A stretch of 64,000 nt of DNA from Arthrobacter sp. Bz4 (GTDB lineage: Bacteria; Actinomycetota; Actinomycetes; Actinomycetales; Micrococcaceae), in the NCBI RefSeq assembly GCF_003075455.1, contig NZ_QDAE01000009.1:1-64000 (forward strand). Reading direction: 5' to 3'. Below the pieces are notes generated by a model. That model saw only the letters and a list, made by a program, of their open reading frames with translations. It searched no databases and had not been told where the DNA came from. A program made the position numbers and the translations under genes. Positions 1 through 64,000 of the stretch are shown one piece after another (position 1 is the first letter of the stretch; every line of letters begins with the position of its first letter).

Positions 1-436
1 TTATTGGATGGGTGGATTGAAGAACTGGTGATGCGCGAGGAGCCGGTGATGCTCACGGAGGCGGAACTGGATTTACCGTCTAACCCGGCCCACGAGTTCC
101 CTGCCCCCGTTACATTTATTGGAGTCCGGACCAGCAAAGGGATCAGTGACCGGGTTGAAATCGTTGGGCGCCCACACGTTGGTCCACGTCTCCGGCCACG
201 TACCAAACCAACCCAACGAGCCCTCAGCAGCGCTCACCATTGAAGTTCCGGGCGACCACGACATCGGGATCGGTCAGGAGGTCGGATTACAACTCGTCAA
301 CACCACCGGGTGGGCAGTCACCCAGTAGCAGTTGGGCACAGAATTCCGTTGCCCGGGCCCACTGTGTCCTAGATTGCAGAACTCCTGTGCCGCCCTGTTT
401 ATCGTCGGTAAGTACCAACGATAGGAAGGCAAGGAC
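1..436. other. left-edge stretch, no assignable gene
   Basis: No confident gene lies here. An open frame runs from the window edge through about base 100 on the plus strand (EELVMREEPVMLTEAELDLP...), possibly the 3' end of a gene that starts outside the window. After base 120 a different plus frame looks protein-like (...LTIEVPGDHDIGIGQEVGLQL...) and stops at 328. This could be the tail of one gene broken near the repeat at 101-127, or two unrelated remnants. The segment 330-436 is the upstream region of the next gene. Confidence 0.35.
101..127 (+). repeat. solo left-end remnant of the IS110-type element
   Basis: CTGCCCCC, then GTTACATTTATT, then one base and GAGTCC, recurs almost exactly at 1752-1777, where it spans the target flank and left tip of the intact IS110 element. 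The two copies differ by one extra C and one substitution, and diverge right after GAGTCC. It is best read as the left tip of a second insertion at the same CTGCC-CC target whose body has been lost. Confidence 0.55.
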
Positions 437-904
437 ATGAGTTCAGCACATAGCGAGACGAGGACGAAGAGAGCCGCGACTGACCCAGGCACGTCCATGG
501 GAGTCCGAATAATGGCCGGGGCCGTAGGCGGTCTTGCCGGCGGGGTCGTTTTCGGGGGCCTGATGGCCATGATGGGCATGCTGGGCATGATTGCCTCACT
601 GGTTGGCTCAAGCTCGGCGATTGTCGGCTTCCTGGTACACCTGGTGATTTCGGTTCTGATCGGCCTCGCGCTGACGATACCCGGTGCTGGAGTGCTGAGA
701 AAGGGCCTGATCATCAGCGCCGTCGTGGGTCTTGTCTATGGCATGCTGTGGTGGGTTCTTGGTCCACTGCTGATCATGCCCACCATGATGGGCATGCCCC
801 TTTTCACTTTCGACGCAGGATCCGGTGCCTCACTGATGGGGCACGCGGTGTATGGCCTTATTGTGGGACTGGTGGCAAGCCTCATCATCCGACGTGGCCG
901 GTGA
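437..904 (+). CDS. Met-rich multi-pass membrane protein, unknown function
   Basis: A 155-residue protein that I do not recognise. After a polar N-terminus of about 20 residues it has roughly four hydrophobic segments (about 23-55, 60-82, 88-118 and 130-150). Two of them are rich in Met and Gly: MAMMGMLGM near residue 40 and MPTMMGMPLF near 115. Such Met clusters can bind Cu(I) or Ag(I), but nothing here proves metal binding. The AGGAAGGCAAGGAC stretch ahead of the ATG supplies a ribosome site. It sits just before a Crp/Fnr regulator on the same strand and within an accessory stretch that also holds a MerR-type metal regulator, so a role in metal or redox stress is an inference. Confidence 0.7.
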   Translation: MSSAHSETRTKRAATDPGTSMGVRIMAGAVGGLAGGVVFGGLMAMMGMLGMIASLVGSSSAIVGFLVHLVISVLIGLALTIPGAGVLRKGLIISAVVGLVYGMLWWVLGPLLIMPTMMGMPLFTFDAGSGASLMGHAVYGLIVGLVASLIIRRGR

Positions 905-1002
905 CCACGCCGGGTCTGAACGCCGCCTGCTCCACCACCATCGTGTCCGCCGCGAGCAAACCTACGACGCTTTGGGCACCACATGAACGGGAGGGAGAAC
1001 CT

Positions 1003-1701
1003 TTGGCCGAAACCGGCGAGCCCTTCAGCTGCCTCTACGCTGTGGAGCTTTTCGCTGACCTCACAGCTGAGGACATGGACACTCTCGACAGGATGGCCCC
1101 GCCCCGGCTCTTTCACAGCGGTGAACTTGTCTTCAGCCAAAGTCAGCCCATCAAGGCCCTATTCATCCTCAAAGCAGGGCGGATCCGGATTTTCAGGGTT
1201 GCCGAGGATGGGAAAACCCTCACCATTGCAATCCTTGAACCCGGCGCGGTGTTCGGTGAGATGCTGCTCGTGGGCCTGCAAATGTACGACAACTATGCCG
1301 AAGCGCTGGAAGCATCAACCGTGTGTCAGCTCAGCGCTGCGGACGTCGAAAACCATTTCCTCTCCAACCCGAAAATGGCGGTCAAGATCTCCCGCCTGCT
1401 CGGCGAACAAGTCGCCAGGTTGGAAGAACGTCTCACCGACATGGCCCTGCGTCCCCTCTCAGCCCGCACCGCCGCGACCTTACTCACACTTGCGGATGCG
1501 GCTCCCCGTAGCAGGTTCACGCACTCCGTGGCCGTGAAACTCACTCATGAACAGCTCGCTGGGTTGCTCGGAGCAACTCGCGAGGCGACCAGTAAGACCA
1601 TGTCTGACTTCGCCGCCAAAAAGCTGATCAAGCAAGGCCGCGGCCGGATCATCATCGAGGACGCTGTAGGACTGCGCCGGGTCTCCCGCACCACCTTTTA
1701 A
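1003..1701 (+). CDS. Crp/Fnr family transcriptional regulator
   Basis: Cytoplasmic regulator of 232 residues, typical for the family. An N-terminal cyclic-nucleotide-binding-like beta-barrel (about 25-125, with GAVFGEMLL near residue 85) is followed by a dimerisation helix and a C-terminal Crp-type winged helix (VKLTHEQLAGLLGATREATSK, about 180-200, where TREATSK is the recognition helix). There is no N-terminal Cys cluster of the Fnr iron-sulfur type. I chose the TTG at 1003 because GGGAGGGAG lies just upstream. A GTG at 901 overlapping the previous stop is possible but would add a low-quality N-terminus. It follows the Met-rich membrane gene by about 100 bases and may control it. The IS110 element is inserted just downstream. 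Confidence 0.85.
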   Translation: MAETGEPFSCLYAVELFADLTAEDMDTLDRMAPPRLFHSGELVFSQSQPIKALFILKAGRIRIFRVAEDGKTLTIAILEPGAVFGEMLLVGLQMYDNYAEALEASTVCQLSAADVENHFLSNPKMAVKISRLLGEQVARLEERLTDMALRPLSARTAATLLTLADAAPRSRFTHSVAVKLTHEQLAGLLGATREATSKTMSDFAAKKLIKQGRGRIIIEDAVGLRRVSRTTF

Positions 1702-1774
1702 CCCCGCGTCAGCCGCCTCAACGTGCGCACTGTTGCCGTGCCCGCGAAAGCCTGCCCCGTTACATTTATTTGAG

Positions 1775-1965
1775 TCCTCGAAGGTCGGGGACTTGGTCGC
1801 TGGGCCTGGTATGACTTTCTGCCCCTGTCATTGATGATCCGGGGGGTGCTGTCGCCAGGTTCGGAGGCGCTTGTTGACTGCTGATAGGGACGCGGCCGGA
1901 CCCGTTTGGGTTCAGGTCTCTTCGTAACGTGGGTGCCAGGAACAGGTGTCATGACTGCGGCCATC
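1775..1965 (+). ncRNA. putative IS110 bridge RNA (seekRNA)
   Basis: This is the non-coding left end upstream of the transposase, where IS621-type elements encode a bridge RNA. Four short matches occur in the order expected for such an RNA. CTGCCCC (1819-1825) equals the left target flank 1752-1758. GGGGGG (1841-1846) is complementary to the core plus right flank C run 3206-3211. ATAGGGAC (1884-1891) equals the right tip 3197-3204. GTAACG (1924-1929) is complementary to CGTTAC at the left tip 1758-1763. These would be the left and right target guides, then the left and right donor guides. Individual matches are only 6-8 bases, so the case rests on their order and geometry. Confidence 0.55.
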
Positions 1966-1988
1966 TAGTGGTGCAAAGGAGCGCCATC

Positions 1989-3188
1989 ATGACCGAACAA
2001 TTTGATGTGTATTGCGGGCTCGATGTCGGCAAGTCCGAACATCACGCCACAGCTCTCACCCCGGCCGGAGAACGGCTCATTGATAAGCCATTGCCGCAGG
2101 ACGAGACACGACTCCGAGAACTGTTCACTGCTCTTGGCCAGCATGGCCCGGTGTTGATGATCGTGGACCAGCCCAACACCATCGGGGCGCTGCCGGTCGC
2201 GGTAGCCCGGGATTGCGGATGCGAGGTGGCGTACCTGCCGGGCCTGGCCATGCGGAAAGCCGCGGACCTCTACCCGGGACGGTCGAAGACCGATGCCCGG
2301 GACGCGTTCATCATCGCTGACACGGCACGGACCATGCCGCACACGTTGCGGGCGGTAGACCGAGACAGTGAAGTGCTCGCCGCGTTGAAAGTCCTCTCCG
2401 GTTTCGACACGGACCTGACCCATGAATGCACCAGGTCGATCAACCGGCTCCGGTCGTTGCTGCTGCAGATCTTTCCGTCCCTGGAACGGGTCTTCGTCGG
2501 CACGATCCTCACCCGCACCCTCGTGCTCGACCTCTTGATCAAATACGCCGGACCGACCGGTCTGCGCGCGGCCGGGCGCGGCAACGTGCTGCGTTGGGCG
2601 AGGAACCACAGCCGCAAAGACCCCACCAAACTCATTAATGAAATCTTCGCCGCCCTCGAGGAACAGACGGTTACCGTGATCGGCACCGACGCGGTGGAAC
2701 TGGTCATCCCGCGGGTCGCTGCGCAGATCAAAGAGCTCAAACACCAGCGGGCCATCGTCGCCGCTGAGGTCGAGAAACTCCTGGACGACTTCCCTCTTTC
2801 CATCGTCTTGATGTCCATGCCAGGAGTCGGCATCAAGACGGCAGCGACGATACTCCTGACCATCGGCGATGCCAGCACCTTCACCACGGCCGGCCACTTA
2901 GCCGCCTACGCGGGCATCGCGCCCGTCACCCGCCGATCCGGAACCTCGATCCGTGGCGAGTTTCCCGCACGCTCCGGGAACAAACAACTCAAGAATGCGC
3001 TTTTCAGATCCGCCTGGATCGCCAGTTGTCATGACCCGCTATCGAAGGCCTACTACGAGAAGAAACGCGGTCAGGGCAAGAAGCACAACGCCGCCATCAT
3101 CTGCCTCGCGCGCCGCCGCTGCGACGTCATCTACGCCATGCTCAAAACCAAAACACTCTACGAGGCCAAAACCCCGAAAGCCGCTTGA
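1989..3188 (+). CDS. IS110-family transposase (DEDD recombinase)
   Basis: A 399-residue IS110-family recombinase. The N-terminal RuvC-like DEDD domain shows YCGLDVGKSEHHA (Asp12), a second acidic site in MIVDQP near residue 60, and KTDARDAFIIAD near 100. The C-terminal Tnp_20 domain holds MPGVGIKTAATILL and the RRSGTSIRGE...SGNKQLKNALF segment containing the expected catalytic Ser. Length is normal and the frame is intact, so it is probably active. The ATG at 1989 follows AAAGGAG with good spacing; a longer frame from 1929 would eat into the presumed bridge RNA. In IS110 relatives this protein uses the RNA to pair donor and target DNA. Confidence 0.93.
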   Translation: MTEQFDVYCGLDVGKSEHHATALTPAGERLIDKPLPQDETRLRELFTALGQHGPVLMIVDQPNTIGALPVAVARDCGCEVAYLPGLAMRKAADLYPGRSKTDARDAFIIADTARTMPHTLRAVDRDSEVLAALKVLSGFDTDLTHECTRSINRLRSLLLQIFPSLERVFVGTILTRTLVLDLLIKYAGPTGLRAAGRGNVLRWARNHSRKDPTKLINEIFAALEEQTVTVIGTDAVELVIPRVAAQIKELKHQRAIVAAEVEKLLDDFPLSIVLMSMPGVGIKTAATILLTIGDASTFTTAGHLAAYAGIAPVTRRSGTSIRGEFPARSGNKQLKNALFRSAWIASCHDPLSKAYYEKKRGQGKKHNAAIICLARRRCDVIYAMLKTKTLYEAKTPKAA

Positions 3189-3251
3189 CCAAAAGCATAG
3201 GGACACCCCCCACACATTTCCCCTTTAGTCTCAACAAATGAAGGAACACCC

Positions 3252-3794
3252 ATGACCCGCGTTACCGTCCACACCCCCGAGACCGCTCCCGAAGACAGCC
3301 GCAACGAACTCGGTGCCCTCGGTAAACAGTTCGGGAAAGTCCTCAATATCCACGGTGCCATGGCCCACTCCCCCGTTGTCCTGCAGTCATACGTTGCCCT
3401 TCAGCAGGCCATCGGCGACTACGGCACCTTCGACGCACGCACGAGAGAGGCCATTGCCTTGGTAGTCGGCAACGTCGACGAGTGCACCTACTGCCAGTCC
3501 GCGCATACGATGGGCGCTAAGGCCGCCGGGCTCGCCGAGGATCAGACCATCGCGATCCGCAGGGGCGACATCGACTTCGACGACAAACTGGCAACACTGC
3601 TGGAACTGACCCGGCAGGCCACATCGAACAAGGGGTCCGTGAAGGACGCCGACTGGCAAACCGCCCTGGACGCAGGATGGTCAGACACCGAACTCACGGA
3701 ACTCTCCACCCACGTGGCCCTGAACCTGTTCACCAACTACTTCAACCACCTCGTCGACACCGACCTGGACATCCCAGCTGCACCAAGTCTTTAA
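3252..3794 (+). CDS. AhpD-like / carboxymuconolactone decarboxylase family protein
   Basis: A 180-residue, single-domain all-alpha protein of the CMD/AhpD fold. The redox motif C-T-Y-C-Q-S-A-H (Cys78, Cys81, His85) is the AhpD-type active site, so it is more likely a thiol peroxidase or peroxidase-reducing partner than a decarboxylase. GAAGGAAC precedes the ATG. It converges on the MerR gene, from which it is separated by a hairpin, and it is two genes away from a thioredoxin-like protein and an FAD disulfide reductase. That context suggests a shared thiol-redox chain (inference). The IS110 element sits immediately upstream and has probably displaced its original promoter. Confidence 0.85.
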   Translation: MTRVTVHTPETAPEDSRNELGALGKQFGKVLNIHGAMAHSPVVLQSYVALQQAIGDYGTFDARTREAIALVVGNVDECTYCQSAHTMGAKAAGLAEDQTIAIRRGDIDFDDKLATLLELTRQATSNKGSVKDADWQTALDAGWSDTELTELSTHVALNLFTNYFNHLVDTDLDIPAAPSL

Positions 3795-3807
3795 ACCACC
3801 ACAAACC

Positions 3808-3846
3808 CATGTAGCCCTGCCGTCCGTTCGCGGCAGGGCCTACATG
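3808..3846. terminator. bidirectional terminator hairpin
   Basis: CATGTAG-CCCTGCCG pairs with CGGCAGGG-CCTACATG across an 8-base loop, with one bulged base. It lies between the convergent AhpD-like and MerR genes and overlaps the MerR stop. Confidence 0.7.
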
Positions 3847-4247
3847 TTCATCAACGGTGTGATGATGTGGCAAATCTCCGTGTCGGAACAATCAGCAGGA
3901 TCAAGAGCCCGACTCGAATCGATCAGCCCTTTAAGCTCGGTCGATAAGGCGTCAAGTTCACGTTGGCGCACCTGGACATCGGCGAGCTTTCGTTCCAGGA
4001 GTGCCGAAACATGGGCACATGGGGCCTCACCCGCGTCGCGGAGACGTAGCGTGCTCGAAATTTCGGCCAACGTCAGACCGGCCGCCTGGGCCGACCGGAT
4101 GAACCGCAACCGGCCCACTATCTCAGGGTCATAACTGCGGTAGCCATTCGACGTGCGCAGAGGATCCGGCAGAAGACCTTCACGCTCATAGAACCGGATG
4201 GTCTGACTATCAACGCCCGCAAGCGCCCCAAGTTCCCCAATACGCAT
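3840..4247 (-). CDS. MerR-family metal-sensing regulator
   Basis: A 135-residue MerR-family activator. The N-terminal winged helix (MRIGELGALAGVDSQTIRFY, then EREGLLPDP) is followed by a long dimerisation helix and a C-terminal metal loop. Cys77 (EAPC), Cys120 and Cys126 (ADCSDTEIC) match the three-Cys pattern of metal-sensing members such as MerR and ZntR, so a soft or thiophilic metal is likely; which one cannot be read. I chose the ATG at 4247 because it gives the usual MRIGE start. A GTG at 4262 would lie inside the operator. It is divergent from the thioredoxin-like/flavoprotein pair, whose promoter has the typical MerR geometry. Confidence 0.9.
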   Translation of the reverse strand: MRIGELGALAGVDSQTIRFYEREGLLPDPLRTSNGYRSYDPEIVGRLRFIRSAQAAGLTLAEISSTLRLRDAGEAPCAHVSALLERKLADVQVRQRELDALSTELKGLIDSSRALDPADCSDTEICHIITPLMNM

Positions 4248-4262
4248 CCCACAGTCTAACAC

Positions 4263-4294
4263 TTGACCTTGTAGTCGGCTATAAGGTTTACAGT
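4263..4294 (+). promoter_or_regulatory. MerR-type promoter and operator
   Basis: A -35 TTGACC (4263-4268) and -10 TACAGT (4289-4294) are separated by 20 bases, the overlong spacer that MerR proteins correct by DNA distortion. A dyad with arms ACCTTGTAG and CTATAAGGT (4266-4287, one mismatch in the arms) fills the spacer. The next ATG (4301) is only 6 bases past the -10, so the message would be leaderless or nearly so. Confidence 0.85.
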
Positions 4295-4300
4295 CAGAAG

Positions 4301-4642
4301 ATGAAAATCACCCTGCAGTATTTCGAGGGCTGCCCCAACTGGACCCTCGCCTACGAACGACTCATCGCTTTAGCCGGGGACCGGCCCGACATCGTCCTCA
4401 CCCGACAAATAATCGACACCGCTGAGGAAGCCGAACGAACTGGGTTTCACGGTTCCCCGAGCATCCTGATCGATGACATCGACCCTTTCGCGGGTCCTGG
4501 CGCCCCAGTCGGTTTAGCGTGCCGCCGATACCTCACCCCGGAGGGGCCAGCCGGGGCTCCGACCCTCGACCAGCTCAAAGCAGCACTACCACCCGCTACA
4601 GCCACGGCTACGTCTCCGCTTTCAGACAAGAAAAAGGTATGA
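4301..4642 (+). CDS. small thioredoxin-like protein of metal-resistance loci
   Basis: A 113-residue protein opening with MKITLQYFEGCPNW, the signature of a small actinobacterial family usually annotated as thioredoxin-like or alkylmercury-lyase-like. It has a beta-alpha-beta thioredoxin start, a single active-site-like Cys (Cys11 in GCPNW) and a cis-Pro-like GSPSILIDD segment near residue 53. The normal second Cys of CxxC is absent, so it would act as a monothiol carrier or metal binder. It is the first gene after the MerR promoter and is followed one base later by the flavoprotein, so the two are co-transcribed. A second Cys near residue 71 could take part. Confidence 0.75.
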   Translation: MKITLQYFEGCPNWTLAYERLIALAGDRPDIVLTRQIIDTAEEAERTGFHGSPSILIDDIDPFAGPGAPVGLACRRYLTPEGPAGAPTLDQLKAALPPATATATSPLSDKKKV

Positions 4643-4643
4643 G

Positions 4644-5996
4644 ATGACTACCGATGTCGACCTTTTGGTCATTGGTGCCGGGATGGCTGGGATCGCCGCC
4701 GCGACGAAATGCGCGTCGAATGGGTGGAATGTTGCGATCGTGGACTCCCTACCCTACGGCGGAACCTGCGCCTTGCGCGGGTGCGATCCAAAGAAGATCC
4801 TCAGGCGTGGCGCCGAAGTGATCGAAGCCGCCCAGCTCATGAGCGGTAAAGGCGTAAACCCGGGCACCATGTCCATCAACTGGCAGGAACTGATGGAACA
4901 CAAACACGGATTCACCGAACCGATCCCAACGACCATGGAAGAAGACCTGCATTCACACGGGGTACAGACCCTCCACGGGGCGGCGACCTTCACCAGTCCA
5001 ACAACGGTCAACATCGCCGGAGCATCATACGAAGCTCCGAAAATCCTCGTCGCCACCGGGGCCACACCCCGGCCTCTGGCCTTCCCCGGAGCCGAGCATC
5101 TCATCGATAGCACCGACTTCCTCAACCTTCAGCGGCTGCCACCCCGAATCGTTTTCCTCGGCGGAGGTTTCATCTCCTTCGAATTCGCCCATATCGCCGC
5201 CCGAGCCGGAAGCTCCACCCTCATCCTTGATCGCGGGACCCGCCCACTGAAGAACTTCGACCCAGACCTCGTTGACTTACTGATCGCCCGCGGCACAGAT
5301 TCAGGCATCATCGTCCAACGCGGCACAAGCCTCACCCGTATCGACAAGTCAGGCAACGGATTCCGCCTCCACCTCACTCAAGCTGGCGAGACATCGACAA
5401 TTGACGCGGACCTCGTCGTCCACGGTGCGGGCCGGATCCCGGACCTATCCCGACTGAACCTCGAAGCCGCCAAGGTCGCATACGGGCCTAAAGGAATACA
5501 GGTCGCCGACCATCTCCAAAGCACCACCAATCCCGCCGTCTACGCAGCCGGTGATGCCGCTGACACCCCGGGCATGCCGCTGACCCCGGTGGCAGTGTTC
5601 GAGGCCAAAGTAGCTGCATCAAACATGCTCAAATCGGGTACCACGGCCCCTGACTACACCGCCATACCAACGACAGTCTTCACAATTCCTGAACTAGTGC
5701 GCCTGGGCATGCTCGAACACGAAGCTGCGGACAGCGGGCTGGACGTCGACGTCCGCTACACCGATACCAGCGCCTGGTACACGAATTACCGAACAGGGGA
5801 AACCAGCGGCGCATCGAAAATCCTGATCGACAAATCAACGGATCAGATCGTCGGCGCGCATCTCTTCGGCACAGACTACGCCGAACTAGCCAACACCATC
5901 AGCCTGGCCATGAAACACGGCCTCACCACCCGCCAACTGAAATCAACCACAGCCACCTACCCCTCAGTAGGATCAGATTTGGCCTCGCTCGTCTAG
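4644..5996 (+). CDS. FAD/NAD(P) disulfide oxidoreductase, MerA/Lpd-like
   Basis: A 450-residue class I pyridine-nucleotide disulfide reductase. GAGMAG (11-16) is the FAD dinucleotide site, GGTCALRGCDPKK carries the redox pair Cys42/Cys47, FLGGGFISFEFA near residue 173 is the NAD(P) site, and YAAGDAADT near 300 is the second FAD contact. It is not a textbook mercuric reductase: there is no N-terminal NmerA domain and no C-terminal vicinal Cys pair. The usual His-Pro-Thr...Glu of glutathione reductase is replaced by TATYPSVGSD, with Tyr for His. It is coupled to the preceding thioredoxin-like gene and under the MerR promoter, so it probably reduces that protein and/or the AhpD-like protein (inference). 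Confidence 0.85.
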   Translation: MTTDVDLLVIGAGMAGIAAATKCASNGWNVAIVDSLPYGGTCALRGCDPKKILRRGAEVIEAAQLMSGKGVNPGTMSINWQELMEHKHGFTEPIPTTMEEDLHSHGVQTLHGAATFTSPTTVNIAGASYEAPKILVATGATPRPLAFPGAEHLIDSTDFLNLQRLPPRIVFLGGGFISFEFAHIAARAGSSTLILDRGTRPLKNFDPDLVDLLIARGTDSGIIVQRGTSLTRIDKSGNGFRLHLTQAGETSTIDADLVVHGAGRIPDLSRLNLEAAKVAYGPKGIQVADHLQSTTNPAVYAAGDAADTPGMPLTPVAVFEAKVAASNMLKSGTTAPDYTAIPTTVFTIPELVRLGMLEHEAADSGLDVDVRYTDTSAWYTNYRTGETSGASKILIDKSTDQIVGAHLFGTDYAELANTISLAMKHGLTTRQLKSTTATYPSVGSDLASLV

Positions 5997-6044
5997 CCGC
6001 ACAAAATTTGTTGCGCCGGCAGCGTTCAAAAACAATCGCTGACG

Positions 6045-6782
6045 CTACCTGTATTCCGGATTCGCTTCCAGACCGAACCTGTCGCCCTTTTTCCAAGCGT
6101 CAGGTAGGTTTCCCTGGGCAGGGATACCTCCGGCCAGTTTCAGGATTCGAGCCATATGAAGCAGGTTCCAGGTCATAAAGGTGGTGTTGCGGTTGGTGAA
6201 GTCATTCTCCGGGCCACCTGAACCTTCATCCAAATAGCTTGGGCCCGGTCCTGCCTCTCCAATCCAACCCGCATCCGCGGCCGGAGGAATGGTCACCCCA
6301 ATGTGCTGAAGGCTGTAAAGAATATTCATCGCGCAGTGCTTGACGCCGTCCTCGTTCCCCGTCAGCAAAGCGCCACCTACCTTCCCGTAATAGACGTACT
6401 GCCCGCGGGTGTTCGTCATCCCTGACATCGCATAGAGACGTTCAATGATCTGTTTCATCACCGAACTGTTGTCTCCAAGCCAGATCGGTCCAGCCAGCAC
6501 CAAAATGTCTGCCTGTTCAATTTTCTCGAAAATGGAGGGCCAGGCGTCCTCTTCCCAGCCGTGTTCCCTCATATCCGGGTACACACCCGTCGCTACCGGA
6601 AGATCAATTGGTCGCACAATATCAACGTGGACACCCTTCGTTCGCATCAAGTCAGCGCTCAGACGGACCAGCCCGGAGGTGTGGCTCAGTTCGGGGCTAC
6701 GCTTCAAGGTGCAATTGAGGAACAGTGCCCTCAGACCAGCGAACTCATCGTCACTACCCATGGACTTCACGCTATCGGTCAT
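6045..6782 (-). CDS. flavodoxin-fold NAD(P)H-dependent oxidoreductase
   Basis: A 245-residue flavodoxin-like fold protein. LFLNCTLKRSPELSHT (about 20-35) is the phosphate-binding loop typical of NADPH-dependent FMN reductases, and ILVLAGPIWLGDNSSVMKQ near residue 92 is the conserved WrbA/iron-sulfur-flavoprotein-type segment. It most likely binds FMN and reduces quinones or other small molecules in the cytoplasm. It stands alone, convergent with the disulfide reductase, and marks the right part of the accessory stretch. GGAG lies about 11 bases before the ATG at 6782; an internal ATG at 6761 is also possible. Confidence 0.8.
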   Translation of the reverse strand: MTDSVKSMGSDDEFAGLRALFLNCTLKRSPELSHTSGLVRLSADLMRTKGVHVDIVRPIDLPVATGVYPDMREHGWEEDAWPSIFEKIEQADILVLAGPIWLGDNSSVMKQIIERLYAMSGMTNTRGQYVYYGKVGGALLTGNEDGVKHCAMNILYSLQHIGVTIPPAADAGWIGEAGPGPSYLDEGSGGPENDFTNRNTTFMTWNLLHMARILKLAGGIPAQGNLPDAWKKGDRFGLEANPEYR

Positions 6783-7088
6783 TTAAGGGGTGCTCCTGAC
6801 TAAATCACGGACAACTTCATATCAGTTCAACGATCCGGGACTCGGTCCCGAAAATAGCTAGACCGAATACACACCACACTAGGCGCAACAAAAGATCTCA
6901 CTATGTAACCTGGAACACAGGGGAGGGAGTACCCCTGGATTCGATTTAGCGTAATACAACAACCAAGAGGCCGAGATTGTTGCATATCGCTGTTCCACAA
7001 GCCGGTCGATCAACGAACTGCCAGTCTGCTGATGGAGGTGCAGGGACTGCTGAAGGTTTGGCTGACTCCTTGACGTGCCCCATGGTTC
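6783..7088. other. intergenic, AT-richer junction region
   Basis: No gene is visible. It holds the upstream region of the flavodoxin-like gene (about 6783-6960), then a stretch around 6970-7080 that looks like leftover sequence ending in TGACGTGCCCC, the kind of left tip seen next to IS3-family orfA genes. The base composition is visibly less GC-rich than in the flanking core genes. Confidence 0.5.
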
Positions 7089-7256
7089 ATGCTTAAAGCC
7101 TTTCCCGAAGAGTTCCGCCGAGACGTGGTCGCGATCGCCCGTAAGGACGAAGCACCCTTGTCCACGATCGCTAAGGACTTCGGTGTCTCCTCGGCTGCCC
7201 TGTACCGGCCTGACAACACCGTTCTGCTCGCAGCGTTTGGTCAGCGCATGGATTGA
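7089..7256 (+). pseudogene. IS3-family transposase OrfA, 5' fragment
   Basis: The first 40 residues (MLKAFPEEFRRDVVAIARK, then EAPLSTIAKDFGVSSAALYR) are the N-terminal helix-turn-helix of an IS3-family OrfA. The match breaks at the point where the usual sequence continues into the recognition helix and linker. After it come about 15 unrelated residues and a stop. No orfB and no right end are present, so this is a dead left-end remnant. It lies about 90 bases from the tRNA, at the edge of the accessory stretch. Confidence 0.8.
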
Positions 7257-7300
7257 ATTCGGTGGGTTTCCGGTGGATGCCTACCTCAGACTCCCAAAGC

Positions 7301-7343
7301 AAAAAGCCCCTGATCCGCGTTTTCGCAGGTCAAGGGCTTTTTT
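7301..7343 (-). terminator. terminator downstream of the CAU tRNA
   Basis: AAAAAGCCC-CTGATCCGCG pairs with CGCAGGTCAA-GGGCTTTTT, with a few mismatches and a T/A-rich base, just 3' of the tRNA on the minus strand. The symmetry allows termination in both directions. Confidence 0.75.
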
Positions 7344-7346
7344 CGG

Positions 7347-7420
7347 TAGGGCTGCTGGGGCTTGAACCCAGGACAAACGGATTATGAGTCCGCTGCTCTA
7401 ACCAGCTGAGCTACAGCCCC
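7347..7420 (-). tRNA. tRNA with CAU anticodon (Met elongator or Ile2)
   Basis: A complete cloverleaf reads on the minus strand: acceptor GGGGCTG/CAGCCCT, D arm TAGCTCAGCTGGTTAGAGCA, anticodon arm GCGGACTCATAATCCGT with anticodon CAT, and T arm CTGGGTTCAAGCCCCAG. Discriminator A is followed by CC rather than an encoded CCA. CAU can be elongator Met or Ile2 (lysidine-modified); the sequence does not decide it. The D arm GCTGGTTAGAGC is not that of an initiator. Its 3' end faces the accessory stretch. Confidence 0.93.
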
Positions 7421-7528
7421 GCGAAGTGATCGCCGAAGCGACTATGTAAGTCTAACGACACCGAAGTATTCTAACGACCCCGCAGCATTTGCCGAACTTG
7501 CCCCTGGCGGCACCCGGCCGGTGGCCTG

Positions 7529-8725
7529 TCAGACCGCCTCGGATTCCAGCAACTCGCCGTAGTACAGGCCCTCAAACGTCGCAAGTGTGGCCGTGAGCGA
7601 GTGAACATCGACCATCGAACGGCTAGCCTTGCCCATCCGGTCCTGGTCAGCGGGTGGCAGGCTGAGGATTTGGGTGATCCGATCGGCAAGCTCGGTACTG
7701 TCGTGCGGCGTGAACAAGTAGCCGTTGACCCCGTGGTCCACGAGGTGGGGAAGAGCCATGGCATTGGCGAGCAGCACGGGGGTGGAAGCGGACATCGCCT
7801 CCAGCGTCACCAGCGACTGCAGCTCGGCCGTTCCGGGCTGGCAGAACAGCGCCGCACGGAGATAAGCCTGCCGCAGCTCCTCATCGGTGATCAGTCCGCG
7901 GAAGCTGACCCGCCCACCAAGACCTAGCCGGGCGACCTGTGCCTGGAGTGCGGCTTTCACCTCGCCGCCACCCACAATCTCAAGGTGGACGTTGAGCGCT
8001 GGAGGAGTCTTGGCGACGGCGTCAATCAGGACATCAACGTGTTTCTCTTCGGCGAGTCGACCAACAAAGAGCACCGTCGGGTGGTCCCGGGGTTCCAGCG
8101 TCTCCCCGGGCTGCAATTCGTAGGCGGCTGAGTCAATGCCATTGGAGAGGGGGACCACCTTCCGAAGGAACGCATGCTCATGCATGGCCTTGGCAGCCAA
8201 CGGGGTCGGCGTGGTCACCACAGCGGCCTTGCCCATGACCTTGCCCATGTCACGCCAGGAGTTCTTGGCAACAATTTTCTTGAACCACTCCGGGAAGGGC
8301 AGGAACGGGTTGAGATTTTCAGGCATGAAGTGGTTAGTGGCAACCACGCGGATTCCGCGCTTCACTGCCTCATACAGGGTGTACTCCCCCACCATGTAGT
8401 GGCACTGAATGTGCACGACGTCAGGCTGTACCCGATCAAAAAGCATGCTGATGTCGCGTTTGATCTCCCAGGGAAGGCAGATTCGCCAGTAGTCATGGGT
8501 GGGAACCGCATGGGATTTCAGCCGGTGCACGGGCCATTCGCCGTCGGCTTCGGTGAAGCTCTTGCCATTCTGGGTGCTGGGAGCCAGGACGTGAACCTCA
8601 TGCCCGCGGGAGTGCATTCCCTTTGCCAGCCGGTAGCCGAACTGCGCCGCCCCATTGATGTTGGGCGGGTAGGTTTCTGCTGCGATCAGAATGGTCAATG
8701 GCAATTTCTCGGCCGGGTGGCTCAC
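7529..8725 (-). CDS. GT4-family glycosyltransferase
   Basis: A 398-residue GT-B-fold retaining glycosyltransferase. The N-terminal acceptor domain starts ILIAAETYPPNINGAAQFGYR, and the C-terminal donor domain has VLFVGRLAEEKHVDVLIDA near residue 220 and the family-4 EX7E-like segment GTAELQSLVTLEAMSASTPV near 305. The family includes actinobacterial mannosyl- and glucosyltransferases for phosphatidylinositol mannosides and glycolipids. A membrane-peripheral lipid-glycosylation role is therefore reasonable but not proven. The start is GTG at 8725. Downstream on the same strand lies only the tRNA; upstream lie a DMT transporter and a CDP-alcohol transferase. Confidence 0.88.
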   Translation of the reverse strand: MSHPAEKLPLTILIAAETYPPNINGAAQFGYRLAKGMHSRGHEVHVLAPSTQNGKSFTEADGEWPVHRLKSHAVPTHDYWRICLPWEIKRDISMLFDRVQPDVVHIQCHYMVGEYTLYEAVKRGIRVVATNHFMPENLNPFLPFPEWFKKIVAKNSWRDMGKVMGKAAVVTTPTPLAAKAMHEHAFLRKVVPLSNGIDSAAYELQPGETLEPRDHPTVLFVGRLAEEKHVDVLIDAVAKTPPALNVHLEIVGGGEVKAALQAQVARLGLGGRVSFRGLITDEELRQAYLRAALFCQPGTAELQSLVTLEAMSASTPVLLANAMALPHLVDHGVNGYLFTPHDSTELADRITQILSLPPADQDRMGKASRSMVDVHSLTATLATFEGLYYGELLESEAV

Positions 8726-8783
8726 TGTGGGTTTCCTCTGTGGGTAACTGGCGGATCCGGCGGCTGGACAGAATGGGCCTCAG

Positions 8784-9677
8784 CTAACGCCGTCGTCGTA
8801 CTTCCTTCTGGCGTTGCACCACATCTGGGTGATGCCGGGACAACGCGATGACCCCCACAATAGCAACCAACGCGGCCATTCCCATGGCAATTGCGATGAC
8901 CGATTCCACGTCGGGTTCCAGCTCGCCCAGGATGACGATGCCGATGGCGATACCAACGATCGGGTCAATCACTGTCAAGCCGGCGATCACGAGGTCCGGC
9001 GGACCCGTGGCATAGGCGCTCTGCACGAACCACGAACCAAGGCCGGCAGCGACAGCAATCGCCACCAGGGTGTAGGGCGGCACATTCAGCAGGAACCGCC
9101 CATTGGAGTCCAAAAGGTGGGTAGCGATAATTTTGGTGAGTACCGCGACGAAACCAAACAACACCCCCGCCCCCAGAATGTAGGCGAAGGCGCCCAGCCG
9201 GCGACGGAACATGACCGCGAGGGAACCGAACACCGAAACCGCGACTGCCAACAGGAGCACCGTGACGAGTTCCTGCTCCGGCAACACCTCATGGTCTTTG
9301 CGGGTCACGTTGACGGCGAGCAGGACGAACAGCGCGCTTCCGCTCACGCAGGCAGCAATGGCGACGACGGTGGCCCGGTTGATCCGGATGCCCTGATCCT
9401 TCGAATTGACGACCGTGGTGATCACCAGCGCGATGGCACCGATCGGTTGCACCACTGTGAGGCTTGCCAGGCTGAGGGCGACCACGTTCAGTGCCATCCC
9501 GATACCCAGGAGGATCAGGCCAAGTACCCAGCGCGGGTTGCGGAGGAGCCGTACGAACCCCTTGGAGTTCAGGGACAGGCCGCCGGTATTGGACCTGACG
9601 GCGCTGCCTTGGCGTTGCGCGCCAACGGCGAGGAAGCAGGCACCGATGAGAGCCAGGAGAATGGCTAACCAGACCAT
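8784..9677 (-). CDS. DMT-superfamily (EamA-like) transporter
   Basis: Integral membrane protein of 297 residues with nine or ten hydrophobic segments in two repeats, as in the drug/metabolite transporter superfamily. The repeat turns VVALSLASLTVVQPIGAIAL and GLTVIDPIVGIAIGIVILGE are typical. The tail is strongly basic (RQKEVRRRR). I chose the ATG at 9677 because it starts at the first membrane helix (MVWLAILLALIGA) behind an AAGGG; a GTG at 9695 adds six residues. The substrate is unknown. It lies between the glycosyltransferase and the CDP-alcohol transferase on the same strand, possibly one transcription unit. Confidence 0.83.
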   Translation of the reverse strand: MVWLAILLALIGACFLAVGAQRQGSAVRSNTGGLSLNSKGFVRLLRNPRWVLGLILLGIGMALNVVALSLASLTVVQPIGAIALVITTVVNSKDQGIRINRATVVAIAACVSGSALFVLLAVNVTRKDHEVLPEQELVTVLLLAVAVSVFGSLAVMFRRRLGAFAYILGAGVLFGFVAVLTKIIATHLLDSNGRFLLNVPPYTLVAIAVAAGLGSWFVQSAYATGPPDLVIAGLTVIDPIVGIAIGIVILGELEPDVESVIAIAMGMAALVAIVGVIALSRHHPDVVQRQKEVRRRR

Positions 9678-9722
9678 GCGCCGCCCTTCGGGCACCGGGG
9701 GCGGTGATGGGAAAGGGGACGG

Positions 9723-10367
9723 CTAGGGAGCATCAACGGCCCCGGGCTGGGCCGATCCGTTGGGCCTGCCGTCCGAACGGTACTTCCGGTGCGCAGCAGT
9801 GAAGTACCCGTAGAACGCAAGAAGGTGGCCGATACAGCCCAGCAGCAGCAGGACGTGCGCGGTGACGAACAGCCACGGCTGATCAAAGCCCGGCACACGG
9901 TGCAGCAGGAGCATCGGCGAGCCGATCAGCAACAGGGCGGTGCGGATCTTCCCAATATTGGTGACCGGTAGGTGCAGCGGACCGCGGAAGAGGATGAGCG
10001 CGTTGACGATGAGGATGGCGTCCGGAATGACGATGGCCCACACCAGCCATGCGGGGGCAATACCATCCACCACAAAGACCACCGCAATGACGATCAGAGC
10101 CGTCCGGTCCGCGATCGGATCCAGCCATTTGCCGACGACCGACACCTGGTTGAACCGGCGAGCGATATACCCGTCGATCCAGTCGGTGGAGCCAAGGACC
10201 ACGAGGGTGATGACGGCCAGGGCGTCCTCGTTTTGCACAATGAGGAACACGAACAACGGAACCCCGAGGAACCGAATGACCGTGATGATATTGGGCAGCG
10301 TCCAGAAGGTCGCCAGAACGTCGTTTTCGCGTCCTGGTCTGGCACCGGCCCCAATGAGTCTGATCAC
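9723..10367 (-). CDS. CDP-alcohol phosphatidyltransferase family protein
   Basis: A 214-residue membrane enzyme with about six transmembrane segments. The family signature D-G-x2-A-R-x8-G-x3-D-x3-D is complete in DWIDGYIARRFNQVSVVGKW followed by LDPIADR (about residues 62-88). It transfers a phosphatidyl group from CDP-diacylglycerol to an alcohol such as glycerol-3-phosphate (PgsA-like) or inositol. The divergent N-terminus and short tail do not settle which. The start is GTG at 10367. It precedes the DMT transporter and glycosyltransferase on the same strand, so a shared envelope-lipid role is plausible. Confidence 0.85.
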   Translation of the reverse strand: MIRLIGAGARPGRENDVLATFWTLPNIITVIRFLGVPLFVFLIVQNEDALAVITLVVLGSTDWIDGYIARRFNQVSVVGKWLDPIADRTALIVIAVVFVVDGIAPAWLVWAIVIPDAILIVNALILFRGPLHLPVTNIGKIRTALLLIGSPMLLLHRVPGFDQPWLFVTAHVLLLLGCIGHLLAFYGYFTAAHRKYRSDGRPNGSAQPGAVDAP

Positions 10368-10441
10368 TATTCCCTCCCCCCACCATTATGCAGGGAGAGC
10401 GGGCCCGCCCGGACCTGTGCCCCGGATCGGGCGAGGGTCTG

Positions 10442-11248
10442 CTAGCGGGAAACCAGTTTCCGCACCATGACGATAATGGCGGTCACCGAGCCTGCGACCA
10501 CGGAGAGGGGCTTCCACCGATCGGCCAGGGTGACGTTGTGGGGGTGCTCGCGGGGTGCGGCAGGCGTGCGCGGGGGCACCACGGACCTGGCTTGCTCGGC
10601 GAGCCGGTTGGCGCCGGTCTTCGCCGATGTTTTGGCCTGGTTCCAGCGTGATTTGAAGTCGAGTTCGCGGCCCAGATCGTCGCGGAGGTCGGCAAGGTGG
10701 TCGCGTCGGGTACCTGAGCGGCGGCGCAATTCGCCGTACGACGGCGTCGGCTCCTTGGGCTTGGCGTCGTCGGCCTCGTCCTTGGGCTTTTCTTCCTTGG
10801 GCTTCTTGACATCAAGGGTTGCCGGATCGAAGCTGCGACCCTCGCGAAGGACACCGATGTCGTAGCGGATGCCGCGGATGGCTTCCTCCGGCAGCAGGGG
10901 CAGCGCCTTCTTGAACCGGGACACACCGATCAGCGCGGTGATAGCGATGATGATGAGGAATACACCGGCAACCAGCAACGCCGCCAGCCAGCCATCCATG
11001 ATGGTGGCCAGTCCGAGGATCGCTGCGGCGATGAGCGCGACGGCGAGGAAGGCCAGGAAGACGACCGCCACCACGAGGAACGCTGCTGCGATCCCCGCCT
11101 TGATGCCTTTCTGCTTCATCTGCTCCAGCGCCATGGTGACTTCGTCACCGAACTGGCGCGGTGTGAGCCTTCCCAATAGCTTGATCAGTCCGAAGACTGA
11201 CGGCTTGCTCGAAGTCCCTGTGCCACGTGTGCTAGCGGAACTATCCAT
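10442..11248 (-). CDS. phage holin-X / DUF1469 family membrane protein
   Basis: A 268-residue protein. A soluble N-terminus (GLIKLLGRLTPRQFGDEVTM) is followed by two long hydrophobic hairpin segments (about 52-82 and 88-112). A long charged Lys/Glu/Pro-rich tail (KKPKEEKPKDEADD...) comes next, and a final hydrophobic stretch lies near 245-260. This matches the actinobacterial putative holin-X (DUF1469) family, which is widespread in chromosomes outside prophages and of unknown function; the name should not be read as lysis. GGAGG precedes the ATG at 11248. It is divergent from the Bcr/CflA gene. Confidence 0.8.
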   Translation of the reverse strand: MDSSASTRGTGTSSKPSVFGLIKLLGRLTPRQFGDEVTMALEQMKQKGIKAGIAAAFLVVAVVFLAFLAVALIAAAILGLATIMDGWLAALLVAGVFLIIIAITALIGVSRFKKALPLLPEEAIRGIRYDIGVLREGRSFDPATLDVKKPKEEKPKDEADDAKPKEPTPSYGELRRRSGTRRDHLADLRDDLGRELDFKSRWNQAKTSAKTGANRLAEQARSVVPPRTPAAPREHPHNVTLADRWKPLSVVAGSVTAIIVMVRKLVSR

Positions 11249-11545
11249 AGCTCTGCCTCCATCCCTCGTCTAACAGGTCGCGTGAGCGTACCTGCAAGCT
11301 GCGTAAACCTTTTCCTAAAATTACCATTGAGTGGCTAAAGCCGAATCTGTGTAAGCCTACTTCAATAGCAAGCAGACTTAGTGCCTTCCGTTTGCCAAGG
11401 CAACCTAAGATGGAACTGACGACAGCGTGGTGCGTTGTCCCTCCCCCTTTTCAGACGAGAATCAGCGCGCCCTCGCACAAACATCTATTCGAGGCCCACG
11501 GGCCACCCGTGACGCAAGGGTAAACCCTTGGTCGGATAGGCACCA
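11249..11545. other. divergent intergenic region
   Basis: This must hold the promoters of the holin-X gene (minus) and the efflux gene (plus). An inverted repeat TTGCC-AA-GGCAA lies at 11392-11403 and could be a small operator. No gene or RNA is visible. Confidence 0.5.
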
Positions 11546-12766
11546 GTGAGCACAGTAATCCACCCCGGCGCTTCACTTTCCCGACGGCAAAAGCTGATGT
11601 ACGTAGTGATCCTCGGGTCCCTGACCGCGCTGGGCCCCTTCACCATCGACCTTTATCTTCCGGCGTTCCCGTCGTTGCAGAGCGACCTCGGCGTCACCGA
11701 AGCTGCGGTCCAGTTGACGCTCACCGGCACCATCGTTGGATTCGCCGTCGGCCAGTTGATCGTCGGCCCGCTCAGCGACAAGGTGGGACGCCGGCTTCCC
11801 CTGATTCTCGCCACCAGCGTCCACATCCTGGCCTCGCTTGGAGCGGCCATGGCTACCGACATCACCACGTTGATGGTGTTTCGTGTCCTGCAGGGCGTGG
11901 GTGCTGCTGGCGGTGGCGTGGTGGCAATGGCAATGCTCAGGGACCTGTTCAGCGGGTATCCGTTGGTCAGGATGCTCTCCTACATGGCATTGGTCAATGG
12001 GCTCGCTCCCATTTTCGCGCCGGTTATCGGATCGCAACTGCTGCTCGTCATGCCGTGGCCGGGCATCTTCTGGTTCCTGGCCGGCTACGGGCTGCTGGTT
12101 ATCCTTGCGGTGTCGGTGTTCCTGGTTGAAACCCTCCCCGCGGATCGGCGCGGCAGCTCAGGGGCCACCGCCCTGCAACGCTACCGGGCGGTTCTTACCG
12201 ACCGGATTTTCATCGGCGTTCTGCTGGTGGGCGGGATGAACTTCTCCGGCCTGTTTTCCTACCTTTCAGCGTCTCCCTTCCTCTTCCAGGGCACCTACAA
12301 CTTCAGCGAGCAACAGTATGGGCTGCTGTTTGCGGTGAATTCGCTGGGCATTGTGGCGGGGGTGCAGATCAGTGCACGGGTGATCCGCCGGATCGGCCCC
12401 CAGTGGGTGATGGTTTATTCCACCGCGTCGATGCTGCTGATGTCCCTGCTCATCATCCTGTTCGCACAGCTGGGGCTCGGATTGTGGGGGATCATGGTGC
12501 CGCTCTGGTTCTACATCATGTCGGCCGGGTTCACGTTCCCCTGTGTCCAGGTGCTGGCGTTGGCCAACCACGGCGCCCAGGCTGGCACTGCGGCGTCGCT
12601 GCTGGGCGCTGTCACCTTCGGTCTGGCCGGGGCGATTTCACCGGTCGTCGGACTTCTCGGGGTTTCCGCTACCAGTATGGGCGGCGTGATGGCTGTCTGC
12701 ATCGGCGCCGGAGTGGTGTTCCTGTGGACTGTCGTCAGGCCGCGGACCGTCCCGCCCCTGGGCTAG
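11546..12766 (+). CDS. Bcr/CflA-type MFS drug efflux transporter
   Basis: A 406-residue, 12-helix major facilitator. Helix 1 shows GSLTALGPFTIDLYLPAFPS, the hallmark of the Bcr/CflA subfamily, with the acidic residue of the proton path. The loop 2-3 motif VGPLSDKVGRRLPLI (about residue 75) is the MFS signature, and motif C-like VFRVLQGVGAAGGGVVAMA is in helix 4. It probably exports drugs or metabolites in exchange for protons. The start is GTG at 11546. A hairpin over the stop codon terminates it. Confidence 0.9.
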   Translation: MSTVIHPGASLSRRQKLMYVVILGSLTALGPFTIDLYLPAFPSLQSDLGVTEAAVQLTLTGTIVGFAVGQLIVGPLSDKVGRRLPLILATSVHILASLGAAMATDITTLMVFRVLQGVGAAGGGVVAMAMLRDLFSGYPLVRMLSYMALVNGLAPIFAPVIGSQLLLVMPWPGIFWFLAGYGLLVILAVSVFLVETLPADRRGSSGATALQRYRAVLTDRIFIGVLLVGGMNFSGLFSYLSASPFLFQGTYNFSEQQYGLLFAVNSLGIVAGVQISARVIRRIGPQWVMVYSTASMLLMSLLIILFAQLGLGLWGIMVPLWFYIMSAGFTFPCVQVLALANHGAQAGTAASLLGAVTFGLAGAISPVVGLLGVSATSMGGVMAVCIGAGVVFLWTVVRPRTVPPLG

Positions 12767-12777
12767 GCAGGGGCGGG
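12751..12777 (+). terminator. hairpin terminator at the efflux gene stop
   Basis: CCCGCCCCTG (12751-12760) pairs perfectly with CAGGGGCGGG (12768-12777) across a 7-base loop containing the stop codon. There is no clear U tract. It also separates the gene from the convergent SDR gene. Confidence 0.6.
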
Positions 12778-12801
12778 CCGGGATAAGAGTTCCGGTCGGG
12801 T

Positions 12802-14271
12802 TTAGCTGCGCTCAGCTTTGCTGGAAATGTTGCGGGCCATCGACTTGAAGATGGTCCCGTGGAAGGGCAGCACGCCCAACCAGTACAACCGACCGGGGAG
12901 CCCCTTCGGGAAGAACACCGCACGCTGGGTGTACTCGCTGCCGGTGCCGTCGGGGCGCACAGACAATTCCAGCCAGGCGCGGCCGGGTAGTTTCATTTCG
13001 GCGCGCAAGCGCAGGCGCTCGCCGCGGACGATTTCCTCGACCCGCCAGAAGTCCAGTGCGTCGCCGGTGAGCAGCTGGTCGGTGTGGCGGCGGCCCCGGC
13101 GGAGTCCCACGCCGCCCACCAGCTTGTCCATCCACCCTCGCGCGGCCCACGCGACGGGAAGCGAATACCAGCCGTTGTCCCCGCCGATTCCCTCAATGAC
13201 CTTCCAGAGCCGCTCCGGGGAGGCTTTGGACTTGTAGACCTGCACATCGGTGAAGACGGTGTGCCCAGCCCATTCCGGGTCGGTGGGCAGCGGATCGGCC
13301 GCACTGTCGACCCGGGAGGCTCCCGCCCAGCTGGTCTCCACCTCTCCGCCCCGTTCCTTGCCCAGCGCCAGATCGACGGCCGTGCGGTAGTCAGTCAAGC
13401 CGCCGTCGGGCACCGGAATGTAGTTGTCGATGTCGTGTTCCGCGGTGATCGCATCATGCTGGAGCGACTCGATGAGTGGCATCGCCATCACGCGCGGAAT
13501 GGGAGTGACCAAATTAACCCAGTGGCCAGCCAACCGGGGGGTCAGCACCGGCAGCGCCAGAATCTCGCGACGCCGCAGACCTGCCTCGACTGCATACTGG
13601 TTCATCATCTCGGCGTAGGAGAGCACGTTCCGGGACCCGATGTCGAAGGTCCGGTTCAGATCAGGGGGCAGCGTCAGCGCACCGATCAGGTAGTGAAGGA
13701 CGTCGCGAACGGCGATGGGCTCAATCCGGTTCAGCACCCACTTGGGGGCGGGCATCACCGGCAGGACATCGGAGAGGTGCCTGATCATTTCGAACGACGC
13801 CGAGCCGGATCCGATCACCACACCTGCCTGGTACGCGATGGTTGGCGTTCCGGATTCCAGGAGGATGCGGCCCACCTCCTCACGGGAGCGCATGTGGGTG
13901 GATAGTTCGACATCCGCCGGGTGCAGTCCACCCAGATAGACCATCCGCACGACGCCGGCCGCGGTCGCCGCGCTCGAGACCATCGAGGCGATCTTCGACT
14001 CCTTGGTCTCGAAGCCCTTGCCCATTCCCATCGAGTGCACCAGGTAGTACAGGGTGTCGACTCCAGCGCAGGCTTCCCTGAGTGACCCCTCATCTTCGAG
14101 GTCGCCCTCCACTACCTCCACCGAGGAACTCCAGGGGACGTCCTTGAGTTTCTGTGGTGACCGGACCAGCACACGGACCGTGTGTCCTTCGGCGACGAGA
14201 CGGGACACCAGACGGCCGCCGATGTAGCCGGTAGCGCCGGTGACTAAGATCAGTTTGCTGTCTTGTTCCAT
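12802..14271 (-). CDS. SDR NAD(P)-binding protein fused to DUF2867
   Basis: A 489-residue two-domain protein. An N-terminal extended-SDR NAD(P)-binding domain (LILVTGATGYIGGRLVSRL, then YYLVHSMGMG and a YQAGVVIGSGS segment) covers roughly residues 1-310. A C-terminal DUF2867 domain (from about 335, containing WRVEEIVRGERLRLRAEMK and KGLPGRLYWLGVLPFHGTIF) has a START-like, ligand-binding look. The fusion is common in bacteria and its substrate is unknown. I chose the ATG at 14271 because translation begins straight into the Rossmann strand; an upstream GTG at 14310 adds 13 low-quality residues. It converges with the efflux gene. Confidence 0.85.
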   Translation of the reverse strand: MEQDSKLILVTGATGYIGGRLVSRLVAEGHTVRVLVRSPQKLKDVPWSSSVEVVEGDLEDEGSLREACAGVDTLYYLVHSMGMGKGFETKESKIASMVSSAATAAGVVRMVYLGGLHPADVELSTHMRSREEVGRILLESGTPTIAYQAGVVIGSGSASFEMIRHLSDVLPVMPAPKWVLNRIEPIAVRDVLHYLIGALTLPPDLNRTFDIGSRNVLSYAEMMNQYAVEAGLRRREILALPVLTPRLAGHWVNLVTPIPRVMAMPLIESLQHDAITAEHDIDNYIPVPDGGLTDYRTAVDLALGKERGGEVETSWAGASRVDSAADPLPTDPEWAGHTVFTDVQVYKSKASPERLWKVIEGIGGDNGWYSLPVAWAARGWMDKLVGGVGLRRGRRHTDQLLTGDALDFWRVEEIVRGERLRLRAEMKLPGRAWLELSVRPDGTGSEYTQRAVFFPKGLPGRLYWLGVLPFHGTIFKSMARNISSKAERS

Positions 14272-14315
14272 TGCTTCAGAATACGCTTCGCGCGACGTTG
14301 TGCGTGACAAAAAGA

Positions 14316-14356
14316 AAACCCCTTCCCGCCAGCACGAAGCTGGTGGGAAGGGGTTT
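14316..14356 (-). terminator. intrinsic terminator of tRNA-Asn
   Basis: A stem of 17 of 18 pairs (AAACCCCTTCCCGCCAGC with GCTGGTGGGAAGGGGTTT) and a 5-base loop, followed on the minus strand by TTTTCTTTTTG. It directly follows the tRNA. Confidence 0.9.
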
Positions 14357-14358
14357 GG

Positions 14359-14434
14359 TGGCTCCTCCGACTGGACTTGAACCAGTAACCCTTCGATTAA
14401 CAGTCGAATGCTCTGCCAATTGAGCTACGGAGGA
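14359..14434 (-). tRNA. tRNA-Asn (GTT)
   Basis: A complete cloverleaf on the minus strand: acceptor TCCTCCG/CGGAGGA, D arm TAGCTCAATTGGCAGAGCA, anticodon arm TTCGACTGTTAATCGAA with anticodon GTT, T arm ACTGGTTCAAGTCCAGT, discriminator G and an encoded CCA (14359-14361). Confidence 0.96.
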
Positions 14435-14513
14435 AAGCAGCAGATACAACTTTACATACCAAGTGCGGGTAAGTGAAATTGGCTTGTTTCACCCAACGGA
14501 TCCCGGTGGAACC

Positions 14514-16460
14514 TCAGTCGGAGCGAAGCTGGCGACGGCGCATTTCCAGTTCCAGCAGGTCCCGCTGCAGCTGGACGTACTGTTCGGGGTCGGCGGCGGC
14601 GTCGACCCGCTGCAGCTTTCCCTGCATCTCGGCTTTGAGCCGGGTGATGCGCAGCTCGTAGAGCCGGTTCACGATATCCCTGCTGTAGAGGGCGAGGGCA
14701 TCCTCGGCCTTCGACGGCAGCGGCGTGACGGCCAGCTCCGTGACCAGGCCGCGCAGCACCTCAGGGACCTCCTGCCGGACCCGTTCCACCCATTGCGCAG
14801 GCTCCACCCCAGCGGCACCCGCGGCCTGCACAGCGTCCTTCAGTGCCGCGTAGACGGGCACTGAGAACCCCGACTCGGCGAACCGCTCCCAGTGCGTCGG
14901 CTCGAGAAGGTTCGGGTACTGCAGGACCACCTCGAGGACCTCGCGTTCCATCCTGCCAATCGGGTCCTTCGGATCCGGCCGGGGGAACTGCTCGATGTCG
15001 CCACCTGACTCTGCGCCAGCCGACCCGTCGGCTGCACCCTGAGCCGACGACGACGCAGCGTGCTCCCGCGATGCGCTCCCGGATCCGCTGCCGGTACCGC
15101 CCGCTACCCCGGTACCCTTCCTCGCTGCGGTCGCCACCGCCCGGGCCACCTGGTCCTCTCCCACGAACTGCATTCCCAGCCAGCGGGACAGCTCCCGGGT
15201 GTAAATGGACCGCAGCGACACATCCCGGATCCTGGCGACGATCGGCGCCGCGTGCCGCAGCGCGTTGACTTGGCCTTCACCGGTGGACAGATCGTAGTTG
15301 CCGAAGGAGGCCTTGATGGCGAATTCGAAGAGTGGCCTGCGGGAGGAGATCAGGCCGCGGACGGCGTCGTCGCCCTTGGTCTGGCGGAGCTCACATGGAT
15401 CGGCGCCGCTGGCCTCCACCGCCACATAGGTCTGCGCGACGAACCGCTGATCCTCCTCAAAGGCGCGGAGGGCCGCCTTCTGGCCGGCCGCGTCACCGTC
15501 GAAGGTGAAGACCACTTCGCCACCGGATCCATCGTCGGAGAGAAGCCGGCGGGCAATCTTGATGTGATCGGCGCCGAAGGCGGTGCCGCAGGTGGCGACG
15601 GCGGTGCCGACCCCGGCGAGGTGGCACGCCATCACATCGGTGTAGCCCTCGACGACCACGAGCTGACGCGATTTGGCGATCTCCCGTTTGGCGAGGTCGA
15701 TGCCGTAGAGCACCTGGGATTTGCGGTAGAGCGAGGTCTCGGGGGTGTTGAGGTATTTGGGCCCCTGGTCCTCCTCGTACAGTTTCCGGGCGCCGAACCC
15801 GACGGTGTCTCCGGTGATGTCGCGGATGGGCCAGATCAGCCGGCCGCGGAACCGGTCATAGATCCGTTGGGCGTTGTTGGCGGAGACGCTGAACATGCCG
15901 GTGAGCTTGAGCTCGTCCTGGGTGAAGCCTTTGCCGGTGAGATGGGTCAGAAGGCCGTCCCAGCCCTGCGGCGCGTAGCCCACCCCGAATTGTTCGGCGG
16001 CGGCCCGGTCGAACCCGCGTTCCTGCAGGAACCGCCGTCCTGCGGCCGCGCCCTGGGTGAGGAGTTGTTCGCGGTAGAACTCGGCGGCGATCTTGTGGGC
16101 GTCGAGCATGCGCTGGCGCCTGCCAATGTCCTCGCGGCGGGGCCCGGTTCCACCGTCCTCATAGCGAAGTTCGAAACCAATCCGCGAGGCTAGCTTTTCG
16201 ACGGTCTCGGAGAACGAGGTGTGGTCCATCTTCTGGACGAAGGAGATGACATCCCCGCCCTCACCACAGCCGAAGCAGTGGTAGGAGCCCATCTGGGGGC
16301 GGACGTGGAACGACGGCGATCGCTCGTCGTGGAACGGGCAGAGGCCTTTGTAGGATCCAACACCGGCAGACTTGAGCGTGACGTAGCCGTCGACGATCTC
16401 CTTGATGTCAGTGCGTTGGCGTACCTCATCGATGTCTTCGCGTTTGATGAGTCCGGCCAT
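14514..16460 (-). CDS. dnaG: DNA primase
   Basis: A 648-residue replication primase that makes RNA primers at the fork and interacts with DnaB. The N-terminal CHC2 zinc ribbon is complete (Cys41, His44, Cys62, Cys65 in CPFHDERSPSF and YHCFGCGEGGD). The catalytic core and TOPRIM domain follow (VVVEGYTDVMA near 260, FTFDGDAAGQKA near 310). A low-complexity Gly/Ser/Ala linker lies near residues 450-480, and the C-terminal helicase-binding region ends the protein. The length is normal for Actinobacteria. It is downstream of dgt and dusB on the same strand, the usual order in this lineage. Confidence 0.97.
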   Translation of the reverse strand: MAGLIKREDIDEVRQRTDIKEIVDGYVTLKSAGVGSYKGLCPFHDERSPSFHVRPQMGSYHCFGCGEGGDVISFVQKMDHTSFSETVEKLASRIGFELRYEDGGTGPRREDIGRRQRMLDAHKIAAEFYREQLLTQGAAAGRRFLQERGFDRAAAEQFGVGYAPQGWDGLLTHLTGKGFTQDELKLTGMFSVSANNAQRIYDRFRGRLIWPIRDITGDTVGFGARKLYEEDQGPKYLNTPETSLYRKSQVLYGIDLAKREIAKSRQLVVVEGYTDVMACHLAGVGTAVATCGTAFGADHIKIARRLLSDDGSGGEVVFTFDGDAAGQKAALRAFEEDQRFVAQTYVAVEASGADPCELRQTKGDDAVRGLISSRRPLFEFAIKASFGNYDLSTGEGQVNALRHAAPIVARIRDVSLRSIYTRELSRWLGMQFVGEDQVARAVATAARKGTGVAGGTGSGSGSASREHAASSSAQGAADGSAGAESGGDIEQFPRPDPKDPIGRMEREVLEVVLQYPNLLEPTHWERFAESGFSVPVYAALKDAVQAAGAAGVEPAQWVERVRQEVPEVLRGLVTELAVTPLPSKAEDALALYSRDIVNRLYELRITRLKAEMQGKLQRVDAAADPEQYVQLQRDLLELEMRRRQLRSD

Positions 16461-16535
16461 GAAAACAGTCTATGCGTCACCGGTGCTGTGAGGTTCCGCG
16501 GGGCTCAGCTGTGCAGGAGGAGTCAGCCCTCGCGT

Positions 16536-17771
16536 CTACCAGAGGGACGGGACCGGTCCGACGACCCGTCGGTGGAGGGACAGCGCCGACGCATCGGTGA
16601 GTGAGGCCACCTGGTCGATCACCACCCGAAGCCGCGCGTCGTCGTCGGGCGCGTCCTGCCAGTCGGCGGCAAAGGTGGGTTCGAGGAACCTGTCCCCCGC
16701 CGCAGCCATCTGCGCCACCAGGGAACTGAGCACCTCGCGCTGCCGTTCGTAGACGGGTTGGCGCCGTTCAGAGGTCATGACGAAAGTGGTGGCTAGGCCC
16801 TTCATGACCGCGATTTCGAGTTCGGTCTCCTCGGGTACCACCATTTTCGCGTGGTACCGGGTGAGGGGGGCGTGGCCGTAGATGGCCCGCGTGGCGGCCA
16901 GCGCGCTGAGGCAGAACCGGCCGATGAGCTGGCTGGTCATGTTTTTCAGCGCCGCCATCGAGCGTCTGCTGCCGTCCGCGTCACGGACCCACACATCGGT
17001 GGCTTCAAGCCGTGTCAGGGCGGCGTCGATGGCAGCCGGGTCGCTGTGCGGGAGGTACCACTGCTGGGTGTAGCCGACCACCCGGGCGCGCGTGTCCGAG
17101 CTGTCCAGCTGTTTGAGCTGGAAATGGCCGGCAACGATCGCGTCTTCGACGTCGTGCACCGAATAGGAAATATCGTCGGCAAGGTCCATGACCTGCGCTT
17201 CCAGGCAGGACTGGCCGGCGGGCGCACCGTCGCGAAGCCAGGTGAAGACCGGCAGGTCGTCCTCGTATGCGCCGAACTTTGAGGTGCGCTGCCCCTGGAG
17301 TACCGGCGCGTTGGCAGCGGTCCACGGATACTTCGACGCCGCGTCGAGGCTGGCGCGGGTGAGGTTAAGGCCAGCTGGGGTGCCGTCCGCCCGGATGACC
17401 TTCGGTTCCAGCCGGGTCAGCAGCCGCAGGGTCTGGGCGTTACCTTCGAATCCGCCGACCGAGTGGGCGAGGTCGTTCAGCGTCGATTCGCCGTTGTGGC
17501 CGAACGGCGGGTGGCCGAGGTCGTGGGCCAGGCAGGCGGCGTCGACGATGTCCGGGTCGCAGCCGAGCGCCCGGCCCAGCTCGCGGCCCACCTGCGCCAC
17601 TTCGAGGCTGTGGGTGAGGCGGGTGCGCACGAAGTCGTCGGTGTCCGGGGCGACCACCTGGGTTTTGGCGCCAAGGCGCCGCAACGCCGAGGAGTGCAGG
17701 ACCCGGGCACGGTCCCGCTCGAAATGGGACCGGTGGGTGCTCTTGGCGGGCTCGTCCACCCACCGCTGCAT
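16536..17771 (-). CDS. dgt: dGTP triphosphohydrolase (start region frameshifted)
   Basis: A 411-residue HD-domain dNTP triphosphohydrolase, cleaving dGTP to deoxyguanosine and triphosphate. The HD motifs are clear: RTRLTHSLEVAQ and CLAHDLGHPPFGHNGE near residues 50-95, and the later DLADDISYSVHDVEDA. The ATG at 17771 opens the current frame but lacks a ribosome site. In the adjacent frame, a GTG at 17827 overlapping the dusB stop gives VAEPSFPHAPVTAGYTDA, which would join DMQRWVDEP if one base were added near 17772. The native protein therefore probably starts at 17827, and one base is missing here. Confidence 0.9.
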   Translation of the reverse strand: MQRWVDEPAKSTHRSHFERDRARVLHSSALRRLGAKTQVVAPDTDDFVRTRLTHSLEVAQVGRELGRALGCDPDIVDAACLAHDLGHPPFGHNGESTLNDLAHSVGGFEGNAQTLRLLTRLEPKVIRADGTPAGLNLTRASLDAASKYPWTAANAPVLQGQRTSKFGAYEDDLPVFTWLRDGAPAGQSCLEAQVMDLADDISYSVHDVEDAIVAGHFQLKQLDSSDTRARVVGYTQQWYLPHSDPAAIDAALTRLEATDVWVRDADGSRRSMAALKNMTSQLIGRFCLSALAATRAIYGHAPLTRYHAKMVVPEETELEIAVMKGLATTFVMTSERRQPVYERQREVLSSLVAQMAAAGDRFLEPTFAADWQDAPDDDARLRVVIDQVASLTDASALSLHRRVVGPVPSLW

Positions 17772-17819
17772 GTCGCGTCGGTGTACCCGGCCGTGACTGG
17801 CGCATGCGGGAAACTCGGT

Positions 17820-19001
17820 TCAGCCACCTGAAACATCCACTTCCGCGGCGGAAATGTCCGCCTGCTGTGCATCGTTGAGGGCGCGGGAATTCAGCCAGTC
17901 CTGGGGTAGGGAGGTCTTCTTGGGGCTGCCGGCACGCCCGCGCGGACCCTCGGCGTCGGCGCCCGGGTACGGTGACTCGGCGTCGAGCTCGGCCAGCAGC
18001 CCACGCAGCACCTCAAGGGTGGGGACGGCGGCCAGTTTGGCGCGCAGTTCTCCGCCGACCACGTAGCCCTTGAAGTACCAGGCCATGTGCTTGCGGATGT
18101 CCCGCAGCGCCATCATCTCGTTGCCGAAGGTGTCGACCAGGAGCTCGGCGTGGCGGTAGACGGTGTCGGCCACCTGGCCGAGGCCGGGCTGATGCCGGGT
18201 GCTGTCACCCTCGAAGGCGTTCATCAGGTCGCCGAACAGCCAGGGCCTGCCCTGGCAACCACGCCCGATGACGACGCCGTCGACGCCGGTCTGGCGGACC
18301 ATGCGGATGGCGTCCTCGGCCGACCAGATGTCGCCGTTGCCCAGCACCGGAATGTCCGGCAGGGCTTCGCGGAGCTCGGCGATGGCATCCCAATCGGCTT
18401 TGCCGGAGTAGAACTGGGAGGCGGTGCGCCCGTGCAGGGCAACCGCGGCGACTCCGCTGTCGCGGGCAATTTTGCCTGCTTCGCGGAAGGTCAGATGATC
18501 CTCGTCGATCCCCTTGCGCATCTTGATGGTGAGAGGGATCTCACCCTTCGACGCTTCACGGACCGCGGTCTGCACGATGCCGGTAAACAGGTCAAGCTTC
18601 CACGGCAGTGCGGCGCCGCCACCCTTCCGGGTGACCTTGGGTACCGGGCAGCCGAAGTTGAGGTCGATGTGATCGGCGCGATCCTCCTCGACGAGGATCC
18701 TGATGGCGGCGCCCACCGTGACCGGGTCGACGCCGTAGAGCTGGACCGAGCGGACCGCTTCGTCGTCGTCGTGCGAAATGATCCGCAGGGACTCGGGGTT
18801 GCGCTCCACCAGGGCACGGGACGTCACCATCTCGGAGACATAGAGGCCGCCGCCGTATTCGCGGCACAGGCGGCGGAACGCGGTATTGGTGATACCGGCC
18901 ATCGGCGCGAGGACCACCGGGGTCTTCACGGTAATGTTGCCGAGCTGCAGCGGGGGCAGGTCCAGTCGGGTGTCGGCGGGCAGGGTTGATACAACAGTCA
19001 C
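17820..19001 (-). CDS. dusB: tRNA dihydrouridine synthase
   Basis: A 393-residue FMN-dependent enzyme that reduces uridines in the D loop of tRNA. A TIM barrel starts with VVLAPMAGITNTAFRRLC. LNFGCPVPKVTRKGGGAALPW carries the catalytic Cys, VALHGRTASQFYSGKADW near residue 190 and GNGDIWSAEDA near 220 are FMN/tRNA contacts, and VVIGRGCQGRPWLFGDL follows. A C-terminal tRNA-binding helical region has an extra Lys/Arg- and Pro-rich tail. The start is GTG at 19001. It precedes dgt on the same strand. Confidence 0.95.
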   Translation of the reverse strand: MTVVSTLPADTRLDLPPLQLGNITVKTPVVLAPMAGITNTAFRRLCREYGGGLYVSEMVTSRALVERNPESLRIISHDDDEAVRSVQLYGVDPVTVGAAIRILVEEDRADHIDLNFGCPVPKVTRKGGGAALPWKLDLFTGIVQTAVREASKGEIPLTIKMRKGIDEDHLTFREAGKIARDSGVAAVALHGRTASQFYSGKADWDAIAELREALPDIPVLGNGDIWSAEDAIRMVRQTGVDGVVIGRGCQGRPWLFGDLMNAFEGDSTRHQPGLGQVADTVYRHAELLVDTFGNEMMALRDIRKHMAWYFKGYVVGGELRAKLAAVPTLEVLRGLLAELDAESPYPGADAEGPRGRAGSPKKTSLPQDWLNSRALNDAQQADISAAEVDVSGG

Positions 19002-19051
19002 GTGTCTATTGTCGCAAGCTGAGGCAAATCGGGAAGCGCAACAGCCCCTCG

Positions 19052-20434
19052 CTATTCACCCCCGCGTGCATCACGGTCCCGCCGCGACCGTCGGGTCTCG
19101 ACGTCGCCGCCCTCCGGAGCGACACTCACGAGGTCACCGCCGGGCAGGCGGGCTGCGCTTCCGGCGGACAGCCCGCCAGATCCCTGACCGGCGCCGGCGG
19201 CCGCGGTGTGCTGACGGATACCCACCGCCTTGACCACCACCACCGCGATCAGCGTAGTGGCGGGGATGGCCAGCACCAGGCCGATCGAGCCCACGAGGGT
19301 GCGCACCACCTCCTCGGCGAGCTCTCCGCTGGTGAGGTTTTCCAGCAACGTGCGGTCATACAGCGAGACCAGGATCAGCAGCGGCAGTGCGGCACCAGCA
19401 TAGGCGAAGGCGATGGTGTAGACCGTGGAGGCGATGTGGTCGCGCCCAATCCGCATGGCGCCGGAGAACAGCCTCCGGGACGACGTGTTGGGCGCCAGTT
19501 CGTAGAGTTCCCACACCGCTGACGACTGCGTGATGGTCACATCGTTGAGAACGCCCAGCCCGGAAATGATCAGGCCGCACATAATGATTCCGGAGATCGA
19601 CACCTCCCCCGAGGAGTTGACCAGGGCGTAGGCATTTTCGTCGCCCACCCCGAAGAGGTAGATGGATTCGGTCGCCCAGGCCGCCAGCAGGGCAGTGATA
19701 GAGAGCCCGAACAGGGTGCCAAGCAGCGCCGTCGACGTTCTCGCGGAGAAGCCGTGGGCGAAGTACAGCACCCCGATCATGATCACCACCGACCCCACCA
19801 GCGCCAGCAGCAGCGGAGGCTTCCCCTCCACCAGACCCGGCAGGATGAACTGTCCCAACACCACCAGGGCACCGACCAGGCCGATCATTGCCCGCAGCCC
19901 CCGCCACCGCGCAACCGCAACGACAACCACGGCGTAGAGGACGGCGAGCCACATCATCGGCACCGTCCTGACGAAGTCCATGAAAATGTAGGGGGCGCTG
20001 CCTCCCTGGATCACTCCGTCCAGGTTCAGGTATCGGATTTTGTCCCCGGCCTCGACCGCGCCAGCGCGGGCCAGCTCGGGCGTGACCTCCACCGGAACGA
20101 GGGCGCCACCGGCGTCGGGCGCCGTGTAGGCGACCTGGCACTGCAGCGCCTCCCCGCCCGCATCGACGGTGGGCTGGGACGAGGGGCAGTCTTCTTCCGA
20201 GACCCGTTCCACCTGGCCGACGTCGATGGAAACGCCGTCGGCGGTGGCATAGGGATTGGAGATGGTGACGCTGCTGCGGTCGCCGCTGGGCCACAGCAAC
20301 ATCATGCCGATCACTGTCAGGACACCGATCGGAACCAGGATGGTGGCGAGCAACAGATTTGCGCGTTTCCGTGCGCCAATCGTTGCTGGGCTTGGCTCCG
20401 AATTGCCTGTGTCATGAGTGTGGCTGTGGCCCAC
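19052..20434 (-). CDS. YibE/F family membrane protein
   Basis: A 460-residue polytopic membrane protein. A His-rich N-terminus (MGHSHTHD) and one helix are followed by an extracytoplasmic domain (about 55-165), then about eight helices with the family's conserved GVLNDVTITQSSAVWEL segment near residue 300. The tail is long and hydrophilic, Gly/Arg-rich. YibE/F proteins are widespread in Firmicutes and Actinobacteria; their function is not established. It lies just upstream of dusB on the same strand and is divergent from the alpha/beta hydrolase gene. Confidence 0.9.
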   Translation of the reverse strand: MGHSHTHDTGNSEPSPATIGARKRANLLLATILVPIGVLTVIGMMLLWPSGDRSSVTISNPYATADGVSIDVGQVERVSEEDCPSSQPTVDAGGEALQCQVAYTAPDAGGALVPVEVTPELARAGAVEAGDKIRYLNLDGVIQGGSAPYIFMDFVRTVPMMWLAVLYAVVVVAVARWRGLRAMIGLVGALVVLGQFILPGLVEGKPPLLLALVGSVVIMIGVLYFAHGFSARTSTALLGTLFGLSITALLAAWATESIYLFGVGDENAYALVNSSGEVSISGIIMCGLIISGLGVLNDVTITQSSAVWELYELAPNTSSRRLFSGAMRIGRDHIASTVYTIAFAYAGAALPLLILVSLYDRTLLENLTSGELAEEVVRTLVGSIGLVLAIPATTLIAVVVVKAVGIRQHTAAAGAGQGSGGLSAGSAARLPGGDLVSVAPEGGDVETRRSRRDRDARGGE

Positions 20435-20580
20435 GAGGTTCCTAGCTGTCCTTGATGAGGTTCAACGCACTGGTTCGGTGCTCTACGGAATTCTACGCGG
20501 GGACAAAACGGTCCCGGACCGCGACATAAGCTAGACCCAAGGTTTGGAACAACACCCCGCGGCAAATGGGAAAAGGGCAG

Positions 20581-21333
20581 ATGAAAGAACGGTTTAGTGA
20601 ATCGGATGAGGTTCCCACCGGAACCGTTGCGCATGCGCCAGTGGTGACTGTTCGAAAGGCGACAGGCCCGGTGAAGGGTGTGGTCCTGGTGCTCCACGGC
20701 GGCCGGGCGAACAGCTTCGAGCCGGTCCGTGCCCGACACCTGAGTCCGGTGCGGATGGTTCCCTTCGCCGCGCTGGTCCACAGCCGCGGCAAGGATCACG
20801 GCCTGGCAGTGTGGTCCCTCCGCAATAGCGTCAGGGGGTGGAACGGTCAGGAAATGTCGCCGTTGCATGATGCCCGCTGGGCGCTGGCCGCGATCCGTGA
20901 CCGGCATCCGGGAGTCCCCGTCTATCTGGTCGGGCATTCGATGGGTGGCCTGGTTGCCCTGTGTGTGGCCGACGACCCCGAGGTCCGCGCGGTCGCGTCC
21001 CTGGCTCCCTGGCTGAGCGAGACCACCCCCGCCGATCCCGTCGCCGGCAAGCGCCTCCTGATCCTGCACGGCGACTCGGACCGCTGGACATCCCACCGGC
21101 AGTCCCTCCGCTATGCGCACCGTGCCCGTTCACTGGCGACGGACCTGCACTACGTCACGGTTCGCAGCGCTGGGCATTTCATGGTCAAAAAAGCACGGCT
21201 CTGGCACGAACTCACTGCCTCCTTCGTCCTGAAGTCCTTCACCGAGGACACCGGAGCCGCCATCCATCCGGACGGCACCCTGCCCGCCCGCGATCTATTG
21301 GTCGGCGACCAGCCCCTCTCCATCACCGTCTAA
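20581..21333 (+). CDS. alpha/beta hydrolase
   Basis: A 250-residue serine hydrolase. The strand after VVLVLHGGRAN is the oxyanion region, GHSMGGLVAL near residue 123 is the nucleophile elbow, and the late Asp (ILHGDSDRW) and His (RSAGHFM) complete a plausible triad. No signal peptide is seen, so it is probably cytoplasmic. I chose the ATG at 20581, which follows AAAGGG; an ATG at 20566 would add five residues. It precedes the DUF1295 and acyltransferase genes on the same strand, so a lipid or ester substrate is a fair guess. Confidence 0.85.
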   Translation: MKERFSESDEVPTGTVAHAPVVTVRKATGPVKGVVLVLHGGRANSFEPVRARHLSPVRMVPFAALVHSRGKDHGLAVWSLRNSVRGWNGQEMSPLHDARWALAAIRDRHPGVPVYLVGHSMGGLVALCVADDPEVRAVASLAPWLSETTPADPVAGKRLLILHGDSDRWTSHRQSLRYAHRARSLATDLHYVTVRSAGHFMVKKARLWHELTASFVLKSFTEDTGAAIHPDGTLPARDLLVGDQPLSITV

Positions 21334-21362
21334 CGGACTGCCCCCTACCACCCTGAAGGTGA

Positions 21363-22196
21363 ATGATGCCCGAATTCCCGTTTCTCAGCTTCCTCGGCGG
21401 CTTCGGCTGGGCGGCGCTCGGCGTCGTCGTGCTCCTCGCTGCCACCTTCGCGATGGCCCAGGTGCAGAAGCGCCACTCGGTGATCGACACGGCGTGGGGG
21501 CTGGGGTTTGTGGTGATCGCGGCGATCACGTTCGTCACCTCTGCCCAGACTTCGGTGGACGCAGCCGGCGACGACGCCCGCCGCTGGCTGCTGTTGCTCC
21601 TCACCGCTGCGTGGGGGCTGAGGCTGGCCGGATTCATCGGGTGGCGGGCCCGCGACGGCGCCGAAGACCCACGGTACGAGGACATGCTCAGCGAGGCGCC
21701 GGGCTCCCGCAACGTTTATGCCCTGCGAAAGATTTACCTGACGCAGGGTGTGGTGATGCTCTTCGTGTCGCTGCCCCTTCAGGTAGGAATGTACGCCACC
21801 GGCCCCCTGGGCTGGCTGGCCTGGGTCGGCGCTGTGATCTGGCTGGTCGGGTTCTACTTCGAATCAAGCGGGGACTACCAGATGGCCGCATTCCGGAACA
21901 ATCCGGCGAACAAGGGCAAGGTGATGGACCGGGGCCTGTGGCGCTACACCAGGCACCCCAACTATTTCGGTGACGCAGCCGTCTGGGTGGGCCTGTTCCT
22001 GGTATCGGCTGATTCCTGGCCCGGAGTGCTCACCATCCTCTCCCCCGCCCTGATGATCTGGACCCTTTCCAACAAGACAGGCAAGCCCCTGACGGAGAAG
22101 CGGCTCAGCACCCGCCCCGGCTACCGCGAATACATCGAAAACACCAGCGGATTCTTCCCGCTGCCACCCAAACCTGGACGAGGTGCATCATCATGA
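21363..22196 (+). CDS. DUF1295 (steroid 5-alpha-reductase-like) membrane protein
   Basis: A 277-residue protein with about six transmembrane helices. The C-terminal part has the family signature: MDRGLWRYTRHPNYFGDAAVW near residue 200, followed by EKRLSTRPGYREYIENTSGF. DUF1295 proteins share the fold of isoprenylcysteine methyltransferases and steroid reductases; the actual substrate is unknown. GAAGGTGA precedes tandem ATGs at 21363 and 21366, either of which may be used. The stop overlaps the acyltransferase start (ATGA), so the two are translationally coupled. Confidence 0.88.
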   Translation: MMPEFPFLSFLGGFGWAALGVVVLLAATFAMAQVQKRHSVIDTAWGLGFVVIAAITFVTSAQTSVDAAGDDARRWLLLLLTAAWGLRLAGFIGWRARDGAEDPRYEDMLSEAPGSRNVYALRKIYLTQGVVMLFVSLPLQVGMYATGPLGWLAWVGAVIWLVGFYFESSGDYQMAAFRNNPANKGKVMDRGLWRYTRHPNYFGDAAVWVGLFLVSADSWPGVLTILSPALMIWTLSNKTGKPLTEKRLSTRPGYREYIENTSGFFPLPPKPGRGASS

Positions 22197-23032
22197 GTCG
22201 ACTCACTGAGAAAATCGGGCGCTGGCAGCCCCAGCCCAATGACCGTTTCTATCGCATGATCGTGCACACCGGACAGGCGCTCCGGTTTGTGTTCCGCATT
22301 CGGGTCATTGTGTCCGGTCAGGAGAACCTCCTGCCTGCGGGTCCACTGAACGGCCGGTCACGGCGTCCAGTCCCGGGCCAGGGAGCGGTGGTGGCGATCA
22401 CCCATTTCGGGTACCTCGATTTTGCATTCGCCGAACTGGTGCTGTGGCGGCATGCCCGCGCCCAGATGCGGTTCCTCGTCACCAAGGGTGCGGCGGCACA
22501 CTGGTTCGCCGGACCGGCGATCAGAGCGGCAGGGCACGTGGTCGTTGACCGCAGCGCGGGCAGCGCCGCCTATCAGGGTGCGTTGGAGAAGCTGAAGGCC
22601 GGCGAGTATGTGGCAATCCTGCCCGAGGCCGGAGTGAGCCGCAGCTACACCGTCCGTGAACTGAAAACCGGTGCGGTCCGCCTGGCAGCAGAGGCTGGTG
22701 TGCCGATCCTTCCGATGTCCGTGTGGGGGTCTCACCGGTTCATGAGCCGCGGCCACAAGCTGTCCCTCAAAGCAATCTTCAGGGCACCCGTGCGGGTCCA
22801 CATCAGTCCGCCGATCTGGCACGGCGCGGATGCCGACGTCGTCAAGGAGACCGAGCAGTTGCGGGCCGAACTGCAGGACGGCATTGACCGCGGTATCGCC
22901 AACTTCCCGCTGGTCCCCGAACCCGGCGCGTGGTGGCATCCCGCTCCCCTGGGCGGCGGCGCCATGACCGAGGAGGAACGCATCGCGGCCGACGCCCACG
23001 ACAAGGCCACCGGGCGGCACGAGCGTCAGTAG
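22193..23032 (+). CDS. 1-acyl-sn-glycerol-3-phosphate acyltransferase-like (PlsC family)
   Basis: A 279-residue membrane-associated acyltransferase. The catalytic HX4D box is VAITHFGYLDFAF near residue 66, and the second conserved block is LPEAGVSRSYTVRELKTGA near 144. AEAGVPILPMSVWGSHRF near 165 is the third block. The family acylates lysophosphatidic acid or other lysolipids using acyl-CoA or acyl-ACP. It is coupled to the DUF1295 gene by a 4-base overlap and ends at a strong hairpin. Confidence 0.9.
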   Translation: MSRLTEKIGRWQPQPNDRFYRMIVHTGQALRFVFRIRVIVSGQENLLPAGPLNGRSRRPVPGQGAVVAITHFGYLDFAFAELVLWRHARAQMRFLVTKGAAAHWFAGPAIRAAGHVVVDRSAGSAAYQGALEKLKAGEYVAILPEAGVSRSYTVRELKTGAVRLAAEAGVPILPMSVWGSHRFMSRGHKLSLKAIFRAPVRVHISPPIWHGADADVVKETEQLRAELQDGIDRGIANFPLVPEPGAWWHPAPLGGGAMTEEERIAADAHDKATGRHERQ

Positions 23033-23041
23033 CCGAATGAG

Positions 23042-23082
23042 ATAAGGCGGGCCCACCAGTTCAAGTCGTGGGCCCGCCTTAT
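23042..23082. terminator. bidirectional terminator hairpin
   Basis: A perfect 15-base stem (ATAAGGCGGGCCCAC with GTGGGCCCGCCTTAT) and an 11-base loop between the convergent acyltransferase and GNAT genes. Confidence 0.9.
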
Positions 23083-23103
23083 GTCACTGTTCAGGTCCAG
23101 TCG

Positions 23104-24042
23104 CTAGTCGCTGATCACCTGGGTTTCCGGTGCGCTGACCGATGCTGATCCCATCGCCAGGAGCGGCTCGACCACGTTGACGAGGGCGGTCATCGAATCA
23201 TCCACCTCAAGCAGTACCGGGAACTGGTGCACCAGCATCGCCAGCAGGGACGCTACCGCGGCCTCCTGCTCCGCCGGAGCGAGGTCGGGGTCGTAGCCAA
23301 CCAGTACGTCGGCTGGATCATTGGTTCGGGTCTGGGTGTAGCTGACAGCGAACGCGGCGATCTTCCCGCCGTCGGCCTGCGGCTTGTCCCTGAGCACCAC
23401 TGCTCCCCCGGCCCCGGTGGAGTCGGCAAGAAGATACTGCTGGGCCTGGCCCAGGGTCATGTCCGCCGGATCCCACGCGTGCACCGAGTTGTACCAGGCG
23501 GCGACGGCGGTGGTCAGTTCGACCGATCCGGTCGCTGCTTCGTCCAGCTGCGGGCCACCAGCGTCGTCGAAGACCGGCAGCGACAGCGCACCGGGCTCCA
23601 CCTTGACGATCCGCGACCGCTGGATCTGACCGAACCCTGAGGCCGTGGCGAAATCCGCGCCAGTGCTGCCGGGAATCACCTTCGCCCGCAACTGGGTGGC
23701 GCCCGACGGCGACCCGCCCGCCTCATGACGCAGCATCGCCAGCAGCGTGGACCCCACACCGGTGCGGCGGTGGTCCGCCGCGACCTCAATGTAGGCCCAC
23801 AGCCGCTGGTTGTGGAGCCTCGGTTCAAAGACATACGCTGCGGCGACCGGAACGCCCGTACCGTCTCCCGCTGTACCGGTTCCCACCACGTCTTCGGCCA
23901 CAATGCAGCGCAGCCACGGGGTGTTCGATGACGGACGGAACAGTGCCCTGGCCTGCTCGACCTGCGCGTTCTCGGGTCCGCCCCAGAGCTGGATCAGCTC
24001 AAGGTCGTCGCCGTCGCGCCATTCACGGTAGTTCAGCACCAT
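23104..24042 (-). CDS. GNAT family N-acetyltransferase
   Basis: A 312-residue protein with the acetyl-CoA site ADHRRTGVGSTLLAML near residue 90. The C-terminal half (from about 150) looks like a second, degenerate GNAT-like domain, the two-domain layout seen in actinobacterial mycothiol-synthase-like acetyltransferases; the substrate is unknown. Its ATG overlaps the glyS stop by one base (TGATG), so it is co-translated with glyS. Confidence 0.85.
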   Translation of the reverse strand: MVLNYREWRDGDDLELIQLWGGPENAQVEQARALFRPSSNTPWLRCIVAEDVVGTGTAGDGTGVPVAAAYVFEPRLHNQRLWAYIEVAADHRRTGVGSTLLAMLRHEAGGSPSGATQLRAKVIPGSTGADFATASGFGQIQRSRIVKVEPGALSLPVFDDAGGPQLDEAATGSVELTTAVAAWYNSVHAWDPADMTLGQAQQYLLADSTGAGGAVVLRDKPQADGGKIAAFAVSYTQTRTNDPADVLVGYDPDLAPAEQEAAVASLLAMLVHQFPVLLEVDDSMTALVNVVEPLLAMGSASVSAPETQVISD

Positions 24043-25430
24043 CAGGAGCCGATCAGTCGGGCGGCCAGGTAACCCTCAACCTTGTCGAGGGAAACGCGTT
24101 CCTGGGCCATGGTGTCGCGTTCCCGGATGGTGACGGCCTGGTCGTCCAGGGTCTCGAAATCCACGGTGATGCAGAACGGGGTGCCGATCTCATCCTGGCG
24201 ACGGTAGCGACGGCCGATGGCGCCGGCGTCGTCGAAGTCGATGTTCCAGTTCCGGCGCAACTGCGCGGCAAGATCCTTCGCCTTCGGCGACAGATCCTCG
24301 TTGCGGCTCAAGGGCAGCACGGCAGCCTTGACCGGCGCGAGGCGTGGGTCAAGCTTCAGGACGGTGCGCTTGTCGACGCCACCCTTGGAGTTGGGGGCCT
24401 CGTCCTCGGTGTAGGAATCCACCAGGAAGGCCATGAAGGACCGGGTCAGGCCAGCAGCGGGTTCGATCACATACGGTGTGTACCGCTCGTTGGTGCCCTG
24501 GTTGAAGTAGCTCAGGTCGGTACCGGAGTGCTTCGAGTGGGTGGACAGGTCAAAGTCGGTGCGGTTCGCAATGCCCTCCAGCTCGCCCCACTCCGAACCC
24601 TGGAACCCGAACCGGTACTCAATGTCGGTGGTGCCCTTGGAGTAGTGGCTGAGCTTCTCCAGCGGGTGCACGAACAGCCGCAGGTTGTCCGGCTTGATGC
24701 CCAGGTCCGTGTACCAGTCGAGGCGGTTCTTGATCCAGTACTCGTGCCACTCGTCATCAGTGCCGGGCTCGACGAAGAATTCCATCTCCATCTGCTCGAA
24801 CTCGCGGGTGCGGAAGATGAAGTTGCCCGGGGTGATTTCGTTGCGGAAGCTCTTGCCGATCTGGCCGATGCCGAAGGGCGGCTTCTTGCGGGAGGTGTTG
24901 AGGACGTTGTTGAAGTTCACGAAAATGCCTTGGGCGGTTTCCGGCCGCAGGTAGTGCATGCCTTCCTCGTTGGCGACGGGGCCCAGGAAGGTTTTCAGCA
25001 GTCCCGAGAACTCCTGCGGTTCCGTCCATTCCCCGCGGGTGCCACAGTTGGCGCAGGCAATGTCCTTGAGCCCGTTTTCGGCGGCGCGGCCCTTCTTTTC
25101 CTCATATTCTTCCTCGAGGTGGTCGGCCCGGTACCGCTTGTGGCAGCTGAGGCATTCCACCAGGGGGTCGCTGAACACCTCGACGTGGCCGGATGCCTCC
25201 CAGACCTTGCGCGGGAGGATTACGGAGGAATCCAGGCCGACGACGTCGTCGCGCCCGCGAACCACTGACTGCCACCACTGGCGTTTGATGTTTTCCTTCA
25301 ACTCGGCGCCGAGGGGACCATAGTCCCAGGCTGACCGTGATCCGCCGTAGATTTCCCCCGCCTGGAAGACAAACCCGCGGCGCTTCGCGAGGGAAATGAT
25401 GGGGTCGAGTGCGGACTGGTTCTTGGCCAA
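24042..25430 (-). CDS. glyS: glycyl-tRNA synthetase (single-chain alpha2 type)
   Basis: A 462-residue class II synthetase that charges tRNA-Gly. The N-terminus [28 protein letters not shown] is the signature of the dimeric, eukaryote-like GlyRS. Motif 2 ([26 protein letters not shown]) lies near residue 190, motif 3 ([16 protein letters not shown]) near 320, and the anticodon-binding domain forms the last 110 residues. CLSCHKRY and [10 protein letters not shown] (about 100-155) look like a zinc-binding insertion. It is co-transcribed with the GNAT gene downstream. Confidence 0.97.
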
Positions 25431-25673
25431 GGTGGTTCTCCATTTCTACAGGCCGCTGGGTGCGGTCCGTGGTGGTGTCCGGCAGGGCTGAGGTTCAGCT
25501 CCTGGTTCCGGTGAATGGTCCCGGTGAGGGGTTCCAAAACAGGGGCTGGGTGCCTGCTCGAATCGAAGGTACAACCTTAGCCTACCGAGGCGTATCGGCT
25601 GCCGGGGTGTATCGGCTGCTCCGGTCAACTACCCGGGTCAACTGCCCAGGTCAAGGCATCTGGGGTCGGCTGA

Positions 25674-26642
25674 TCAGCGTACCCGGAGCGCCCGTCTCGG
25701 CCAGGGCAAGGTGGTCAGCACAATGGCGATGAGGGTGAGGATGGGGCCCGCCACGGTGGCGAGTTCCACCACGGTGCCCGGGGTCGGGAAGACCAGGTCG
25801 AGGGCCAGGGAACCGACCAGCTGGCCTGCGATCATCCCCAGACCGGTGAGCAGGACGCCGAGGCTCCGGACCAGCACCGCTCCCAGCCCGATGAAGACGC
25901 ATCCCAGCGGGCCGCCGAGGTAATACCACCACTCGGTGGGCAGGGCCGCGCCCGGCCCGGCGATGAGAATTTTGATCAGCCAGGCGAGCAGCAGGACCGA
26001 CGCCCCGGAGATGAAATTGATCAGGGTGGCGATGATTGGGGTCCCATAGTGAACCGACGCGGTGCCATTCATGGCCTGTTGGAAGCTGATGAGGAATCCG
26101 GCCAGGATTGGCAGCAGCACCGGTATCAGCCAGCTGCTGAGGTCGCCGGTGGCACCGAACCGGGGTGACACCGCCCAGACCACGGCAGCGACGGCGAGCG
26201 CCGTGCCAATCAATCGCATCACGGTCAGCGGTCGTTTCCCTGCCGGCCCGATGCCTGCACGGTCGGCGAGCAGGCCGCTGAGGGTCTGGCCCATCACTGC
26301 CGCTACCGTGAAGAGCGCCACCCCCAGAACACCGATGGTCAGGGACTGGGAGAAAACAAAGAACGCGCCGATGGTGCCAGCGGCAAGATAGATGGGCGGG
26401 AACCGCCGCTCCCGCACCGAGGGAAGTATCTGCCGGAAACCGGCCCGCCCCCGCGGCAGCACGAGGGTGATGATCACCATCAGGACGAGGCCGGTGCTGA
26501 AGCTGACCAGCGCTGCGGCAACCCCATCGTTGAGGTGTGTGCCGAGGGCGCCGTTGATTCTCCCCTGCAGGGGAATTGCCACGCCGGCTGAGACGGCGAG
26601 CAGCAGGCCGAGGAACAGGGGAAGCCGGGGGTGGTGTGACAC
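25674..26642 (-). CDS. DMT-family transporter, YdcZ/DUF606 type
   Basis: A 322-residue protein made of two YdcZ-like repeats of about five helices each. The first opens LPLFLGLLLAVSAGVAIPLQGRINGALGT, and the second contains ILAGFLISFQQAMNGTASVHYG, both with the family's conserved Asn-Gly turn. Transport substrates of this family are mostly unknown. The start is GTG at 26642; no better start is seen. The 240-base gap upstream of glyS (25431-25673) holds no gene. Confidence 0.85.
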   Translation of the reverse strand: MSHHPRLPLFLGLLLAVSAGVAIPLQGRINGALGTHLNDGVAAALVSFSTGLVLMVIITLVLPRGRAGFRQILPSVRERRFPPIYLAAGTIGAFFVFSQSLTIGVLGVALFTVAAVMGQTLSGLLADRAGIGPAGKRPLTVMRLIGTALAVAAVVWAVSPRFGATGDLSSWLIPVLLPILAGFLISFQQAMNGTASVHYGTPIIATLINFISGASVLLLAWLIKILIAGPGAALPTEWWYYLGGPLGCVFIGLGAVLVRSLGVLLTGLGMIAGQLVGSLALDLVFPTPGTVVELATVAGPILTLIAIVLTTLPWPRRALRVR

Positions 26643-26747
26643 CCATTGATCCTATGGCAGGCTGGCCCGCGCCCTGGGACCAGTCGAACGGATGAAGAGA
26701 TTCGGAGCCATGCCGCTGAGACCGGCAGGGTCGGGCAGAATGGAGCC

Positions 26748-27008
26748 ATGAACCAATCCCCAGAAAGCGACCCGACCGTCGGCCACACCATCCCCATTAC
26801 TGATGACATGATCCGGCTGGGTCAGCTGCTGAAGCTATCCAATCTCGCTGAGGACGGCGCGCAGGCCAAGGTGCTGGTGGATAACGGCCTAGTGAAAGTC
26901 AACGGGGCCATCGAGGAGCGCCGCGGCGCGCAGCTCCATCCAGGCGACGTGGTAACCGTGAATGGCGCCTCGGTCACTATCACCCGTGAGACCGCTAACG
27001 GCGGTTAG
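26748..27008 (+). CDS. small S4-domain RNA-binding protein
   Basis: An 86-residue protein consisting of one S4 RNA-binding domain: IRLGQLLKLSNLAEDGAQAK, then VLVDNGLVKVNG and a GDVVTVNG turn. It resembles YbcJ/RqcP-like stand-alone S4 proteins, which bind structured RNA or ribosomes; the exact role is not known. I chose the ATG at 26748, because the frame open upstream (26646) is not protein-like. Its 3' end overlaps the convergent hydrolase gene by 14 bases. Confidence 0.85.
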   Translation: MNQSPESDPTVGHTIPITDDMIRLGQLLKLSNLAEDGAQAKVLVDNGLVKVNGAIEERRGAQLHPGDVVTVNGASVTITRETANGG

Positions 27009-27705
27009 GCTGCGGTTCAATCCCGAAAACTGTCAGCTCGAGGAATTCCTTGACGTGGGCAAGCTCACGCATGCTGATGCTGTGGGCGATGCCCGCATAC
27101 AGCACCTTGGTGAGGTTCGTGTGTGCGACAGCCCAGCGGTGAGTGAATTCAATCCGGTCGGGAGTAATCACCGGATCCTCCTGATCGCGCCCCCAGAAGA
27201 GCGGCACCGGGTGCGCTGCGGCGTCGTCGTCATTGAAGAACTGGCTGCCCTCGGCTGGCACCACAAACCCTGAGAGCCCGACGACGGCGGTGAAGTCGCG
27301 GGGGCGGTGACGCAGCAGGGTGGTGGCGACGGCCATTCCCATGGAGAAGCCGAGCAGGGACACGCTGGTATGCCCGGCTTTCACCGAGTCGAGCCAGCCG
27401 GCTACGTTGGCGACGGTGTCGGTCACCAGATCCACCGAGTATCCGGTGTCCTGGGTGAGGGGGAACCAGGTGAACCCTGGCCCCATCGCGTGGGGGGCCC
27501 GCACGGAGGCGACCGTGAGGTTGGGCGGCAGATGGTCGACTAAGCCCATGAGGTCTTCCTCATTGGCAAGATGTCCGTGGAACATGACGAGCAGGGCGGT
27601 GCCCTCGCGTTCCGCCGCGGGGCGCGACCACAGGACCACGGGATCCCAGGCAGGCGCGGTGGCGTGATCGGCGGCTGGCAGGTGGGGTGATTCCGAAAGA
27701 GTCAT
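26995..27705 (-). CDS. alpha/beta hydrolase, carboxylesterase/phospholipase type
   Basis: A 236-residue serine hydrolase of the YpfH/carboxylesterase subgroup. VMFHGHLANEEDLMGLVDHL is the oxyanion strand, GFSMGMAVATTLL near residue 121 the nucleophile elbow, and the late Asp (WGRDQEDPVITPDR) and His (YAGIAHSISMRE) complete the triad. It is small, soluble and has no signal peptide. It overlaps the S4 gene tail-to-tail by 14 bases and is divergent from the SGNH hydrolase. Confidence 0.88.
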   Translation of the reverse strand: MTLSESPHLPAADHATAPAWDPVVLWSRPAAEREGTALLVMFHGHLANEEDLMGLVDHLPPNLTVASVRAPHAMGPGFTWFPLTQDTGYSVDLVTDTVANVAGWLDSVKAGHTSVSLLGFSMGMAVATTLLRHRPRDFTAVVGLSGFVVPAEGSQFFNDDDAAAHPVPLFWGRDQEDPVITPDRIEFTHRWAVAHTNLTKVLYAGIAHSISMRELAHVKEFLELTVFGIEPQPNRR

Positions 27706-27766
27706 TGACCTAGTCTTTCACGCGCGGAGGGTCGCGTTCAGTATCGGTCTGTAACAGGATAGAAGG

Positions 27767-28642
27767 ATGAACCGGAACCTGTACCCGACGCCCGACACCC
27801 CGGCCGATCCTCACGACAGCATGCCAGAGAGCAGCGTGGCGAACAGTATCCCGCATCCGTGGACCCGCTATGTTGCCCTCGGTGACTCATTCACCGAGGG
27901 CATTGGTGACCCGAATCCCGAGAGCGTGGGCGGCAACAGGGGGTGGGCCGACCGGGTCGCCGAAGAACTCAGCAGGAGCCGGGAGGATTTCGCGTATGCC
28001 AACCTCGCCGTTCGTGGCCGGCTGCTGCACCAGATCGTGGACCAGCAGGTTGCACCGGCTTTGGCCTTGAAGCCGGACCTGATCACCATCTCGGCCGGCG
28101 GCAACGACCTGATCCGGCCGGGTGGCGACCCGGACCAGCTGGCGGCCCGGCTGGACGGTGCCGTTGAGGCGCTCAGCGCGGATCAGGCGACGGTGGTCTT
28201 GTTCGCTGGCCCCGACGCGCGAGATTCGGTGCTGGGCAACTTCAGGTCCAGGACCGCAATTTTCAACGAAAACCTGAGGATCATCGCCGCCCGGCATGAC
28301 GCGCTGATCGCAGACATGTGGGCGCTCCGGCAGCTGGTGAACCCGCAGATGTGGGATGGAGACCGGTTGCACTTTTCCCCGCTGGGTCATCACACCATTG
28401 CCATGATGGTGCTGGAAACCCTCGCGGTACCCCATTCCCTGACACCGCTCGAACCGCAACCGCTGCCCCATCAGAGCTGGCGCGCCGCGCGGACGGAGGA
28501 CCTGGTGTGGGCGAAGGTGTATTTCGTCCCCTGGGTGCTGCGCCGGCTCCGCCGCCAGTCCTCGGGCGACGGGGTGCTGGCGAAAAGGCCCGATGCCGCT
28601 CCGATCTTTGGCCCCGGGATGCCCCCCGGCGTCGGCGGCTAA
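27767..28642 (+). CDS. SGNH/GDSL hydrolase
   Basis: A 291-residue esterase-type enzyme. Block I is ALGDSFTEGIGDP near residue 39 (nucleophile Ser), block II has the Gly of NLAVRGRLL, block III is SAGGNDL near 107, and block V is DRLHFSPLGHH near 205 with the catalytic Asp and His. The C-terminal 70 residues are basic and Pro-rich. There is no signal peptide, so it is probably cytoplasmic. The ATG at 27767 follows AGAAGG closely; an ATG at 27821 is an alternative. Confidence 0.9.
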   Translation: MNRNLYPTPDTPADPHDSMPESSVANSIPHPWTRYVALGDSFTEGIGDPNPESVGGNRGWADRVAEELSRSREDFAYANLAVRGRLLHQIVDQQVAPALALKPDLITISAGGNDLIRPGGDPDQLAARLDGAVEALSADQATVVLFAGPDARDSVLGNFRSRTAIFNENLRIIAARHDALIADMWALRQLVNPQMWDGDRLHFSPLGHHTIAMMVLETLAVPHSLTPLEPQPLPHQSWRAARTEDLVWAKVYFVPWVLRRLRRQSSGDGVLAKRPDAAPIFGPGMPPGVGG

Positions 28643-28656
28643 GCCCTGGTCACTCA

Positions 28657-29790
28657 CTAGTGATCGGTGTAGAAGGCTTCCCGCAGGCGTTGATCGAGCT
28701 GGTGGATCTCGGTCAGGAAGGCGTCGTGGCCGATCGGTGAGACGATCGTGTGGACGGGCACCTCCCCCGGCAAGGCCTGTGCCAGGGTGTGGGACTGGCT
28801 GGGGAAATACAACCGGTCCGAGTCAACCGCTGCGATGAAGAACTCGGCGGTGGCATCCCGCAAGGCCAGGTGCAGGGGACCGCGGTCCCGGCCGGCATCA
28901 TGCCCCATGAGTGCTTCGGTCAGCACCAGATAGCTGTTGGCGTCGAACCGTTCCACCAGCTTGCTGGCTTGATGGTCAAGGTAGCTTTCCACCTGAAATC
29001 TGCCCCGGGCTGCCGGGTCCGACGAGCCGAAGGGTGTCTCAGCACCCTGTGCCGCCCGACCGAAGCGGTGCTCCAGCTCCGGCTCGGACCGGTAGGTGAT
29101 GTGGGCGATGCGCCGGGCCAGCCCGAGCCCGGCAACCGGGCCTGTGCCCGGGTAGTAGTCCCCCGCGGCGAATCCCGGGTCCAACCGGATAGCCTGCAGC
29201 TGCGCCTGGGCGAAGGCAATCTGCTCTGCCGAGCTTGCGGCAGTGCAGGCGATGACTGCGCACCGTTCGACCCGCTCCGGGCACACCAGAGCCCACTCCA
29301 GGGCCCTCGCGCCGCCGAGCGACCCCCCGATCACCGAGTGCCACCGATCGATTCCGAGCGCATCAGCCAGGAGGGCCTCGGCCCGGACCGAATCCCTGAC
29401 CGTGAGGTAGGGAAATCGGGAGCCCCAGGGGACGCCGTCGGGGTCCGCTGACGCAGGTCCGGTGGAGCCATAGCAGCCGCCGAGCATATTGATGGATACG
29501 ACAAAATACCTGGTGGTGTCGATGGTTTTGCCGGGGCCCACCAGCTGGTCCCACCAACCGTCTTCGGTCGAATCGCCGCGGGCAACATGGGAGCTGCCGG
29601 TCAGTGCATGCTGAATCAGGACGGCATTGGACCCATCGTCGTTGAGGGTGCCCCAGGTTTCATAGGCGAGCGTAACCTCGGGCAGGTGCCCCCCGGTTTC
29701 ACAGGTGAAGGGGCCCAGACCGAGTGAGCGGACGACGCCGTCAGGTGTCACCTGGGCCCGGTCCTGTTGTGCGGTGTGAATAGTTGTCAC
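28657..29790 (-). CDS. metX: homoserine O-acetyltransferase
   Basis: A 377-residue alpha/beta-hydrolase-fold enzyme that acetylates homoserine with acetyl-CoA, the first committed step of methionine synthesis here. VTLAYETWGTLN and LIQHALTGSSH are typical MetX segments. The catalytic Ser lies in VIGGSLGGARALEW near residue 148, the Asp in the AVDSDRLYFPSQS segment, and the His in SPIGHDAFL near 355. I chose the GTG at 29790 because GAGGTGGG precedes it and upstream codons fall in the SAM riboswitch region. The riboswitch predicts repression when S-adenosylmethionine is abundant. Confidence 0.94.
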   Translation of the reverse strand: MTTIHTAQQDRAQVTPDGVVRSLGLGPFTCETGGHLPEVTLAYETWGTLNDDGSNAVLIQHALTGSSHVARGDSTEDGWWDQLVGPGKTIDTTRYFVVSINMLGGCYGSTGPASADPDGVPWGSRFPYLTVRDSVRAEALLADALGIDRWHSVIGGSLGGARALEWALVCPERVERCAVIACTAASSAEQIAFAQAQLQAIRLDPGFAAGDYYPGTGPVAGLGLARRIAHITYRSEPELEHRFGRAAQGAETPFGSSDPAARGRFQVESYLDHQASKLVERFDANSYLVLTEALMGHDAGRDRGPLHLALRDATAEFFIAAVDSDRLYFPSQSHTLAQALPGEVPVHTIVSPIGHDAFLTEIHQLDQRLREAFYTDH

Positions 29791-29844
29791 TGGTATCGCC
29801 CACCTCGGAATCCGCGCTTGCGCCGGACACCCTGTCCGCCGCCT

Positions 29845-29944
29845 GGTCGTCACCCGGGGCACCCCACCGCGAAGGAGGGTTGCCGTCCAGCAAGCCGGGG
29901 CTTGGTGGAGCGGGGTGTTCCGCTCCGTGCTGGCACTCGTGACC
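29845..29944 (-). promoter_or_regulatory. SAM-IV-type riboswitch before metX
   Basis: On the minus strand the leader reads GGTCACGAGTGCCAGC, then CCCCGGCTTGCTGG, then CGGCAACCCTCC, GCGGTGGGGTGCCCC and GGGTGACGACC. These are the conserved blocks of the actinobacterial SAM-IV class, with the outer stem GGTCAC/GTGACGACC closing the fold. A small hairpin (CGGACA/TGTCCG) and the metX ribosome site follow within about 50 bases, so control of translation start is likely. Confidence 0.9.
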
Positions 29945-30061
29945 TGTTCCTAGATAACCCGAAAACGCAGCTTCGACGCAAATATGTGAACGTCCGTGTA
30001 TCTGAACGTCCGTGGCAAGAAAGACCCTGATCTACCCCCAGCAGCCCGATAAGCTTGCGCC

Positions 30062-30490
30062 ATGCGGATCCGCCCAATCGATCTCGTCGATGTATTTGTC
30101 TACCTCGTCGTCCTGGGTCTGTTCATTCAACTGTTTCCCGCGGTGATTTCCGAGACGTTCACCCTGGCGTTGCTGACCGCTGCGCTGCTGAAGCTGGTGC
30201 TCGAACTGGTGATGCGGGTGAAGAAGGCCCTGTTGACCCGCGTCCGTACGGCTGAGCGGGTTCTCCCCCGGGTGATCAATGGTGGGGCCCTGCTGCTGGT
30301 GCTTCCCGGAAGCAAACTCCTGGTGCTCCAGCTGGTGGCGTTCCTCTTCGGCGATGCGGTGTACCTGGGTGGCTTCTTCCAGGTCACGGCGCTGATCATC
30401 GTTCTGATGGCTGCCCGGGGTGGCGTGAGACGCTTTTTCGTCGGTAAGGGTCCCCTAAGTCGAGACACAGATCACAAAGTGCCAAACTAG
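30062..30490 (+). CDS. small integral membrane protein, unknown
   Basis: A 142-residue protein with three or four hydrophobic segments (about 8-28, 32-50, 72-92 and 98-118) and a basic loop (MRVKKALLTRVRTAER) between the second and third. I do not recognise the family. The ATG at 30062 is the first in frame. It is followed after four bases by the VOC-family gene, so the two probably form an operon. The short gap upstream separates it from the divergent riboswitch/metX unit. Confidence 0.75.
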   Translation: MRIRPIDLVDVFVYLVVLGLFIQLFPAVISETFTLALLTAALLKLVLELVMRVKKALLTRVRTAERVLPRVINGGALLLVLPGSKLLVLQLVAFLFGDAVYLGGFFQVTALIIVLMAARGGVRRFFVGKGPLSRDTDHKVPN

Positions 30491-30494
30491 GGCC

Positions 30495-31136
30495 ATGCGC
30501 TTGGACCATGTCTCATATGCTTGTGAACCCGACGGCCTCGTAGCAACTGCGGGGAGGATCGCCGATGCCCTCGGCGTCGACCCGGTGAAGGGTGGTGTGC
30601 ATCCCCGCTTCGGCACCAGGAACATGATTTTCCCGATGTTGAACGGTCAATATCTCGAAGTTGTTGAGGTGCTGAACCACCCGGCTTCCGACAAAGCTCC
30701 CTTCGGCCAGGCGGTTCGCGCCCGGTCCGAGGCTGGCGGCGGCTGGATGGGTTGGTGTGTTGCTGTGGATGATCTGGCCCCCTTCGAGGAACGCCTCGGT
30801 CGTAGCGCCGTCCCGGGCAACCGCAAATTTCCTGACGGTCAGGAGCTCACCTGGCAGCAGATTGGCATCAAGGGGCTGATCGCTGATCCCCAGGTCCCCT
30901 ATATGTTGCGGTGGGACGACGGTACTGAGGCCCTGCACCCCTCACAGGCCCGACCCGCTACAGTGCGCCTCGATTCGCTGACCATTGCAGGGTCCCCCGA
31001 CCGGATTGCTGAATGGCTGGGCACGCCGGCGACCGAGCCGCTCGATGAGGTTGTTGTGCAGTGGGTGGCACCCAATGGCACTCCCGGCATCATGTCCGTG
31101 ACTTTCCAGACTGCCAACGGCCTGGTGGAAATCTAA
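30495..31136 (+). CDS. VOC-superfamily (glyoxalase-like) protein
   Basis: A 213-residue protein starting MRLDHVSYACEPDGLVAT, the metal-site His of the first VOC half, followed by NMIFPMLNGQYLEVVEVLNH, where Glu may be a second ligand. The second half (VRLDSLTIAGSPDRIAEWLG) is more degenerate. VOC folds include dioxygenases, isomerases and resistance proteins; no specific reaction can be assigned. It is probably co-transcribed with the small membrane protein upstream and converges with the CPBP gene. Confidence 0.82.
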   Translation: MRLDHVSYACEPDGLVATAGRIADALGVDPVKGGVHPRFGTRNMIFPMLNGQYLEVVEVLNHPASDKAPFGQAVRARSEAGGGWMGWCVAVDDLAPFEERLGRSAVPGNRKFPDGQELTWQQIGIKGLIADPQVPYMLRWDDGTEALHPSQARPATVRLDSLTIAGSPDRIAEWLGTPATEPLDEVVVQWVAPNGTPGIMSVTFQTANGLVEI

Positions 31137-31177
31137 CTGCACCCTTTCGTGTGACCGGCCGACAAGTCGCCACGCGA

Positions 31178-31987
31178 CTAGTCGCCGATACCAATCGCCG
31201 ATCCAAAGAGGGCGAAGCCTACAAACCCGGCGATATCGAGCAGGGCGTGGGCGATGACCAGGGGCATCACCCGTTTGGTCCGGGTGTAGGCATATCCAAA
31301 GATCAGACCCATCAGGACATTGCCGATAAACGGCCCGAAGCCCTGATACAGGTGGTAGCTGCCCCGGAGCAGGGCACTGGTGATGATAATGACCGGCATT
31401 GACCAGCCCAGCTGCTTCAGCCGGTGAAACAGGTATCCCACCACAATGACCTCTTCGACCACTGCGTGACGCAGCGCCGAGAGAATCAGGACGGGCACGG
31501 TCCACCAGTAGGCGTCGAGCGCAGCGGGCTCGATTGCCGTCGTGATCCCCAGCGCACGCCCCGCCGCGTAGACGCCGAGCGTGCCGACCCCGATGACCAT
31601 CGCCAGGCCGAACCCCAGGCCGAAATCGACCCGTGGCCGGCTGAAAGTGAATCCCAGGGTGCGGAACGCCGACTTTCCCGGTTCCGTCAGGAGGAATAGC
31701 ACCAGGAACACCGGAACCAGCGCGAAGAAGATGCCGAGCAGCTGGTAGGTGAGGTCGAAGTACTGGCGGTCATTCAGGACCGGATTCAGCCGGGTGGTCT
31801 GCGCAGCGAGCGGCGCCTGGCTGAGCTTGTCGAGCAGGTTGACCACCGCGTAGACAGCCGATTGCCCGAGGGAAAGTCCGAGCACAATCGCTATCTCGGC
31901 GGTGATCCGCCGACGTTGGACGGGGGCCGACCGGTTGACATCGTCCGGCGTCGACGTCGTGGACGCCTTGGGTATCTCGGTGGACAT
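31178..31987 (-). CDS. CPBP-family intramembrane protease-like protein
   Basis: A 269-residue polytopic membrane protein with about eight helices and an abortive-infection/CAAX-protease (CPBP) core. VVEEVIVVGYLFHRL near residue 180 carries the EE motif, RGSYHLYQGFGPFIGN the second motif His, and IAHALLDIAGF the third motif His. The usual Arg/Gly after EE (EExxxR) is Val-Gly here, a variant. The family cleaves or modifies prenylated or small membrane proteins in other organisms; its role here is unknown. I chose the ATG at 31987 behind AGGA; an ATG at 31996 is close upstream. Confidence 0.85.
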   Translation of the reverse strand: MSTEIPKASTTSTPDDVNRSAPVQRRRITAEIAIVLGLSLGQSAVYAVVNLLDKLSQAPLAAQTTRLNPVLNDRQYFDLTYQLLGIFFALVPVFLVLFLLTEPGKSAFRTLGFTFSRPRVDFGLGFGLAMVIGVGTLGVYAAGRALGITTAIEPAALDAYWWTVPVLILSALRHAVVEEVIVVGYLFHRLKQLGWSMPVIIITSALLRGSYHLYQGFGPFIGNVLMGLIFGYAYTRTKRVMPLVIAHALLDIAGFVGFALFGSAIGIGD

Positions 31988-32017
31988 GCCAGCCATCCTA
32001 GTGGGCGATCCTTGGGG

Positions 32018-32818
32018 CTAGTCGGCACCCAGCTTCGGGGCGACGATAACGGTGGTCCCATGCTCTTCGAACGACCGCCGCTGAGCGGCGGTGATTCCTG
32101 AGTCGGTGATCAGATTGCTGAAGGTGTAGCCGGTCATGGTCGCGAAGCATCGGGTGCCGATCTTCGACGAGTCCGCGACAACGTAGGCCTTGGCGGCGCG
32201 TTTGGCGACCATTGCGTTGACCGCGGCTTCACCCTCGTCGCTGATGGTGGGCCCGACGACCGGGTCCAGCCCGTTGACTCCGACAAACGCCAGGTCGAGG
32301 GCCACCCGCTGCAGCACCGCGTCAGCATACGAACCCACCAGTTCATAGGAGCGGGGGTTGACGATGCCACCGGTGACCATGATTTTGAAGTTGGGCCGGA
32401 CAGCGAGCTGGGCTGCAATGTTGATGGCGTTGGTGACGACGGTGAGCGTTGGCTTGTTTGACGGTTCCATCAGGTCGCTGCGTTTGCTGAGCGCCGAGGC
32501 GATTGCCGTGCTGGTGGTCCCGCCGCAGAGCCCGATCACCGCTCCCTTGGGGATGAGGTCGCTTGCGGCCTGCGCGATCGCACGCTTCTCCTCGGCGTGG
32601 ACGTCCTTGTTGTAGCGCCCGGGCAGATCGTAGGCGACGGTTTCGATGGTGGCCCCACCGTGTGTGCGGGTCAGCAACCGCTGCTCCGCGAGGCTGTCCA
32701 GGTCCCGCCGGGCGGTGGCCGGTGAGACTTTGAGCTTGCTGACTATTTCGTCGACTTCCACCTGGGTGGCTTCGGAGAGTAGGTCAAGGATGGCGCTGAG
32801 CCGTTCCGCGCGTTTCAT
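32018..32818 (-). CDS. DeoR/GlpR-family sugar-phosphate-responsive repressor
   Basis: A 266-residue regulator. The N-terminal winged helix is KRAERLSAILDLLSEATQVE, then EIVSKLKVSPATARRDLDSL. The C-terminal DeoRC effector domain has VIGLCGGTTSTAIASAL near residue 94 and DLAFVGVNGLDP near 176, the sugar-phosphate pocket. It is the last gene of the SIS-ROK-PfkB-aldolase run and overlaps the aldolase by 4 bases, so it is an autoregulated local repressor, probably of this operon and the divergent importer. It is AgaR-like in context. Confidence 0.9.
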   Translation of the reverse strand: MKRAERLSAILDLLSEATQVEVDEIVSKLKVSPATARRDLDSLAEQRLLTRTHGGATIETVAYDLPGRYNKDVHAEEKRAIAQAASDLIPKGAVIGLCGGTTSTAIASALSKRSDLMEPSNKPTLTVVTNAINIAAQLAVRPNFKIMVTGGIVNPRSYELVGSYADAVLQRVALDLAFVGVNGLDPVVGPTISDEGEAAVNAMVAKRAAKAYVVADSSKIGTRCFATMTGYTFSNLITDSGITAAQRRSFEEHGTTVIVAPKLGAD

Positions 32819-33699
32819 CCCGCTGGCCCGTTCCCGTTGATGGTGGCTGCCGCAGCGACCGGGCCGGCAGTAGCGAAGAGGGTGAGCAGGCGTGCGGTTT
32901 CCGATTCGATGGCAGCACGCCCGGCCCCGATATACTTCCGCGGGTCGACGATTGTCGGATTGTGGTCCAGGTACAGGCGAACGGCCCGGGTGGAGAGACT
33001 GTTCAGGTGCGTGGAGACATTGATTTTGGTCATCCCGGCCCGGATCGCTGCAGCGATAACGTCGTCAGAAACCCCAGACGACCCGTGCAGGACCAGCGGC
33101 ACATCGAGCACTGAGTTCAGGGCCGCGATCAGGACCAGGTCCAGTTCGGCGCTGCGCTGAGTCATCGCGTGGGAGGAGCCGACGGCGACGGCGAGCGCGT
33201 CGACACCCGTGGCGGCCACAAAGGCGGCGGCCTCCCCCGGGTCCGTCCTGACGCCCGGCGCGTGAGCGCCGTCCTTTCCGCCGACCTTGCCGAGTTCGGC
33301 TTCCACATACACGCCGCGTTCCCGGGCGTAGGTGGCCACGCGGGTGGTGGTGGCAACATTCTCGTCGAAGTCCAGGGCGGCGCCGTCGTACATCACCGAT
33401 CCGAAGCCCAGGTCCACCGCGGCGAACGCCAGCTCAGGATCTTCAGCGTGATCCAGATGCACTGCGACCGGCACCAGGGCGGCGCGGGCGATGGCAAGGG
33501 TGGCGAGAGCGATCGGTTCCAGCCTGCGGTGGTAGTTGACGCAGTTCTCGGAAATTTGGAGAATCACGGGCAGCCCCGCCGCTTCGGCCCCGGCTACCAG
33601 CGCCTCGGCGGTTTCCAGCTGGATGACGTTGAACGCGCCAATCCCGGTTCCCGCGGCTGTAGCCGCAGCCATCAGTTCGCCTGTCGGTGTGAGGGTCAT
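32815..33699 (-). CDS. class II ketose-bisphosphate aldolase (tagatose-bisphosphate type)
   Basis: A 294-residue zinc-dependent class II aldolase of the KbaY/GatY/FbaA family, which splits a ketohexose bisphosphate into dihydroxyacetone phosphate and an aldehyde. AFNVIQLETAEA, VAVHLDHAEDPEL (zinc His and catalytic Asp) near residue 85, VEAELGKVGG near 135, VGSSHAMT near 180 and LVLHGSSGVSDD near 210 are the family blocks. I chose the ATG at 33699, which gives the normal N-terminus and overlaps the upstream kinase stop (ATGA). Context favours tagatose-1,6-bisphosphate over fructose-1,6-bisphosphate. Confidence 0.88.
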   Translation of the reverse strand: MTLTPTGELMAAATAAGTGIGAFNVIQLETAEALVAGAEAAGLPVILQISENCVNYHRRLEPIALATLAIARAALVPVAVHLDHAEDPELAFAAVDLGFGSVMYDGAALDFDENVATTTRVATYARERGVYVEAELGKVGGKDGAHAPGVRTDPGEAAAFVAATGVDALAVAVGSSHAMTQRSAELDLVLIAALNSVLDVPLVLHGSSGVSDDVIAAAIRAGMTKINVSTHLNSLSTRAVRLYLDHNPTIVDPRKYIGAGRAAIESETARLLTLFATAGPVAAAATINGNGPAG

Positions 33700-34657
33700 G
33701 CGCGGGACTCCTGCTCGGGTAGGTGATGCTGGGTGACGGTGACTGCCGGTTCCAGGTCCGGGTAGCTGGGGTGCAACTCGCCGGCGGCTGGCATCAGGAC
33801 CGCGGCGGCCGACCACGCAACGGCGAGCCGCAGCAGGGTTTCCGCGGAGGTGATGCCGGCAGCGAGTACGACGGCGAGCGCCGCTACCGCCGCATCCCCG
33901 GCCCCCGTCGGGTTGCCGTCCACCCGGGGTAGCGACGCCTGCTGGGGTGGTTGTCCCGTCCGGTACAGGTACATGCCGGCCTCGGCGCAGCTGACCACTA
34001 CGGTTCCCGCGCCGCGGTCCAGCAACATCTGGGCGCCGTCGGCAATGGTTGCCGCTCCGGTCGCTTCCAGAAGTTCATGGTGGTTGGGTTTCAGCACATC
34101 GGCACCAGCGTCAGCCGCGGTCAGGAGGCAATGCCGGAGGTGTCGATGATGCACGGAATTCCGTGCGCTTGTGCCTGGCGGACCAGCGCTGGATAAAAAT
34201 CGGCTGGCGCTCCCTCTGGCAGGCTGCCGGCTCCCACGAGCACCCCGGCGCCAGTGAGGTTTTCTTCCACCAGCACACTCAGGGCATTCCACTCGGTGGC
34301 GGCCAGCGGTCGTCCTGCTTCATTGAAGATGCTGGTCTGCCCTGCCTCCCTGTCGACAAAGGCCATGCTCCGCCGGGTGGCCGCCGCCACCTCGGTCAGG
34401 GCGTAAGGCACGCCGCTGGCCGAGAGTTCGGAGCTGAATTCGGCGCCGGCTGTCCCCCCGACGGGCGCCACGGCGAGAGCCGGGTACCCGGTCTGATGCA
34501 CCACTCTTGCCACGTTCAGTCCCTTACCGCCAGCCCGCTGCAGCGGCGCCGAGACGCGGTGGGAGGCTCCGGGAATGAGCCGCGGGACCGCATAGGTCAG
34601 GTCGATGGCCGGGTTCGCGGTCACCGTGAGGACGTGGCCGCGGAGGTGCAGTGTCAT
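33696..34657 (-). pseudogene. PfkB-family sugar-phosphate kinase (tagatose-6-P / 1-PFK type), frameshifted
   Basis: The 5' part encodes VTANPAIDLTYAVPRLIPGA, then RAGGKGLNVARVVHQTGYP and other landmarks of the 1-phosphofructokinase/tagatose-6-phosphate kinase subfamily. It stops at IDTSGIAS (about 34121). The next frame resumes at once with LLTAADAGADVLKPNHHELLE and ends with the PfkB signature DGNPTGAGDAAVAALA, containing the catalytic Asp. Adding one base at about 34128-34136 restores a protein of about 320 residues. Both junctions (ATGA with ROK and with aldolase) are intact. This is either a sequencing error or a recent mutation. The product would phosphorylate tagatose-6-phosphate for the aldolase. 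Confidence 0.85.
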
Positions 34658-35615
34658 GGCGCGTCCAGCAGGCCGCGGGCACGCAACGCTGCCCCGATGA
34701 GTCCTGCATCCTGACCCATCTGGGCCGCGAGCAGGACGGGGTGGCGATGGAAGGAAAGGTTCTGCTTGACCCGCAGGCGCAGCGGATCAAGCAACGCAGC
34801 ACCGGCCTGGGCCAGACCGCCGCCAATGACAACCGCCTCGGTGCCGAGGATCGCCACCAATTGGGCAATGCTGAACGCCAAAGCGGTGATGGCGTCATCG
34901 ATTACCCGGCGGCCTGCCGGGTCCCCAGCAGCCGCTGCGGCGAACACCTCCCGGGCGCCGGGCACGGTCTGCCCGGTGAGTTCGGAGTAGCGGCGGGCGA
35001 TTGCACCGGCCGACCCGATGGTTTCCAGGCAGCCCCGGAGTCCGCAGGTACAGTCCAGGCCGCCCGGCACCTGGGCATGGCCCAGTTCGCCGGCATAGCC
35101 GCCCCCGAGGACCCGCTTACCGTCGCAGAACACGGCACCGGCAATACCGGTGCCAACAATGATCACCACGACGTCGTCCAGCCCGCGGGCCGCCCCAAAG
35201 CGCATTTCTGCGTCTCCGGCGGCGCCGACGTCGTGAGCGTAGCTGACCGGCAGACCAGTGGCGCGCCGCAGCCGGTCAGCGAAGGGAAAGTCCCGCCACC
35301 CCAGGTTCGCAGATAGATGCCGACGCCGTTGACCTCATCGACCAGGCCCGGCGCGATCAATCCGATGGCTCCGATGGTCTTCGCCGGCCAGGCCGCCCGA
35401 TACTCGGCGAGCAACCCGGCCGACCGCTCAACGATGCTTTCGCCCGGCACCCCGGAGATGGCCGGGGTGGCGGTGCGTCGGATATCGGTCAGGGTCCCCG
35501 CAGGATCTGCGAGTGCCGACTTCAGATCGGTGCCACCCACGTCGATGGCCAGCACCAGGTCCTGGCCGGGACCGGTGGCTGGCTCCGGCGTCGACGTTGG
35601 GTCGATGGTGCTCAC
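34654..35615 (-). pseudogene. ROK-family sugar kinase, frameshifted
   Basis: The 5' part has the phosphate-binding LVLAIDVGGTDLKSALAD and runs to NGVGIYLRTWGG, where the frame is lost. Reading the next frame from there gives SANLGWRDFPFADRLRRATG and SYAHDVGAAGDAEMRFGAA, then VVIIVGTGIAGAVF and the ROK zinc motif CTCGLRGCLETIGS. Adding one T at about 35309-35316 restores a protein of about 320 residues. ROK kinases phosphorylate hexoses or hexosamines at O6. The gene lies 7 bases after the SIS gene and overlaps the PfkB start. The start is GTG at 35615. Confidence 0.86.
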
Positions 35616-35622
35616 GCCGGGA

Positions 35623-36570
35623 CTACGAATCGTGGGTGGCTGCGGAGTCGAGAATGACCGAGCGGGTCAGGTTGCGCGGCAGGTCAGGATCCAGGCCCCG
35701 TGCCCTCGCCCGCTCCAGGGTGATTTTGTGGATCAGGGCGAGATCAGCCAAGGGGTGGCGCCCGGTGTAGACATAGTCGGCTCCGGTGGGGGCGACGTCG
35801 TCGGCGAGGCCAGGGATGTCCGCACCGAAGAGCCACACGACCCGCCCCGGTGCGGCGATCGAGATGGGACCGTGGCGGTATTCCATCGCCGGGTAGGACT
35901 CGGTCCAACCCTGGACGCCCTCGCGCATTTTCAGTCCGGCCTCGTGGGCAAGGCCCACCGTCCAGTTCGTGCCGAGGAAGGTGAACTGTTCGGCGTCGAG
36001 CAGCCGGGGACTGACCTCTGCTGCCAGGGCGGCCGCAGCGTCGGTCAACGCTGGCTCCAGGTCGATCCCCACTGAGGTGAGCAGATAGACGAGCGCCGCA
36101 GTGGCGAACCGGGTCTGCACCACCGACTGCTCGTCGGCGTAGGGCAGGGCGACGACGGCGTCGGCGAGCCCGATGGCGGGCGAATCGACATCGCCGATCA
36201 CGGCGATCATCCGCAGCGTGCCCTGCAAGGACCTCATCAATTCCAGCACCTCGGTGGTGGTGCCTGAGCGGGAGATGGCGACCACCGCGTCGTAGCCGCG
36301 GCCTGCCACGACCGACGCTTCGGAAGCAGCGAACGCATCGGTCAGTCCTTTGCCGGCGCCTTCGCGTGCAGCGGCGTAGCTTTGCGCCATGAACCAGGAC
36401 GTGCCACAGCCGACGACGGCCACCCGGTCGCCGTCTTTCGGGAGGAGATCCTCGGCCATCGCCTGATCGATCGCCTGTCGCCAGACCGCTGGCTGGGAGT
36501 GAAGCTCCCGGTCCATGTGTGCCCCGGCGGGGGCTGGGGCACCGGGTGCCTCGGGGGTGGGATGGGACAT
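35623..36570 (-). CDS. SIS-domain sugar isomerase/deaminase (AgaS-like)
   Basis: A 315-residue protein with tandem SIS (sugar isomerase) domains. The first contains RVAVVGCGTSWFMAQSY and AISRSGTTTEVLELMRSL, the phosphosugar loop. The second contains TFLGTNWTVGLAHEAGLKMREG and AMEYRHGPISIA, the GlmS/AgaS-type active-site region. It has no glutaminase domain, so it would deaminate and isomerise an amino-sugar phosphate, e.g. galactosamine-6-phosphate to tagatose-6-phosphate. I chose the ATG at 36570 behind AAGGAG. It is the first gene of the minus-strand operon and is divergent from the importer. Confidence 0.87.
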   Translation of the reverse strand: MSHPTPEAPGAPAPAGAHMDRELHSQPAVWRQAIDQAMAEDLLPKDGDRVAVVGCGTSWFMAQSYAAAREGAGKGLTDAFAASEASVVAGRGYDAVVAISRSGTTTEVLELMRSLQGTLRMIAVIGDVDSPAIGLADAVVALPYADEQSVVQTRFATAALVYLLTSVGIDLEPALTDAAAALAAEVSPRLLDAEQFTFLGTNWTVGLAHEAGLKMREGVQGWTESYPAMEYRHGPISIAAPGRVVWLFGADIPGLADDVAPTGADYVYTGRHPLADLALIHKITLERARARGLDPDLPRNLTRSVILDSAATHDS

Positions 36571-36866
36571 CTGGCGCTCCTTCACGGTGGCCGCGGCTAG
36601 GTCCGCGAGTGATTAGGTGTGACGTTTCAAGAGGTAAAGCAATCAGTACCAATCTAACCATCCCTGGAACGTTTTGGGCAGTGCGCGTCTTGTAACGCTC
36701 AGATTTCAATTCCCGCATCAGCTTGACGTGAGACGTGGATCACGCGAGTATCGTTCCACAATGGATGAACAGTAATGCTCATTCTGAGCTCAATACCGTC
36801 AACTTGTTGCAAGTATTCCTGTGACAGCTCTAGCAGCTGCACCACCTTTGGAAAAACGAGGAAACC
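36571..36866. promoter_or_regulatory. divergent promoter region of the sugar locus
   Basis: This gap must carry the promoters for the SIS operon (minus) and the ABC importer (plus). It is visibly richer in AT around 36600-36720. The DeoR repressor probably binds here, but I could not find a dyad convincing enough to name. GAGGAAACC just before 36867 is the ribosome site of the binding protein. Confidence 0.5.
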
Positions 36867-38114
36867 ATGAAGAAATCCATCCGTACCGGAGTTGTCGCAA
36901 GCGTTGCGGCTGCCGGTCTCTTGCTCACCTCTTGCGGCTTTGGCGGTGAGGATTCCGGCGGAGACGCAGAAGGCAGCACCTCCCTGGACCTGCTGGTACC
37001 CAGCTATTCCGACAACAGCAGGGCTCTATGGGAAGGCGTCATCGAGGAGTTCGAGGCCGCCAACGAGGACATCTCGGTCAACCTTCAGGTCGAATCGTGG
37101 GAGAACCTTGAGTCGGTCCTGAACACCCAGATCCAGGCCGGCGAGGCACCGGACATCTACAACGGTGGCGCTTTTGCGGCCTTCGCCGAGGAAGGGCTGC
37201 TGTACCCGGCCGAGGAAATCGCCTCACCCGAAACTCTCGAAGACTTCCAGGAGTCCTTCGCGGTCAACGAGGAGTTTGACGGGACCCAGTACGCCCTGCC
37301 GTTGCTGGCGTCCGCACGGGCCATGTTCTACAACGAGGACCTGTTCGAAGAAGCCGGCGTTGACGGTGCACCCACCACCTGGGACGAGCTCTACGATGCC
37401 GCTGACGCTATCACCGAGACCGGAACCCCCGGTTACGGCATGCCACTCGGCTCCGAAGAAGCCCAGGGTGAAGCACTGATCTGGATGGCTGGCAATGGCG
37501 GTGGATTCGGCGATGAAAACGAAATCACCGTTGATACGCCTGAAAACCTCGAGGCAGTCGAGTTCATGAAACGCATGATTGACGACGGACTGACCCAGTC
37601 CGATCCGGGAGCCACCCAACGCACCCCGATGATCAACGTGTTCATCCAGGGCCAGATTGGAATGGTTTACGGTCTGCCACAGACCGTCGGCCAGATCGAA
37701 GCCGAAAACCCTGACCTGAACTACGGTTTGGCGAACATCCCCACCGCGACAGGTGAGCCCGCGACACTGGGTGTCGCAGACCGGCTGATGTCGTTCAAGA
37801 ACGACGGCGACAAGGCCGAGGCCGTGACCGCGTTCATGGACTTCTTCTTCGCCGAGGACAACTACGTCGAATGGGTCAGCGCCGAAGGGTTCCTGCCGAC
37901 CACCATTTCCGGTGCCGATCAGATGTCCGGCGATGAAACCCTGGCGCCGTTCCTGGACATGCTGCCGAGTGCAGTGTTCTACCCGACCTCCAACCCGGCC
38001 TGGAACGCCACCGATGGCGCGTTCAAGAGCCTGTTTGGCCAGCTTGGACAAGGGATGGAACCAGCAGAAGTGCTCGAGCAGATTCAAGCGGAAGCTGACG
38101 CAGCAGCCGAGTAG
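36867..38114 (+). CDS. ABC sugar importer substrate-binding lipoprotein
   Basis: A 415-residue family-1 solute-binding protein. The signal peptide MKKSIRTGVVASVAAAGLLL ends in lipobox LLTSC (Cys23 lipidated), followed by an acidic Gly/Asp linker. The two-lobe binding domain has LDLLVPSYSDNSRALWEGVI and the family segment ARAMFYNEDLFEEAGVDGAP near residue 155. It captures a sugar outside the membrane. Two permease genes follow; no ATPase is present, so a shared MsmK/UgpC-type ATPase encoded elsewhere is needed. It is divergent from the SIS/ROK/PfkB/aldolase operon, which would degrade the imported sugar. Confidence 0.93.
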   Translation: MKKSIRTGVVASVAAAGLLLTSCGFGGEDSGGDAEGSTSLDLLVPSYSDNSRALWEGVIEEFEAANEDISVNLQVESWENLESVLNTQIQAGEAPDIYNGGAFAAFAEEGLLYPAEEIASPETLEDFQESFAVNEEFDGTQYALPLLASARAMFYNEDLFEEAGVDGAPTTWDELYDAADAITETGTPGYGMPLGSEEAQGEALIWMAGNGGGFGDENEITVDTPENLEAVEFMKRMIDDGLTQSDPGATQRTPMINVFIQGQIGMVYGLPQTVGQIEAENPDLNYGLANIPTATGEPATLGVADRLMSFKNDGDKAEAVTAFMDFFFAEDNYVEWVSAEGFLPTTISGADQMSGDETLAPFLDMLPSAVFYPTSNPAWNATDGAFKSLFGQLGQGMEPAEVLEQIQAEADAAAE

Positions 38115-38199
38115 CCAGCAGCCGGCGCCGGTGCGGTCCATCACGGCCCGCACCGGCGCGGCCCATAACCATTGGCGGTAGAGATATGAGCTATTTACG

Positions 38200-39134
38200 A
38201 TGAGCGCACAGCCCGTGTTGGCTGGCCAGTCCACATCACCTGGACGCAAACGCCGCAAACAAAATTCCGACGGTCTGCCTGCCGCCCTCCCCTGGATTGG
38301 GCCCGTCCTCCTTCTGATCTTCGCGATCGTGATCTTCCCCGCGGGGTTCATGATCTACAACTCCACACGGGAAATCAGCCAGAGCGGTATCGATCAGGCT
38401 CCGCAGGGTTCGCCAATTTCGCTGATGTGTTCTCTGATCCAAACCTGCCGCGCGTGCTGCTGAACACAGTGGTCTGGGTGGTGGTGGTGGTATCGCTGAC
38501 AGTGCTCCTCTCACTGATCCTGGCCCAGTTCCTGAACAAGCCCTTTCCCGGCCGTACCTTTGTCAGGATGGCAGTAGTTGTTCCCTGGGCGGCCAGCGTG
38601 GTGATGACCACCACCGTGTTCTATTACGGCCTCGACAGCAACTACGGGATTATGAACACCTTCATGGTGGACATCGGGATCCTCGACTCGCCGTATGGAT
38701 TCACCAAAAATGTCCTGCCGGCTCTCGGAGTGGCGATCATTGTGGCGGTGTTCGTGTCAATCCCGTTCACTGCCTATACGTTGCTCGCTGGCTTGCAGTC
38801 AGTTCCGGAGGACGCCCTCGAGGCAGCCAAGATGGACGGGGCCGGGCCTTTCCGCACCTACTTCAGCATTGTGCTGCCTCAGCTTCGGGGGGCTCTTGCC
38901 GTGGCGGTCCTGATCAACATCATCAACGTGTTCAACAACCTCCCGATCCTCAGGATTATCACTGGATCGATCCCCGGGTATCAGGCGGATACCCTCATGA
39001 CCTACATCTTCAAGGTGTTGCAGTTTGATCGGCGAGTGGACATTGCCAGTGCCCTCAGCGTGGTCAACTTCGCCATCGTCATCGTGATCGTTGCGGCTTA
39101 CGTGAAAATCGTCAAGCCGATGAAGGAGATCTAG
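38200..39134 (+). pseudogene. ABC sugar permease (MalF/UgpA type), frameshifted
   Basis: The 5' part encodes the cytoplasmic start and first helix (LPWIGPVLLLIFAIVIFPAG), then loses frame at about 38396-38408. The next frame reads AGFANFADVFSDPNLPRVLL and continues through five more helices with the EAA loop EAAKMDGAGPFRTYFSIVLPQLR. Adding one base rejoins the halves into a normal permease of about 310 residues. With the neighbouring permease (start 39137) it would form the membrane channel. This is either a sequencing error or a true inactivation of sugar import. Confidence 0.85.
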
Positions 39135-39136
39135 GC

Positions 39137-40051
39137 ATGTCGACGACCACGCTCAACGAATCGGAACGCTCAGCACTGCCCCCAGTGAAAGCACGGCAGA
39201 AGCGGTACGGCGCCGATCAGGTCTCCGGCCGCAAAATGGGTCTCCGGATGGTGATCGGCGCCATCGTCGCACTCGTGTTCCTGCTGCCCTACGGCATCAT
39301 GCTGGTGGGCTCGCTGAAGACCCGGTCAGAAATCCTCTCTGTGCCACCCGCGTACTTCCCCACCGAGGGCCTGCAGTGGAGCAACTATGCAACCATGTGG
39401 GGCACCCCGGAAACGCCGTTGCCCTACAACCTGATCTCCACGATCATCATTGCGGTGTTTGCGACTCTCCTCGTCCTTCTGGTGGCCACCCCCGCGGCGT
39501 ACTACACGGCCAGGTTCCGGTTCCCGGGCAAGACTGTGTTCTTGTTCCTGGTCATCGTCACCCAGATGCTGCAGCCAGCGGTGCTGACCGCCGGCCTGTT
39601 TCGTGAAATGTTGCTGCTGGGGATCAACGACACCTGGCTGGCCATGATTCTGATCAACGCGGCGTTCAACCTCTCCTTCGCGCTGTGGATCATGCACAGC
39701 TTCTTCGCGGCGATTCCCAAAGAAATTGACGAGGCTGCCCAGCTGGATGGCGCCGGGAAGCTGACGGTGATGTTCAGGGTCAATCTGCCCCTGGTCTGGC
39801 CGGGCATTGTCACCGCCGTCATCTTCACCTTTGTGTCTTCCTGGAACGAGTTCGCGGCTTCCCTGGTGATCATGTCGACCGCGGAGAATCAGCCGCTATC
39901 GGTGGCACTGACAAAGTTCATCGGTCAGTATGCCACCTCGTGGCAGTACGTGTTTGGTATCTCAATTGTCGCGATCATTCCGGTGATCATCCTGTTCGCG
40001 CTGATCGAGAAGCGTCTGATCGGTGGCCTCACAGCGGGGGCCGTGAAGTAG
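39137..40051 (+). CDS. ABC sugar permease (MalG/UgpE type)
   Basis: A 304-residue permease. After a soluble N-terminus of about 35 residues come six transmembrane helices. The EAA loop EAAQLDGAGKLTVMFRVNLPL near residue 200 contacts the ATPase. It is the second membrane subunit of the importer and starts 2 bases after the first permease stop, ending at a strong hairpin. The sequence is intact. Confidence 0.93.
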   Translation: MSTTTLNESERSALPPVKARQKRYGADQVSGRKMGLRMVIGAIVALVFLLPYGIMLVGSLKTRSEILSVPPAYFPTEGLQWSNYATMWGTPETPLPYNLISTIIIAVFATLLVLLVATPAAYYTARFRFPGKTVFLFLVIVTQMLQPAVLTAGLFREMLLLGINDTWLAMILINAAFNLSFALWIMHSFFAAIPKEIDEAAQLDGAGKLTVMFRVNLPLVWPGIVTAVIFTFVSSWNEFAASLVIMSTAENQPLSVALTKFIGQYATSWQYVFGISIVAIIPVIILFALIEKRLIGGLTAGAVK

Positions 40052-40080
40052 CGGCGTACTTCCGCGTTCCCTTCCTGTCT

Positions 40081-40124
40081 CGATCATCTGCCCACCAGGT
40101 TTTGTCCCGGTGGGCAGATGGTCG
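40081..40124. terminator. bidirectional terminator hairpin
   Basis: A 16-base stem with one mismatch (CGATCATCTGCCCACC with GGTGGGCAGATGGTCG) around a T-containing loop, between the convergent permease and hutI genes. Confidence 0.88.
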
Positions 40125-40135
40125 TTGGTCTGGGG

Positions 40136-41347
40136 TCAGACGATCCTGGCGCCCTGCTTCCAGACGGCGTGGGTCAGCGGCACCCCCGGCCGGTAGGCCA
40201 GGTGGGTGGCAGCCGGTGCGTTCAGCAGTTGCAGGTCTGCCCGGTGCCCGACGGCGAGGGACCCAACCGCGCGGAGGCCGTCGTCGTCGACCCCTGTCTC
40301 CCGGTGCAGCGCCAGCGCGCCGCCGAAGGTAGCCGCCCGGACGGCTTCGTGAACACTCAGCCGCATCTGCAGGACGGCCGTGGTCACGCAGTAGGCCATC
40401 GAGGTGGTGTACGAGGTGCCGGGGTTGCAGTTGGAGGCCAGCGCAATCTCGACCCCGGCGTCCAGCAATTCGCGGCCTGGGGCCAACGGCTGGCGGGTGG
40501 ACAGGTCGCAGGCCGGCAGGCACGTGGCCACCGTGCCGCGAACGCCGGAGCCCGAGCCCGGGTCCCAGCCGGACCAGGTGCCGGCGAGCGCGTCGAGGTC
40601 CGCCCCGGTCAGGTGGTTTACGTGGTCCACGCTGGCGGCACCGAACTCGACGGCGAGTTGCACTCCCTCGCCGTGGCCCAGCTGGTTTCCGTGGACGCGA
40701 AGTCCCAGGCCGCTGTCCCGGCAGGTGCGAAGGATTTCCCGGGATTGCTCGGCGGTGAAGGCGCCCCGTTCGCAGAACACGTCGGCCCAGGTCACAAAGG
40801 GGCGGACGGCGTCGAGCATCGGCCCGCAGACCAGGCGGACATAGTCCTCCGGATCGACCCCGGCCGGGACCAGATGCGCACCCAGGTATGTCACCTCGTC
40901 GACGACGCCGGCTGCGATGCGGGCGCTGCGGGCTTCGTGGCCGACGTCGAGCCCGTACCCGGTCTTGGTCTCCAGGTAAGTGGTGCCGCCCGCATTTGCT
41001 TCGGCGACCCGACCGAGCAGGAGCCGGGTGAGGTCGTAGTCCGAGGCTGCCCGGGTGGCATTGGTGGTGACGGCAATCCCGCCCGCCGCATAGACTTCAC
41101 CCGCCATCCGGGCCTCGAACTCGGCGGTGCGGTCTCCCGCGAAGACGAGGTGCGTGTGGCTGTCCACCCAGCCGGGGAGCCCGGCGCGTCCGCCCGCGTC
41201 GACCCTTTCGTCTGCGGCCGGCGCATCCGATGCGGCCCCGATCCAGCTGATCCGCTCCCCCTCAAACACCACCGCAGCATCTTTCAGGACGGCCTGCTCG
41301 CGGTCCTGCGTCAGCAGTTCACCGATGTTGGTGATCAGCGTACTCAT
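40136..41347 (-). CDS. hutI: imidazolonepropionase
   Basis: A 403-residue metal-dependent amidohydrolase that opens imidazolone-5-propionate to N-formimidoyl-L-glutamate, step 3 of histidine breakdown. The metal site WVDSHTHLVFAGDR is near residue 60, TKTGYGLD near 129 is the substrate loop, VHGNQLGHGEG near 222 gives further metal ligands, and ALASNCNPGTSYT near 300 carries the catalytic Asp equivalent. The ATG at 41347 overlaps the hutF stop (ATGA). It is the last gene of the hut operon. Confidence 0.95.
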   Translation of the reverse strand: MSTLITNIGELLTQDREQAVLKDAAVVFEGERISWIGAASDAPAADERVDAGGRAGLPGWVDSHTHLVFAGDRTAEFEARMAGEVYAAGGIAVTTNATRAASDYDLTRLLLGRVAEANAGGTTYLETKTGYGLDVGHEARSARIAAGVVDEVTYLGAHLVPAGVDPEDYVRLVCGPMLDAVRPFVTWADVFCERGAFTAEQSREILRTCRDSGLGLRVHGNQLGHGEGVQLAVEFGAASVDHVNHLTGADLDALAGTWSGWDPGSGSGVRGTVATCLPACDLSTRQPLAPGRELLDAGVEIALASNCNPGTSYTTSMAYCVTTAVLQMRLSVHEAVRAATFGGALALHRETGVDDDGLRAVGSLAVGHRADLQLLNAPAATHLAYRPGVPLTHAVWKQGARIV

Positions 41348-42693
41348 CCGTGTCCCTTCAGGGTGGCGGCCAGCAGGGCGGCCGGATCGCCAAGGTCAAG
41401 GTGTTGCCCGTCGAGGGCGATGACCCGGCCGGCGACGACGACGGCCGTCACGTCGGCGGCCGTGGCGGTGAGCGGCAGCTGGGCGGGATCGGATCCGGCG
41501 GTGCGCAGCGATGCTTGGTCGATGCTGACCAGGTCGCACGGACTTCCTACCCTGATGGCTGCCACGGGGGTAGCCATGGAGCGGGACGCACCGGTGGTTG
41601 CGGCGTTCAGCAGGTCGGCGGGGGCAAACCGTCCACGGTGCCCGGAGGCCAGCCGTTCCCCGTGTTCGAGCGCCCGCATTTCCAGCCACGGGTCGATCAC
41701 CGCATGCTGGTCAGTGCCTAGGGCGATCCGGGCGCCGGCGTCGCGAAGGGCGCGGGCTGGCCCGATGCCGTCGGCGAGGTCCGCCTCGGTGGTCGGGCAG
41801 ATCACTGCGGTGGTGCCCGCAGCTCCCAACAGGGTGATGTCCTCGGGGGTGAGATGGGTGGCGTGGACCGCGCTGAGTCGGTCGGTGAGCAGCCCGTGCC
41901 GGTGCAGCAGTCCGGTGGGTGTGGTGCCGTAATGCTTCAGGCAGTCGGCATTTTCTGCCGGTTGTTCCGACAGGTGAATGTGAAGGGGGACATCGGCGGG
42001 AAGGCCTGCAGCGAGGGTCCGGAGTGCCTGTTCGGGGACCGCGCGAACCGAGTGCAGCGCAGCACCGACGGTAACGAAGGCTGGCTCGAACTGTTCGGCG
42101 ACGCTCCGGCGGAGGTCGGTGAACCGGCGAAGCCAGGCGTCGGCGTCGGCGTCGCCAAACCGCTCCTGGTCAGGGTTCAGTGGCGCTCCGATGCCCCCGG
42201 CGAGGTAGCAGGTGTCCAGCAGGGTCAGCCGGATTCCCGCGGTGACCGCCGCGCGGCACAGGGCGAGTTCCATGGCGTGCTTCTCACCGCCGTTGGGCCC
42301 GTAGGGTTCACCGCCCGGCTGGTGGTGAACATAGTGGAATTCGGCGACGCTGGTCCAGCCGGTGACCACCATCTCGGTGAAGACTGCCGTGGCGAGCCGT
42401 TCATAGCTGGCGGGAGTCAGTTGCCGCGCCGCGCGGTACATTTCTTCCCGCCAGCCCCAGAAGTCGCCGCCGTCGTCGTGGGTCCGTCCCCGAAGCAGCC
42501 GGTGGAAGGCATGCGAGTGGGCGTTGGCGGCGGCGGGGAAAACCACCCCGGCGAGGTCGCGGCGGTCCGCCGGCGCGGCGTCGACGCCGGCCGTCACCGC
42601 GGTGATGGTGCCGCCGTCGTCGGCCTCGATGCGGACGCGCGGCTGGATTCCGCGGCCAGCGACCCAGGCCTGCTCGCACCAGAAGGTGATCAC
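41344..42693 (-). CDS. hutF: N-formimidoyl-L-glutamate deiminase
   Basis: A 449-residue amidohydrolase-superfamily enzyme converting formimidoylglutamate to N-formylglutamate and ammonia. The metal motif is PAAANAHSHAFHRLLRG near residue 58. HIHLSEQPAENADC near 235 and HATHLTPEDITLLG near 270 carry later ligands, and ALGTDQHAVIDPWLEMRAL near 320 the catalytic Asp. It implies the two-step (HutF plus formylglutamate hydrolase) branch, not the one-step HutG branch. The start is GTG at 42693, overlapping the M20 gene stop. Confidence 0.93.
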   Translation of the reverse strand: MITFWCEQAWVAGRGIQPRVRIEADDGGTITAVTAGVDAAPADRRDLAGVVFPAAANAHSHAFHRLLRGRTHDDGGDFWGWREEMYRAARQLTPASYERLATAVFTEMVVTGWTSVAEFHYVHHQPGGEPYGPNGGEKHAMELALCRAAVTAGIRLTLLDTCYLAGGIGAPLNPDQERFGDADADAWLRRFTDLRRSVAEQFEPAFVTVGAALHSVRAVPEQALRTLAAGLPADVPLHIHLSEQPAENADCLKHYGTTPTGLLHRHGLLTDRLSAVHATHLTPEDITLLGAAGTTAVICPTTEADLADGIGPARALRDAGARIALGTDQHAVIDPWLEMRALEHGERLASGHRGRFAPADLLNAATTGASRSMATPVAAIRVGSPCDLVSIDQASLRTAGSDPAQLPLTATAADVTAVVVAGRVIALDGQHLDLGDPAALLAATLKGHG

Positions 42694-43916
42694 AGCAGGT
42701 CCTCCAGTACGTCGGCGAGCGCGCTGGCGGCAAGGTTTGCATCGGTGTCCTCAACGAACTCTTCCGGCGAGTGGCTGATGCCCGTCGGGTTTCGGATGTA
42801 GACCATGCCGGAGGGTACGTAGCCGGCCAGGACGCCGGCGTCGTGGCCCGCGCCGGTCGGCAGGGCGGGCACCTGGTGCTCGGAGGTGGTGCGGCGGAGG
42901 GAGTTCTGGAGCTGGCGTTGCAGGGGCGCGTCGAAGTGGACGGTGCTGCTGAAGGATTCCTCGGTGAGGGTGACCGAGCAGCCTTCGAAGGCTGCGGCCT
43001 TCTGAGCCTGGCCATGGATGGATTCCACCAGCGCCGCGGTCACCGAGTCGTCGGGGTGGCGGACGTCGAGCCAGAGGTCGACGCGGGAGGCGATGACGTT
43101 GGTCCCGCCCGGCACCGGCTGCAGGCGCCCGACCGTGGCACGGGCGTCGTCCTGGCTGGCGGCGGTCCGGCGGATAGCGAGCACGATCTGCGCGGCGACG
43201 ACCATCGGATCGGCGCGGTCGGCCATCAGGGTGGTGCCGGCGTGGTTGCCCTGACCCTGGACGGTGAGCCGCCAGCGCCCGTGGCCGAGGATGGACGAGC
43301 CGACGCCAACCGGGGAGTCCAGGTCGATCAAGGCCCTGCCCTGTTCGACATGGAGTTCAATGAAGTCGCCGATGGTCCGCAGCGCTTCCTCATCGCGCCC
43401 GAGGTGTTTCGGGTCCAGCCCATGGGCGCGGCTGACGTCGGCGAAAGTGTTGCCTGCCGGGTCCTTGAGGTTCCGCACCCGGTCGGCGTCGATGGCACCG
43501 GTGAGCAGGCGCGACCCCAGACACGCTACGCCGAACCGGGAGCCTTCCTCTTCGGGAAAAACGGTCACGGCGAGGCCGCGCCGGGGTTCGACGCCGCGTT
43601 CCTTTAGTACGTCAACGGCGGCGAGGGCTGCGGCGACGCCGAGTGGCCCGTCGAACGCTCCACCCCCGGGTACCGAGTCCAGATGGCTGCCGGTGACCAG
43701 CGCGCCGGTGCGGTCCCCCGATTCGGCGTCCCACCAGCCCCACAGGATCCCATTGCGGTCGGTGCTGACCTCAAGACCGAGTTTCGTGGCTTCGGCGGTG
43801 AACCATTCGCGCAACTCCAGTTCGGCCATGGAGAACACCGGCCGTGAATACCCGCCCCGAACGGAGTCGCGTCCGACGTCGGAAATGGCTCCGAGCATGT
43901 CACTTACGGTAGTCAT
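42690..43916 (-). CDS. M20 amidohydrolase (AllC / N-carbamoylase type), probable N-formylglutamate hydrolase
   Basis: A 408-residue peptidase-M20-like amidohydrolase. The metal ligands are visible: TGSHLDSVPGGGAFDGPLGV near residue 75, PEEEGSRFG near 115, ELHVEQGRAL near 190 and GAGHDAG near 370. Sequence groups it with allantoate amidohydrolases and N-carbamoyl-amino-acid hydrolases. It lies between hutU and hutF in a tight operon that lacks a recognisable HutG, so it most likely hydrolyses N-formylglutamate to glutamate and formate (inference from context). AllC function proper is less likely, as no purine genes are near. Confidence 0.88.
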   Translation of the reverse strand: MTTVSDMLGAISDVGRDSVRGGYSRPVFSMAELELREWFTAEATKLGLEVSTDRNGILWGWWDAESGDRTGALVTGSHLDSVPGGGAFDGPLGVAAALAAVDVLKERGVEPRRGLAVTVFPEEEGSRFGVACLGSRLLTGAIDADRVRNLKDPAGNTFADVSRAHGLDPKHLGRDEEALRTIGDFIELHVEQGRALIDLDSPVGVGSSILGHGRWRLTVQGQGNHAGTTLMADRADPMVVAAQIVLAIRRTAASQDDARATVGRLQPVPGGTNVIASRVDLWLDVRHPDDSVTAALVESIHGQAQKAAAFEGCSVTLTEESFSSTVHFDAPLQRQLQNSLRRTTSEHQVPALPTGAGHDAGVLAGYVPSGMVYIRNPTGISHSPEEFVEDTDANLAASALADVLEDLL

Positions 43917-43964
43917 AAAAACCTCTCCAGGGCCTGCGGGCAGAAGTGCCGGGCCGGTTGATTG

Positions 43965-45658
43965 TCAGTCTGCCATGGGGATACGGACCCCACGTTCCGC
44001 TGCGACGTCGGACGCGCGCTGATAGCCGGCGTCGACGTGGCGGATGACGCCCATGCCGGGATCGTTGGTCAGCAGCCGTTCCAGCTTCTCCGCAGCCAGT
44101 GGGGTACCGTCCGCCACCGATACCTGCCCGGCGTGAATGGAACGCCCGATGCCGACCCCGCCGCCGTGGTGGATGGAGACCCAGGTGGCTCCCGAGGACG
44201 TGTTCAGGAGCGCGTTGAGGAGCGGCCAGTCGGCGACGGCGTCGGACCCGTCGGCCATGGCCTCGGTCTCCCGGTAGGGGGACGCCACGGACCCGGAGTC
44301 GAGGTGGTCGCGCCCGATCACGATGGGCGCGGATACCCTGCCGTCGGCGACCAGCTGGTTGAACAGCAGCCCGGCTTTGGCGCGGTCGCCGTAGCCGAGC
44401 CAGCAGATCCGTGCCGGCAGGCCTTCGAACTCGACCAGGTCCCCGGCGGCGTCGAGCCAGCGGTGCAGGTGCTCGTTCCCGGGGAACAGCTCCTTCAGCG
44501 CGGCATCGGAAACGGCAATATCGGTGGGATCGCCGGAGAGCGCCACCCAGCGGAACGGCCCCATTCCCTCGCAGAACAAGGGCCGGATGTAGGCGGGGAC
44601 AAAGCCGGGAAACTCGAAGGCCCGCGCGTAGCCGCCCTGGCGGGCCTCGTCGCGGATGGAGTTGCCGTAATCGAAGACTTCGGCGCCGGCGTCCTGGAAG
44701 CCGACCATCGCCTCGACATGGTGAGCCATTGAGGTCTGCGCCTTTTTGGTGAACCCGTCGGGATCGCCCTTCGCCTCCCGGTCCCACTCTTCGGTTGACA
44801 TGCCCTCCGGCAGGTAGCTCAGCGGATCGTGCGCCGACGTCTGGTCGGTGACAATGTCGATGGTGAGCTTCCCGGCCAGGTGGCGGCGCAGCAGTTCGGG
44901 GAAGACTTCGGCGGCATTCCCGACGACCCCGACCGACAGTGCGCGTTTCTCCTCTTTGGCTGCCAGCACTTGGCGCAGGCCGTCTTCCAGGTCGGTGGCG
45001 ACGACGTCGAGGTAGCGTTTGGCGGCGCGGCGCTCAAGGCGGGCCCGGTCGACGTCAACAATCAGCACCGCTCCGCCGTTCAAGGTGACCGCGAGCGGCT
45101 GGGCGCCGCCCATGCCACCGCAACCGGCGGTCAGGGTCAGCGTGCCGGCGAGGGTGGCGGTCGGGGACTTGCCCAGTTTGCGGGCGACTGCGGCGAAGGT
45201 CTCGTAGGTGCCCTGCAGGATGCCCTGGGTACCGATGTAGATCCACGATCCGGCGGTCATCTGTCCGTACATCATCAGGCCCTCGGCTTCGAGCTTCCGG
45301 AATTCGGGCCAGGTGGCCCAGTCCCCCACCAGGTTGGAGTTGGCCAGCAGGACGCGTGGGGCCCACGTGTTGGTGCGGAAGATACCGACGGGCTTGCCGG
45401 ACTGCACCAGGAGTGTCTCGTCGTCTTCGAGGTCCTCGAGGGATCGGACGATGGCGTCGTAGGCTTCCCAGCTGCGTGCGGCACGGCCGGTGCCGCCGTA
45501 GACCACCAGGTCCTCGGGGCGTTCGGCGACTTCGGGGTCCAGGTTGTTCATGAGCATGCGCAGGGGCGCCTCGGTCTGCCAGCTCTTGGCGGTGAGGGTG
45601 GTGCCCCGCGCGCGCGGATGGAACGGGTTGGGTCGTGCTGGGTGAACGACTTGCTCAT
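43965..45658 (-). CDS. hutU: urocanate hydratase, apparent frameshift in codon 15-18 region
   Basis: An NAD+-dependent urocanate hydratase of about 565 residues, converting urocanate to imidazolone propionate. [37 protein letters not shown] and [13 protein letters not shown] are family blocks, and [17 protein letters not shown] holds the NAD-region Cys. The natural start is the ATG at 45658, overlapping the IclR stop (ATGA), giving [12 protein letters not shown]. At about 45606-45618, in a CG repeat, that frame ends out of register with [16 protein letters not shown] and the rest of the protein. One missing base explains this. The remaining frame is fully open. Confidence 0.92.
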
Positions 45659-46356
45659 GCGGATTCTCCCTGAATTTCGGTGTCTCCCGGGTGGGTGCCG
45701 CCGGGAGCGGGGGTGGCGGTGGACGTGTTGAGGATGCTGCGGGCTTCGGCTGCGACCAGTTCGCCGAGCGTGTCGGCCTGTTGCTCGCTGATGCGGTAAC
45801 TGGGAACCACCACGCTGAGCGAGGCGGCGATCCGGTCACCGATCATCACCGGGGCGGCGACAGCGGTGACGTCGGGTTCAATACCGTTGCGGACCACGAC
45901 GTAGCCGCATGACGGAGCCTCCCCGGCGAGGACCTTGCCGGCGGCGGTCCCGGTCAGGGGAATGCGACGACCCACCCAGCTGGTGTGTCGGACCGAGTGG
46001 GTTCCTTCGCGCACGGCAATGTAGATGCCGTGGCCGTCATCGGCGGGGACGTTCAGGTAGGCGGACTCCCCCGTCCCGCCGACCAGCCGGTCCAGGGCTG
46101 CCCCCGCCAGCGAGACCAGGGACTCGTGGCTGAGCGCCTGGGCGCCGAGCTGGACGATGCGCATCCCCGGCCGGTACCCGTCGTCGTCCTTCCGGACGAA
46201 GCCGGTGGACTCGAGGGTGCGAAGCAGTCGCAATGCTGTGGAGGCTGAGAGCGTGGCGTCCCGGGCCGCGTCGGCCAGGCTGACCACACCCCGGTCACAC
46301 ACGGTGCCGAGGAGGAGTAACGCGCGTTCAACGGTGCGGGTCGATGCGTCGGCCAT
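45655..46356 (-). CDS. IclR-family regulator of the hut genes
   Basis: A 233-residue regulator. The N-terminal winged helix ([20 protein letters not shown], then [19 protein letters not shown]) is followed by an IclR effector domain ([18 protein letters not shown] near residue 125, [17 protein letters not shown] near 165). The effector is probably urocanate or another histidine metabolite. AAAGGAGG precedes the ATG at 46356. It is first in the operon with hutU-M20-hutF-hutI and divergent from hutH, so it sits at the control point of the locus. It may repress or activate. Confidence 0.9.
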
Positions 46357-46404
46357 CTGGTGCCTCCTTTTGAAGCTGGGTCTTGCATTGCTGGTCATAA
46401 TGCA

Positions 46405-46419
46405 TTTCACTTATTGAAA
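46405..46419. promoter_or_regulatory. candidate IclR operator between iclR and hutH
   Basis: A perfect inverted repeat TTTCA-N5-TGAAA in the AT-rich centre of the divergent promoter region. A further GTGAAA half-site lies at about 46450. The position and symmetry suit an IclR-type operator; binding is not shown. Confidence 0.5.
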
Positions 46420-46466
46420 CGCTCTTTTCATTCATTGGCAAGACTTATTGTGAAAGCGGGTCCCAG

Positions 46467-48044
46467 GTGGGCAGTACCCAGACCGTCAACGTGGGCGTCG
46501 GCGCCCTTCGGCCGGACGACGTCGTCGCGGTGGCGCGGCATGGCGCCAAGGTCAGCATCCTTGAGGAGTCCATCCTCGCGATGAAAGCGTCCCGGCAGGT
46601 GATCGAGGAGCTGGTCAACGACCCCATTCCTCATTACGGCGTGTCCACCGGTTTCGGCGCCCTGGCCACCACGCATATCCCGGTGGCGCAGCGCACCCAG
46701 TTGCAGCGAAGCCTGATCCGCAGCCATGCCGCGTCCTCCGGCGCCGAGGTGGACCGCGAGGTGGTGCGCGGCCTGATGCTCGGGCGGCTGTCGACGATGG
46801 CTACCGGACGCACCGGGGTCCGCCCGCTGGTGGCCCGGACTTACGCCGCACTCCTCAACGCGGGAATCACTCCGGTGGTTGGCGAGTACGGGTCGCTGGG
46901 CTGTTCCGGCGATCTGGCCCCGCTCTCGCACATAGCGCTCGCCCTGATGGGTGAGGGGGACGTGCGGGACAACGACGGCGTCCTGCTGCCCGCCGCGCAG
47001 GCGTTGGCCGCCGCGGGGATCACCCCGGTGGAGCTACGCGAAAAGGAAGGGCTCGCCCTGATCAACGGCACTGACGGGATGCTCGGCATGCTGATCATGG
47101 CCTCGGCGGACCTCCACCGGCTCCTGAAAACCGCCGATCTCGCCGCGGCCATGAGCGTTGAGGGACTCCTCGGAACGGACAGCGTGTTTGCCGCCGATAT
47201 CCACGCGCTCCGCCCCCACCCGGGCCAGATATCCTCGGCCGCGAACATCCGACGGCTCCTGGCGGGGTCGCCGCTGATCCAGCAGCATTCGGCCAGTGAA
47301 CTCAGCGAACACCGCAGCACCCGGGTGCAGGACGCCTATTCGCTGCGCTGCGCCCCGCAGGTCCATGGCGCCGCGCGGTCAACGCTTGCCTACGTCGAAT
47401 CGGTGGCTGCCATCGAACTGGGATCGGCCATCGACAACCCGGTGGTGACCGTTGACGGTCGGGTGGAGTCCAACGGCAATTTCCATGGCGCCCCCGTAGG
47501 GTACGCACTCGATTTCCTGGCGATCGCCGTCGCCGATGTGGCTTCCATGAGCGAACGCCGCACCGACCGTTTCCTGGACAAGGCCCGCAACCACGGTCTG
47601 AACCCGTTCCTTGCGCATGATCCGGGTGTCGACTCGGGCCACATGATTGCCCAGTACACGCAGGCCGGGATTGTGTCCGAACTGAAGCGGCTCGCAAACC
47701 CCGCCTCAGTGGATTCCATCCCCTCCTCGGCGATGCAGGAAGACCACGTGTCGATGGGCTGGTCAGCCGGTCTCAAACTCCGCCGCGCACTGGACGGGCT
47801 GACGCGGGTGCTGGCCATCGAGATCCTCACCTCGGCGCGTGCCCTGGACATGCGCGACGGCGGTCTGGCCACCTCGCGCAGTGCAGTCGGGCCGCACGCG
47901 GTGCGCGCGGCCGTCCGTCAGGTGGTCGAAGGACCTGGCACCGACCGGTACCTGGCGCCGGAGATTGAGGCGGTTCGTGTCCTGGTGGACAACGGATCTT
48001 TGCTCACCGCGGTGCAGGATACGCTGGGCGACGCGCTGGCCTAG
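46467..48044 (+). CDS. hutH: histidine ammonia-lyase
   Basis: A 525-residue lyase, the first step of histidine breakdown, giving urocanate and ammonia. The cofactor site is YGSLGCSGDLAPLSH: MIO would form from Cys146-Ser147-Gly148, where most HALs have Ala-Ser-Gly. Other landmarks are HYGVSTGFGALA (catalytic Tyr57 region), QDAYSLRCAPQVHGAAR near 290 and SGHMIAQYTQAG near 395. The GTG at 46467 is the only sensible start in frame and has a weak ribosome site. It is divergent from the rest of the hut operon and ends 5 bases from the convergent DsbA-like gene. Confidence 0.95.
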   Translation: MGSTQTVNVGVGALRPDDVVAVARHGAKVSILEESILAMKASRQVIEELVNDPIPHYGVSTGFGALATTHIPVAQRTQLQRSLIRSHAASSGAEVDREVVRGLMLGRLSTMATGRTGVRPLVARTYAALLNAGITPVVGEYGSLGCSGDLAPLSHIALALMGEGDVRDNDGVLLPAAQALAAAGITPVELREKEGLALINGTDGMLGMLIMASADLHRLLKTADLAAAMSVEGLLGTDSVFAADIHALRPHPGQISSAANIRRLLAGSPLIQQHSASELSEHRSTRVQDAYSLRCAPQVHGAARSTLAYVESVAAIELGSAIDNPVVTVDGRVESNGNFHGAPVGYALDFLAIAVADVASMSERRTDRFLDKARNHGLNPFLAHDPGVDSGHMIAQYTQAGIVSELKRLANPASVDSIPSSAMQEDHVSMGWSAGLKLRRALDGLTRVLAIEILTSARALDMRDGGLATSRSAVGPHAVRAAVRQVVEGPGTDRYLAPEIEAVRVLVDNGSLLTAVQDTLGDALA

Positions 48045-48049
48045 GCCAC

Positions 48050-48781
48050 CTACTTTTTGGTCCGGCGGCTACCGCCGTGCCAGTCCTCCTGAACACCGGT
48101 GTCCCCAGCTGGAACGCCCAGTGCGGGGAGTTGTGGACGCTCTCTGAGGCTGCGCTTCAGCTCTGCGAACCCGGCGAAGCCAGCCAACCCGACGACGTGG
48201 TCCCACAGCTGGACTGCCTCGTCATCGCTGGGCAGACGGCTGATGACCGGGCCGAAAAACGCCACCCCCGTGGGCGGCTTGAAGTGGATGATCGGGGTGC
48301 CCACATCCTTGCCGGTGAGGGCCAGCGCTTCATCACCTTCGGACTGGATCAGGCTGTCGAACCCTGCGTCGTCGAGCGCAGCAGCCAGGTCGGCAGGCAG
48401 CCCGGCACTGGCCAGGATCTGTTCAGCGAACGCACGGGTGCCACGACGGTCCACGGCCGGATCGCCGTCGTCGGGAACCGGGTCCGACTCGAAAATGTGC
48501 TTGCCGCAGGCGGCGTAGAAGGCTCCCACCGCCTCTGGCCCCTGCTCAACGCGAGCACGTGCCGCCACCCTGAGCAGCCGGAGCCCTGCTGTGTGCCCGG
48601 CCTCGTATTCCGGCGGGAAGTGCGAGGCATAGTCGAGGTGCGAGTTGATCAACCGTAGCGAAATGAATCGCCACTCAACCGCGTAGTCCCGCTGACCCAT
48701 CACCTGGCGGACCCATTTACTGGTCATCCAGGCGAAGGGGCAGACGGGGTCGAAATAAAAGTTGATGTCGGCGTCGCTCAC
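48050..48781 (-). CDS. DsbA-family / Rv2466c-like mycothiol-linked oxidoreductase
   Basis: A 243-residue thioredoxin-fold protein with an inserted helical domain. NFYFDPVCPFAWMTSKWVRQV (start of fold), WRFISLRLINS, and DVGTPIIHFKPPTGVAFFGP with the cis-Pro TP match Rv2466c, the mycothiol-dependent nitroreductase of mycobacteria. The active site is CPFA, so only the nucleophilic Cys14 remains and the resolving Cys of CPWC is gone, which implies a monothiol mechanism using mycothiol. It is cytoplasmic. It is convergent with hutH and not obviously linked to histidine use. Confidence 0.87.
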   Translation of the reverse strand: MSDADINFYFDPVCPFAWMTSKWVRQVMGQRDYAVEWRFISLRLINSHLDYASHFPPEYEAGHTAGLRLLRVAARARVEQGPEAVGAFYAACGKHIFESDPVPDDGDPAVDRRGTRAFAEQILASAGLPADLAAALDDAGFDSLIQSEGDEALALTGKDVGTPIIHFKPPTGVAFFGPVISRLPSDDEAVQLWDHVVGLAGFAGFAELKRSLRERPQLPALGVPAGDTGVQEDWHGGSRRTKK

Positions 48782-48948
48782 GCCCCAACGTTAAAGTGCC
48801 TCTGCACGTAGGTCAACCATCATGCACCCCTTGGATGCAGTTAATTAGTACATAGCTGGTCGGGCGTTTTTACGGGTCGGGGTAGGGTCAAACTACCTGT
48901 TTTCGGGCCCGGAACCCGGTTCCCTACGAGCTAAAGGAGTTCGACCCC

Positions 48949-49773
48949 ATGAGCGTTGCCCCGGTGCGCAAACCCAAGCCGCAGACTGTTCTGACTGTCC
49001 AGAGCACCGAGTGGTTGACCCCAGCCATGGTGCGGGTGGTGGCGGGGGGCGAGGGGTTCACCGCGTTCGGGCGCAATGAGTTCACCGACAGGTACGTGAA
49101 GATCCATTTCGCCAGGCCCGAACTCGGTCTGGTGCCCCCGTACGATCATCAGGCACTCCGGGAGACACTCGACCCCGCCGACCTTCCCGCCACCCGGACC
49201 TACACTCTGCGCTGGGTGGACTACGCCGCGCAGCGTCTGGCCATCGACTTCGTGGTGCATGGCGACGAGGGGCTTGCCGGACCGTGGGCGGCCGCGGCCC
49301 AGCCGGGAGACACCCTGGTGGTGACCGGTCCCGGCGGCGGGTACGCTCCCGATACCACCGCCGACTGGCACCTCTTCGCCGCCGATGAAACTGCCATGCC
49401 CGCTGTGGCCGCGGCGCTGGAAACACTCCCGGCCGACGCCGTCGGGCTGGCCTTCATCGAGGTGGAAGACGACGCCGACCACCAGGACCTCACCGCTCCT
49501 CCGGGTGTTGACCTCGTCTGGTTGTACCGCCGCGGGACCACCGCGGGCGCCCTGCTGGCAGCGGCTGTGCGGCAGGCACGGTGGCGCACCGGCCGGGTGC
49601 AGGTTTTTGCACATGGGGAGCGGGAGGCCATGAAGCAGCTCCGCGATGTCTTCTTCGTGGAGCACGGCCTGAACCGCAGCCAGGTATCACTGTCGGGCTA
49701 TTGGGCGCTGGGACGGACCGAGGACCGGTTCCAGGCTGAAAAGCGGGAACCGGTCGGCAAGATCCTCGACTGA
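48949..49773 (+). CDS. siderophore-interacting protein (ferric-siderophore reductase)
   Basis: A 274-residue cytoplasmic flavoprotein of the SIP/ViuB family. The FAD-binding barrel shows TDRYVKIHFARPE and RTYTLRWVD near residue 85, and GPWAAAAQPGD contacts FAD. The NAD(P)H domain has VVTGPGGGYAPD, LFAADETAMPAVAAALE, and the C-terminal SGYWALGRTEDRF. It releases iron from siderophores by reduction. AAAGGAG lies upstream of the ATG at 48949. I see no convincing DtxR/IdeR box in the 165 bases upstream. Confidence 0.93.
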   Translation: MSVAPVRKPKPQTVLTVQSTEWLTPAMVRVVAGGEGFTAFGRNEFTDRYVKIHFARPELGLVPPYDHQALRETLDPADLPATRTYTLRWVDYAAQRLAIDFVVHGDEGLAGPWAAAAQPGDTLVVTGPGGGYAPDTTADWHLFAADETAMPAVAAALETLPADAVGLAFIEVEDDADHQDLTAPPGVDLVWLYRRGTTAGALLAAAVRQARWRTGRVQVFAHGEREAMKQLRDVFFVEHGLNRSQVSLSGYWALGRTEDRFQAEKREPVGKILD

Positions 49774-49817
49774 GCCGTATCCGTGCCGGAGTGCACGAAG
49801 GGCTCGTGTCGGGGTCG

Positions 49818-51007
49818 CTAGCCCGCGGGAAGCGGCTCGGGACGGGGTTTGCGCTGCAGCAAGCCCATCGCCGGCTCGACCAGGCGGGCCGCAACCGGAC
49901 CGATAATCGCGGTCAGCAGCACATATGCGGTGGCCAGGGCAGCCAGTTCCCCGGTCACGCGCCCGACGCGACAGCCAGCCCGGCGATCACAATCGAAAAC
50001 TCACCGCGGGCAATCAGCGCCACGCCGGCCCGCGCACGGCCCAGCCGACCTACCCCCTGCCGCCGTGCGGCCCACCACCCCGTCCCGATCTTCGTCAGGG
50101 CGGTGATGAAGGCCAGGAGGACCGCGACGCCGAGCACCGGAGGAATCGTCGCAGGGTCGGTGTTCAGACCGAACACGACGAAAAAGATTGCTGCAAAAAG
50201 GTCCCGCAGGGGTTCGAGCAGACGGGTGGCGTTGGTGGCTGTCGCTCCCGAAATCGCGATGCCGAGCAGGAACGCGCCGACTGCGGCGGACACCTGCATT
50301 GCCGCGGCAACGCCAGCCACCAGAAGAGCCGCACCGAGCACGGTCAGGAGGAAAACCTCACGATCCTTGCTGTCCACCACCGCTGAGACCACGTTCCCGA
50401 ACCGCAGGGCAATGATGAGCACCACGGTTACGACGACGAGGGAGATTCCCACCGACTGCATGCCACCGGCGAAACTCGCGCCGGCCAGGACGGTGGTCAG
50501 AATGGGCAGGTACACGGCCATCGCCAGGTCTTCGAACACGAGCAGTGACAGGATCACCGGGGTTTCCCGGTTACCCAGCCGGCCCAGGTCGGTGAGCACC
50601 TTCGCCACAATGCCGGACGACGAAATGTAGGTCACGCCACCCATCACCATCGCCCCCACCGGGCCCCAGCCCAGCAGCAGGGCGACCACGGCTCCGGGCG
50701 TGAAATTCAGGACGATATCCAGGACGCCGGAGAGCCAGGACTGCCGAAGCCCGGTCACCAGTTCTTTGGCCGTGTATTCGAGGCCCAGCATGAGCAGCAG
50801 CAGGATCACACCAATTTCACTGGCGATCTCACTGAATTCGTTGAGCCCCTCCAGCTCGATCAATCCACCGTTGCCGAAAAACAGCCCGCCCAGGAGGTAG
50901 AGCGGTATGGGAGAGAGACCAATTCGACCGGCAAGCCGTCCAAGGACACCGAGGCAGAAGAACACCGCCCCCAGTTCGATTAATGTCAGTGCGCTGCTGG
51001 CCTCCAA
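49818..51007 (-). pseudogene. CPA2-family cation/proton antiporter (KhtU-like), frameshifted near C-terminus
   Basis: A monovalent cation:proton antiporter-2 of about 396 residues with some 12 helices. LGLEYTAKELVTGLR, MGGVTYISSSGIVAKVL and LLVFEDLAMAVYLPIL are core CPA2 motifs. In the last helices the frame stops after IAGLAVASGA (49955). The adjacent frame continues TGELAALATAYVLLTAIIGP and ends at 49818 with KPRPEPLPAG. One missing base at about 49955-49962 accounts for this. The start is probably TTG at 51007, 7 bases after the regulatory gene. Truncation at 49955 would lose the last helix. Confidence 0.85.
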
Positions 51008-51014
51008 ACCAGCC

Positions 51015-51497
51015 TCAGCCGCCGCTGAGGATATCGGCGGCAGCGTCCAGACCTTCGGCGGTCCCGACGGCAACGAGGAGGTCTCCGGCGTGCAGGGTGA
51101 AATCGGGTGCTGGCGATGGCTCGACCCTGCCCTCGCGCAGGGCAGCCACCACTGAGGCACCGGTGCGGGTTCGCATCCTGGTTTCGCCGAGCCGGTAGCC
51201 GTCGAACGGCGACCCGCTGATAATCAGGAACTGGCGGGTGTTCACACCGGGAAGATCCCGGTGCTCTTCGGTCAGCTGGGCCACCAGTTGGTGGGCGCCG
51301 AGCAGGTTACCCAGGGTTGCGGCTTCGTCGGCCGTCAGTGGAATGGATACCAGGCAGGCGTCCGGGTCGTCCTGCCTGGAGATGATCAGGGCGGTTTCAC
51401 CATCACGCTGGGTGACAGTTCCGATGCGGCGCCCCGAGGACGTCACAATGTCTTTGCGCATGCCAATGCCGGGCAGCGGCGTCTTATCGACCTTCAT
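51015..51497 (-). CDS. TrkA-C domain regulatory subunit of the antiporter (KhtT-like)
   Basis: A 160-residue cytoplasmic protein. The N-terminal half (LPGIGMRKDIVTSSGRRIGT) is the KhtT-type domain, and the C-terminal TrkA-C domain ends with GETRMRTRTGASVVAALREG, then FTLHAGDLLVAVGTAEGL. In Bacillus KhtT gates the KhtU antiporter in response to pH and nucleotides. The gene is directly upstream of the antiporter and shares its transcript, which supports a two-component K+/H+ (or Na+/H+) efflux system. Confidence 0.9.
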   Translation of the reverse strand: MKVDKTPLPGIGMRKDIVTSSGRRIGTVTQRDGETALIISRQDDPDACLVSIPLTADEAATLGNLLGAHQLVAQLTEEHRDLPGVNTRQFLIISGSPFDGYRLGETRMRTRTGASVVAALREGRVEPSPAPDFTLHAGDLLVAVGTAEGLDAAADILSGG

Positions 51498-51540
51498 AGC
51501 GCTAATTCTAGACCTGTGGGGCCCCGGCGTTTACCTCTTC

Positions 51541-54500
51541 CTAAAGGCGAAACGGTGGCCGTAACCGGAGCTGGATGCTTTGCTCCGCACTCCGGCCATC
51601 GGGGCCGGTCAGCCGGACGGTGATCCGATCCGGTGCCGCCGGGCTGTACACCCAGTACTCCCCCGCCCGTGAGGGATACCGCCCCACCTGGGTCCGGGTG
51701 GAGGCCGCCTCGGGGGTCGCCACCGGCACCTCCTCAAGATTGCCGTCAATGACCACCGGCCTGGGTGGCCGCCCCGGGAAAGGCCGCCCCGGGAAAGGCC
51801 CACTGGCACGGGGCCGCAGGGTCACCCGCAACCGGAACGAGCCAGCAGGAGTGGCCGCAGGAGGCGTACTGCTCTGCCACTCAGCGAGCACCCCGGTCAG
51901 GGGCTGCCGACGAGCGAGGGCGAGTCCGTTGATTTCCGGCGCCGGCAGCAGCGATCCGGGTGGGACTGTCACGGTTTCGGTGCTGGTCCGGCCCAGCGGA
52001 TCGGTGATGATCACCCTCACCTCGATGATGTCCCCGGGGTCGGCCCGGCGGAGGAGTGCCCGATAGCCGGTCGGCGCTCCGGCGAGGGCTTCAATTCGCC
52101 AGAATCCCGATCCGGTGGTGGGTTCCACCTCGGTCACCAACCCGAGTTGTTCGGAGGAGTCGATTAACGCGGCCCCGAGGGGGACGGTTGCGGCGACGGA
52201 AATCCGGTGGGTGCCCAGCGGGCTGCGCACGGCCGGGGCCCGGCTGGTCCACCTGACCAGCACCTCCCCGGGACCGCCCGCACCGGGTGCGACGGTCAGC
52301 GCAGAGAGGTCGGGGGGCCCTGCTGGGGGTACCACCACCCAGGCGGCTGAACTCGCATCCGAGCGGTCGCCGAGGATGCCGCGGGAGGGGTCGTCGCTGC
52401 TCCAGACGGTGGCCCGGTACCAGAGCCGTTTCCAGGAACCGTCAGGAACGTCGAACCCGTCCAGGGTCCGGATCCCGCCGGGCGCCGGGCCCGCACCGAT
52501 GGTCCACCCGGGTGTGCTTGCGGACACGGCTGCCACGGGCGGTCCCATGGTGCCCAGTGATGCGACAGCCTCGTCCACCCGGACCCGGTGCAGTTCCACC
52601 CGGGTCACCGCTGCGCCGTCGCGCGCACCGACCAGCACCCGGGCCTTATAAACACCCGCATCCTCCACCGCATGGAGCTCAAGGGTCGGCGGGGCAGGCT
52701 GGGACCGGCGCGGAACCGCGTAGGCAAACCATTGGTCAGCCGCGTCAGGCCCGGACGGCCAGGGCGCCTCGACCTGGCCGGCGCTGACTCCGATGATCAC
52801 AAAGGCGTGAATGTCGGTGGTACCGCGGGGCAGCGTTACATCGGCGGATGTCCCGGAGACCAGGGTGGCGTTGCGGCGGGTGAAGGCGCGTCTGGAGGGA
52901 TCGTTGTTGAAGACGTCCTTCATCGCCTCGAGCCGTTGGGACAGCGGGGCCTCCAGATCAGCCGGTGGCAACCCGGCGTTCTGCAGTAACTTGGTCTCGG
53001 TGGATTCGTAGATGGCGTAGCCGGCCACCGACCCAGCGGACGACCAGGACAGGCGTGCATGAGATTCCCCGTTTGCGTCGGGGAGGCTACCCAGGGCCAC
53101 CGTTGGCAGGGTGTTCATGACAACTGCTGGTGGGCGTGGATCCGAGGTCGTCACGACGCTGGGATCCGCTGGCCAGGCGCCCCACCGTTGAGGCAGGACC
53201 CGTTCCCTCCCGATAGCCCACAGCGCCAACCCGATATGGCCCGATGCATCAAAGTCCAGGCTGAAACCGGGAATCCGCAGACGGTATCGCCGTTCCCGCT
53301 CCCCCTGCCCCGCGGGGCCCATCTCCACCACCGCGTCGCCCGCAAGATTCAGGCCCGTCAGGGTCATCCCCCCGCCGGAGCCTTCATCGCCAACGAAGAC
53401 GACGTCGGCAAACGCGCCTCCCCCACCGAGGCTGCGCTGCAGCCCACCTGGCACCGAGGTATCGGGGGGTTGCGAACCGTGAAGCGGTGCGGCGAAGAGT
53501 CTGCCAGCAAACCGGATGGCCAGCGGCCCCCTGGCGGACCAGTCCCACAGGAACTCGACCTCCAGTTGCGCGGCAACGAGGCTCCCCGCCGTCGGGCTGC
53601 CCACCGCGGTCAGGGCGGCACTGACAATCCTGACGCCGTCGACGGCCGGTTGATCAACGGTGACTCCGGCGGTGCGCCATTTGCTCCACAGCCCGTAGAG
53701 GTCCTGATGTGCGACAGAGTAGCTCGGAGAGATACTTCCCGGATCGGTCGGGATGGGAATTTCGCGGTCGACCGCCGAAATCCTGTGCGGGGCCGGGTCC
53801 CCCTCCACCGGGGCGTCATTGATGATGCCGGGCAGCCAGCCGCCGCCCACCCGAGGGGGCAGCAAGGACGACGCCGCGAGGTCCCCCGGGCGGGACACCC
53901 GGGCGAAAGCGAAGCTGCGTGGACGAGCCAACGGGGTTGCCAGCGGCCGCTCCCACCCGGTGCGGAGGGACGTCCGCCACGGCGCGTCCCTGTCCATCGG
54001 GCGCAGATAGCCCATGGTCCGCACCAAAACCCCGGCCGGCGCCAGCGGTGCAATCCCGGGCTGCGGCGACGGGACCACCGCCGCGTAGGTGCGTTCTGCC
54101 GATTGCCCGTCAAGACCTTTCTCGTAGGTGGCTGTGACCAGGTAGTCGTAGCCGCTGCGCTCGCCGTGATCGTCCTTGGGCAGCTCATCGGGCCCGTACG
54201 CTGTGCCCATGCCGAGGGTGAGCGCGGCATAGGGATCCGCTCCGGCCGCCAGCAGCGTCATGCCCCACGGTGAGACCAGCGAGGTGGTGGGACTGCCGGG
54301 CGCCGAGCCGCCACTGGAGTTGGCCGGTGGCGGCATGGTGATGGCAATGGTCCGCCCAGCGTGCTCCTGCGGCGGGTGGGAGTTCGAGATGACCGCCAGG
54401 TGGTGCACCAGCGAGGCGTTGGCGTCATCGATGACCGCCGTAAAATCCGGTTCCTGCCAGCCGGGCGCGGTGATTCCTGCCGTGAGGTGCGGGTCCCAGC

Positions 54501-55185
54501 CCGACGACGGCGCGCCGCGTTCCAGCCGCTGTCCGGCAGCCGTGACGGGGTCGGTGAGTGCCGGTGCAGGGCCAGAGGCGTCCACCAGCATGCCCTGCGG
54601 GTGGCTGCCGTAGGCGGTCCCCGCCCACCGTGCACTGTCAACGGGCAGACCCACATGCTCCAGTTCCTCCCACCCCATTCCCTCGTCATACTGGGCCAGG
54701 TCGGTGCCCAGAATCGACTCGATCACAATGCCGGGGTCCACCAGGAGGCCGTCCATCGCCCCGGCACCAATCTGGACGGCTCCGGCCCCCGGCTCGAAAC
54801 GCCTGACAGCCACGGCGCCTGAGGTGGTGGGCCAGCCGGCAAAAGCGTAGATGTAGCCGGCAGCGCCGCTGAGGAACAGGTGGGCGGTCACCAGCCGGGT
54901 CCCGTGCCAGGTCACCAGGGTACGCCCGCCCAACGAGGGGATGACGACCGCACGGAAGGTGAAGTCGGTGCGTTCGGCGCGCATGGCCGGCCGGCGCCAG
55001 ACGCTGAACGGCCGGCTGGGTATGCCGATCTCCTGGTTGGTCAGCCACCGTAGCTGCACGTTCGCCGGCCTGACCTTGAGGGTGCGTGAATACTCTTTCA
55101 ATCCGCCAAGGGTGCGGGCGTGAACCGCCCAATTGATGGCGACGCCCTCGGCCTGGAACCGGCGGGAATTGAATACGTAGCTCAT
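51541..55185 (-). CDS. large beta-rich protein of unknown function, partner of the giant gene
   Basis: A 1214-residue protein that I cannot assign. It has no signal peptide, no transmembrane helices and almost no Cys. The N-terminus (MSYVFNSRRFQAEGVAINWA, then RTLGGLKEYSRTLKVRPANV) recalls phage-tail or baseplate-like beta proteins only loosely. The middle (about 330-420) contains repeated actinobacterial-style proline-rich turns. From about 690 onward there are at least three fibronectin-III/Ig-like stretches, e.g. ARLSWSSAGSVAGYAIYEST. A GPFPGRPFPGRPPRP repeat sits near 1140. The start is 2 bases after the giant gene stop, so the pair is translationally coupled. Confidence 0.75.
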   Translation of the reverse strand: MSYVFNSRRFQAEGVAINWAVHARTLGGLKEYSRTLKVRPANVQLRWLTNQEIGIPSRPFSVWRRPAMRAERTDFTFRAVVIPSLGGRTLVTWHGTRLVTAHLFLSGAAGYIYAFAGWPTTSGAVAVRRFEPGAGAVQIGAGAMDGLLVDPGIVIESILGTDLAQYDEGMGWEELEHVGLPVDSARWAGTAYGSHPQGMLVDASGPAPALTDPVTAAGQRLERGAPSSGWDPHLTAGITAPGWQEPDFTAVIDDANASLVHHLAVISNSHPPQEHAGRTIAITMPPPANSSGGSAPGSPTTSLVSPWGMTLLAAGADPYAALTLGMGTAYGPDELPKDDHGERSGYDYLVTATYEKGLDGQSAERTYAAVVPSPQPGIAPLAPAGVLVRTMGYLRPMDRDAPWRTSLRTGWERPLATPLARPRSFAFARVSRPGDLAASSLLPPRVGGGWLPGIINDAPVEGDPAPHRISAVDREIPIPTDPGSISPSYSVAHQDLYGLWSKWRTAGVTVDQPAVDGVRIVSAALTAVGSPTAGSLVAAQLEVEFLWDWSARGPLAIRFAGRLFAAPLHGSQPPDTSVPGGLQRSLGGGGAFADVVFVGDEGSGGGMTLTGLNLAGDAVVEMGPAGQGERERRYRLRIPGFSLDFDASGHIGLALWAIGRERVLPQRWGAWPADPSVVTTSDPRPPAVVMNTLPTVALGSLPDANGESHARLSWSSAGSVAGYAIYESTETKLLQNAGLPPADLEAPLSQRLEAMKDVFNNDPSRRAFTRRNATLVSGTSADVTLPRGTTDIHAFVIIGVSAGQVEAPWPSGPDAADQWFAYAVPRRSQPAPPTLELHAVEDAGVYKARVLVGARDGAAVTRVELHRVRVDEAVASLGTMGPPVAAVSASTPGWTIGAGPAPGGIRTLDGFDVPDGSWKRLWYRATVWSSDDPSRGILGDRSDASSAAWVVVPPAGPPDLSALTVAPGAGGPGEVLVRWTSRAPAVRSPLGTHRISVAATVPLGAALIDSSEQLGLVTEVEPTTGSGFWRIEALAGAPTGYRALLRRADPGDIIEVRVIITDPLGRTSTETVTVPPGSLLPAPEINGLALARRQPLTGVLAEWQSSTPPAATPAGSFRLRVTLRPRASGPFPGRPFPGRPPRPVVIDGNLEEVPVATPEAASTRTQVGRYPSRAGEYWVYSPAAPDRITVRLTGPDGRSAEQSIQLRLRPPFRL

Positions 55186-55187
55186 GA

Positions 55188-58100
55188 TCAGTCAGTCTCT
55201 TCCCACGGCGCGGAGGTGAGTTGGAGGTCGGCGACGGTAAACGCACTATCTGCGGCCGCCGGGCCGTCGAGATACGTCTCGGGTTGCGCGAGACGGGCCA
55301 GGACCAGGGTCAGGCGCTTGCCGCGGGACCCTGGTTTGAGGGAGACCAGGGCACGCTGGCCGCCCGGCCCCATCACCATCCGGTCCACGACTGCGCCAGC
55401 GCTGGGCCTCTCAGCGAGCTCCAGCCACCTGCGCTGCACCATCTTGTAGCGGCGGTTGCCGGCTACCGCCGAATCCACCTCTTCGACTGCCACCCCACGA
55501 CTACGCCACATTGGCTCTGACGCATCGATGAGGACAGCTGCCGGTTGGGGGACCGAGCCCGGCGCCGCAGTTTCCCAGAACACCACAATCTGACCGGATT
55601 TAGGCACGCCCATTGGCTCCAGCCCCGCCGCAGTGAGCGCCTGGTCAAGTTCGGCGCCTTCCGGAGGGCGCGCCGCGAAGGATGCGGCAACGGTCTGCAG
55701 CGCCGCCGGCGCAGCGTACCGGTGCACAATCTTGGCGTCGGCGAACGACCCACTGAACTCTTCGACCGAGGCGTAGGCGCCGGTGCTGAAGGAGCGGCGC
55801 CAGATCACCTCACCCTGCGCGCCGTCGGGCGCCGTCAAATCGGCGGTTTCCACATCCATGATGTAGTCGGTGTAGCTCTCAAGTTCCACTCCCACGGTTT
55901 CCACCGAGTGCCTGACGCGTTCCTCATCCACGGGGATGCAACTGCCGGTCAGTACCCCAGCCAGCGCCTGCTCCCAGGGTGATAGGACCGCCGCCGCGAC
56001 GAGCTCCGGGTTGTTGCCTCCGGCTGCGGTCCAGGGCCGCAACACCAACGGGTGGACGAAGCCGGGTTTCGCCTGGATGGGGCGGAAGGCTGAGGACCGC
56101 AACCGCACCTGAAGCCGTTTGCCGTAGGCCGCGAACATCCTGACCACGTTGGTGGTGCCGAAAATGATCTTGATGGGTTCCCCGGTGGGAAAGTGCTGCT
56201 CACCCTCCTGCGGGGTGCTGCCGAGGATCCAGGGGTCGAGTCGCCGGGGTGGCAGGTTGTCGGTTCTGAAGAAGAACTGCTGCGGGGAACTGGCGACGTC
56301 GACGGCCGTTCCATCGGTCCCGTCGGGAAGGACGGGTCGAGCCTGCACGGAGTACCCGACTGTTGCGCGGTAGACGGTGTCGGGGTGGAGCAGCGCGTGG
56401 TCGTCCGTGTCGCCGCCGAGGACATTGGCGACCGCGGCCTGGCGGGAGTCGCGTTCGGTCTGGTCCCAGTCGAAGCGCAGGAACTCGGCGGTCCGGGTCA
56501 GTTCGGTGCCGGCCAGATAGTAGCCGCGGGCGTCGAGGCGCTCGTTGATTGAATCCTCGGGTGGCATCCCAATCTGAAGGTGGTCAGCCTTCACGCCGCC
56601 CTTAACCTCAACGACGACGGGGAAGTACCCCAGCCGGGTCATGGCCGTGGCTTGCTGGCTGAGCAGGAACGTGTCCGCACCCCAGGGTCCGGCAGCGTCG
56701 GTCCAGCGGGCGGGGAGAGTGGTGACGGCGGGGGTGACAACGTCCCTGGAAAGTTCATTTTCCTCGGCGTCAAAGGCACAGACCACGAGTCCGCCCTCCA
56801 GCAACTCTCTGCGCACCAGCAGATACAACACCACCGCGGTGAAGGGGCCGGTGCGCAGCACCACCGCATTATCGAGTGGCCCCGGCTGGAATCCCGCGGC
56901 TTTCCAGCCCTCGTGGATGTCTTGTTTCCGCTCTTCGTCACCGTGGTGCATGGGGTCACGGGCGTCGTAGACGGGTGCAGCGAGCGCCCGGCTGGAACAT
57001 TTGGCGCGGCCCTGCTTGATCGGAACACCATCCAGCAGTTGCGCCCGGTGGACGGTGAGGTCGGGGTCCGGGTTGGTGACCACATCGCCCCAGTCGACGC
57101 GAGGCAACACCGTTTCCTCTGGCTCCTTGCCTCCGAGGGCCGCGAGGACCGGGTTGTTGGCCTCGACTGATCCGTCCAGTTCGGGACGACGGGTGTCCGC
57201 CCGGTTGGCTTCCCTGACCTCCGGGCAGGTCACGGCGAGCCCCTCAACCTGGGCGGGGACGACGGCGAGGAGACTGTCGACCGAGAAGTCGCCCGAGCGC
57301 CAGCGCTCGGTCACGGTCAGGTGGTTGTCCGGCGGTATCGACCGGTGGCTTCCCGGCGGGTCCGGCCAGGGCAGCCCGGTAAGGTGCCAGCCGGCCTCGG
57401 ATGGCCCCAGGGGTTCGCCGAGGAAAGTGAACAGGACCGACGTCGGCGGGGCAATGGGATCACAGATGGTTCCCCAGCTGTCGGTGACCGTCTCCTCGAG
57501 CGAGTACCCGGTTTCGACTGCCTTGGGGGTTCCCTCCGGGAGCCAGCTCAGGAGCGCCAGTTGGGCCGACAGGGCCGTGTCGCCACTTTTTTGCTCCCAC
57601 CAGGTAGCCGGTGTCGATCCGTCGGTGAATCCCCCCGGCAGCACACCGCCGTCGGGGCCCACCGGGTCGAGCTCCACTGAGGTCAGGGTGAATTTATAGG
57701 ACGCGGATCCTTTCTTGACCCATCCCCCGGGAGCGACTCCGGTGCTGCCGGCCAGCACCTCGCCCTTGAACCGAACTGCCGGATCGGCGACCGGGGGCAG
57801 GTTCATCATGAGTACCGGAATGGCGTCCAGGGGAACACCATTCTCGGGGTCCACCGCGGCCAGGGATTCGGCGGCGTCGGCCAGGCCGCTGTCGATCGGT
57901 TTGTCGACGCCTGAGCCCTGGACTAGCGCCGGTGACCTGCCCACCAACTTGAGGATTTCGACCAGCGGCGGCGGGGGCGGGGTCTGGATCGCCGTCTCGC
58001 CAAGTTCAAAAGTGACGCAGCCCTGCACGGAGAAGAACAGGAACTTCACCCGTCCGCAGATCTCGCCGCTGATGCGTGACACCTTGGCCGGGTTGCCGCC

Positions 58101-61100
58101 GATCATCTTCTCCCCCACGAAGACGTCCAGCTTGGCCCAGGCGCTCACCTCAATGATGAAGAGGTGAAGGCTGCCCCGGACATACAGGATCCCGGCGAGG
58201 CAGAACGGGTCGAACCCCACCACCGCATCAAAGCCGGCAGCGAGTTCGGCGTAGAGGCCGCTACTGCGGTCCCCCCATTCAAACGAGACGTGGAGGCCGG
58301 TACCGATGGAGAATCCGTAGACTTCGGGCAGGTTGTCCAGGGCAAGCCCGTTGCCGGAGAGCATCAGGTAGCCCGTGCCGTCGAACACCTCAAGGATGTT
58401 GGCGTGGATGGGGCTGCGCTGCCGGCCGAGGTACAGGTGCCAGTCCGCCACATCGGTGAAGTTGAAGAAAGCTTCGACCGGGATATGGAGTTCCAGCAGC
58501 GGTGAGATGTCGAAGTCAATGGAAATGCCGATGGTGAGAGTCCCGCGCCCCATGTCGAGGTCGATGACGGCCAGGAAGGTGCCTTCGGCGTTGCCGCCCA
58601 GGTTCGGCATCACGGCCAGCAGCTTCGCCTTCATGATCAGCAGTAGCCGCGGGCCGGGCAGCTCCAGCATGATCAGGCCCTTGAGGTTGAAGATGACGCT
58701 GCTGCCCATGGTGCCGAGGATTGCGCCAACACCAAAGGCCCAGGTGTTGACCTCGGGCTTCCAGAACTCCAGGTTCAAGGGGTTTCCGCCGGTGGCCCGG
58801 AGCCAGGCCAGTGCGGGTGCCATGTTGGAGGTGTCGATGTCGGTCAGGTCGCGTGCGTAGTTCATGGCGAACAATCCCATGAAACCGTAGATCCCCAGGC
58901 CGCTCTGCCCCAGCGGGATGGCGACCGGGAACTCGACCTCAAGTGCGACGATCACGCCGGTGGCCGGTCCGCCGTCCTCCTCGCTGATGTTCGCCACCCC
59001 CACCCCTGCGGCGATCCGCACCGACACGGGAACGATGGTCAGGTCCAGCTGCCCCTTTATCTCGCTGTCGTTCATTTCCAGGTAGCCTTTGCCAGCGATG
59101 GCACCCGGAATGTCGATGGAGGCGCCGAAAGCGGTGATCGCGAAACTGAACGGTTCGAAGGCAACCCGCAGCCGGGCCCGGTCGATGCTGACGACGCCAA
59201 GGTCGACGGCGAAACCCAGGTCAATCTCGAAGATGAGGGGATTGTTGCGTGCCACCCGTGCGCCGAGTACCTGCAGGAGCTCGCCGAGCGGTTCGGCAAT
59301 CTTCAGCCCGCCGGGACCTGCCACCTCGATGGAATAGCCCTTCGCTGCGTCAAACACCGGCCGGAACTGGAACGGCTGACCGGCAGCGCCGTCCCCGAGC
59401 CTGATGCCCACCGCCTTGTAGCGTACCGAGAGCGGGGCCTCACGGGTGATCTCGACGAGACCAGCGATGTCCATCGAGATGGCCGCCTCGACGTCGAAGA
59501 GCACCACCAGTTCATTGGCGCCGGGGACAGCGTTGAGCAGGATCTCGCCGCCGTGCCACACCACCCTTTCGGTCTTAACAATCTCCGAGGAAGCAATGCC
59601 CGCCGGGATGGCGAGCATCGCGGCGGTGACCCCCATCTGGACGATGGCCCCCTCGTTGGCGACCGCCCCTGCCGTCTCGGAGAGCAGCGGCATCAGGACC
59701 ACTGTGGCGCCGAAGAAGTCCAGCCCGAACTCCGGTGCCTGCAGCGCCTCTCCCGGCCGGATCCCCCACAGGTAGAGTCCGTCGGTGTCCTGGGGGTGGG
59801 CCCCATACTGGGCGGTCATCCTCACGGAGCCAACAGCCTCGTCGATTTCGATCAGGAACCGGATTCTGATGATGCCGTCGGCGGGGTTGCGGCCGATGGC
59901 CCGGGCCGCGCTGAGCTCGCTCCCCGGGGTCATCTGCCCGGCTAGCCGGTTCTCGGCGGCGGTCTGGATATCGAACTCTCCGAACACTTCGCAGGAGACG
60001 AAAGTGTTCCTGACGATTCTGACGACTGTGCCCAGTTTCCGGAACCAGGAAGGCGGGTTGGTGCGGGTGCCGGGGTCGGCGTCGGGGGTGGTCAGATCGG
60101 TGCCGGGGCCGGTGGCTTCCTCCCGCCACAGTTCCGCCGTGACCAGCGTGTCCCCGGTGCTCACTGGCGGCCAGGTCGCTTCCGCTTTCCAGAAGGTCCG
60201 CCGGACGTCGAGGGCTGGCCCCTGCCCCGTCCACCCCGACATGTCGGCGGCAGCGGTGATCACCGGGTTCCTGCCGGTGAGTGCGGGCTCCTGGCAGAGC
60301 CGTTCGATGCGAAGTTGGAGGGCATCGGCGCGGCGCCGGGCAAGCCGTTCGTTGTATTGGCGGACCGTGGGTGTGTCGGTGCCCTCGAAACTGGCGTACC
60401 CGCTGATGGAGATGGGGTGCCCGGCGGGGAGCGCCGCGAGGAGCGGGCGGAGCGTGTCGTCGGAGTCGGTGCCCTGCGTCCAGGGGGTGGCGGCACCCGC
60501 ATTGGGTGCCGGGGCTGACCGGCTTGGCGCCGCGGATTCGGCTCCCGGGTCCGGTGTGTCAAAGCGGTAATAGGCGGTGGCAGCCCCCACGGTGGTGGTC
60601 CCGGGAAGCCTGGCCTGTACCGAGAAGCGTTGGCCCGGGCCGACGTTGACGGACAGCGTAGCGCCTGTCGTTGGCGCACCGCCGTCGACCCGCCATTCGG
60701 TGGTGGCCGCTGTTGCCGTGTCGACGTCGAGAGTGAGGACAACCGTCGTCGTCGTGCCCGCGACGGTTTCAGAGTCGACGCGCAGGCGCGGCGAGGCGGC
60801 CGGGACGGTACCTGTGGTGGTGCTGACGGTGCGAAGCTGGGCGTTGGTACCACCGCCCGGGACCGTGGCGAGGGCCGACGTCGTCAGGGTGAGGGTGGCG
60901 GTCTGTGGAGTGCCGCTGGTGTCCCTGACGGTGATGACGATGTTTCGGCTCGCGTCGGTGGAGAGATCGATGTCGGTGACCCTGCCGGCCGGCTGTGCGA
61001 CGCCGTCGACGGTGATGGTGAAGGTGTAGGGGGCCAACCCGCCTTCAACGTCGGCGACCATCCGGGTGAGAGGGGGCAGGGTGACGGTGCGGGTTCCGCC

Positions 61101-62000
61101 GGTGCCGACCGGCGAGTAGCAGCGCCCGGCCGCATCGTAGAAGCGCGCCCCGAGTTTGAGGGCTCCTGCGCCCTGGTAGGCGACGGTCAGGTCGAAGTCC
61201 CCGGACACCCCGGAGGTCGCGCCGAAGCCGATGAGGAGGTTTTTGGCACCGGCGTCCACGCAGAGGTCGCGGGCGCCGTTCGGAGCCACGAAGAGCCGGA
61301 TTTCTGGGAGATAAAGGCCCTGCCATTCGGCGCCAAGGTTGAGCAGGTCGAGGACGTCGGGTGGGGTGGCGTCACCGGAGAGATCGAGCATGCCGGAGCG
61401 GAATCCGAAGCCGACCACGTCGGTGGACCCGATGAACGCGAACGGAGGCTGCATGGTGACGAAGGAGGCAATGGCGGGATCGTCGGTGCCGGTGTCGCCG
61501 AGGCCCAGGAACCTGGCGTCGGTGCCGCCGTCGTCGCCGAAGATCTGGAAGTCGACGTCCGGCAGGGTGAACGTGAAGTCAGGATTCTGCGGATCCGGGA
61601 CCAGCTCCCCCGGGCTGGGATGCTTGGCTCCGCGCAGGAACGGGGCTTTCAACACAATATTGCTCAGGCTCAGGTCGAGGGTGAAGTCCTCCCCGCCCAG
61701 TCCCGGGACCTGCAGTTCGAAGGTGAGGGTGGTGTTGCGGACGTCAATCCACGAGTTTTCACCGAAGGCGTCCGCTCCACCTGCAGTCGCGGCGGGGGTC
61801 CAGACCAGACGTTTGCTGACGACGTCGACGCCCAGTTTCAGCCCGGCAGCGAAGGACACCGAGCCGGTGACGGTCACACCGCCGGGGTTCGAGGGGGTTT
61901 GCTGATCGTCGACGGTGAACTCGTCGAGGGCTTCCCCGAAATCCCCGAGCTCCGTGCCATCACCGAGCAGGGGTGTGAGTGTATCCAGTAGTGAAGGCAT
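55188..62000 (-). CDS. giant beta-rich protein, DUF6603-like, OmpA-like insert
   Basis: A 2270-residue protein without a signal peptide. Residues 1-290 are a beta-rich head (MPSLLDTLTPLLGDGTELGD...). About 300-480 holds two Ig-like repeats. About 510-560 is an OmpA-like segment (ISISGYASFEGTDTPTVRQY, then NERLARRRADALQLRIERL). About 780-1335 is a long stretch of alternating hydrophobic strands (PLGQSGLGIYGFMGLFAMNY, then GRGTLTIGISIDFDISPLLE), which I read as DUF6603-like from memory. A PPPPP linker near 1340 leads to a beta-rich C-terminus of about 930 residues. GAGGAG precedes the ATG. The function is unknown; see findings. Confidence 0.75.
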   Translation of the reverse strand: MPSLLDTLTPLLGDGTELGDFGEALDEFTVDDQQTPSNPGGVTVTGSVSFAAGLKLGVDVVSKRLVWTPAATAGGADAFGENSWIDVRNTTLTFELQVPGLGGEDFTLDLSLSNIVLKAPFLRGAKHPSPGELVPDPQNPDFTFTLPDVDFQIFGDDGGTDARFLGLGDTGTDDPAIASFVTMQPPFAFIGSTDVVGFGFRSGMLDLSGDATPPDVLDLLNLGAEWQGLYLPEIRLFVAPNGARDLCVDAGAKNLLIGFGATSGVSGDFDLTVAYQGAGALKLGARFYDAAGRCYSPVGTGGTRTVTLPPLTRMVADVEGGLAPYTFTITVDGVAQPAGRVTDIDLSTDASRNIVITVRDTSGTPQTATLTLTTSALATVPGGGTNAQLRTVSTTTGTVPAASPRLRVDSETVAGTTTTVVLTLDVDTATAATTEWRVDGGAPTTGATLSVNVGPGQRFSVQARLPGTTTVGAATAYYRFDTPDPGAESAAPSRSAPAPNAGAATPWTQGTDSDDTLRPLLAALPAGHPISISGYASFEGTDTPTVRQYNERLARRRADALQLRIERLCQEPALTGRNPVITAAADMSGWTGQGPALDVRRTFWKAEATWPPVSTGDTLVTAELWREEATGPGTDLTTPDADPGTRTNPPSWFRKLGTVVRIVRNTFVSCEVFGEFDIQTAAENRLAGQMTPGSELSAARAIGRNPADGIIRIRFLIEIDEAVGSVRMTAQYGAHPQDTDGLYLWGIRPGEALQAPEFGLDFFGATVVLMPLLSETAGAVANEGAIVQMGVTAAMLAIPAGIASSEIVKTERVVWHGGEILLNAVPGANELVVLFDVEAAISMDIAGLVEITREAPLSVRYKAVGIRLGDGAAGQPFQFRPVFDAAKGYSIEVAGPGGLKIAEPLGELLQVLGARVARNNPLIFEIDLGFAVDLGVVSIDRARLRVAFEPFSFAITAFGASIDIPGAIAGKGYLEMNDSEIKGQLDLTIVPVSVRIAAGVGVANISEEDGGPATGVIVALEVEFPVAIPLGQSGLGIYGFMGLFAMNYARDLTDIDTSNMAPALAWLRATGGNPLNLEFWKPEVNTWAFGVGAILGTMGSSVIFNLKGLIMLELPGPRLLLIMKAKLLAVMPNLGGNAEGTFLAVIDLDMGRGTLTIGISIDFDISPLLELHIPVEAFFNFTDVADWHLYLGRQRSPIHANILEVFDGTGYLMLSGNGLALDNLPEVYGFSIGTGLHVSFEWGDRSSGLYAELAAGFDAVVGFDPFCLAGILYVRGSLHLFIIEVSAWAKLDVFVGEKMIGGNPAKVSRISGEICGRVKFLFFSVQGCVTFELGETAIQTPPPPPLVEILKLVGRSPALVQGSGVDKPIDSGLADAAESLAAVDPENGVPLDAIPVLMMNLPPVADPAVRFKGEVLAGSTGVAPGGWVKKGSASYKFTLTSVELDPVGPDGGVLPGGFTDGSTPATWWEQKSGDTALSAQLALLSWLPEGTPKAVETGYSLEETVTDSWGTICDPIAPPTSVLFTFLGEPLGPSEAGWHLTGLPWPDPPGSHRSIPPDNHLTVTERWRSGDFSVDSLLAVVPAQVEGLAVTCPEVREANRADTRRPELDGSVEANNPVLAALGGKEPEETVLPRVDWGDVVTNPDPDLTVHRAQLLDGVPIKQGRAKCSSRALAAPVYDARDPMHHGDEERKQDIHEGWKAAGFQPGPLDNAVVLRTGPFTAVVLYLLVRRELLEGGLVVCAFDAEENELSRDVVTPAVTTLPARWTDAAGPWGADTFLLSQQATAMTRLGYFPVVVEVKGGVKADHLQIGMPPEDSINERLDARGYYLAGTELTRTAEFLRFDWDQTERDSRQAAVANVLGGDTDDHALLHPDTVYRATVGYSVQARPVLPDGTDGTAVDVASSPQQFFFRTDNLPPRRLDPWILGSTPQEGEQHFPTGEPIKIIFGTTNVVRMFAAYGKRLQVRLRSSAFRPIQAKPGFVHPLVLRPWTAAGGNNPELVAAAVLSPWEQALAGVLTGSCIPVDEERVRHSVETVGVELESYTDYIMDVETADLTAPDGAQGEVIWRRSFSTGAYASVEEFSGSFADAKIVHRYAAPAALQTVAASFAARPPEGAELDQALTAAGLEPMGVPKSGQIVVFWETAAPGSVPQPAAVLIDASEPMWRSRGVAVEEVDSAVAGNRRYKMVQRRWLELAERPSAGAVVDRMVMGPGGQRALVSLKPGSRGKRLTLVLARLAQPETYLDGPAAADSAFTVADLQLTSAPWEETD

Positions 62001-62149
62001 TGCCCAGCTCCTCAGCGGATATCCAGCACGTCAGAATGGAACGATTATGGACCCGCAGTAGAAACTCGACAACCAAAACTCTTGGTTATTCAAAACGTAT
62101 GTGTTAATTTATTCGATTGTATTTTTGGGCCGGCCCTTTGGGGTCGGGT
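62001..62149. promoter_or_regulatory. AT-rich promoter region of the giant-protein operon
   Basis: This short gap is strikingly AT-rich for the window (62065-62130). It contains an inverted repeat AACCAA-N5-TTGGTT (62071-62087), a likely operator or promoter spacer element for the minus-strand giant gene. The upstream DAO-like gene ends at its right border, so this is the only promoter region for the two giant genes. Confidence 0.55.
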
Positions 62150-63223
62150 TTAGCGGGTCGGGCGCAGCGTGTCGGCCAGCAGCGGGACGTTGCTCTCCTC
62201 GCCCAGGATCAGTGCGGCCGCCAGTTCAGCAATCCCCGACGACGTCTGGAAACCGTAGCCGCCCTGGCCAGCCAGCCAGAAAAACCCGGCGGCTTCGGGA
62301 TCAAACCCGACCACCGGCAACCCGGCTTTGGTCGAGGTTCGCAGCCCGGTCCAGGCGCGGTCGATTGAGGTGATTCCCAGGGTGGTCGCCTCATTCAACC
62401 GGTGCAGTAACGCCGTCAGGTCGGCGGCGACCGGTTGGGCGTCCTCGGGAACGCTTGGCACCGATTCGCAGGGCGAAATCAGTGCACCTGCCCCTTCGCG
62501 CCGGAAATAGAAGCTGTCGTCGGCGGCCGCGACCATCGGTGTTCCCGGTGCCAGCTCGCCGGTCATGCGCACGACGGCGGCGGTCCGGCGGTAGGGCCGG
62601 AGCCCCTGGATTTCCACTCCGGAGATTACCGCAACCTCATCGGCCCACGCCCCCGCAGCGTTCACGAGGACCGCTGAATGAATGGCGTGCGCGCCGGCCC
62701 CGACATTCCACCCGTTTTTCAACTGTTGGGCCGAGTGGATCTTGGCCCCGGTAAGGACCGTGACACCGGCGCCGAACGCTACCTGCCGGTGGTGGTCGAT
62801 CAGGGCAGCGGAATCGAGCCCCACCGAGGTGGTGTCAATGCCCGCGGCGGCGAACGTTTCCGGCCGGAGCTGCCGGCACAGGGACAGCGCTTCCTGGTGG
62901 CTGATCGCGGTCATGGCGCCACTGGAGCGTTCAGCGACGTCCTGCTCGGATCCGATCAGCATGAAGCTGCGCGGCGCGAGGAGTTGGAGGTTGTGGTCTT
63001 TTTCGGTGGTGCGCAGCAGGTCGAGGGTGCGATTGGTGAGCTGCTGCACCGCGGGAGGTCCGTAGCTGGGGATGAGTTGCCGGGCTGATCTGGAGGAGGC
63101 GTGGTAGGCGAGCTCCTGTTCGGCCTCCACGAGGACCACCGTGCAGTGCCCGGCGAGCAGCGAGGCCAGGGACAGCCCGGCGATGCCGCCACCGACAATC
63201 AGAACATCAGCGTTGAGTGCCAT
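62150..63223 (-). CDS. FAD-dependent DAO-family oxidoreductase
   Basis: A 357-residue flavoenzyme of the D-amino-acid/glycine oxidase (DAO) superfamily. VLIVGGGIAGLSLASLLAGH (about 7-26) is the FAD Rossmann motif. SSRSARQLIPSYG is the covalent-flavin/substrate-side loop seen in this group, and the C-terminal WLAGQGGYGFQTSSGIAEL near residue 318 contacts FAD. It probably oxidises an amine or amino acid, giving an imine and hydrogen peroxide; the substrate is unknown. The gene lies between kbl and the giant operon on the same strand. Confidence 0.87.
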   Translation of the reverse strand: MALNADVLIVGGGIAGLSLASLLAGHCTVVLVEAEQELAYHASSRSARQLIPSYGPPAVQQLTNRTLDLLRTTEKDHNLQLLAPRSFMLIGSEQDVAERSSGAMTAISHQEALSLCRQLRPETFAAAGIDTTSVGLDSAALIDHHRQVAFGAGVTVLTGAKIHSAQQLKNGWNVGAGAHAIHSAVLVNAAGAWADEVAVISGVEIQGLRPYRRTAAVVRMTGELAPGTPMVAAADDSFYFRREGAGALISPCESVPSVPEDAQPVAADLTALLHRLNEATTLGITSIDRAWTGLRTSTKAGLPVVGFDPEAAGFFWLAGQGGYGFQTSSGIAELAAALILGEESNVPLLADTLRPTR

Positions 63224-63364
63224 GCCTGCAGCCTACCCGGCGGCCCGGGTCGATTCCGGGAAGACAGCAGTTCGGTGAGCAATACGGACGCCGGGGGCGT
63301 GTCACCGAACCGGGTTCACGACGCCGGCCGGGCTGGCTGGTGCCGGGGCTGGGCAGTTCGCCGG

Positions 63365-64000
63365 CTAGGTGGCGGCCGCGACGTCGTCGCGCGCCCCGAT
63401 GAACGCCTGCACACACGCCTCGATGTCCTCGGCGCTGTGGGCGGCGGACAGTTGCACCCGGATCCGGGCGGCACCGCGAGGCACCACAGGAAAACTGAAC
63501 GCCGTAACAAACACGCCGCGAACCAGCATGGCGTCGGCGGCCTTGGCCGCCAGCGCGGCGTCGCCGAACATCACCGGGATGATCGCGTGCTCGCCGTCGA
63601 GCAGTTCGAAGCCTTCCTCGGTCATCCGGCGCCGGAACAGTGCCGAGTTTTCCTCGAGTTGCGCCCGCAGGTCGGCGCTGTTCTGGACCAGGTCGAGGGC
63701 GGTGAGGGTGGCGGCGACGATTGACGGTGCCAGGGAGTTCGAGAACAGGTACGGCCGGGCACGCTGGCGAAGGAGCGCGACGATCTCGGCGTGCGCTGCG
63801 ACGTAGCCGCCGGATGCCCCGCCCAGTGCCTTCCCGAAGGTACCGGTGTAGATGTCCACCCGGTTGGAGACTCCGGCGTGCTCGGGCGTGCCGGCCCCGG
63901 TTTTGCCCATAAAGCCGACCGCATGTGAATCATCCACCATGACCATCGCACCGTACTGCTCGGCGAGGTCGCAGATGGCCTCCAACGGAGCGAGGTAACC
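63365..64000 (-). CDS. kbl: glycine C-acetyltransferase, 3' part (5' end beyond the window)
   Basis: The last 210 or so residues of a PLP-dependent alpha-oxoamine synthase. [20 protein letters not shown] holds the PLP-phosphate Asp and His, [15 protein letters not shown] the Schiff-base Lys, and [14 protein letters not shown] the conserved family block. The enzyme cleaves 2-amino-3-ketobutyrate with CoA to glycine and acetyl-CoA (threonine degradation), normally paired with threonine dehydrogenase. Related synthases (BioF) are similar, but the GTFGKALGG segment favours Kbl. The frame runs off the right edge with no start in view. Confidence 0.9.

Follow-up and report, generated by a model that had tools for sequence, protein, structure and literature searches.

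Two giant neighbouring genes of Arthrobacter sp. Bz4, here called A and B, are recognised by their homologous loci as the C-less form of a three-gene cassette, A-B-C, that recurs across bacterial phyla. Within the genus the pair is present or absent at one chromosomal site, and both genes are under strong purifying selection. By profile comparison, the third gene, C, ends in a domain derived from phospholipase D (PLD) whose catalytic motif is gone. We think it possible, with confidence that stays below even, that the cassette encodes one large lipid- or membrane-handling assembly. The cassette, its spread, its catalytically dead PLD partner and its C-less Arthrobacter form are undescribed in the literature we searched, which mostly excluded subscription papers and in which no paper names DUF6603 or PF20248, the one catalogued family to which A can be linked.

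The gene pair and its site in the genus

The window, by which we mean the whole 64,000-nucleotide stretch that was analysed, sits in a 3.41-Mb assembly and carries both genes on the minus strand. As delimited in the list of open reading frames, gene A (55188-62000, minus strand) encodes 2270 residues from an ATG start and is a distant DUF6603 protein, and gene B (51541-55185, minus strand) encodes 1214 residues, also from an ATG, and is without a known family. The TGA of A is followed by 2 bases and then by the ATG of B, which bears out the tightly coupled pair described in an earlier, sequence-only reading of this DNA. In the 149-bp gap before A there is a single sigma-70-like site, TTGTCG-17-CATAAT (62044-62072, minus strand), a candidate promoter defined purely by its match to 9 of 12 consensus positions; 0.1 such sites are expected by chance in the 401 bases scanned. 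A GAGGAG ribosome-binding-like motif, read directly from the sequence, precedes the ATG of A at 62008-62013 (minus strand).

Among the scored candidates, which were those having most words in common with the query, the homology search gave 298 homologues of A at E<=1e-3 and 71 of B; most of the matches listed (the best 120 of 298 for A, the 71 for B) align over at least 95% of the query, and the nearest named relatives of both are from Arthrobacter. Against Arthrobacter sp. 260, dN/dS is 0.079 for A and 0.110 for B, similar to the 0.077 and 0.140 of two flanking genes in the same comparison. The near full-length alignments and the low dN/dS together argue that A and B are real genes rather than chance reading frames, and the likeness to the flanking genes argues that the two-gene form is maintained.

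Neither gene had been thought to belong to a well-characterised family, and neither is assigned to one by Pfam, NCBIfam or PHROGs: NCBIfam has no match to A or B, PHROGs none below 0.08, and Pfam places B in no family and finds no toxin domain in either. The proteins had also been read as devoid of transmembrane helices, as their best 19-residue Kyte-Doolittle means (1.87 for A, 1.45 for B) confirm. A crude hydropathy check, in which control peptides reach 1.91-2.42, found no general signal peptide; a value of 1.8 is reached by 11 of 102 A, 3 of 56 B and none of 15 C sequences.

Presence in the genus, counted on B, extends to 3 of 35 genus genomes (3 of 57 genomes overall). In all three carriers B lies upstream of a gene of 160 aa, which from its reading we take to be KhtT-like, and of a following gene that we likewise take to be an antiporter; B is 43 bp from the KhtT-like gene in the window and about 1 kb from it in the other two carriers. 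In Arthrobacter sp. 260 (locus L005) the interval between them, 20446-21374, holds about 0.93 kb of unassigned DNA. Neither A nor B stands at this place in any of the 27 other genus loci examined. In those 27 non-carriers the KhtT-like gene is instead preceded by the oxidoreductase gene that precedes A in the window, at a distance of 77-272 bp in 14 loci and further off in 13. This comparison, which excluded four genomes matched without loci, one without a match and the upstream flank of genome G009, shows presence against absence of the cassette at one chromosomal site.

The A-B-C cassette and its third gene

A scan of genome contigs gave at least 27 related loci, of which the 27 used here are a sample. 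Their maps were drawn by tblastn, replacing mechanical calls of neighbouring reading frames, which had chosen the wrong frame in some loci of high GC. A and B are next to each other on the same strand in 23 of the 27, and in all 23 sampled loci that hold both they are adjacent and in the same order, so that the constant adjacency of the two homologues, on which the sequence-only reading had turned, is borne out. In the remaining four, the contigs of L012, L016 and L025 end in A or just after it, and L029 is decayed. Next after B comes, in 21 of these 23 loci (one cut by a contig end), a third giant gene, C, whose product is about 1030-1120 aa long; C is missing beside B in Arthrobacter sp. 260, in a Cellulomonas (L030) and in the window. 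The claim that the pair has no helper genes thus holds within the window, but not among its relatives.

The set is roughly 14 kb long and occurs in Acidobacteriota, Pseudomonadota, Bacillota, Cyanobacteriota and Actinomycetota, and outside the genus A is 36-54% identical to the window's copy. A full A-B-C set is carried by the Rhizobium tropici plasmid pRtrCIAT899c, and Paracoccus pAMI4 carries A with a B-like gene. Upstream of the cassette, IS240-type transposase genes (PF13610) are found in L009 (8543-9067) and L017 (9381-9728), which is consistent with mobility. Decay is visible in two places: in the Dehalococcoidia bin L029 (9986-16344) A is split, B is missing and C survives as a remnant, and Methylobacillus glycogenes (L031, 9561-20501) has a split or frameshifted copy. 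In a Nitrospira (L012), whose contig ends before B, a gene for an LCAT-like lipid acyltransferase (787-2238; PF02450, 7.5e-14) lies near A.

The neighbourhoods bear on the alternative that A, B and C are the fibre, spike or hub of an apparatus for injection or like a phage tail, with the rest of its genes located elsewhere. The absence of general signal peptides from all three proteins, as judged by crude hydropathy, would suit such a particle, as would the genes just upstream of A in Massilia sp. Root133 (L020, 7675-9632), which encode a Tle1-like phospholipase effector (PF09994, 8.9e-25) and a PAAR protein (PF05488, 1.8e-20). In keeping with it, too, residues 75-161 of the C protein of L007 are an insertion resembling a chain from a phage tail fibre (E 3.8e-7), and 6 of the 15 C rows aligned have this insertion. 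Against this, clustering of mechanically called reading frames found that, A, B and C apart, no family of neighbours recurs in more than 3 of the 27 sampled loci; Pfam named only 9 neighbours, one of them a PAAR and none a sheath, tube or baseplate; A had no match in 50,697 phage records; and no viral contig was confirmed. Taken with the generic character of the folds of B described below, these results lead us to regard a tail-derived particle as unlikely.

The three genes share one history that crosses phyla. Distance matrices correlate at 0.959 for A and B (23 rows), 0.977 for A and C and 0.959 for B and C (19 rows each), with p 0.0005 in every case. In the 23-row tree of A, the window falls in a set of six (starred) together with Arthrobacter sp. 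260, three Acidobacteriota and one Pseudomonas. The other four members of this set carry C (one cut by a contig end), which makes loss of C in Arthrobacter the simplest reading. No remnant of C follows B in the window or in Arthrobacter sp. 260 (nothing below E 0.26), and genome-wide a C profile has no matches in three Arthrobacter genomes, the window's own, G007 and G009. The same profile is matched in full in the Streptomyces, Streptosporangiales and Paenibacillus carriers, and in Cellulomonas by one partial match (3.7e-11) at profile positions 766-928, the PLD part. The four labelled actinobacterial rows of the tree, among which Cellulomonas (L030) is a long branch, need four changes, a count that falls short of proving transfer. 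Across 46-64 kb of the window GC is host-like at 0.63-0.71, and no tRNA occurs in 45-64 kb. Overall, we believe that A-B was probably acquired by transfer in Arthrobacter.

Evidence for the ancestry of C comes from its last ~200 residues. Pfam reports no family above its cut-off, no PLD and no toxin domain in five whole C proteins, and on the C-terminal piece it finds PLD in 1 of 13 members at 0.073; since this is below threshold, profile-profile comparison was needed. Aligned by hhalign against 19 PLD half-domains, the C-terminal region (13 rows) gives a probability of 98.5, an E-value of 3.8e-15 (hhalign E-values here being those of single comparisons) and a score of 96. Of 27 control segments, taken from A, B and the upstream part of C, none scores above 22.2, and reversed C scores 16.4. 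The catalytic motif HxKxxxxD is found in none of the 22 C sequences long enough to include its position, a 23rd (L013) being cut before it; there C mostly reads xRTTxVIVDD in a 15-row alignment. The motif is present in all 19 PLD controls by construction, as these were picked from 30 fetched loci for carrying it. The idea that C also has a degenerate first HKD half, seen only by eye, was dropped; upstream C windows were unmatched to PLD second halves. Against the PDB, the profile of C matches only chains named OspA (best 0.0042).

Independent support for PLD ancestry comes from two Mycetohabitans plasmids (L085, 8150-21171; L086, 5252-17796), where genes for a 1322-aa hypothetical protein, a PLD and a DUF6603-related giant stand in a row surrounded by IS elements. 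The PLD there matches PF13091 at 1e-16 and has one HxKxxxxD motif, and C matches its gene directly (tblastn E 2e-7 and 2e-6; hhalign 92.4, 5e-7). B and the 1322-aa protein are not clearly related (hhalign 8.9%). Thus the C-terminal domain of C, by these comparisons, descends from phospholipase D and has lost the catalytic motif.

The same data can be turned towards antagonism, with A and B carrying a membrane-active C in a released three-protein complex that is swapped between species. Consider the sporadic distribution of B in 3 of 57 genomes, the mixing of phyla in the tree, the PLD gene flanked by the giant and the 1322-aa protein on the Mycetohabitans plasmids, and the PAAR and Tle1-like genes beside the Massilia copy: each would speak for such a complex. 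Yet no partner besides C recurs that might serve as an immunity gene, the catalytic motif is missing from all 22 C sequences, the Arthrobacter form lacks C and is nevertheless under selection, and Pfam recognises no toxin domain in A, B or the five C proteins. We therefore think a released toxin quite improbable.

Predicted architecture of A and B

DUF6603 had been suggested for A on loose recognition, and the suggestion is upheld, weakly: Pfam matches A to PF20248 at E 1.2e-8 and 34.5 bits, over a gathering cut-off of 27. The best stretch covers residues 920-1150 (58551-59243, minus strand) and profile positions 20-247 of 502; a second stretch also passed, and a full-length match to the 502 positions is not reached. 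In the phylum, DUF6603 matches were found in 9 of 296 sampled genomes, and that of A falls short of the next weakest by some 80 orders of magnitude (1.6e-7, against 4.7e-89 to 3.2e-144 for the other eight), which places it on a remote branch. Its reading frame is longer than seven of those eight genes. The stronger DUF6603 genes (L041-L048) mostly lie beside giant unassigned genes that form families of their own.

N-terminal to this region, residues 500-625 of A (60126-60503, minus strand) form an OmpA-C-like segment with the motif GxAS...NxxLxxRR. Searched with its 21-row profile, the PDB yields 24 distinct sequences at E<=0.1, the strongest at 9.1e-5. Of these, 17 bear the names YfiB, Pal or OmpA-family; among the others are MotS, porin F and class 4 protein, all of which carry OmpA-type domains. 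Pfam reports OmpA at E<=1 in 15 of the 21 profile members (best 1.1e-3). An OmpA-like segment had been proposed from the window alone, and it is the profile that sustains the proposal, as the window's own sequence scores 15.0 bits against a Pfam cut-off of 27.2. The whole-A profile gives weak OmpA-type matches in the PDB (best 0.016), and a single-sequence search of A finds there only a nanobody at 0.061.

An OmpA-like segment in A, joined with the rod predicted for B, suggests a cell-surface or wall structure with A as the anchor, through its OmpA-like domain, and B as an adhesive rod extending outwards. In Acinetobacter baumannii OmpA, an Asp and an Arg bind diaminopimelate (PMC6572160). Read without gaps, the segment of A keeps the Arg and has Ser in place of the Asp in 21 of 21 rows, which would argue against such anchoring; the ungapped reading is itself ambiguous, as HMMER opens a gap at the Asp in its alignments to 6jfw and 5u1h, two of three chains displayed, and the top match, 6u83, itself has GYAS at that point. 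Neither A nor B has a general signal peptide or a transmembrane-like stretch. A wall structure of this kind we consider improbable, slightly more so than a toxin.

An AlphaFold2 model of A, covering residues 627-1404 (mean pLDDT 69.8, pTM 0.41), predicts a long antiparallel beta-meander at about residues 893-1335 (57996-59324, minus strand), a range taken from VIA-align ranges and the model, and containing the DUF6603 match. Mean strand hydropathy alternation in the meander is 2.82, against 1.43 when shuffled. The best PDB fold matches are usher, ApoB and porin-like chains, with query TM at most 0.18, and none of the PDB fold rows listed is a whole-fold match. The model thus predicts for the core of A an extended amphipathic beta-meander with local resemblance to porins, ushers and ApoB. 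The elongated beta-groove first imagined for A is a possible reading of this sheet. OrfX2, considered as a fold relative, was rejected at rank 22 only and probability 0.12.

B, modelled without its last 24 residues, is predicted to be a rod of tandem FN3/Ig-like domains, the beta-sandwich string spanning about residues 379-1079 (51949-54051, minus strand). The FN3-like repeats earlier read in B are therefore found again in predicted structure but not by sequence, and the profile of B has no match in the PDB. Foldseek against viral structures returns many generic FN3 proteins, among them phage FN3 and tip-attachment proteins, as a tail particle would have it; the top PDB fold matches, however, are animal proteins, which marks the FN3 matches as generic and weighs against that alternative.

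A possible assembly and its known counterparts

Of the explanations considered, we tentatively favour the one in which A-B is a C-less, probably transferred version of a self-contained cassette for a single large lipid- or membrane-handling assembly, while granting that it may well prove wrong. The amphipathic sheet of A and the PLD ancestry of C would point to lipid or membrane handling. A, B and C, made without signal peptides, would join in one large protein assembly, in which the sheet of A might cover a hydrophobic cargo or a membrane surface, binding or shuttling lipid, and the rod of B might hold or space that sheet. C would be a docking subunit, its PLD fold kept for binding lipid headgroups or protein after catalysis was lost, and the Arthrobacter carriers would keep the A-B core without it. 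Regardless of mechanism, 10 kb of coding sequence kept under strong selection implies a real benefit.

A bolder form of this model, which we consider doubtful, would make A-B-C an undescribed mobile machine: a giant lipid carrier without signal peptide, its porin-like or ApoB-like sheet set upon an FN3 rod and its docking subunit a PLD that has lost catalysis. It would have evolved independently of the AsmA/VPS13 bridges and could work in Gram-positive and Gram-negative cells alike, with Arthrobacter holding a minimal two-protein core. If the lipid reading is true, bacteria would have a new means of moving or holding lipids; if it is false, partners for studying this branch of DUF6603 have still been named.

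The known systems that come closest each resemble one part of the cassette. AsmA, TamB and VPS13, the bridge-like lipid-transfer proteins, are built around a long beta-groove; A has no Pfam match to them, and none stands among the fold rows listed. With outer-membrane barrels, ushers and ApoB, A has a likeness in fold only, a long meandering beta-sheet, set against the low query TM and the lack of a general signal peptide; an outer membrane is absent from its present host, an Arthrobacter. The OmpA C-terminal domain family resembles the segment of A by profile and by the NxxLxxRR motif; that segment differs in being internal to a giant protein and, if read ungapped, in its Ser for Asp. C recalls FAM83, pseudo-PLDs that have retained the fold and lost catalysis (PMC6008594), in that its last ~200 residues align to a PLD half-domain without the catalytic residues. 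Unlike FAM83 as described there, C is a bacterial protein of its own large size, below Pfam thresholds and encoded in an operon with A and B. Finally, three of the families neighbouring DUF6603 genes elsewhere were compared with the partners of A by hhalign and have no relation to B or C. Those genes, which belong to a family already catalogued yet uncharacterised, resemble A in standing beside giant unassigned genes.
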